Source: a virus. From it: 25,144 bases of DNA. Under the pieces are notes generated by a model. The model worked only from the letters and a program-made list of their open reading frames with translations, searched no databases and was not told the DNA's origin. Position 1 is the stretch's first letter; every line of letters starts with the position of its first letter. The position numbers were made by a program, and so were the translations under genes. The DNA is taken from positions 1 to 25,144 of IMG/VR virus record IMGVR_UViG_3300030110_000119. The stretch is one strand, 5' to 3'. Shown piece after piece: positions 1 through 25,144 of the stretch.

Positions 1-248
1 ATTGTAATCGTATCGGCATCAAACCCAATGTAAGTTCTATTGTTGGCATCGCTGTGGTTGCTAAAAAACGAATTGCCTCCTCCAAGATTGCCACGTTTTG
101 TCCAAAAAGAAAAAGTGCCAATGTCGTTAGATGTGGCTGTTCCTGCTGTTCTATTAAGATAAGCCGAATCATCATCGTTAAATCTTAACGACTGGTCAAT
201 AGTGTAACCAGAAGAAGGTTTAACGATACCAGACTGAAGAATCGGCAT
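1..248 (-). CDS. Partial tail/fibre-like protein with LamG-like N-terminus
   Basis: The first 82 codons of a longer gene are visible; its 3' part lies beyond the left edge. The protein begins MPILQSGIVKPSSGYTIDQS and continues with SLRFNDDDSAYLNRTAG, then FSFWTKRGNL. This arrangement (a short lead, 'S-L-R-F-n-d-d-d-s-A-Y-L', then a 'W-x-K-R' strand) is typical of phage structural proteins carrying a concanavalin/LamG-like sugar-binding fold. In such proteins the domain sits on tail fibres or other receptor-contact parts. The ATG directly follows the stop of the upstream fibre-like gene, so it belongs to the same late operon. The assignment to a LamG-like fold comes from pattern memory only. 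Confidence 0.7.
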   Translation of the reverse strand, partial: MPILQSGIVKPSSGYTIDQSLRFNDDDSAYLNRTAGTATSNDIGTFSFWTKRGNLGGGNSFFSNHSDANNRTYIGFDADTIT

Positions 249-767
249 TTAGGAAAGCGCCTCACTTGCTGAAACGTAGACGTTTGTTCCATCACAGTAG
301 TAAGTTACAAGGTATGTTCCCGCCGTGGATACATCCCAAGATGCCCCTTTCTTTACTTCCGAGCCTAAACTGATGGTGTATGCCGAGGGATTAATCAATT
401 TAATAAATCCCGATTGACCAGTTGTTTCATTTTGAAAAGATAATTCATCTGCGGCGGCAGGCGTATAGTGAAAGTTGTTACCACTATCCAAATCAATCAA
501 AGTACCTTCGGTGATAGTTTGAGGAGAGCCTCTTTGCGATCCTGACCAAGACTGATCTGCCGCTAATGTAACAAGAGCCGTAACCCCATCTAGAAGGTTT
601 AGTTCTGTTACGTTAGAGTTAACAGCCGCCGCAGTTAAATTAGGAAACTGCGTTTGCAGTACAGCCTTGATTAAACGAAGGTGATCGTCGCCTTCACCTA
701 CCGCATCCCCAACAGCCGGATAGGATGTATTTAATTGACTAATATATGAGGCGGTTTCGACAGTCAT
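249..767 (-). CDS. Tail-fibre-like structural protein, 172 aa
   Basis: Residues 7-45 (SYISQLNTSYPAVGDAVGEGDD, then HLRLIKAVLQTQFPN) match a short domain common at the start of phage tail-fibre and baseplate-associated proteins. That domain usually reads 'Y-I-x-x-L-n-x-x-x-P-x-g-D-x-x-x-E-G-D-D-H-I-R-L-I-K'. The rest is beta-rich and Ser/Thr/Gly-rich, ending in strands such as GTYLVTYYCDGTNVYVSAS, which looks like a small trimeric or jelly-roll surface domain. The ATG overlaps the TAA of the preceding gene (TAATG), so translation is probably coupled. Its role in host contact is inferred from the N-terminal pattern and its position among tail genes. Confidence 0.7.
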   Translation of the reverse strand: MTVETASYISQLNTSYPAVGDAVGEGDDHLRLIKAVLQTQFPNLTAAAVNSNVTELNLLDGVTALVTLAADQSWSGSQRGSPQTITEGTLIDLDSGNNFHYTPAAADELSFQNETTGQSGFIKLINPSAYTISLGSEVKKGASWDVSTAGTYLVTYYCDGTNVYVSASEALS

Positions 768-1273
768 TACGCACTCGCCGCTGTCAGCGTGACAGTCACT
801 TCTAATGTGTCGCCAGAAATTACTGAGCGGGTAGATCCAAAATCAACTACACCGTAAAGAGTTCCAGAAGTTCCAGATTTAGTGTTGTTAGTTGTAAGGA
901 ACGCTCCAGCAACAGTAGCGGTTGCGTTACAAGAAAACGTAGCTTTGCTACCGCTATTGTCTACGCTTTTGCTTGCAACAGTTCCTAATGTTAAGGTAGG
1001 TCTATTAGACTGTGAGTACCCAACCAACTCAGCCCAAGAGGAGTGAGAAGACATGGTATCAGCGGCAACGGAAGTTCCAGCCGCTTTAAGGCCAACAAAC
1101 CAACTGGCGGTATATGAAGAACCTTTTAAATACTTATCAAGTAAGTCATTAAGCCCTCCGTCAACAATAAGATTCTTTTTATTTTCTTCCCACTTTATTT
1201 TTCCTTCGGAATCCTTACAGACAATATTCCAAGTATTTTTAAGTTGAAGAGCAACTTCTTTTACTTCATTCAT
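767..1273 (-). CDS. Phage structural protein, 168 aa, beta-rich
   Basis: The open frame extends upstream to 1345, but I chose the internal ATG (protein MNEVKEVALQLKNTW...). An AGGAGG ribosome site sits 7 bases before it, and the longer form would overlap the upstream gene. The middle (YTASWFVGLKAAGT, DTMSSHSSWAELVGYS) and C-terminal parts (VAGAFLTTNNTKSGTSGTLY, SGDTLEVTVTLTA) match a widespread phage virion family found near tail and head-tail genes, with alternating beta strands and many Ser/Thr/Gly. Precise role is unknown; a tail or decoration component is likely. The gap to the upstream gene is 44 bases. Confidence 0.72.
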   Translation of the reverse strand: MNEVKEVALQLKNTWNIVCKDSEGKIKWEENKKNLIVDGGLNDLLDKYLKGSSYTASWFVGLKAAGTSVAADTMSSHSSWAELVGYSQSNRPTLTLGTVASKSVDNSGSKATFSCNATATVAGAFLTTNNTKSGTSGTLYGVVDFGSTRSVISGDTLEVTVTLTAASA

Positions 1274-1317
1274 GGTTAAGCCTCCTGTGGCCTTTATATC
1301 AGCATAAGTTGTGTCTT

Positions 1318-1863
1318 TCAATTTGGATAATCCACTGTTGTCCAAGTTGTTGGTGCATCAGAAACATCATCCCATAGGAACTCGTTGTCTGTTACTGCGG
1401 AACCATTTACAGTCATGGTAATTGTATCTTGGAAAAATTGACCAAGAATAAATCTATTTGTTGCGGCTAAAGTTACGCTTTCTGGATAAAGAGTATTGTT
1501 TACATAACCGCCAGTTACGCCAAGAGATACAGCGTCAGCAAATGTAGCGTTATCATTTTGAGTGTAGCCATTTTGTACTGACATACTCACGCTTTCTGAA
1601 AAAGTAAATCCACCGACAGAACTGTATCCGTTGTTTATTGCAAACGTAATAGATTCTGGAAAGTTCATTCCAGATGAGTTTGTATTCCCCGCGCTTACGC
1701 CAAGAGTAATAGAACCCGAAACTATGTTTAAGTGCGTAGATGAGCCTGAACTACTTACAGCAAACAAAGAACTGTTTGCTTTGGCGGGGCTATTCCAATT
1801 TATACCGATACTACTCCAGTATATTGGGGAAGAGGCTTCAGCCCATGTTATCGGTGCGGTCAA
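1318..1863 (-). CDS. Repetitive beta-rich virion protein, 181 aa
   Basis: The protein is built from about five or six imperfect repeats of 18-20 residues, with pattern [FY]-x-[ED]-[SAT]-[IV]-[ST]-x-x-[AV]-x-x-G-Y. Repeat starts are near residues 68, 88, 108, 126 and 144, and a weaker copy lies near 50. The ends resemble each other: ITWAEASSPIYWSS at the N-terminus and FLWDDVSDAPTTWTT at the C-terminus share W-[AD]-[ED]-[AV]-S spaced before a second W. Such stacked short repeats suggest an elongated or beta-solenoid-like structural protein. Translation likely starts at a TTG that overlaps the adaptor stop codon as TTGA. The family is not recognised; a tail or fibre part is inferred from its neighbours. 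Confidence 0.65.
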   Translation of the reverse strand: MTAPITWAEASSPIYWSSIGINWNSPAKANSSLFAVSSSGSSTHLNIVSGSITLGVSAGNTNSSGMNFPESITFAINNGYSSVGGFTFSESVSMSVQNGYTQNDNATFADAVSLGVTGGYVNNTLYPESVTLAATNRFILGQFFQDTITMTVNGSAVTDNEFLWDDVSDAPTTWTTVDYPN

Positions 1864-2486
1864 TAGTAGCCACCCGTATTCATTACTCTAAGGGCGGAGC
1901 CTGAGTGACGATCCTTATTATCTTGTTCTTGTATATCTGATATAGACTGCTGAAATGCTGTTGCCCATAGTTGCGCTCTAGGATCATTCATAACAAACGG
2001 CTCTGCTTCTAACAAGCATCCATAAAGATAAACATCTGGAGCATTATCAATTACCCAGTTTGTAGGAGATACCCCTGTTAGAGCATCAAACTTTTTGTAA
2101 AATAACATCTCAATAGTCTGCACACTTCCCGGTACTGGCCCTAACTGAAGTTCATCAGAAATAATTGTGTACATCTGCGGCGTACCTTCTTGTGTACTTC
2201 CATACAATCTATCATAGATTTCAGGGGTAACATACTGCATAGGAGTTATAGGAGAGGTATTTATTTGCAGATTACGCATCTGTATAAACCCTCCGGGTAA
2301 GGCAAGATTTCTTTGCCCCACTACAGTAGATGCAGTCTGCTTTTCTTCCATCGCCCTAATGCGAAGCAACCTGTTAAACCTAGCCTCTGCCAAAGCAATA
2401 AACTCTGGTATCCGGTCAGTCAGGTCATCCCTGTCTAACCAGTTAGCAACCGCTGTGTTTAACTCGGTGTAATTACTTATAGCCAT
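1860..2486 (-). CDS. Head-tail adaptor protein (SU10 adaptor-like)
   Basis: This 208-aa protein would form the ring that joins the portal to the tail after packaging. The N-terminus (NYTELNTAVANWLDRDDLTD, then IPEFIALAEARFNRLLRIRAME) is the typical opening of the SU10/P22-gp4-like adaptor family: two helices with a WL-x-R-D-D-L motif and an A-E-A-R-x-N-R helix. The central beta region contains LPGGFIQMRNLQI and ISDELQLGPVPG, and the C-terminus has YLYGCLLEAEPFVMNDPRAQLW, also family-like. Its place downstream of the capsid gene fits. The ATG overlaps the TAA of a 28-codon gene (TAATG), so the two are probably translationally coupled. Confidence 0.85.
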   Translation of the reverse strand: MAISNYTELNTAVANWLDRDDLTDRIPEFIALAEARFNRLLRIRAMEEKQTASTVVGQRNLALPGGFIQMRNLQINTSPITPMQYVTPEIYDRLYGSTQEGTPQMYTIISDELQLGPVPGSVQTIEMLFYKKFDALTGVSPTNWVIDNAPDVYLYGCLLEAEPFVMNDPRAQLWATAFQQSISDIQEQDNKDRHSGSALRVMNTGGYY

Positions 2487-2572
2487 TAACTATTCTTGCT
2501 TTTAAACCAAACAGAGTTGTTGACAATAGGCTTCTGATCGTTGCCTGAAAATGTAGGTTGATATAACCACAT
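2486..2572 (-). CDS. 28-aa conserved-looking small protein
   Basis: A short open frame fills the gap between the adaptor and the 113-aa gene. It encodes MWLYQPTFSGNDQKPIVNNS followed by VWFKSKNS. A GAGGG ribosome site lies 8 bases before the ATG, its stop overlaps the adaptor start (TAATG), and the upstream stop is only 2 bases away. This exact packing argues that the frame is translated rather than a chance frame. No function is known; the Trp/Tyr-rich composition suggests a structural peptide or a packing piece of the head-tail joint. Confidence 0.55.
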   Translation of the reverse strand: MWLYQPTFSGNDQKPIVNNSVWFKSKNS

Positions 2573-2574
2573 AA

Positions 2575-2916
2575 TTATACCCTCGTAGGTGTAGTCCTGA
2601 AATATTTGTTTTCAGGATTGTTTAAATACTTTGCTAGTAATTTGTCATCTTTCTTGATTGCGTCACCTGTTTCCTCGCACCACTGTTCCCATACGGCAAA
2701 AGGAATTGATGCTACAGTAACTCCGTTATCAGTTCCCATTGCTGACGCTTTACCAAATGTAAGTTTGTCACCGTAGTTATTCAAGTTAAGTTTGTTTCTT
2801 TCTATAACAGGTTGTACATCTTGGTAAGTGTTAATAGTTGCAGTCCCATCAGTATTAATGTCCAGTTTCCAAGGACGAGAATCTGGAGCGTCAAAATTCC
2901 ATCCAGATGAATTCAT
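2575..2916 (-). CDS. Hypothetical phage protein, 113 aa
   Basis: A soluble protein with no signal or membrane segment. It starts MNSSGWNFDAPDSRPW and has a central region DVQPVIERNKLNLNNYGDKL. The C-terminal half is helical and polar (FAVWEQWCEETGD, LLAKYLNNPENKYFRT). Proteins with the D-x-x-P-V-[IL]-E-x-N-K segment occur between capsid and adaptor genes in other phages, so a virion-assembly role is plausible but unproven. It overlaps the oxygenase gene by the 4-base ATGA junction, indicating cotranslation. Confidence 0.65.
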   Translation of the reverse strand: MNSSGWNFDAPDSRPWKLDINTDGTATINTYQDVQPVIERNKLNLNNYGDKLTFGKASAMGTDNGVTVASIPFAVWEQWCEETGDAIKKDDKLLAKYLNNPENKYFRTTPTRV

Positions 2917-3656
2917 ATCGGCATTGATCCTCTATCTTCAGTAATTGCTTTAAATTGTTTGTGAACATTCTTTGCATGAAGTTTAGCATCTACAGTCTTT
3001 GGTTTAGTGCTAACAGATTGTTCAGCCTTCAATGCTTTCTTAAATTCTTTCTTAGTAACCATTACATCTTTCTCCCGAAACCAAAAAGTTATGATCCACT
3101 TGTCCCCGTTTTCTGGAGGTAGTCCCATGTGTAACGATGCAGGGTGCGGAACCTTGTTTTCATCAAGGTTTCCAAACATAAGAACCCTGCCTTGTACGGC
3201 TTGTATAGCAAGCCCTAAAACAGGAAAGACTGTGCCACCACCATCTTGTACGTCATTCAAGTACGCAATCATAGTGACACAGCGATTCCCACCTTCTTTT
3301 ATCTTTGAAGATTTCGGCATCTCCCCCATTTCATCAGGGAGAAACGCATCATAGTGTGGTTTGTACTCCTGCCCCGGCTGATACCTTTGAATACTCAGAG
3401 GTTCCAACCGGGTAGGAGGTAGACCGCACATACCGGAAAACGCTTCAATAACACCGTCTAACACATCGTTGTCACCGTAATCAAAGAAAGCACCTTTACT
3501 GGTTCTTGCTTTGTCTTGGATATACTTACCCTCACGGTTTATTAGATTATCACCAAGCCCTTTATTTGCGGCAAGGTTAATTATGTGTTCACATAAATCA
3601 GGTGAAAGCACATTATCTTCAACAACAATAGTAGGAGTGTTATTGTATTTAATCAA
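2913..3656 (-). CDS. 2-oxoglutarate/Fe(II) dioxygenase, prolyl-4-hydroxylase type
   Basis: This 247-aa protein would use Fe(II), O2 and 2-oxoglutarate to hydroxylate a side chain. The iron ligands are visible as H101-x-D103 (KPHYDAF) and H176, and the 2-oxoglutarate-binding K186 comes ten residues after H176, exactly the prolyl-4-hydroxylase spacing. Other family features are the strand IQRYQPGQEYKPHYD, AYLNDVQDGGGTVFP and the terminal strand WIITFWFRE. A lysine-rich tail from about residue 200 follows. It begins with TTG overlapping the capsid gene stop (TTGA) and is cotranscribed with it, so a virion protein is one possible substrate. Host-protein modification or a DNA-repair-type demethylation role are alternatives. 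Confidence 0.87.
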   Translation of the reverse strand: MIKYNNTPTIVVEDNVLSPDLCEHIINLAANKGLGDNLINREGKYIQDKARTSKGAFFDYGDNDVLDGVIEAFSGMCGLPPTRLEPLSIQRYQPGQEYKPHYDAFLPDEMGEMPKSSKIKEGGNRCVTMIAYLNDVQDGGGTVFPVLGLAIQAVQGRVLMFGNLDENKVPHPASLHMGLPPENGDKWIITFWFREKDVMVTKKEFKKALKAEQSVSTKPKTVDAKLHAKNVHKQFKAITEDRGSMPI

Positions 3657-4666
3657 GCGTTTTTAATTCCGATAACAGCCGCATTAGCCAAACCATTCTT
3701 GGCGCGTAGACCGTATTCAGCCACCATCAACTGCTTCACGCTGTCGCCAGTCTTGGCAAGGGTTTCGGTCATAAAGGGCCGTAGATAGTCAATTGACCAG
3801 AAATCATAGTCAAAGAAGTACAACTGGTTAGGCAGACACAGACGGCTAGGCACAATCTTCAGCGTACCAAAATCAGTCACCAAAACATCAATGGCGTTGA
3901 TAGCGGTAGCAGGAGCCGCACCCGGCGCTTCTTTCTGAAGGTCAGCAATAACCGAGCCACCAAGCGAACTAATTTTCTGCTTGAGTGAAGCATCGCACAT
4001 GAGGTCGGTAGGTTCACCACCGTTATCAAAGCAACGCTCCATAGCGAGGTTAATCATTGCCATCGTTAGAACTGCATCAGAACCCGAAGGACTTGCTACA
4101 GACGATCCGTTAGGAAAACCAGCGGTAGGCGAGCCTTGGTTGACAATACCAACAACAGGAGAGGCCGAACCATCAATAATGTTTGACGTTCCTGCGGCGG
4201 CAGTACCAAGCCAAGACATTACAGCCGCTGTTTTACGAACCGTAGTTGTGTTACCATCAACCTTAAGGTCTTCAGAAAGCATCATCTTTTCCATATCGCG
4301 CTTAATTTCTTTTGCGCGTTTAGCAAGTTGATACGCCTGACTTGACTTGCGGCCTGCAAAATCTACAGCCTCTGCCGTTCCTGATGTTTGTACCGCTTTG
4401 TACGAAATCTGAGTACGGTTCTGCAAACGTCGAGGCTCTGCAACTGCTAGAGCATCCATGTTATTATCACCCTCTAATTTCTGGTTAGCGGCGGCGGCGG
4501 CGAGTTCATCAGTCTGCCACTCAAACAACGTGTTGTCACAAGACCCTTTGCCCACGCTTGACATAAACGGCGTGTCCATCGGGCTAATATTATAAATGAT
4601 ATTACTTAGGTCTTCTCTAATGCCTACGGCACTAAAAGTAGTCCTAGTATTTGCTGCAATTGCCAT
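3653..4666 (-). CDS. Major capsid protein (SU10/DUF5309 type)
   Basis: The 337-aa protein forms the capsid shell. Its N-terminus has IREDLSNIIYNISPMDTPFM then SSVGKGSCDNTLFEWQTDEL, the signature opening of the DUF5309/SU10 major head protein family (HK97 fold). A long helix follows (AYQLAKRAKEIKRDMEKMML), corresponding to the spine region, and the C-terminal part contains NQLYFFDYDFWSIDYLRPF and AEYGLRAKNGLANAAVIG. Length is normal for the family. A strong AAAGGAG ribosome site lies 6 bases before the ATG, as expected for a highly made protein. Scaffold lies directly upstream in the transcript. Confidence 0.92.
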   Translation of the reverse strand: MAIAANTRTTFSAVGIREDLSNIIYNISPMDTPFMSSVGKGSCDNTLFEWQTDELAAAAANQKLEGDNNMDALAVAEPRRLQNRTQISYKAVQTSGTAEAVDFAGRKSSQAYQLAKRAKEIKRDMEKMMLSEDLKVDGNTTTVRKTAAVMSWLGTAAAGTSNIIDGSASPVVGIVNQGSPTAGFPNGSSVASPSGSDAVLTMAMINLAMERCFDNGGEPTDLMCDASLKQKISSLGGSVIADLQKEAPGAAPATAINAIDVLVTDFGTLKIVPSRLCLPNQLYFFDYDFWSIDYLRPFMTETLAKTGDSVKQLMVAEYGLRAKNGLANAAVIGIKNA

Positions 4667-4680
4667 AAATGACTCCTTTG

Positions 4681-5721
4681 TTAAAGTTCTACATAATCCT
4701 CAAACAGACTAGCGGCATCTTCCGCTCTTCCTGTCTGTTTAAGACGTTTCATTGAGGCAATACGTTTTGATTTGGCATCAGATTTCTTAGTAGAACCTTT
4801 GCCAGACCTGACAACTTTGGGTTTGTTTTTTAACTTTTTCGCTTTAACATCTGAGTTCTGCAAGGCGTCATACTTTTGAGCCTTCATTAGAACGATTAGC
4901 GATCTATGGTCGATTAGTTGTTTTAGTTCTTCTTTAGTGAATCCCTGATTAACAGCGTATGAAGAAAGTTCAGATGCCATCTGATTACGTTTTTCTGTAT
5001 CATTCCATTCAGGCACAGCCGCTACTAACTTTTGGTGTTCTTCCTGAACGGCCAGTTGACGCATTTTAGCAATTTCTTTATTCTGTTTATCATGCTCAAA
5101 CTGTTGCTGGGCTTGCGCTTGCCTAACACGTTCTTGAGCATCACGGAACTCTTCTTTTTTGGTAACAAATGCAATGGGATCTTCTTCACGAAGTTGTTCC
5201 CAATCAATATTACCAAACTGTTCTAATCCTGCCATAGAGTTTTGAACAAATTGTCCAAGTGCATCCATGTATTGCTGACGCTCCGCCTGTGCTTCAGAAA
5301 TCTCATTATTCCACTGCTGTTGCAGTTGAGCCATTTGATCTCTTTGGCTTGCAAGTTCTTGCGTTTTACGAGTATAGTCAGACTGACGGGAGTACCCTTG
5401 TACAAGTTCGTCAAGGCTTACCTCAAATTCTTCACCGTCAACTTTGACGGAATAAAATTCAGGTTCCTCTTCAACCTCATTTTCGTCTAACTCTTCCTCT
5501 TCAGATTCTTCCTCAGATTCCTCTTCGGCCTCTTCTTCAAGGACATCCTCTTCCAATGGTTCGTCTTGAGTTTCCTCAGTAGACTCTTCAACATCTTCCG
5601 TAGGTGCGCTTTCTTCGGTTTGTGGTTTCTCCTCTTCAGGTTCCATTAATCCAAGAAAAGCATTTTGTGCTTCGGTAATACTACCGGGTGCTACTGGAAG
5701 CGGGTCAATGGTATCCGCCAT
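4681..5721 (-). CDS. Capsid scaffolding protein
   Basis: At 346 aa this protein has the composition and place of a scaffold. A very acidic stretch covers roughly residues 28-88, with long runs of Glu. A short folded segment follows (FYSVKVDGEEFEVSLDELVQ, SRQSDYTRKTQELASQRDQM), then a Gln/Glu-rich coiled coil, and finally a basic C-terminus (KAKKLKNKPKVVRSG). Basic C-terminal ends of scaffolds commonly contact capsid subunits. No protease motif is visible. The gene is immediately upstream of the capsid gene with a 14-base gap, and AAGGAG precedes its ATG. The scaffold assignment is from order and features, not a catalytic signature. Confidence 0.85.
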   Translation of the reverse strand: MADTIDPLPVAPGSITEAQNAFLGLMEPEEEKPQTEESAPTEDVEESTEETQDEPLEEDVLEEEAEEESEEESEEEELDENEVEEEPEFYSVKVDGEEFEVSLDELVQGYSRQSDYTRKTQELASQRDQMAQLQQQWNNEISEAQAERQQYMDALGQFVQNSMAGLEQFGNIDWEQLREEDPIAFVTKKEEFRDAQERVRQAQAQQQFEHDKQNKEIAKMRQLAVQEEHQKLVAAVPEWNDTEKRNQMASELSSYAVNQGFTKEELKQLIDHRSLIVLMKAQKYDALQNSDVKAKKLKNKPKVVRSGKGSTKKSDAKSKRIASMKRLKQTGRAEDAASLFEDYVEL

Positions 5722-5733
5722 AACAAATTCTCC

Positions 5734-5970
5734 TTATATGTGGTATTCCTTAAGTTTTTCCGCCATCTCTCCGGTTTCTACAATACTGGTTAGATGAAGG
5801 CGAAGTCTCTCAAGGAGTCGTAATGAAAGCCAACATTGTTCGCGGCTTTCGACATCGTTCACACTTGAATGCGCCCAAGTGTTATAAATATTTTCTGCTA
5901 ATTTTTCAAATGATTCATTATATAGAGGGTCATTAAGAAGGCTTTTCGCGTGTTCTATATCTCTACTCAT
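5734..5970 (-). CDS. Small helical phage protein between portal and scaffold, 78 aa
   Basis: A wholly helical, soluble protein with pattern A-x-x-L-L-x-x-P-L-Y followed by FEKLAENIYNTW, SREQCWLSLRLLERLRLHL and a terminal E-T-G-E-M. A small protein with this 'R-E-x-x-W-x-x-L-x-x-L-x-x-L-x-x-H-L' layout is commonly found beside the portal gene in SU10-like and marine phages; its function is not known to me. It overlaps the portal gene at an ATGA junction and lies 12 bases before the scaffold start, so it is part of the head operon. Confidence 0.7.
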   Translation of the reverse strand: MSRDIEHAKSLLNDPLYNESFEKLAENIYNTWAHSSVNDVESREQCWLSLRLLERLRLHLTSIVETGEMAEKLKEYHI

Positions 5971-7907
5971 GTTGCTCCTATTGCTACAGCCCTTTTCTGT
6001 TCTCGTTCAAGGGCTAGTTCTTCGGCTTTAAGTTGGGCATCTACAGCGGCTTCTTGTGCGTCCTGCTGGACTTTCATCATTTTAACTTGTAAATCGCCTT
6101 GTTTTATTTCCAACTCTTTCATTTTAATCTGTTGTTCCATCATAGCCGTTTGCTGTTCTGGGTTAGGCTGTTCAGGTTGCGGAGGCGGGGGAGGTGTTAA
6201 GAAATCATTAACATTCTGATAGCCCATTGCCTTTATAAGTGCGGCCCCAAGATTGTACATATTTTGCGGAGTTACAATAGGTAATCCACCAGACATAGCC
6301 TGTCCTGCAAACTGCAACATCTGTGACAGGTGAGCCATTTGCTGATCCTTTGAGCCATTTCCAAGAGCAACAGAAACAGTGCAATCCATCTTATCGCTCC
6401 ACATATCAGGGCGTACAGGAACCCACTCATTACGCAACATAACCACTCGCTCTTTATCCTGATATTTAAGCAGAAGTTCATAAATATAATTCATCAATTC
6501 TTTAACGCCAGTTTCTGCAAACTGTCTTGCAATCATTTCCACTCTTGACTGGGCGTTAGTCATCACAGCATTAACAGCGGTAGCCGTAGTGTGTGACGTT
6601 AAAGCATCTGCATTAATCCCTTGAGTGTTTTTGTTTACTCCTGATCTTGATTCCCTTACCTCATCAAGATATCCTAGCATCTGGAATGAGTAAGGCTCAA
6701 GGGGAGGGGTAGCCAAGGGCGTAACAGCATTAGGGGATTTAACCCGAACCACGCCCCCCGGCCTCTGGGTTAGGAGGTCATCTAAATTCGCTTGACCTTC
6801 AAGAACTGCATATCTACCAAAGTTCTGGTTGTAGGCGTTGTCCATCAGGTTACGCATTAGCGTACTCTTGATTAACTGTAAGTCCATTACGAGGTCTGCA
6901 ACTGACAACCCAAAAAACTTATGTGGAATTTTTAGCGGGGTAATAGAAACAAACGGAGTGTAATCAATTTCTTCGTTAGAAAAAACGTAATCACCGACAG
7001 TGCAAACTTTTCTTAATTCTGCAATTCCATCTTCATCAAAGTCTGTTCTAAGAAATGATTCGTGTAGATAATATTCTCTTAGTGCTTCTTCTTCGCCTCC
7101 GTTGAATACTCCGGCCATACTATCTGAATTATCAAACTGATAACGGGCTAAACGCTCTTCGTTGAAATCCATCATGTTATCGCCGCCGCCCAAGTCCTCA
7201 ACACCAAAGTCATCATCGGGGTACATTATGCGAAGTTCTGATAAAGTCTTTTTTACTCTATGACAAACAAACCTAGCATCTTTGATTGACTTTGCTTCTC
7301 TGGAAATTAAGAATTCTTCGGGGGGTACATTCTCTATACGAACTCTTCCATCATAATTACTACGCTTGATAACAACGTCATGGTACATACCTTCCGGCCC
7401 TTCAACTGCGGTATGCTCAAGAACCTCTACGTCATCACCTGAGATTAAATATTCAAACTCAAGGTCGCCAAGATTTTGATATTCTTCTCTTTTGGCTTCT
7501 TCGTATTCATCCCACCACACTTTTACAATACCGTTCTTTTGTAAAAGCGCATCATGGAACCAAGAATAAAGAACCTCCCAGCCCGAATTATCTTTTGTAA
7601 AGACGTAGTTGACGTAATCCGTGGCCTGTTTTGCCGCTTCTACGTCTTCCGGGCCGTGAGGTGTAAACTTAACCATCTCATCACCAGAGGCAAATACTCG
7701 CATTAAAGACGGTTTAATCCATTCAATTGTATCCTGAACAGTGGAATCAACGTATTGACTGCGGCCCTCTACCTCGTTACCAAAGGGCAACGCATAGTAA
7801 TATTCCTGAGCCTTTTCCCGCTGTTCCGATATCTCTCCATCATACCCAAGAGAGCCTGTAATCTCTCCTTGAATTCGTGATATCAGTTCTCGTTCTTTAT
7901 CAGACAA
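5967..7907 (-). CDS. Portal protein (SU10-like)
   Basis: This 646-aa protein would form the dodecameric channel through which DNA enters and leaves the head, and on which the terminase docks. Family-typical parts are EISEQREKAQEYYYALPFGN, EGRSQYVDSTVQDTIEWIKP with the following SLMRVFAS, and NYDGRVRIENVPPEEFLISR. Also visible are LKIPHKFFGLSVADLVMDLQ (stem region) and SRSGVNKNTQGINADAL. The C-terminus is a long Gln/Glu-rich helix after a PPPPP run near residue 560, matching the barrel/crown region. Translation appears to begin at TTG with an AGGA site 8-9 bases upstream and overlaps the TerL stop by 8 bases; there is no usable ATG nearby in frame. Confidence 0.92.
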   Translation of the reverse strand: MSDKERELISRIQGEITGSLGYDGEISEQREKAQEYYYALPFGNEVEGRSQYVDSTVQDTIEWIKPSLMRVFASGDEMVKFTPHGPEDVEAAKQATDYVNYVFTKDNSGWEVLYSWFHDALLQKNGIVKVWWDEYEEAKREEYQNLGDLEFEYLISGDDVEVLEHTAVEGPEGMYHDVVIKRSNYDGRVRIENVPPEEFLISREAKSIKDARFVCHRVKKTLSELRIMYPDDDFGVEDLGGGDNMMDFNEERLARYQFDNSDSMAGVFNGGEEEALREYYLHESFLRTDFDEDGIAELRKVCTVGDYVFSNEEIDYTPFVSITPLKIPHKFFGLSVADLVMDLQLIKSTLMRNLMDNAYNQNFGRYAVLEGQANLDDLLTQRPGGVVRVKSPNAVTPLATPPLEPYSFQMLGYLDEVRESRSGVNKNTQGINADALTSHTTATAVNAVMTNAQSRVEMIARQFAETGVKELMNYIYELLLKYQDKERVVMLRNEWVPVRPDMWSDKMDCTVSVALGNGSKDQQMAHLSQMLQFAGQAMSGGLPIVTPQNMYNLGAALIKAMGYQNVNDFLTPPPPPQPEQPNPEQQTAMMEQQIKMKELEIKQGDLQVKMMKVQQDAQEAAVDAQLKAEELALEREQKRAVAIGAT

Positions 7908-9351
7908 TTCCGTAATTCCTATAAGTTATGTCGCTAGTCCATTCGGGGTCAGTTCCCGCTATGGCATAGCGTTGTGATTGGAAGGCGTATCGTGTTGCGC
8001 TCATTAAGTCATCACGGAGGGCTACTACTTTACCTTCCTTTCTGTGGTACATTCTAAACTCTTCAAACCAATCAGACAGGGTAGAGAATACCTTAAAGTT
8101 TCCATTCTCCATGCTTTGTAGCATAGCCATAAGCCCCTCCTCTACTGAGTTAGAGCCTTTCTTTTCCCCTAACCCGGGAGGATTAGTAAAGTGCTGTAAT
8201 AGAAAGTTACACCCATGACCCCTATACTGTTCAGCAAGACCGGGGTTTCCCATGCTATCCCTGCGATTTCCGTCATGCGGGTAGGCTATCGGAATGAAAT
8301 AAGGGCGTTGCCTTATCACCTCGGAGTGTACCGTGGGGCTTGCCTTGGATGCTCTATAGCAATCATATATGTAGAAAGTATCACTTTCATTATCTATTGC
8401 ACACCAGACAACAGCCGTGGGATGATCCCAACCAAAATCTATGGCGGCTATGCGCGGCCAATGATCCTGTATTTCTATTGGATCAATCATTAAATCTTCT
8501 TCGTTCAATGGGAAGATTAAGCCAGAGCCTATAGAAGGTCTGCCAAACCTACGCATCTCCCTTTCATGGGGGGAGTAAGCAGACAGGATTTGCTCCATTG
8601 CTTCTTCAGAAAGATGTCCCTTCTTCCCATTCATGGACTTTACGTGTTCTGAGGCATGATCCCATGTAGCGTTTGTTAGGCTTTGCCCCCTCTTTATTTG
8701 GTTCATAAAGGCGGCAACTGTTTCAGTCATGCCTGATTCAGGGGTAAATGTCATGTAGACCATTCCTCTCCTGTCTAGGGTTCGCGTTACGCTCTGTGAG
8801 TACAGTTCTCTGGATGGTTCTTCATCCAACCATACCACATCTACCGATCTACCCTGCCACTTGTCTACGCCCATTTCATAGGCTTTAAAGTGTAAAGAAG
8901 AGTTCTCACCGGAAGTATGCCGTATTAGGGCTACGGACTTGGCGTTTGGAACTCCGGGCTTGCGTTCAGTTTTTATAATACATTCTCTAGGAACAGCGCC
9001 GGAGCCAAAGGCTTCTGGATCATCGGGAGAACCCAATAACTCTGCTTGTACAATATCTCTTGTGGTTTCGTTTGACACACCACCGGCCCATGCTGTAATG
9101 GGCCTGTTAAATCTTCTACCCCTCCACCATTTAGGATATAGTCCTGTAAGGTGGTAGGCCATCTCTGCGGCCCCACAATAAGACTTTCCTATACGGTTAG
9201 CCGCCATCAATAAGCGTTGGTTATTACCTACCCCTGTTTCGTGGAATTCCTGTTGGTATGGGTACGGATCGTAGAAGTCGATCTTGTTGTATCTTTCGCG
9301 CTTCCTTAACTCTTTTGCTATCTGGATAGCCGCTTCAATGTTTTGTTCCAA
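7900..9351 (-). CDS. terL: Large terminase subunit
   Basis: The 483-aa packaging motor. The ATPase domain has Walker A AANRIGKS (50-57), Walker B VVWLDEE (172-178) and a coupling motif MTFTPESG (200-207). The nuclease domain (RNase H-like) has acidic residues in AAIDFGWDHP (D305), IAYPHDG (D360) and LRDDLMSATRYA (D447/D448). All catalytic elements look intact, so the enzyme should be active. The start is TTG with a GAGG site 6 bases upstream, overlapping the end of TerS. It lies directly upstream of the portal, the usual order. Confidence 0.95.
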   Translation of the reverse strand: MEQNIEAAIQIAKELRKRERYNKIDFYDPYPYQQEFHETGVGNNQRLLMAANRIGKSYCGAAEMAYHLTGLYPKWWRGRRFNRPITAWAGGVSNETTRDIVQAELLGSPDDPEAFGSGAVPRECIIKTERKPGVPNAKSVALIRHTSGENSSLHFKAYEMGVDKWQGRSVDVVWLDEEPSRELYSQSVTRTLDRRGMVYMTFTPESGMTETVAAFMNQIKRGQSLTNATWDHASEHVKSMNGKKGHLSEEAMEQILSAYSPHEREMRRFGRPSIGSGLIFPLNEEDLMIDPIEIQDHWPRIAAIDFGWDHPTAVVWCAIDNESDTFYIYDCYRASKASPTVHSEVIRQRPYFIPIAYPHDGNRRDSMGNPGLAEQYRGHGCNFLLQHFTNPPGLGEKKGSNSVEEGLMAMLQSMENGNFKVFSTLSDWFEEFRMYHRKEGKVVALRDDLMSATRYAFQSQRYAIAGTDPEWTSDITYRNYGIV

Positions 9352-9709
9352 GTAAAGCCTCTAGTTCCCTCTGCAACTCTTCTGTGGATTTTTCTTCAAC
9401 GTGTGACACTTCCTGTTTAATCTTCTCAGTGGGTTTAAGACCAGCCCTGTCCAGTATATCCTTCACAGCGCCAAGTCGCACAGACTCGCTCTCAGCGCCT
9501 TCTGAAAGAGATTTCAGTTGCGATAAGGCTCCCGGCACACAGTCTTGAATCATCTTGCGTGTGCGAGCCTCTATCTCTTTAGAGAACTGGTTTTTTAACT
9601 CATACCCTCTTTGCTTGGGATGGGAATACCCTGCGATCTGTGCGGCTTTAGCGGCACTACCATGCAGGCAGTATTGCTCAATAAATGTTTCTTGTTTTTC
9701 GGTTCTCAT
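9335..9709 (-). CDS. terS: Small terminase subunit
   Basis: A 124-aa protein that would recognise phage DNA and load TerL. The N-terminal helix-turn-helix pattern is typical of the terminase small-subunit family: KQETFIEQYCLHGSAAKAAQ, followed by IAGYSHPKQRGYELK ('F-I-x-x-Y-x-x-x-G-x-A-x-x-A-A-x-x-A-G-Y-S'). A central helical oligomerisation region follows (ALSQLKSLSEGAESESVRLG), then a charged C-terminal tail (EEKSTEELQRELEALLG) that would contact TerL. It overlaps the upstream 678-aa gene by ATGA and terL by 17 bases. Confidence 0.88.
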   Translation of the reverse strand: MRTEKQETFIEQYCLHGSAAKAAQIAGYSHPKQRGYELKNQFSKEIEARTRKMIQDCVPGALSQLKSLSEGAESESVRLGAVKDILDRAGLKPTEKIKQEVSHVEEKSTEELQRELEALLGTKH

Positions 9710-11742
9710 AACCCTAGTAAATTTTCTCTTAATTTCGGGTAAACGCTTTGAAATTCTCCGGTTTGATGCCCGGGACTTCCCTTTTTTTTAGGAATTGTAA
9801 AAGCCTCTTCTATTCCCAAACTAAATACATTCGGCTCATTTTTTAAGTCCGTTTTTGAAATTGGAATTATATCCATATACAAAGAGTGTGTATCAGAGCC
9901 TATATTCCCCATTCCTTGCATACCGGGAATTGGGACTCCGGGGGCCATTTGATCGTACATTACATAAGCGCCTGTACCGTCATTTTTATTTATTATCATT
10001 CTGGTTGGGTATGTCGCTAAAAGAGTATCCTCCCCCAAAACCCATTGAGAAACGCTTATATGATTCCCATCTTCTACAATTAACTTCTCTAATATATCCC
10101 TGTTGTAAAGCCTGTCGTTTAATGCCTTAGCCTGATCTAAATCAACATTGTCTACCTTATAAGCCTCTTTAATAAACTCTAATGTTTTTCTTAGGGATGG
10201 ATTATTCGCAAGGGAACTTTTTATATTACCAATTTTTTCTACTGCTCTTTGACTAAGAGCCGAATTACCAACCCTAGTTTTTTCATATTTTGCAAGAATA
10301 CTTTTAGCCATGGCTCTTGCCTTAGCACCAGCCAAACCCTTCAGTTGATTTTTCATCGTGGGTATAGGTTCGTTTCTGGCTAAATAAGCCGCCTTTATAA
10401 GGTCGTTTCTCTCCATCAATATTTTTATGATTTCTTTTTTATCTGTTACCCCCCCGTTGACTAACATCTGAACTTCCCTTAATACCGGAAGCCTTCCATT
10501 CCAATCCCACAATTTACTGTCTGGTTCTATTTCTGGGATTCCTGTATTCTTGTCTACTGAGTAACCTTTTGACGCTGAATTACCTGCCGGATTTGGTCTA
10601 TAAAACGGTTTGCTTGCTATCCTTACATTCTTATGAGGTTGTGTTTTTGTTAGGCTTAAATCTGTTTTGATAAACGGAATAAGGTGTTTTGATAAAACAT
10701 CATCTGTCATATCCGGCCCTAATCCATCTAACAAGACCTCCCTAACAACGGATGGCTCTGTAGACATCTTACTTACTGTTGTGTTTACCTTATTCCTAAG
10801 AATTTCATCAACAATTTTATTTAGCCTTATTGATTCTGGATTATTTGGGAAATATCTCATAGCAGTGTCAGCGGTTTGCAAAATCTGAGCCACAAGCGCA
10901 TCAGAACCCGCTGGCCTCATTAATTGCCCTGTTACACTATGACCGCCAGTAACTAGAGCCGGTTTTGATTCTTGTAATAAATCATCACCAAGAGAGGTGA
11001 GGTAGGTTTTCATATCATCACCCATGAGAAGAGGTCTATCCATTCCTCCCCCGGTTCGCGCTCTAGAAAACATCTCTTTCAAGTGATTCAGTTTATTTGC
11101 AACCCCACCATACCAACCACCTCTACCTTGCACTGAGGGAGCCTCAAATTGGGCTTGAAATTTTCCTGTTTTTGTGGTACTGTCTTTTCTGGTATTAAAT
11201 TGAGGAGTCCACAATCTACCCATAGAAAGTCTGCGAGGCCCAACCGCTTTGGCTACTGTTGGTACGATATTAGCACCTGTCAGGTTTTGTGCAACCTTCG
11301 CCCCTCCCATAGTCGCTGTTCCTGCTAGATTAGTACCTAACCTTGCGGTTGTCTCAAAAGGCTTAGCAACTGTATTCAAAATTGTACTAATTTCTCTAGG
11401 AAAATCCAATCCCATTTTTGCCCATGTTACGGGTAATGCAACGTCAAGCCCCATACCCATAATCATGCTTGCATTTCGGGCTGTATCAGGATCAACCCCA
11501 AATGATACCAAAGCGTCCTTTATCGGCTCTTCTCTTAAAGCCTCAAATGGCGCTGTAATCGGGGCGCTTACATACTGAAAAGCACCCAAACCTTTGTCTA
11601 ACAGGCTGTCAGAACCCATTAAATCCATACCGGATTCAACCTGTTCCTGATAAACTTCTGGGATTCTTTTTATAGGTTGGATAGCATCAGACAAATATCC
11701 ACCCAGTATTTCCCCTATTGATCTTTTTTGTTCTTCGTCCAT
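9706..11742 (-). CDS. Unknown 678-aa protein at the head of the late operon
   Basis: Not recognised as a named family. The N-terminal third is rich in small hydrophobic residues with amphipathic helices (DALVSFGVDPDTARNASMIM, GLDVALPVTWAKMGLDF), then a Gly/Ala-rich stretch (LGTNLAGTATMGGAKVAQN). The central part is polar and basic, and the C-terminus is folded-looking (LYMDIIPISKTDLK, VFSLGIEEAFTIPKKKGSPG). Such composition is seen in large phage polyvalent or internal-virion proteins that are injected with DNA, but no catalytic motif was found. It is the first gene after the divergent control region and overlaps terS by ATGA, so it is made with the packaging genes. It has no strong Shine-Dalgarno. 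Confidence 0.6.
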   Translation of the reverse strand: MDEEQKRSIGEILGGYLSDAIQPIKRIPEVYQEQVESGMDLMGSDSLLDKGLGAFQYVSAPITAPFEALREEPIKDALVSFGVDPDTARNASMIMGMGLDVALPVTWAKMGLDFPREISTILNTVAKPFETTARLGTNLAGTATMGGAKVAQNLTGANIVPTVAKAVGPRRLSMGRLWTPQFNTRKDSTTKTGKFQAQFEAPSVQGRGGWYGGVANKLNHLKEMFSRARTGGGMDRPLLMGDDMKTYLTSLGDDLLQESKPALVTGGHSVTGQLMRPAGSDALVAQILQTADTAMRYFPNNPESIRLNKIVDEILRNKVNTTVSKMSTEPSVVREVLLDGLGPDMTDDVLSKHLIPFIKTDLSLTKTQPHKNVRIASKPFYRPNPAGNSASKGYSVDKNTGIPEIEPDSKLWDWNGRLPVLREVQMLVNGGVTDKKEIIKILMERNDLIKAAYLARNEPIPTMKNQLKGLAGAKARAMAKSILAKYEKTRVGNSALSQRAVEKIGNIKSSLANNPSLRKTLEFIKEAYKVDNVDLDQAKALNDRLYNRDILEKLIVEDGNHISVSQWVLGEDTLLATYPTRMIINKNDGTGAYVMYDQMAPGVPIPGMQGMGNIGSDTHSLYMDIIPISKTDLKNEPNVFSLGIEEAFTIPKKKGSPGHQTGEFQSVYPKLRENLLGL

Positions 11743-12164
11743 ATTAGAGAATTCTTATAAAGGGTAAAATGTCCTGATGGTGAGTGTGTACAATATAATA
11801 TATAACAGCAAGAAAAAAAAGGGGCGGTGGGGGGGTCATAAACTGAGTCTATGCGAATTATTAAATCTATTTATAACCAGCGTTGGCCTTATGGTTTGCA
11901 GCAATAACCTTTCAAATAGTATGGTTATTATTTTTGTGGCTTTGCAGATCAGTGACCCCATGTCCAATAGAATCTATTTATACCGGCATAAAAAGAATCT
12001 GCTTGCTTTTGGGGAGTGTGTGAGTGTGAGGCCGGGACATCATAAACTCCCTTTATACCCCTATCAAAACATCGTGTGCAAAAAGATTGACTTTCTGAAT
12101 CCAGTATGGATAATCCAATCACCGGGCAACAACAGCCCCAGAATAAGCAAATAAGGAAATACTA
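11743..12164. promoter_or_regulatory. Divergent control region between late and early genes
   Basis: About 420 bases with no credible gene; the open plus-strand frame here has unusual composition and no ribosome site. Visible elements: an A8 run followed by GGGGCGGTGGGGGGG near 11811-11835. The 12-base sequence AATCTATTTATA occurs at 11864-11875 and 11971-11982. TCATAAACT occurs at 11836-11844 and 12040-12048, each followed by a T-rich 'TAT'. GAGTGTGT occurs at 11782-11789 and 12014-12021, the latter as a tandem pair. Paired repeats in a divergent region suggest regulator or polymerase binding sites. Function is inferred. Confidence 0.55.
12087..12114 (+). promoter_or_regulatory. Candidate sigma70-like promoter for the first plus-strand gene
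   Basis: TTGACT (12087-12092), a 16-base spacer and GATAAT (12109-12114) lie about 50 bases before the ATG of the 101-aa gene. The match is 5/6 to each consensus box. It would start the 12165-13785 transcript. Confidence 0.5.
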
Positions 12165-12470
12165 ATGCACCCAATCGAAAGAGAAATAGCCTCACGTATC
12201 ATCAACGCAGTCCTGAGCGAAAAGGGCCACACAATCTCAGTATTTGACGGTGAAGAAACCGTTGTGAGCAAATCAGACGATGCCAAAAGAATACTGAATG
12301 AGATGTGCCAGACAGATGATGGTGATGTCCTCTTCATAAATCATGGTCAGGAAGACATTGGCGCGGTATATTTTTGCTACGGTAACGAACCGGAGTATGT
12401 TGTCGCTGATTACAGTGCAGACAAATTCACTTCAAGAATTGTCGAAACCGTGACGATGGATTACGACTAA
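12165..12470 (+). CDS. Early hypothetical protein, 101 aa
   Basis: An acidic soluble protein with an N-terminal helix (MHPIEREIASRIINAVLSEK), a short strand with ISVFDGEETVVSKSDD, and a C-terminal alpha/beta part (DGDVLFINHGQE, GAVYFCYGNEPEYVVADYS). The 'H-P-I-E-R-E-I-x-x-R-I-I' opening and '[YF]-G-N-x-x-x-x-V-x-x-D-Y' close match small phage and plasmid proteins I have seen without known function. AAGGA lies 7 bases before the ATG. It is the first gene downstream of the divergent region and is followed by a strong hairpin, so its expression may be separable from the next gene. Confidence 0.72.
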   Translation: MHPIEREIASRIINAVLSEKGHTISVFDGEETVVSKSDDAKRILNEMCQTDDGDVLFINHGQEDIGAVYFCYGNEPEYVVADYSADKFTSRIVETVTMDYD

Positions 12471-12481
12471 TCACCAATTTC

Positions 12482-12521
12482 AATCAACCTACGAACCCCG
12501 GTCTATCCGGGGTTTTCGGGT
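12482..12521 (+). terminator. Hairpin module A (weak terminator or attenuator)
   Basis: AACCCCGG (12494-12501) pairs with CCGGGGTT (12507-12514) around a 5-base loop TCTAT, followed by TTTC. Flanks AATCAACCT (12482-12490) and TTTCGGGT (12514-12521) recur at the same spacing in a second module 542 bases downstream. The U tract is short (about 4), so this could be a partial terminator or an mRNA-stabilising hairpin between two co-directional genes. Confidence 0.7.
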
Positions 12522-12545
12522 AAACAAACCATAGGAACCAAGACC

Positions 12546-13013
12546 ATGAAAAGATCACAAGTGTACTTTAACCTTCACAAAAGTTGTTTCAGCGTCCAAC
12601 AGGGCGGGAAAGTGTACGCCCACGCCGATGGTGTACTCCTTGAGAATGTCCGGTTTAACGTATCCAAAGCAGGACAGCGAAAGGTTCGGGAAACAAGGCG
12701 AAAGAATGTACACGCTAGGGTTTCAGGTTATCCCGCGCCCAGTATTGGATCAAACCATAATGCCCACGAAATTCATTACGGGGAAGATGCTAATACAGTA
12801 ATATTAAGCCCTCAATTGGTCAAATTCTGCCGTGAGGATATCGAATCACTGAAAGCGGTAGGATGGCATACGGCAACGTATAACCCCTATAAGAATGATA
12901 CCTTCATTGATGCCGTCACTGGCGGGGAATTACATGATGCCAGAAAGGTTCTAATGTTTACCCGCAACAATGCAGGCCCAGTGATACTTTACAAGCCTAC
13001 CCTATCCGGCTAG
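12546..13013 (+). CDS. Early phage protein, 155 aa, 'RRKNVHA' family
   Basis: The N-terminus reads SQVYFNLHKSCFSVQQGGKV and is followed by a basic segment KAGQRKVRETRRKNVHARVS. Proteins of this form, with a strand 'Y-x-N-L-H-K-x-x-x-S-V' and then 'V-R-x-x-x-R-K-N-V-H-A', occur in early regions of many T7-like and marine phages; the function is unknown. The C-terminal part has HTATYNPYKNDTFIDAVTG and ends ILYKPTLSG. The basic surface suggests nucleic-acid contact, which is only inference. AGGA precedes the ATG by 8 bases, after hairpin module A. Confidence 0.75.
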   Translation: MKRSQVYFNLHKSCFSVQQGGKVYAHADGVLLENVRFNVSKAGQRKVRETRRKNVHARVSGYPAPSIGSNHNAHEIHYGEDANTVILSPQLVKFCREDIESLKAVGWHTATYNPYKNDTFIDAVTGGELHDARKVLMFTRNNAGPVILYKPTLSG

Positions 13014-13023
13014 ACTAGCCATT

Positions 13024-13063
13024 AATCAACCTGAGCGCCCCGCTAAATGTGGGGCTTTCGGGT
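13024..13063 (+). terminator. Hairpin module B (weak terminator or attenuator)
   Basis: GCCCCGC (13037-13043) pairs with GTGGGGC (13049-13055, one G-U pair) around a 5-base loop TAAAT, then TTTC. Its flanks AATCAACCT and TTTCGGGT are identical in sequence and spacing (32 bases start to start) to those of module A, while the stem sequence differs but still pairs. Confidence 0.7.
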
Positions 13064-13089
13064 GCAACCACAACAAAGGAAAAAGCAAA

Positions 13090-13785
13090 ATGAAACTACT
13101 TGATACGGCAGGCGGTAACCCCAAACTGAAAAAGAATAATCTTGATAAAACATTGCGTGTTGCTGGTTTATCCCTATTGCCTAATAAAAAGGGATGCCCA
13201 TTTATGGATATTGCCGGGTGTGGCGAATCATGCTTAAGGTTTTCGGGCCGGGGAAATTTTCAGAATGTGGTGGATTCTCGCCAGTCTAAACTTGATTATC
13301 TGAATTCTGACCGTGCCGGATTTATTGCTGATCTAGTAGCAGAACTAAAAACCTTCTCAAAATACTGTGCCAAACGTGGTTTGCAGGGTTATGTCCGTTT
13401 GAACGTCCTATCTGATTACCCATGGCATACCGAAGCATACGGCGCTATCCCGCAACGATTCCCAGAATTAAGGTTCTACGACTACACTAAAGTAGCATCC
13501 AGATTGGGGAATACGCCAGAAAACTATCAGTTGATGTTTTCCTACAGCCCTGCTATCGCATATCAGAAAAGCGTAGCATTGGCTCTTAAAACTGACCAAC
13601 CCATGAGCGTAGTCTTTAACGGCGATATGCCGACTGAATTCTTAGGCCGTAAGGTTTACGATGGCGACAAATCTGATATCGACAATCTGACCCGCAAGGG
13701 CGCTATCGTAGGACTGAAATATAAACTCGCGAAGGGTCAATCTATAGATCCACTAGACTCTAAATTCATTGTGACGGTAAAGTAA
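13090..13785 (+). CDS. Gp88-like/DUF7227-type phage protein, 231 aa
   Basis: The start (GGNPKLKKNN, RVAGLSLLPNKKG) and a cysteine motif (CPFMDIAGCGESCLRFSGRG; C36, C44, C48) match a phage and plasmid family annotated as 'gene product 88' or DUF7227. The pattern there is 'L-s-L-x-P-x-x-x-x-C-P-x-A-x-x-x-C-x-x-x-C-L-x-x-x-G-R-G'. A KLDYLNSDRAGFIADLVAEL helix and YVRLNVLSDYPWH follow. The invariant cysteines suggest metal or Fe-S binding, but the activity is unknown. It has an AAAGGA site, follows hairpin module B and is closed by a strong terminator. Family naming is from memory of the motif. Confidence 0.75.
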   Translation: MKLLDTAGGNPKLKKNNLDKTLRVAGLSLLPNKKGCPFMDIAGCGESCLRFSGRGNFQNVVDSRQSKLDYLNSDRAGFIADLVAELKTFSKYCAKRGLQGYVRLNVLSDYPWHTEAYGAIPQRFPELRFYDYTKVASRLGNTPENYQLMFSYSPAIAYQKSVALALKTDQPMSVVFNGDMPTEFLGRKVYDGDKSDIDNLTRKGAIVGLKYKLAKGQSIDPLDSKFIVTVK

Positions 13786-13812
13786 CTAAACCATAAACCA
13801 ATCTTATTATTG

Positions 13813-13839
13813 ACCCGCCTATAATGGGCGGGTTTTTTT
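13813..13839 (+). terminator. Intrinsic terminator after the Gp88-like gene
   Basis: ACCCGCC (13813-13819) pairs with GGCGGGT (13827-13833) around a 7-base loop and is followed directly by a run of seven T. This is a classical rho-independent terminator that closes the first plus-strand transcription unit. Confidence 0.9.
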
Positions 13840-13901
13840 ATGCGTGGACGATAACGGTAGAACACGCCTTGCAAGGCCCTCAGTTGGCCTGCACGGCCTG
13901 A

Positions 13902-14072
13902 TTACGGCCCCTTGGTACTATCCCCTAGGGTTAGGGCTATCTCCTGTCTGACGGCCTTAGAATCGCGCTGATAGGCGGTCTTTGGTTTATGCCTATATCC
14001 CTTATAATTATCATGGGAATGTTTCTGCACTAGGTTTCGCCGTCTGGCGCGTGTTGTTTTATCGCTACTCAT
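13902..14072 (-). CDS. Small basic protein on the opposite strand, 56 aa
   Basis: The frame encodes MSSDKTTRARRRNLVQKHSH and then YKGYRHKPKTAYQRDSKAVR. The R-R-N-L-V-x-K-H-x-H segment with a following basic H/K stretch resembles tiny phage proteins of the type 'R-N-x-V-A-K-H-x-x-x-F-N-K'. A longer TTG start at 14090 is possible. No Shine-Dalgarno is visible, but a promoter with TTGCCT and TATAAC lies just upstream and would give a very short leader. It points against its plus-strand neighbours, so it may be independently expressed. A DNA- or RNA-binding role is suggested only by charge. Confidence 0.5.
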   Translation of the reverse strand: MSSDKTTRARRRNLVQKHSHDNYKGYRHKPKTAYQRDSKAVRQEIALTLGDSTKGP

Positions 14073-14092
14073 TTTGTTGTATTTATGCAACA

Positions 14093-14120
14093 GTTATAAT
14101 TTAGGCATACTGCTAGGCAA
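14093..14120 (-). promoter_or_regulatory. Candidate minus-strand sigma70 promoter
   Basis: Reading the minus strand, TTGCCT (14120-14115), a 16-base spacer and TATAAC (14098-14093) lie about 20 bases before the ATG of the 56-aa basic gene. The expected start of transcription leaves a leader of about 15 bases. The -35 box sits inside the CCTAT/ATAGG dyad cluster, so a regulator could block it. Confidence 0.5.
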
Positions 14121-14490
14121 CCCCTATGTGATAGGTAGACCCTATCTAGGACGGTAGCCTACAGATTGATTATTATCAGGGGTATACAATACACGCCGTA
14201 TACGGGGGCGGTGATCCCTTTCGGGTATAATATCACTTAAACCTGTTTTATACAGCACCCCGCGAATGTTGCGGGATACGGCTACAGCGCCGGGTTGCCA
14301 GTAAGCGCCATCAATCTAATTCCCTATCTGGTAGATGGTGGCAGGAAAAGAGCCACATGATTTAAAGAGTCCACCACTCAATGACCATTCTAATTTAAAA
14401 AGGTATTTCTGTCAATACTATTATCTATTAGGGATTATCCCTTTAATATCAATGACTTAAATTAATTAGATAAAAATGTGCAGATTGTTG

Positions 14491-14519
14491 TTGACAGGCC
14501 TGAGTCTATCCTGTATCAT
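14491..14519 (+). promoter_or_regulatory. Strong sigma70 promoter of the main early operon
   Basis: TTGACA (14491-14496), a 17-base spacer and TATCAT (14514-14519) are near-consensus. The expected transcript start is near 14526, with AAGGA and ATG of the 93-aa gene 25-30 bases later. Its position also shows that an upstream in-frame ATG at 14476 cannot be the start on this transcript. Confidence 0.82.
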
Positions 14520-14550
14520 TCGGTTACTGACTCTCTATAAGGACACACAA

Positions 14551-14832
14551 ATGATCTACAAAGCACTTGAGAAAATTGAGAAGGGTGAAGGTGGATACCT
14601 ATTCTACACCAAGAATCTTTTCACTGGAAACAGGGCCGTCTTTACTGTAACCTTCAGTGAAATGGAGAAAGACGGATGGGGAGATTCAGACCCATTCCAA
14701 GATGCCCAAGATTGGGCCGATGGGGAACTGGTACAGAACGCTTTCCGCTACCTGTACCCTGCTGAGAGGGAGATGTTAATCACTGGTATATTGCCAGAAG
14801 ATTGGCACAACATAAACGATTTGGGAGAATAA
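14551..14832 (+). CDS. First gene of main early operon, 93 aa
   Basis: The start was set at ATG 14551 because the upstream ATG lies inside the promoter. An AAGGA site is 7 bases before it. The protein begins MIYKALEKIEKGEGGYLFYT and has an acidic middle (FSEMEKDGWGDSDPFQDAQD). It ends with YPAEREMLITGILPEDWHNI, a motif like 'E-R-E-F-[IL]-[LM]-T-G-I-x-P-x-x-W' seen in small phage proteins of unknown role. No catalytic motif or membrane segment. Being first after a strong promoter, it may be among the most abundant early products. Confidence 0.75.
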   Translation: MIYKALEKIEKGEGGYLFYTKNLFTGNRAVFTVTFSEMEKDGWGDSDPFQDAQDWADGELVQNAFRYLYPAEREMLITGILPEDWHNINDLGE

Positions 14833-14833
14833 C

Positions 14834-15199
14834 ATGATGCCTTACAATCGAAGGGCAAATTGGGGGAAAGGAATGAAACAAGAAGAAGCATGTCGAATTC
14901 ACGAAGAAGCATTGTCACTGGCCCGGAGGGCCACAGATGCCCACCTTGCCGAACATGGGGAATGGGATGCTTGCGGGTTTGCATGGGTCAAGATCACCCC
15001 TGCTACCCAATCATTCGCCAGACAGTTAAAGAAGGCGGGGATTGTGGATCACACTGCATGGAATGGCGGGTATGATATCTGGAATCCATCAGGCCACGCC
15101 ACCCAAAACATTTCATCAAAAGAGGAAGGTGCTGTCGCCTACGCTAGGCATCTTGAAGCAAACGGCGTGAAGTGCTACGCACAATCGAGGCTAGACTAA
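14834..15199 (+). CDS. Conserved phage hypothetical, 121 aa
   Basis: A compact soluble protein with CGFAWVKITPATQSFARQLK, a WNGGYDIWNPSGHATQNISS segment and a C-terminal EGAVAYARHLEANGVKCYAQ that ends S-R-L-D. This arrangement ('C-G-F-A-W-V-x-[IV]', 'W-x-G-G-x-x-[IF]-W-N-P', 'T-Q-S', 'G-A-x-A-[FY]-A', 'S-R-L-D') belongs to a widespread family in phages and plasmids whose biochemical role I do not know. The start at ATG 14834 has GGGAG 6 bases upstream; ATG 14874 is an alternative. It begins 1 base after the previous stop. Confidence 0.78.
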   Translation: MMPYNRRANWGKGMKQEEACRIHEEALSLARRATDAHLAEHGEWDACGFAWVKITPATQSFARQLKKAGIVDHTAWNGGYDIWNPSGHATQNISSKEEGAVAYARHLEANGVKCYAQSRLD

Positions 15200-15372
15200 T
15201 GAGCGGTGCAAACTTAGATGGTTATAATTATGCTTGGAAAAAATCAACCCTCAAGTCTGATCTTGAAAAAAGGGTTGACAAACTGGAAGAAGGTATGCGA
15301 CAATTGGTTGCAGTGTTAGCACTAATGAATCAAACAATGGATCAACTAGAGGAAAAAGAAAATGCTGACTAA
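15199..15372 (+). CDS. Small coiled-coil protein, 57 aa
   Basis: The ATG overlaps the previous stop as TAATG, so I start here and not at the earlier in-frame ATG 15172. The N-terminus is MSGANLDGYNYAWKKS and the remainder is a heptad-patterned helix (LKSDLEKRVDKLEEGMRQLV, LALMNQTMDQLEEKE). It would form a short coiled-coil dimer or trimer. No function is recognised. The 3' end overlaps the next small gene by 11 bases. Confidence 0.65.
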   Translation: MSGANLDGYNYAWKKSTLKSDLEKRVDKLEEGMRQLVAVLALMNQTMDQLEEKENAD

Positions 15373-15535
15373 AGAAAACTTTGATGATGTAAAATGGGAT
15401 TTAATGAACTATTCCACCAAGTCAATGCACAGATATATCAAGGAATCTACCATCGAAAAAGTTTGGGAATTGCTTGATAAAGAGATTGACTTTGAAGAGA
15501 TTGCAGACTATACTTACGATAACTACGGAGAGTAA
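15362..15535 (+). CDS. Small acidic helical protein, 57 aa
   Basis: This short frame encodes MLTKENFDDVKWDLMNYSTK, RYIKESTIEKVWELLDKEID and a tail FEEIADYTYDNYGE. AGGA lies about 9 bases before the ATG, and the following gene starts 1 base after its stop, so without it there would be an unexplained 165-base hole in a tightly packed operon. It is acidic and helical with no known family. Acidic small phage proteins can be DNA mimics or host-protein inhibitors, but nothing here proves that. Confidence 0.62.
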   Translation: MLTKENFDDVKWDLMNYSTKSMHRYIKESTIEKVWELLDKEIDFEEIADYTYDNYGE

Positions 15536-15536
15536 A

Positions 15537-15842
15537 ATGTTTGATCCAGTCGAAAGAGATTTTAACGCCTTCTCAAAAGCACAGTCTTATGCCGAGGATT
15601 TTGAAGAGGCCGTCAATGAAAGGGTTCACCAAGAGGTCGATAAATATTTTGACAATCTAATTGTCAGTGACGTTAAAGCATATATGGATGACAGCAATGA
15701 ACTAACAATTGAACTGGATGGCGATGGGTTCAGGATAACTCCAGAGGCTTTAGAAAAACTGGTTAAGCACGGGGGATTCCTGCTCCAAGAATACGATTAT
15801 GTCATGTCAGAGGAGGATGACAAACGAAGGCAGTATGATTGA
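15537..15842 (+). CDS. Hypothetical acidic protein, 101 aa
   Basis: I start at ATG 15537 (MFDPVERDFNAFSKAQSYAE) because GGAG precedes it and the earlier in-frame ATG would overlap the previous gene by over 60 bases. The N-terminal half is helical with charged heptads (EEAVNERVHQEVDKYFDN). The C-terminal part looks like a small alpha/beta unit (ELTIELDGDGFRITPEALEK). No known motif. It is followed by an 8-base overlap with the next gene. Confidence 0.65.
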   Translation: MFDPVERDFNAFSKAQSYAEDFEEAVNERVHQEVDKYFDNLIVSDVKAYMDDSNELTIELDGDGFRITPEALEKLVKHGGFLLQEYDYVMSEEDDKRRQYD

Positions 15843-16230
15843 GAAGAGAGCATTACGGATTCTCAGAAACATTCCCAAAAGAATGGTGGCAACTGTACGC
15901 CACCAAGGGGATGTGGAGTCTGAAACAATGATGAAGAGCGCGGTTAAATGTCTAGACATTCTATCCCGCTCACGCAGAACTACGAATAAGATGATGATTG
16001 AGGCGTGGAAAATATACTTGCGTGTCCAGAATATGTCTGGTAGAATACCTCAAAAATTCCTAGACAATGACCACAATAACCCATTGAGGGTTGAAACTTC
16101 AAACAAGGTCAGAATCAGGGGAATGGATTGGAGCAAGTTTTATAACACTCACCTTAAATCATTCGATCAATACTACCGCCACGGCGGAAACTGGAGATAC
16201 GGCAGATGGAAATCACAGAAAAAGAATTAA
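15835..16230 (+). CDS. Hypothetical basic protein, 131 aa
   Basis: The chosen ATG 15835 has AAGG 6 bases upstream; an earlier in-frame ATG (15799) has a larger overlap and no better site. The protein is strongly basic (KRALRILRNIPKRMVATVRH, ILSRSRRTTNKMMIEAWKIY) with a Tyr/Trp/Gly-rich C-terminus (FDQYYRHGGNWRYGRWKSQK). Basic and aromatic content suggests nucleic-acid binding. It directly precedes and overlaps the helicase gene by 25 bases, so a role as a helicase accessory or loader is conceivable, but no loader motif is seen. Confidence 0.62.
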   Translation: MIEKRALRILRNIPKRMVATVRHQGDVESETMMKSAVKCLDILSRSRRTTNKMMIEAWKIYLRVQNMSGRIPQKFLDNDHNNPLRVETSNKVRIRGMDWSKFYNTHLKSFDQYYRHGGNWRYGRWKSQKKN

Positions 16231-17195
16231 AGCGGTATGATAGTGTTGGATCAGTAGAGCGTAAGGTCAGGCCGTCTAATGATTTTACCAGTGAAGTCTT
16301 TGACTTCTTCTTTAATGAAGAGCAATTGCAGGGAGTTAAACTCCCATTCAACCAGTTTGACAATAAGTTCAGACTGCGCGGGGAAGAGTTGACAATCCTT
16401 GCGGGGATTAATGGCGCGGGGAAATCCCTGTTTGCCTCTCAGTGTCTGCTGTCTGCTATGGAGCAGGGGCATAAGTGCCTATCAGTATCGCTTGAGATGT
16501 CCCCCAAGGCGCAGTTGGCTAGGATGTGGCGACAGGCATCACTACAGAACAAACCAGACATGGAAGCGGGGTTGCAGTTCACCAAGTGGAGCAATGACAA
16601 ACTGTGGTTCTATGACCAACACGGCACAGTCAATCCCCGTGTCCTGCTGTCTGTTATGCGGTACGCATACGACAAACTAGGTATTGATATATTCCTAGTC
16701 GATTCCCTGATGACCATGAATCTAAATAGCGATGATTGGAACGGTCAGAAACAGGTGGTGCAGGGACTTGCCAATACAGCCAGACAGTTAGGGGTACACG
16801 TTATACTTGTGGCCCACGCGAGGAAAGGGCAGTCAGTTAAAGACAGGCTAGACAAATGGAGTGTCGCGGGATCTGCTGATATCACCAACAGGGCAGACAA
16901 CGTTATCATTTTGGGCAGGGTGCATGATGACCCAGAGATTGACGCATACCTAAGTCTTTGTAAAGCAAGGCATTTTGATGGGGCTGAGATGGAGTTGGAT
17001 CTTAAACTTGACCTAGCCTCAATGAACTATTACCATGATGGGCAATTACCAAAAGCAATATTGCAAACTCCACCCAAGGGTGGTATAATGGGTGAATTAG
17101 ATAGAGTTGCACTAACAGAGGGAATAAATGAAAACATCATCCGCAAAGTCCAAGGGCAGAAGGCTTCAGCAGTGGGTCAGATGTCTGTTAATTAG
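16206..17195 (+). CDS. DnaB/RecA-fold replicative helicase
   Basis: The 329-aa protein has one RecA-type ATPase domain. Walker A is AGINGAGKS (66-74), Walker B is IDIFLVDS (160-167), the following strand is GVHVILVAHARK (196-207), and SADITNRADNVIIL (223-236) matches the DnaB H4 region. LEMSPKAQLARMW (97-109) resembles the DnaB loop 'S-L-E-M-s'. It would unwind DNA at the fork as a hexamer. No N-terminal primase domain is present (only about 50 residues precede the ATPase core), unlike T7 gp4 or full DnaB, so priming must come from elsewhere. Confidence 0.88.
   Translation: MEITEKELKRYDSVGSVERKVRPSNDFTSEVFDFFFNEEQLQGVKLPFNQFDNKFRLRGEELTILAGINGAGKSLFASQCLLSAMEQGHKCLSVSLEMSPKAQLARMWRQASLQNKPDMEAGLQFTKWSNDKLWFYDQHGTVNPRVLLSVMRYAYDKLGIDIFLVDSLMTMNLNSDDWNGQKQVVQGLANTARQLGVHVILVAHARKGQSVKDRLDKWSVAGSADITNRADNVIILGRVHDDPEIDAYLSLCKARHFDGAEMELDLKLDLASMNYYHDGQLPKAILQTPPKGGIMGELDRVALTEGINENIIRKVQGQKASAVGQMSVN
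17061..17089 (+). promoter_or_regulatory. Embedded sigma70 promoter, extended -10
   Basis: TTGCAA (17061-17066), a 17-base spacer and TATAAT (17084-17089) with a TG motif at 17081-17082 lie inside the 3' end of the helicase gene. The predicted start is near 17096, about 30 bases before the resolvase-like gene. Confidence 0.65.
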
Positions 17196-17478
17196 CACCT
17201 TTGATCTGGAGTCAGATGATGTACACTCACGCAGTATGGGGGCCGGGGGTGAGGATGTTATGCTCTCCCCAAAGGCTAGAGCGATCTTCCCATACAGTAT
17301 AGAGTGCAAGAACGTGGAGAAATTAAATTTGTGGGAGGCTTGGAAACAAGCAGAAGCAAACGCAGGGGGCTACGAACCCTTGCTAATTATTAAACGCAAT
17401 AGGCAAAAACCTTTGGCAGTCGTAGATGCCGAACATTTTATAGGAGCATTAAATGAAGATGACAGTACACCCCTTTGA
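17128..17478 (+). CDS. PD-(D/E)XK nuclease, Holliday-junction-resolvase-like
   Basis: A 116-aa nuclease. The N-terminal KSKGRRLQQWVR helix is followed by DDVHSRSMGAGGEDVMLSPK (E42, D43) and then ARAIFPYSIECKN with the E59-x-K61 pair. A helix with EAWKQAEANAGGYEP and the strand LLIIKRNRQKPLAVV complete the fold. This pattern (G-A-G-G-E-D, then S-I-E-C-K-N) is that of the phage resolvase-like PD-(D/E)XK family. It would cut branched or double-stranded DNA at replication or packaging intermediates. It overlaps the helicase gene by 68 bases, which is long for this genome; GAGGG lies 6 bases before the ATG. Confidence 0.82.
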   Translation: MKTSSAKSKGRRLQQWVRCLLISTFDLESDDVHSRSMGAGGEDVMLSPKARAIFPYSIECKNVEKLNLWEAWKQAEANAGGYEPLLIIKRNRQKPLAVVDAEHFIGALNEDDSTPL

Positions 17479-17704
17479 CCGGGGATTTATGGAAGAGTTC
17501 TTTTCCCCAATGAAATACCGCACCTTCAGTGGAGAGCGGATTGAGGGAGAGGGAACTAAGGGAAACCCCTATGTAATTCACCGTCAAAAAATAGTTGACA
17601 AGGTGTATCATGGGTGGTATGATAACGATGGTGGGTATCACGAAGTTTTGGTAAAAGACATCGGAGAAGATATCCCAGAAGCAATCAAAAAACAAGAGGA
17701 ATAA
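17453..17704 (+). CDS. Hypothetical protein, 83 aa
   Basis: ATG 17453 follows AGGAG at 7 bases and overlaps the nuclease gene by 26 bases. The protein reads MKMTVHPFDRGFMEEFFSPM, then GEGTKGNPYVIHRQKIVDKV and WYDNDGGYHEVLVKDIGED. It is a small mixed alpha/beta protein with an acidic C-terminus. I do not recognise a family. It precedes the Rad52-like gene by 1 base and contains a strong promoter for it. Confidence 0.65.
   Translation: MKMTVHPFDRGFMEEFFSPMKYRTFSGERIEGEGTKGNPYVIHRQKIVDKVYHGWYDNDGGYHEVLVKDIGEDIPEAIKKQEE
17595..17623 (+). promoter_or_regulatory. Embedded sigma70 promoter before the Rad52-like gene
   Basis: TTGACA (17595-17600), a 17-base spacer and TATGAT (17618-17623), with an extended TG directly upstream of the -10 box, lie inside the 83-aa gene. 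The expected start is near 17630, about 75 bases before the Rad52-like ATG. Confidence 0.68.
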
Positions 17705-17705
17705 T

Positions 17706-18161
17706 ATGAAATATGTAGAGATAGCGTTGAAACGCCCCTTTGCTAATCACAAGTGGCGCAAAGGTTACAAGGGAGGTAAGGACTTGGTGTACATTGATGC
17801 GCGTGATGTAATGAACCGACTGGATGAGGTGTTTGGTGTTGGCGGTTGGCAAGCGCATTACGAAAGTGTAGGTGGCCGTATGATCTGTAAGTTGGCCTGC
17901 ATGATTAACGGTCAGTGGGTTACTAAGTCTGACGGCGCGGGTGATACTGACATTGAAGGCGACAAAGGGGGCATTAGCGATGCCTTGAAGAGAGCCGGAG
18001 TCCTGTGGGGAATTGGACGCTATCTCTACTACCCTTCAGCCTTTGATTCAAACAGGCAACCCGCAGAGTGGGCTACGCCGGAGGGCTATGATAAACTGAT
18101 GACACAACGTCACAACAAAGACATTGACAAATGGAAAAAGGAGTATGAGGCATCACTATGA
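17706..18161 (+). CDS. Rad52/Rad22-family single-strand annealing protein
   Basis: The 151-aa protein matches the Rad52/22 family. The signs are YIDARDVMNRLDEVFGVGGW (29-48), KLACMINGQWVTKSDGAGDT (62-81) and EGDKGGISDALKRAGVLWGI (84-103) with the following GRYLYY. Only the conserved DNA-binding core is present. It would form rings on ssDNA and promote annealing for recombination and repair of replication ends. GAGGA lies 6 bases before the ATG. With the adjacent nucleases it makes a plausible phage recombination set. Confidence 0.88.
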   Translation: MKYVEIALKRPFANHKWRKGYKGGKDLVYIDARDVMNRLDEVFGVGGWQAHYESVGGRMICKLACMINGQWVTKSDGAGDTDIEGDKGGISDALKRAGVLWGIGRYLYYPSAFDSNRQPAEWATPEGYDKLMTQRHNKDIDKWKKEYEASL

Positions 18162-19804
18162 AATTTAGAACTGAACTAGGCGAAACTATTTTTAAGCAGA
18201 AGTACGCAAGCAACCCTTATGAAACTTGGGAGGACAAAGCACACACAGTAGTCAATAATGTATGCGGTACATACGATGGTAAAAAGAATAACTTAATGTC
18301 CAAGTCTGACCAAGATCAATTGGTGCAGTACATATCTGACTTTAAGTTTATGCCCGGTGGCCGATACCTGTGGTACGCAGGGAGAGAGGCGCGGTTCTAT
18401 AATAACTGTTACCTTCTGAGGTTGGAAGAGGATACCAGAGAAGAGTGGGCTAGTGTGACGCAGAGAGCCATGTCCTGCTTGATGACAGGTGGAGGCATTG
18501 GGGTGGATGTATCCATAGCAAGGCCGTCAGGCAGACAACTCAGGCGCACAGGTGGGGTTGCCTCCGGCCCCATCCCCCTTCTGCACACCTTGAACGAGGT
18601 CGGCAGGAATGTCATGCAGGGTGGCAGTCGGAGGTCTGCCCTGTATGGCTGTATGAACTGGCAACATGAAGATGCCGCCAATCTACTTGAGGCCAAGAAC
18701 TGGCACAAAATGAAGGCCGGGGATACTACCCTGTCTGCTTTAAAACAGGCAGACTTTAACTTTCCTGCCCCGTTAGATATGATGAACGTAAGCCTTAACT
18801 ATGACGATGCGTGGCTTAACACTGAGGCGCGGGGATCTGACCCCATCTTTGTTAAGAATGTGCGTCAGGCTATGATGACAGGTGAACCGGGATTTAGTTT
18901 TAACTTTGGAGAGAAAGAAAATGAAACGCTTAGAAATGCTTGCACTGAAATTACGAGTGAAGATGACAGTGATGTCTGTAATCTTGGCTCTGTTAACCTT
19001 GCAAACATTGATTCTATTGAAGAGTTTCGTGAGGTGGTTGGGCTTGCGAGTAAGTTCTTGGTATGTGGACTTATCAGGGCGCAACTACCTTACGAGAAAG
19101 TGGAAGAGGTAAGACAGAAGAACAGTCGTATAGGACTTGGACTTATGGGTATGCACGAATGGTTACTCAAGCGTGGACATAAGTACGAGATGACAGATGA
19201 ACTTAAACAATGGATGAAAACTTATGAACGAGAAAGCAAACGATCCGCTGACGCTCATTGCGACAGACTTTTTCTCAACCGTCCTAAAGGCTACAGAGCA
19301 ATCGCTCCGACAGGGACAATTAGCATTCTCGCGGGAACAACCTCTGGAGTGGAGCCAATCTACGCCGTGGCATACCGCAGACGCTATCTTGCAGATGGAG
19401 TCAGATGGAAACATCAATTTGTCGTTGACGGTACGGCCCAAGAACTAATTGACTCAGGAATAAAACCAGAAAACATTGAGTCTGCTGTTGACCTAGCCTT
19501 TGATCCTGAACGCAGGGTGAAGTTTCAATACGAACTACAGAAGCACGTTGACCATGCTATCAGTTCCACGTTGAACCTTCCTGCTTGGGGAACGGAATCA
19601 AACAATGAGGATACTGTGGTGGACTTTCAGAAGATCATCGCTAACTACGCCCCCGGATTAAGGGGTCTAACGGTGTATCCTGATGGGGCTAGGGGTGGTC
19701 AGCCTATAACGTCAGTGCCTTATGAGGAGGCGCACAGTAAACGTGGCGTGGTGTATGAGGATAACAGCGAAGAGCAATGTCTGAGCGGGGTCTGTGGGAT
19801 ATGA
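18158..19804 (+). CDS. nrdJ: Adenosylcobalamin-dependent (class II) ribonucleotide reductase
   Basis: The 548-aa enzyme would reduce ribonucleotides to deoxyribonucleotides using vitamin B12. Active-site residues are visible: C84 (NNCYLL), N260-x-C262-x-E264 (RNACTEI), and C274 in DVCNLGSVNLANI. GGGIGVDVS (111-119), APTGTISILAGTTSG and LPAWGTES also match NrdJ. The C-terminal pair C541-x4-C546 (CLSGVCGI) is the swinging-arm redox couple. All elements look intact. No NrdB partner follows, consistent with class II. It overlaps the Rad52 gene by ATGA. Making dNTPs is expected to support phage DNA synthesis in a cobalamin-containing host. Confidence 0.93.
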   Translation: MKFRTELGETIFKQKYASNPYETWEDKAHTVVNNVCGTYDGKKNNLMSKSDQDQLVQYISDFKFMPGGRYLWYAGREARFYNNCYLLRLEEDTREEWASVTQRAMSCLMTGGGIGVDVSIARPSGRQLRRTGGVASGPIPLLHTLNEVGRNVMQGGSRRSALYGCMNWQHEDAANLLEAKNWHKMKAGDTTLSALKQADFNFPAPLDMMNVSLNYDDAWLNTEARGSDPIFVKNVRQAMMTGEPGFSFNFGEKENETLRNACTEITSEDDSDVCNLGSVNLANIDSIEEFREVVGLASKFLVCGLIRAQLPYEKVEEVRQKNSRIGLGLMGMHEWLLKRGHKYEMTDELKQWMKTYERESKRSADAHCDRLFLNRPKGYRAIAPTGTISILAGTTSGVEPIYAVAYRRRYLADGVRWKHQFVVDGTAQELIDSGIKPENIESAVDLAFDPERRVKFQYELQKHVDHAISSTLNLPAWGTESNNEDTVVDFQKIIANYAPGLRGLTVYPDGARGGQPITSVPYEEAHSKRGVVYEDNSEEQCLSGVCGI

Positions 19805-20418
19805 AAAAACTTGATCTTATACAAGAAAACCCTTTTGAGAAAATCAGTCTTGATTCCATAAGGTACAATACGGTTCAATCTCATTGCTTAGTTGTGGAGG
19901 TTTATGACCACGCTACAGTAAAACTTTATCGTGTTGAAGAGGATGGTTATAAGCAGTATACGTTTGACGATGATACTCATATAGGTTTAATCGCGCCATA
20001 CGAATTTCAGACTGAATGGGATAATATAGATTGTTGGGATTTTATTTCCCACAGAATGGAGGCTCTTAGGCGAATAGGCAAAATGGAAAAGCCTAGGATT
20101 CTTCCAGAATGGTTGTCTGAATTTCCCGGCTATGAGCCTGTAAGTGTAATGTGGCCTTGGGAATGTGAGTGTAAACCTATTAAGGATGAGATAGGATACA
20201 CGCCCACCACGAGACAGATGAGGTCTTGGATGCGGGTAAGAAAGTCAGATGAGATTCTATGGAATTATTACTTAACTAGAGGCAAGGGTATTGCCCCTAA
20301 ACAATGGCATAACCACCCTTGGGTAGACCCAGAGGATGATGAGCCGTGGTACTCTGACCTACCGGGATATGGAACCCCGCAAGGAGTTTATCTAAACGAT
20401 GGAGTGTATGGACATTGA
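19801..20418 (+). CDS. Hypothetical protein downstream of nrdJ, 205 aa
   Basis: I start at ATG 19801 because it overlaps the nrdJ stop as ATGA; an in-frame ATG at 19777 is an alternative. The protein has a predominantly beta N-terminal half (SHCLVVEVYDHATVKLYRVE, TFDDDTHIGLIAPYEF). The C-terminus is Trp/Pro-rich (WPWECECKP, WHNHPWVDPEDDEPWYSDLP). The Trp-rich 'W-P-W-E' stretch is unusual. I recognise no enzymatic motif; similar unknown proteins follow nrdJ in related phages, so a metabolic accessory role is possible but speculative. Confidence 0.68.
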   Translation: MKKLDLIQENPFEKISLDSIRYNTVQSHCLVVEVYDHATVKLYRVEEDGYKQYTFDDDTHIGLIAPYEFQTEWDNIDCWDFISHRMEALRRIGKMEKPRILPEWLSEFPGYEPVSVMWPWECECKPIKDEIGYTPTTRQMRSWMRVRKSDEILWNYYLTRGKGIAPKQWHNHPWVDPEDDEPWYSDLPGYGTPQGVYLNDGVYGH

Positions 20419-20612
20419 AACCCTCACACTACAAGATGAAGATAGAACCTATTGAGTATATCATTGCTAATAAACTTGACTTCTGCTCTGGTAATATAGT
20501 AAAATACGCTAGTAGATGGGACAAGAAGGGCGAACCAATGTCCGACTTGTGCAAGATCATAGAGTACGCAAACATATTAATAGAAGAGATCAATGAGTCT
20601 TCAAAAACGTAA
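20415..20612 (+). CDS. DUF3310-family small protein, 65 aa
   Basis: It contains KPSHYKMKIEPIEYIIANKL, DFCSGNIVKYASRW and a final LCKIIEYANILIEEI helix. This is the DUF3310 layout: 'P-x-H-Y', 'I-E-x-I-D/E-x-I', 'G-N-[IV]-[IV]-K-Y-x-x-R' and a C-terminal helix. The start is TTG in a TTGA overlap with the preceding stop; the internal ATG (20436) would delete the conserved P-S-H-Y, so TTG is preferred. DUF3310 proteins are common in phage replication regions and have been linked to nucleotide metabolism, without a proven activity. Confidence 0.8.
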   Translation: MKPSHYKMKIEPIEYIIANKLDFCSGNIVKYASRWDKKGEPMSDLCKIIEYANILIEEINESSKT

Positions 20613-20892
20613 GAGAATAAAGAGCAAGCCTTACCTTGAGTGGGTAGCCACACTGCCATGTGCCGCTTGTGAAATAAGGGATGGTACAGTTGTGGCTCAC
20701 CACTGGAAAGGCGAGGGTGGTCATTTGTCAGGGGGTATGGGATTGAAGGCTAGCGACTGGTTGACTATGCCGCTTTGTCATAAATGCCACAGTCAGATGC
20801 ACTCAGGCGATGCCGCCCTTATAAGTTGGCAAAGAGAATATATTTTAAGAACGCTTGACATTGCATTTAATTCAGGTATAATAGAGTTATGA
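20593..20892 (+). CDS. HNH-type zinc nuclease (DUF968/Ref-like), 99 aa
   Basis: A compact metal-binding protein. LPCAACEIRDGTVVAHHWKG gives C23, C26 and H36-H37, and PLCHKCHSQMHSGD gives C62, C65, H66 and H70. The conserved GLKASDWLTMPLC segment is typical of DUF968 and Ref-like HNH nucleases. It would nick or cut DNA, possibly at recombination intermediates. It overlaps the DUF3310 gene by 20 bases and contains a perfect-consensus promoter near its end. Close relatives are often placed in phage recombination regions. Confidence 0.82.
   Translation: MSLQKRKRIKSKPYLEWVATLPCAACEIRDGTVVAHHWKGEGGHLSGGMGLKASDWLTMPLCHKCHSQMHSGDAALISWQREYILRTLDIAFNSGIIEL
20855..20882 (+). promoter_or_regulatory. 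Embedded consensus sigma70 promoter, possible leaderless start
   Basis: TTGACA (20855-20860), a 16-base spacer and TATAAT (20877-20882) match consensus 12/12. The expected start is at about base 20889, which is the first base of the next gene's ATG, so the message may have no leader. The genes from 21228 on, with their own AGGAG sites, would also be driven. Confidence 0.78.
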
Positions 20893-21218
20893 ATATTAAG
20901 GGTGAAGTTGAGGGATACCTCACACAGATAGAACAGACTGCTCCGAAGTACGCAAAGGCCAAGGCCGAAACGTATCAGTTAACGGAGTACAAAAAGACTC
21001 AACGCTCCTTGTTGTACAGTAGAGCCGTAGGCAAAACTGTAGCAGACAAGGAAAACTGGGTATCTATGCAACCGGAAGTTACCAAAACAATAGAAGGTAT
21101 CGCGGTAGCCATAGAAAACGAAGAGCGTCTACGTTGGGAACTCAAGGTGGCAGAACTTCATATTGAAGTCTGGCGCACTGAGCAAGCAAACAGGCGATTG
21201 GAACACAAAATCTTATAG
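20889..21218 (+). CDS. Helical phage protein, 109 aa
   Basis: A charged, wholly helical protein with two long amphipathic helices (NIKGEVEGYLTQIEQTAPKY, and ENEERLRWELKVAELHIEVW then RTEQANRRLE). The C-terminal helix pattern 'E-x-L-[RK]-W-E-L-x-x-A-x-x-x-[IH]-E-V-W-R-x-x-x-A' is common in small early-region phage proteins whose role is unknown. It overlaps the HNH gene by ATGA and may be translated from a leaderless message. A coiled-coil adaptor is the best guess, with low support. Confidence 0.7.
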   Translation: MNIKGEVEGYLTQIEQTAPKYAKAKAETYQLTEYKKTQRSLLYSRAVGKTVADKENWVSMQPEVTKTIEGIAVAIENEERLRWELKVAELHIEVWRTEQANRRLEHKIL

Positions 21219-21227
21219 GAGATATAT

Positions 21228-21461
21228 ATGAGCGACTATGTACCAAAGGACGGCGATCTCTCGCTGTTTGAAAATGACAAGGAGGGCAATGAGAATCGCC
21301 CTGACTTGACCGGCTACGCACTTATCAATGGTGAGAAGATGCGTGTATCGGTATGGGCAAAGGATTCAGGTAAACTGAAATACTCTGGCCGTATTGAAGA
21401 GCCGTATAATGGTGCGGGTTCAAGTGCGTCTAACAGCGTATCCTCTGAAGTTCCGTTTTGA
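21228..21461 (+). CDS. Small protein with SSB-like acidic-hydrophobic tail, 77 aa
   Basis: AGGAG lies about 7 bases before the ATG. The protein reads MSDYVPKDGDLSLFENDKEG, then RPDLTGYALINGEKMRVSVW and GRIEEPYNGAG. The last residues are SSEVPF, similar to the 'D-D-I-P-F' tip of bacterial SSB, which recruits partners. The beta-rich core (LTGYALINGEKMRVSVWAK) could be a mini OB-like sheet. It sits between the helical gene and the RecB-like nuclease. Single-strand DNA binding is therefore an attractive inference, but the length is well under that of normal SSB and no family is certain. Confidence 0.65.
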   Translation: MSDYVPKDGDLSLFENDKEGNENRPDLTGYALINGEKMRVSVWAKDSGKLKYSGRIEEPYNGAGSSASNSVSSEVPF

Positions 21462-22225
21462 AAATTAACTACCACGATGGGGATACTGTCGAGATGTTAT
21501 TCGACAGTAAACTCCACTCATACAAGGTGGGGGATGAGATAATTCCAAGCGCCACAAAGGTACTGGATATTATTTCTAAACCCGCTCTTGTACCTTGGGC
21601 TTTGAAGGTGGGGGCTAACTGGTTAGAGAAGAACTTCTTCTTTGACGAGGATGCATCATCTAAAAAGACTAAGGTTTACAAATCGCGTATGGCTATTGAT
21701 CCTCTTATCAAAGGTATGAAGTCTGCCTATCGTAGCAAGTCACACGATGCTATTAACATAGGCAACATCACACACAATTGGGTAGAGGAGGCCATCAACT
21801 GGAAGTTGGAAGGTGGCGAGATACCCAAGATGCCCAAGCAGGAAGAGGCTGTAAACTCTATAGAGGCATTTAAAGATTGGGTAGGCCAGAATGTAGTTGA
21901 GTGGAAATCCTCTGAGGAAAAACTATTTAACAGGAAGTATAGATATGCGGGAACAGTTGATGCTAGGGCTATTATTAATGGAGAGTATTGTGTTATTGAT
22001 TGGAAAACAAGTAAAGCGGTTTATCCTGAGTACCATCTACAGGTTGCGGCGTATGCGAAGGCGGTGGAAGACATTCATGGAATTCCAGTGGATGCCACCT
22101 ATATCCTTAGATGCGACAAGGCGACAGGAAGATTTGAAGCAGTCAGATCTACAGCCATCGAAGAAAACTTTCAAGCCTTTCTAGCGGCGCTTACATTGCA
22201 CAGAAGGATGAAAGAACTAAGATGA
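21458..22225 (+). CDS. RecB-type PD-(D/E)XK exonuclease-like protein, 255 aa
   Basis: The motif order is that of RecB/Cas4-like nucleases: IGNITHNWVEEA (H106, E110), then YAGTVDARA (D168), CVIDWKTSK (D181-x-K183) and HLQVAAYAKAVED (Q195-x-x-x-Y). All metal-binding residues are present. It would digest DNA ends to make ssDNA for annealing by the Rad52-like protein. It begins with TTG in a TTGA overlap with the SSB-tail gene; no ATG lies nearby in frame. No four-cysteine Fe-S cluster of Cas4 is seen, which argues against true Cas4. Confidence 0.83.
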   Translation: MKINYHDGDTVEMLFDSKLHSYKVGDEIIPSATKVLDIISKPALVPWALKVGANWLEKNFFFDEDASSKKTKVYKSRMAIDPLIKGMKSAYRSKSHDAINIGNITHNWVEEAINWKLEGGEIPKMPKQEEAVNSIEAFKDWVGQNVVEWKSSEEKLFNRKYRYAGTVDARAIINGEYCVIDWKTSKAVYPEYHLQVAAYAKAVEDIHGIPVDATYILRCDKATGRFEAVRSTAIEENFQAFLAALTLHRRMKELR

Positions 22226-22464
22226 GTATACCGGCAATGATCGTGTTCCATTTCGATTCGGCACTAGAATTAATGACGGATGGGATGGAACATGAATTGT
22301 TTGATAAGGATGAGATGGAGCAACTTCTTGAGGGATGCGCTAACCAATGTGAGTATCAGGCGCATGAGTTTATGTGGCGATCATTCAAGCGAATGTTGAG
22401 TCAGGATACAGGCGGGAATGTTGTGGGGTTTTCTTCAGAACTGAGAGGCCCAGATGTCCATTGA
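22222..22464 (+). CDS. Hypothetical protein, 80 aa
   Basis: An acidic helical protein (IVFHFDSALELMTDGMEHEL, EMEQLLEGCANQCEYQAHEF) whose ATG overlaps the nuclease stop as ATGA. It contains two Cys in CANQC and several Met/His, but no recognised zinc finger. I know no family. Tight coupling suggests a function with the nuclease, for example a regulator, but this is not shown. Confidence 0.6.
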   Translation: MSIPAMIVFHFDSALELMTDGMEHELFDKDEMEQLLEGCANQCEYQAHEFMWRSFKRMLSQDTGGNVVGFSSELRGPDVH

Positions 22465-22678
22465 GTGGGGCAGGGGATCAGCGTTTAACTTGGGTAGGAT
22501 AAATGATATTAGGGTGGAGAGAAGCAGGAACAATGAGGGTTGGAGTTTTCTTGCGAGTGATAACAAACTAACCTACCTCCATGTAGACAACAGACACTTT
22601 AAAACTAAAGAGGAACTAGACGAATGTATTATGGAGTGGTTAAATGAAAATGCCAAACGTAAAAGTAAGATTCGGTAA
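22454..22678 (+). CDS. Hypothetical protein, 74 aa
   Basis: GAGAGG lies 5 bases before the ATG, and the gene overlaps its neighbours by 11 and 35 bases. Sequence: MSIEWGRGSAFNLGRINDIR, RNNEGWSFLASDNKLTYLHV and a C-terminal helix ELDECIMEWLNENAKRK. It looks like a small sheet followed by a helix. No known family; function unknown. Confidence 0.6.
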   Translation: MSIEWGRGSAFNLGRINDIRVERSRNNEGWSFLASDNKLTYLHVDNRHFKTKEELDECIMEWLNENAKRKSKIR

Positions 22679-23180
22679 CGACTTAGATAAGCAAAACAAA
22701 GGAGCATGGTGTTCCTACGGGGAAGAAATAGAAAAACTTTTTGTAAAAAAAGTGGCTCCCAAAATTGGATTAGATGTTAAGATAAATCCAGAAAAAAAAT
22801 CTAACAGGTATTCACATGATTTAATAATGAATGGAAACAAAAAGGCTGATCTTAAATTGCAGTCTAGGCCATTTTTTAAATCTTCCAAATATGGATGCGA
22901 TCCTAATGAAACTGTATCCTTTAATAAAAAAGATTACGAAAGATACAAAAAGTTGTACCCAGATATAAAAGTAATTTTTTGGGTAAACTGGAAAAAAGAA
23001 ACAGCCTATGGTGTAGATGTGAATAAAAAGAACGGTGTTTGGATTTTTACTTTAAAGGATATAGAAAGGCAAATAAAAAAAGCGCCGCTTCACGAATATA
23101 AAAACAGAATAAACGACAACAGAGGTAATGCAAAAGATTCTTATCTGTTGACCTTGTTGGATAAAAATAAATTTGTCTAA
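22644..23180 (+). CDS. Putative PD-(D/E)XK nuclease-like protein, AT-rich, 178 aa
   Basis: Base composition is clearly more AT-rich than flanking genes, with long A runs and many AAA Lys codons, so it may be a recent acquisition. The layout SYGEEIEKLFVKKVAPKIGL, SNRYSHDLIMNGNKKADLKL and NKKDYERYKKLYPDIKVIFW resembles a restriction-endonuclease fold: an N-terminal helix with E, then D59, then D69-x-K71 at the sheet edge. The C-terminal WVNWKKETAYGVDVNK and HEYKNRINDNRGNAKDSYLL support a complete domain. GGAG is 7 bases before the ATG. Nuclease activity is inferred from fold pattern only. Confidence 0.6.
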   Translation: MKMPNVKVRFGNDLDKQNKGAWCSYGEEIEKLFVKKVAPKIGLDVKINPEKKSNRYSHDLIMNGNKKADLKLQSRPFFKSSKYGCDPNETVSFNKKDYERYKKLYPDIKVIFWVNWKKETAYGVDVNKKNGVWIFTLKDIERQIKKAPLHEYKNRINDNRGNAKDSYLLTLLDKNKFV

Positions 23181-23418
23181 AACATTTAAGGAACAAGAAG
23201 AAGAATGGGCTTACCAAAGGAGGCTACACTTTGCTAGATACTGTTGGCTAAACCAACACAAGACATTGAATGTGCGGGGTGAGGTTCTTACTTGGGCGCA
23301 GATATTTGAGAGAAAGGAGGGGATTTCTCTGTATAATTATGCGCGGGATCGAATGGATGAACGCGAAGAACAGCGCCAGCAGGAAAGGCGTGAAGCCCAT
23401 AGTAAACAGGAGGAATAG
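23173..23418 (+). CDS. Hypothetical basic/acidic helical protein, 81 aa, last gene of early operon
   Basis: No ATG lies near the 5' end; the likely start is TTG 23173. The sequence includes WAYQRRLHFARYCWLNQHKT, LNVRGEVLTWAQIFERKEGI, then SLYNYARDRMDEREE, and ends in a charged helix. The segment 'F-A-R-Y-C-W-x-x-Q-x-K-T-L-x-V-R-G-E' resembles unnamed phage proteins. Its last 131 bases overlap the opposite-strand gene, an unusual arrangement. Function unknown. Confidence 0.6.
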   Translation: MSKTFKEQEEEWAYQRRLHFARYCWLNQHKTLNVRGEVLTWAQIFERKEGISLYNYARDRMDEREEQRQQERREAHSKQEE

Positions 23419-23590
23419 AATCCCCTGCAAAATCATCCGGGTCTTTGGTGTTTGCTATAACGATTGTATCATCGTCATGACTAACTAACCACCCCACAGT
23501 AAAAAGGGTGGGGCAAGAAATCTCCTGCTCCCACCCTGATGTTGCTATGATGTCACGCCATTCGACTATGACTAAAGGTTTCTCATTCAT
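23288..23590 (-). CDS. Conserved phage hypothetical (VEWRD-type), 100 aa
   Basis: The protein begins MNEKPLVIVEWRDIIATSGW and has SCPTLFTVGWLVSHDDDTIV, IANTKDPDDF and LHAFPAGAVLRV. This set ('V-E-W-R-D-I-x-A-x-S-G-W', 'C-P-T-x-x-[ST]-V-G-W-L-V', 'I-A-N-T', 'F-P-x-G') recurs in small proteins of unknown function in marine phages and seems to form one sheet domain. The ATG overlaps the candidate spanin stop as ATGA. The 3' 131 bases run antisense to the last early gene; the tail after about residue 80 looks non-conserved. Confidence 0.72.
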   Translation of the reverse strand: MNEKPLVIVEWRDIIATSGWEQEISCPTLFTVGWLVSHDDDTIVIANTKDPDDFAGDSIPPVYYGLHAFPAGAVLRVHPFDPAHNYTEKSPPFSQISAPK

Positions 23591-24033
23591 CTCATAAGCG
23601 GATTAGGATGCTTTGGCTCCCTGCCTTTCATTTTCACAGGGCCGGGTAAAAACCATCCTAACACCATTGGAATTATCACCACCAATATAAGCAACCATCC
23701 CCCCATCTCAGCCATAGAGCCGAGCAAACTCCAGAAGTTATCTGGCGCACAATCCATATCAACATTCCTCCCACCAACATTGTCCATTGTCGAGGTTGCC
23801 ACATCTGTTACAAAAGCAGTTGTCATGGCTCCCGCTATCGGCGCAATCGCACCCCCACTTAACACAGTCCCCGCAGTAGCACCCACTGCCGCTCCCGTTG
23901 CTACCACTCCTGCTTTCTTTATCGTCCCGCATCCTATAACTCCTAACGCTATCCCCAGATAGCAGAGGCTACGATAAATGCGGCTACGCCAACCATAATC
24001 CACATCTTTGTTTTCTTTGGTAGTGCTTTCCAT
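23587..24033 (-). CDS. Candidate unimolecular spanin (outer-membrane lipoprotein with C-terminal membrane anchor)
   Basis: The 148-aa protein has a basic N-terminus (WRSRIYRSL), a hydrophobic stretch (CYLGIALGVIGC) and a lipobox V32-I33-G34-C35, predicting lipidation and outer-membrane attachment. A small-residue segment with GxxxG repeats (residues 47-68) follows, then a polar linker. A second hydrophobic helix at about 111-129 (GGWLLILVVIIPMVLGWFL) is followed by a positive tail (PVKMKGREPKHPNPLMR). Lipoprotein plus C-terminal inner-membrane anchor is the topology of T1-type u-spanins, which fuse the two membranes at the end of lysis. The start is uncertain because the upstream part overlaps a small gene; GTG 24003 is an alternative. 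Alternative view: a glycine-zipper membrane protein unrelated to lysis. Confidence 0.62.
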   Translation of the reverse strand: MESTTKENKDVDYGWRSRIYRSLCYLGIALGVIGCGTIKKAGVVATGAAVGATAGTVLSGGAIAPIAGAMTTAFVTDVATSTMDNVGGRNVDMDCAPDNFWSLLGSMAEMGGWLLILVVIIPMVLGWFLPGPVKMKGREPKHPNPLMR

Positions 24034-24044
24034 TTTTCTTTCAT
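23949..24044 (-). CDS. 31-aa membrane peptide
   Basis: It encodes MKEKWKALPKKTKMWIMVGV and then AAFIVASAIWG: a positively charged N-terminus and one transmembrane helix. AGGAG lies 6 bases before its ATG, one of the best ribosome sites in this cluster. It starts 11 bases before, and lies in another frame than, the candidate spanin. A holin-like or anti-holin-like role is possible given the neighbour, but such small single-helix phage peptides have varied jobs. Similar K-K-T-K-M-W-I-M-V-G starts are known to me in marine phages without function. Confidence 0.6.
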   Translation of the reverse strand: MKEKWKALPKKTKMWIMVGVAAFIVASAIWG

Positions 24045-24077
24045 CCTTATCTCCTAAATATTACAAAGTTATTACAC

Positions 24078-24383
24078 CTATGGAAGAGCGATGCTGTCAC
24101 CGCATCCGCATCTTCTTGTACTTTCACTTGGGTTAACCACAAATCTTTTAGAAAATCCTTTATCCTCGTAGTCAAGGTTACCGCCTTGTAAGTATGTCTG
24201 CGATGTCTTGTCTGCGAATCTGGTGTTCTCTCCAATGTTCAGTTCTGTAATACCTGTCGAGTTCGTTTTCTCTAAAGTTATCATAAGGCCATTGCACCCA
24301 CCACCCTTTAGACCTATCTCTAAATACTCTCCAGAGTTTAGCAATTCGTTTAATTGTTCCTGCGCTTTCTGAGTTATTACCAA
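24078..24383 (-). CDS. iscA: A-type iron-sulfur carrier (IscA/HesB family)
   Basis: The 101-aa protein has VITQKAQEQLNELLNSGEYL, LEIGLKGGGCNGLMITLE (C30) and the terminal motif RRCGCGDSIAL (C92, C94). The three cysteines match the cluster-binding set of IscA/ErpA, and G-x-G-G-C-x-G and S-x-x-x-x-C-G-C-G-x-S are family signatures. It would carry Fe-S clusters to target enzymes. Translation appears to start at TTG; the next upstream codons in frame include a stop. The GGAGG is 13 bases away, so initiation may be weak or coupled to the preceding gene's stop. Confidence 0.88.
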   Translation of the reverse strand: MVITQKAQEQLNELLNSGEYLEIGLKGGGCNGLMITLEKTNSTGITELNIGENTRFADKTSQTYLQGGNLDYEDKGFSKRFVVNPSESTRRCGCGDSIALP

Positions 24384-24392
24384 TGTCGTTCA

Positions 24393-24572
24393 TTATCCTC
24401 CCAGTCTGGATTGTATGTGGTTAATTAAGTTAGTAGTTGTCTTAGTTAAAACGCATGGAACAAGAGCATGAGCGACAGCGCACAGGCTCCCAGCCAACAA
24501 ACAGCCAGCAAAGTACATTGCCTTTCGTAAGTGTTGCATATACGTTTCATTGTTTTCCTCTAAGTGTTTCAT
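24393..24572 (-). CDS. DUF6356-like membrane protein, 59 aa
   Basis: The sequence MKHLEENNETYMQHLRKAMY, then FAGCLLAGSLCAVAHALVPC and LTKTTTNLINHIQSRL, matches the DUF6356 pattern: an 'E-T-Y-x-x-H-x-x-x-A-x-x-F' helix, a hydrophobic helix with 'A-H-A-x-x-P', then '[ST]-x-T-x-x-[IL]-x-x-[IL]'. It should cross or lie in the membrane. The ATG overlaps the preceding stop as ATGA. A second hydrophobic frame (24446-24550) lies nested inside in another phase. Membrane function is unknown; a holin-like role is conceivable because it lies near the candidate spanin. Confidence 0.7.
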   Translation of the reverse strand: MKHLEENNETYMQHLRKAMYFAGCLLAGSLCAVAHALVPCVLTKTTTNLINHIQSRLGG

Positions 24573-24724
24573 TTTTTCTTGTCATCCTTTTTTGTTTTCT
24601 TTGCCGTCTTTTTTGCTCCTCTAAATGCCTCATCAGTAGGCGCACCTTTCTCGCCCTTCTTCCTCATCTTTTCACCACGTTTTCTTTTAGCGTGGATGTT
24701 TGCATATAAACCTTTTGACGGCAT
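24569..24724 (-). CDS. Lysine-rich small protein, 51 aa ('GLYANIHAKRKRGEKMR' type)
   Basis: Encodes MPSKGLYANIHAKRKRGEKM, then RKKGEKGAPTDEAFRGAKKT and a lysine-rich tail. The 'G-L-Y-A-N-I-H-A-K-R-x-R' and 'G-[AS]-P-T' pattern is widespread in small marine phage proteins, usually unnamed; the strong basic charge suggests nucleic-acid binding or a virion-associated role. It is coupled by TAATG upstream and ATGA downstream. The reading frame is well supported by recurrent family pattern and packing. Confidence 0.75.
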   Translation of the reverse strand: MPSKGLYANIHAKRKRGEKMRKKGEKGAPTDEAFRGAKKTAKKTKKDDKKK

Positions 24725-24798
24725 TAGTATGACCTACGCCTAGTTTTTTTAGTCTTTTTCATTTTTCTTTTTGGCGGTGGGGTTGGATAACCGGGCAT
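24724..24798 (-). CDS. 24-aa Lys/Arg-rich peptide
   Basis: AGGAG lies 7 bases before the ATG. The peptide reads MPGYPTPPPKRKMKKTKKTR followed by RRSY, so a proline turn followed by a very basic tail. Its stop overlaps the start of the next gene (TAATG). Packed between two genes with a good ribosome site it is probably translated, but its size means function cannot be judged. Nucleic-acid or membrane binding is possible from charge. Confidence 0.5.
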   Translation of the reverse strand: MPGYPTPPPKRKMKKTKKTRRRSY

Positions 24799-24808
24799 TA
24801 TTGTCTCC

Positions 24809-24955
24809 TTATTTTTTGTGGATTTTCTGTACTTTAAAATTTGCAGACTCAGAGGCTCCTTTGTGCGGCTTGTAACCTCCTGATGGATTTTTCATCAATG
24901 TATAATTGCTACCGCTTTTCATCCAATGAAATCCTTTTGGTGCTTTAACTTTCAT
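24809..24955 (-). CDS. Small marine-phage protein, 48 aa ('KAPKGFHWMKSG' type)
   Basis: Sequence MKVKAPKGFHWMKSGSNYTL, then MKNPSGGYKPHKGASESANF and a basic end. Small proteins with 'K-A-P-K-G-[FY]-H-W-M-K' and 'K-P-H-K-G-A-S' are familiar from marine phages, with no known job. It has no strong Shine-Dalgarno, and a 10-base gap separates it from the next gene. The pattern of conserved W, G and H residues suggests a folded mini-domain. Confidence 0.7.
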   Translation of the reverse strand: MKVKAPKGFHWMKSGSNYTLMKNPSGGYKPHKGASESANFKVQKIHKK

Positions 24956-24972
24956 ATCATTACCATTTCAAC

Positions 24973-25144
24973 TTATTTTCTTTTAGATTTGGCTCCCGAA
25001 CATTTCCATCTTTTTCTTGATAGATTGTTAGGAGTGTTGGGATCGTTTTGTTTTTTCTTGGGAAGGCGTTTTTTTATACCTAGACTTCTTGCACAGTATG
25101 AATCACCTTTAGATGTTCCCGGTTTAACTCTTGCTCCACCACCT
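24973..25144 (-). CDS. Partial small protein, DUF6321-like, 5' end beyond the window
   Basis: The C-terminal 56 residues are visible: GGGARVKPGTSKGDSYCARS, then LGIKKRLPKKKQNDPNTPNN and LSRKRWKCSGAKSKRK. The 'G-D-S-Y-C-A-R-S', 'P-N-T-P-N-N-L-S-R-[KR]-[RK]-W-K-C-x-G' layout matches a small cysteine-containing family (I recall DUF6321) common in marine phages. Two Cys separated by about 30 residues could bind metal. The start lies upstream of the right edge. Confidence 0.7.
   Translation of the reverse strand, partial: GGGARVKPGTSKGDSYCARSLGIKKRLPKKKQNDPNTPNNLSRKRWKCSGAKSKRK

Follow-up and report, generated by a model that had tools for sequence, protein, structure and literature searches.

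RNase III processing hairpins occur between early genes of T7-like phages. Repeated elements of another kind, the start-associated (SAS) and extended start-associated (ESAS) sequences, have been described in cluster K mycobacteriophages, where SAS is a 13-bp sequence, GGGATAGGAGCCC, adjoining the start codon, and ESAS consists of 17-bp imperfect inverted repeats with a variable spacer (~4-14 bp) and a putative SigA promoter (PMC3203893, PMC11373665). Short conserved boundary sequences have in turn been proposed as a mechanism of phage mosaicism (PMC3029335). The hairpin modules analyzed here share traits with all three. SAS/ESAS are the nearest in kind, as both are repeated intergenic inverted repeats located just ahead of the starts of a subset of non-structural genes (PMC3203893, PMC11373665), but the modules are not SAS/ESAS: they have a 7-9 bp stem, a 3-4 bp clamp, a loop of 4-6 nt, a U-tract, and the upstream stop codon always at about the same distance. 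The 17-bp imperfect inverted repeats of ESAS are absent from the modules, and inspection in full of all the leaders found the 13-bp sequence next to the start in none of them. The T7-like RNase III hairpins are likewise intercistronic and belong to a phage early operon, whereas the modules have a shorter helix and strong sequence conservation at both ends. Boundary sequences at phage mosaic junctions are, like the modules, short, conserved and placed between exchangeable genes (PMC3029335), but the modules are a structured RNA in which the base changes are compensatory. A literature search, with subscription journals mostly outside it, found no published description of the element.

The window, that is, the whole stretch of DNA analyzed, is a virus record of 25,144 bases. 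It carries a leftward structural block that includes the terminase large subunit, an SU10-like portal and the major head protein, and a rightward block beginning near position 12165. Both modules occupy the two gaps between the first three genes of the rightward block, arranged as follows:

12165-12470, plus strand: first gene of the block, 101 aa, function unknown, phrog_22565-like; stop codon at 12468-12470
12471-12481, plus strand: spacer of fixed length from stop codon to module 1, 11 nt
12482-12521, plus strand: hairpin module 1, with unpaired AATCA and clamp ACCT (12487-12490) pairing with GGGT (12518-12521)
12493-12501/12507-12515, plus strand: inner stem of module 1, loop at 12502-12506; U-tract TTTT at 12513-12516, partly in the stem
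12522-12545, plus strand: A/C-rich leader after module 1, AGGA at 12533-12536; ATG at 12546
12546-13013, plus strand: second gene of the block, 155 aa, PF25735 L5 gp82-like; stop codon at 13011-13013
13014-13023, plus strand: spacer of fixed length from stop codon to module 2, 10 nt
13024-13063, plus strand: hairpin module 2, with unpaired AATCA and clamp ACCTGAG (13029-13035) pairing with TTCGGGT (13057-13063)
13037-13043/13049-13055, plus strand: inner stem of module 2, loop at 13044-13048
13064-13089, plus strand: A/C-rich leader after module 2, AAGGA at 13076-13080; ATG at 13090
13090-13785, plus strand: third gene of the block, 231 aa, PF17338 GP88
13812-13839, plus strand: ordinary intrinsic terminator at the block end, 10-bp stem, T-run at 13833-13839; in-genome comparator for the modules

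The initial annotation had described two end motifs at constant offset in both gaps, enclosing stems of different sequence. The motifs were found again as AATCAACCT (at 12482 and 13024) and TTTCGGGT (at 12514 and 13056), 32 nt apart start to start in both copies, and so were the stems, of 9 bp in module 1 (GAACCCCGG/CCGGGGTTT, 5-nt loop TCTAT) and 7 bp in module 2 (GCCCCGC/GTGGGGC, 5-nt loop TAAAT), together with the short U tract of 3-4 nt in both. An outer clamp, ACCY...RGGU, which closes the hairpin, had been missed: in the window, the first motif contributes ACCU and the second GGGU to this pairing, and because the end motifs partly pair with each other the hairpin is longer than had been seen, with a whole helix of ~15 bp, internal mismatch included. 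Folding of the sense strand gave -20.5 and -24.4 kcal/mol per 40 nt (z about -3.4 and -4.9). The two-ended pattern matched both copies with 0 mismatches, compared to 0.17 matches expected from shuffles even with 3 mismatches allowed, which discards a chance origin of the two copies. None of 4227 Rfam models matched the window at the gathering threshold.

The covariance-model search of related phages that had been suggested was carried out with a model built from 13 copies, run on loci around the small terminase gene and also on whole contigs, and it yielded 27 distinct modules in related viral contigs. Clear matches scored at least 37 bits and noise at most 16 bits, with two divergent copies between them (27.6 and 20.7 bits). 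Pattern and protein searches found the full pattern in 12 viral contigs, all 12 folding at -20 kcal/mol or lower, and the whole-contig runs found two contigs of 38-40 kb with two modules each and a third with one, all at this same locus. No module was found in 84,980 prokaryote genomes, where the seven pattern matches lacked a fold (-0.7 to -8.8 kcal/mol) and were discarded as chance. A loose two-ended pattern likewise returned more than 100 viral matches, nearly all of them unfolded and due to chance. The cassette was absent from 50,697 phage records (blastn), and no module was found in the isolated phages Baldr, Vibrio 1.262.O, IME234, BroderSalsa and CRP-235, whose terminase or GP88 gene is similar, the weak model match in CRP-235 being an ordinary terminator. 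An unrelated contig (L138/G015) probably carries an ordinary terminator as well, with the stop codon 42 nt away; it was included in models A1/R1 and A3, which it diluted slightly. Relatives of the terminase and GP88 in Vibrio, Pelagibacter and Roseobacter phages point to a marine origin of the group.

Conservation of the structure was evaluated on the 27 distinct copies, in an alignment fitted to the model and composed of related copies, whose cells are not independent events. Standard pairs accounted for 90.2% of the paired cells, compared to 83.6% when shuffled and at most 60% when slid, and 26 cells had changed on both sides, compared to 10.3 in shuffles; the covariation score was 0.244 versus 0.136 for the control. 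Counted by pairs, any double change occurred in 4, which is not above the level of shuffles (3.2), and the covariation signal therefore rests on few positions. The window's own two copies already differ in this way: the stem tip (A3 columns 24-31) is C-G in one and G-C in the other, and the base (18-37) A-U versus G-C. On the sense strand, 52 cells were G-U versus 6 A-C, and the sense strand was more stable than the antisense in 24 of 25 copies, which argues for an RNA of the coding strand and not for a DNA palindrome. Two C-G pairs of the clamp are invariant; the pair after them may be U-G, C-G or U-A but is never unpaired. The three inner positions of ACCY/RGGU are paired in 26/26 cells each. 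These comparisons support the modules as a selected RNA element of one phage group. The structure with covariation in relatives postulated in the initial annotation thus gained further copies, compensatory changes and a large excess of G-U over A-C on the sense strand; for the sequence half of the check, both the copies and the covariation whose lack was to count against it are present. The modules make up an RNA element family: they match no Rfam model, show covariation, and keep a defined register both to the stop codon before them and to the start codon after them.

This register was a constant feature of the copies. In the window, modules 1 and 2 start 11 and 10 nt past the stop codon and end 24 and 26 nt ahead of the start codon. 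Among clade copies, 22 of 24 have the upstream stop 9-12 nt before the module (mostly 11), and this distance is kept even though spacer identity is only 49% and the genes on that side come from nine unrelated families. In the two exceptions the real stop lies at 19 or 28 nt, and an unused stop triplet is found at 11 and 10 nt; these relics imply that descent of the whole cassette contributes to the fixed spacing. On the downstream side, the module-to-start distance varies between 23 and 31 nt, with an A/C-rich leader. The repeat unit is therefore a stop-to-start cassette: stop codon, spacer of ~11 nt, hairpin, A/C-rich leader with Shine-Dalgarno, and start codon; this extent of the unit had also been missed in the initial annotation. 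The Shine-Dalgarno region is mostly unpaired (mean probability of being unpaired 0.62), and its sequestration by the CCU of the module was discarded, as a survey of the leaders by eye gave no consistent pattern.

Measured from the stop codon, the outer clamp starts at ~16 nt and the inner stem at ~22-24 nt, compared to 24-34 nt for the block-end terminators. In E. coli, terminator efficiency is about nil very near the stop codon, rises with distance and becomes maximal beyond about 27-30 nt (PMC4824070). As the stem of the modules falls within this range, a terminating ribosome could matter to them; these distances derive from E. coli and may not apply to the host of the phage.

The inner stem, with 7-9 bp, 5-7 G-C pairs and a loop mostly of 4-6 nt, is of the type that defines intrinsic terminators (GC-rich, at least 5 pairs, short loop), and at least 3 T follow it directly in all modules. 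The terminator at the block end has a similar stem with a long U-tract, whereas in the modules a U-tract of 3-5 is cut off by GGGU. A terminator scan requiring 5 T in 8 listed 13812-13834 and not the modules. Their T-tail scores were 3.6-4.2, versus 4.3-5.7 for eight block-end terminators, and a d'Aubenton-Carafa-type score, safe for relative use only, was positive for all modules (2-41, most 16-33) and mostly below that of the block ends (35-55). The modules resemble Rho-independent or partial intra-operon terminators in their GC-rich stem followed at once by T and in the position of the stem 22-24 nt after the stop, but they differ in that the U-tract is cut by GGGU, that clamp pairing is conserved beyond it, that a start codon lies within ~25 nt, and that one sequence is repeated between different genes. 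Both the tail and the combined scores would fit weak termination, and the clamp past the U-tract would fit a role in read-through RNA; the two can hold together.

The genes around the modules are reshuffled, a third point missed in the initial annotation. The 28 module sites are flanked by 13 families of upstream genes and 18 of downstream genes, in 23 combinations, with four families in both roles, one of which lies upstream of five others and also downstream. Among module pairs with a common neighbour family, 39 of 45 have just one of their two sides in common, the pattern of homology expected of a recombination boundary, and the module is ~85% identical; the leader tends to move together with the gene after it. 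This one-sided sharing between reshuffled neighbours indicates that the cassettes stand at exchange joints. The neighbour proteins are mostly of unknown function, with recurrent GP88-like and L5 gp82-like members, and the modules mark a variable gene locus adjoining the terminase genes which collects such small early proteins.

The initial annotation had suggested partial terminators, attenuators or mRNA-stability elements that set separate levels for each gene, a role that would suit the anatomy. We lean, tentatively, to the modules being intercistronic leaky-terminator cassettes between exchangeable early accessory genes, which would also act as joints for the exchange of these genes. The GC-rich inner stem with its 3-5 U would constitute a deliberately weak intrinsic terminator, at which part of the polymerases would stop after each gene, leaving a hairpin-protected 3' end, while the remaining ones would read on, producing stepped-down amounts of successive genes until the full terminator closes the block. 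As the fixed stop-to-stem distance would place the hairpin just past the terminating ribosome, how leaky the terminator is may depend on whether the upstream gene is translated, and in the RNA of polymerases that read through, the clamped hairpin would protect the following ribosome-binding site against influence of the upstream gene, allowing swapped genes to keep their expression context. The conserved structure, its position and spacing, the contrast with real terminators and the shuffling of genes are observations; partial termination, ribosome gating and insulation are inferred. Against the first, four U followed by GGG may give hardly any termination, and the bases of the GGGU clamp, being past the U-tract, would be untranscribed upon termination there, so that a pure terminator role does not explain the clamp pairing; the fixed spacing could come partly from descent of the whole cassette. 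If the leaky-terminator reading is true, the phage could swap accessory genes at one locus and yet keep dosage control, and the cassettes would be nature's equivalent of the insulated parts that synthetic biologists build for use between cistrons. An unlikely variant is that of a transferable stop-to-start cassette, in which the fixed stop distance would provide ribosome-dependent read-through and the conserved sequence would serve as a gene-swap joint with constant expression context.

The clamp, always paired at its three inner positions and existing only in read-through RNA, speaks for a hairpin that does not terminate and acts instead in processing, stability or insulation, as a nuclease barrier or cleavage site between cistrons that would protect the 3' end and leave the next ribosome-binding site free. 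The ~15 bp helix with an internal mismatch, the A/C-rich leaders and the mostly unpaired Shine-Dalgarno region would suit such a role, which we regard as possible although somewhat unlikely, as it leaves unexplained the constant run of at least 3 T right after the inner stem and ~15 bp is short for an RNase III site, these being typically longer. The reshuffling of neighbours around a module that is itself ~85% identical could also mean that the modules are kept mainly as homology joints for recombination of accessory genes, the hairpin being a by-product of an ancestral terminator. Boundary sequences have been proposed in phage mosaicism (PMC3029335), and this phage encodes a Rad52/Erf-like annealing protein and a PD-(D/E)XK exonuclease; recombination would however need identity, whereas the stems change compensatorily and the strand-asymmetric G-U use points to selection on RNA, which makes this explanation improbable.

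A further reading is that of a binding site for a phage or host RNA-binding protein, either a translational repressor or an antiterminator, with AAUCAACC, a UNNAU loop and UUUYGGGU as candidate determinants. In the first 13 copies, the single-stranded AAT (columns 1-3), A5 and loop positions T21, A24 and T25 are invariant, the last three having been imposed by the pattern used to retrieve most of these copies. In the wider set the loop varies in length (4-6 nt) and bases (TTTT, TTAATT) and no candidate protein was found, so we consider a protein site quite improbable. A promoter or DNA operator in place of an RNA element finds a precedent in the ESAS of cluster K mycobacteriophages, which are likewise upstream of starts and hold putative promoters (PMC11373665), but by eye there is no conserved -35/-10 pair within the module, and both covariation and strand-asymmetric G-U use oppose it, making it scarcely credible. 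Of these readings, the leaky-terminator cassette is tentatively favoured, followed by the processing or insulation hairpin.

Several further observations were made. The densest array was found on the minus strand of L175 (G011), positions 1-541, with two complete modules, a third one cut by the contig end and intervening genes of ~50 aa. A distant contig, G018 (locus L297), carries on its minus strand three cassettes of similar architecture (4062-4101, 7805-7843 and 8143-8185) with their own stem sequence, CCCCGTTAATTCGGGG; in two of them an additional small hairpin (TGCCAATCTTGGCA, TGCCACTCTTGGCA) precedes the Shine-Dalgarno, and the third has GCCAATAACGGC. Three further hairpins in the vicinity have the form ACCCGCTTNATTGCGGGT and then a clamp containing G. 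In the window, a non-coding stretch directly 3' of the block-end terminator (13840-13880, GTGGACGATAACGGTAGAACACGCCTTGCAAGG) recurs in most relatives whatever the terminator stem, and is possibly an origin or a further RNA element. A weak covariance-model match of 13 bits at 15242-15275 (AATCAACCCTCAAG...AAAAAAGGGT), found at the same place in several relatives, lies inside a reading frame or at its edge and is probably not a module. Finally, a perfect consensus promoter, TTGACA-16-TATAAT, is present at 20855-20882 near an ORF end in the rightward block.
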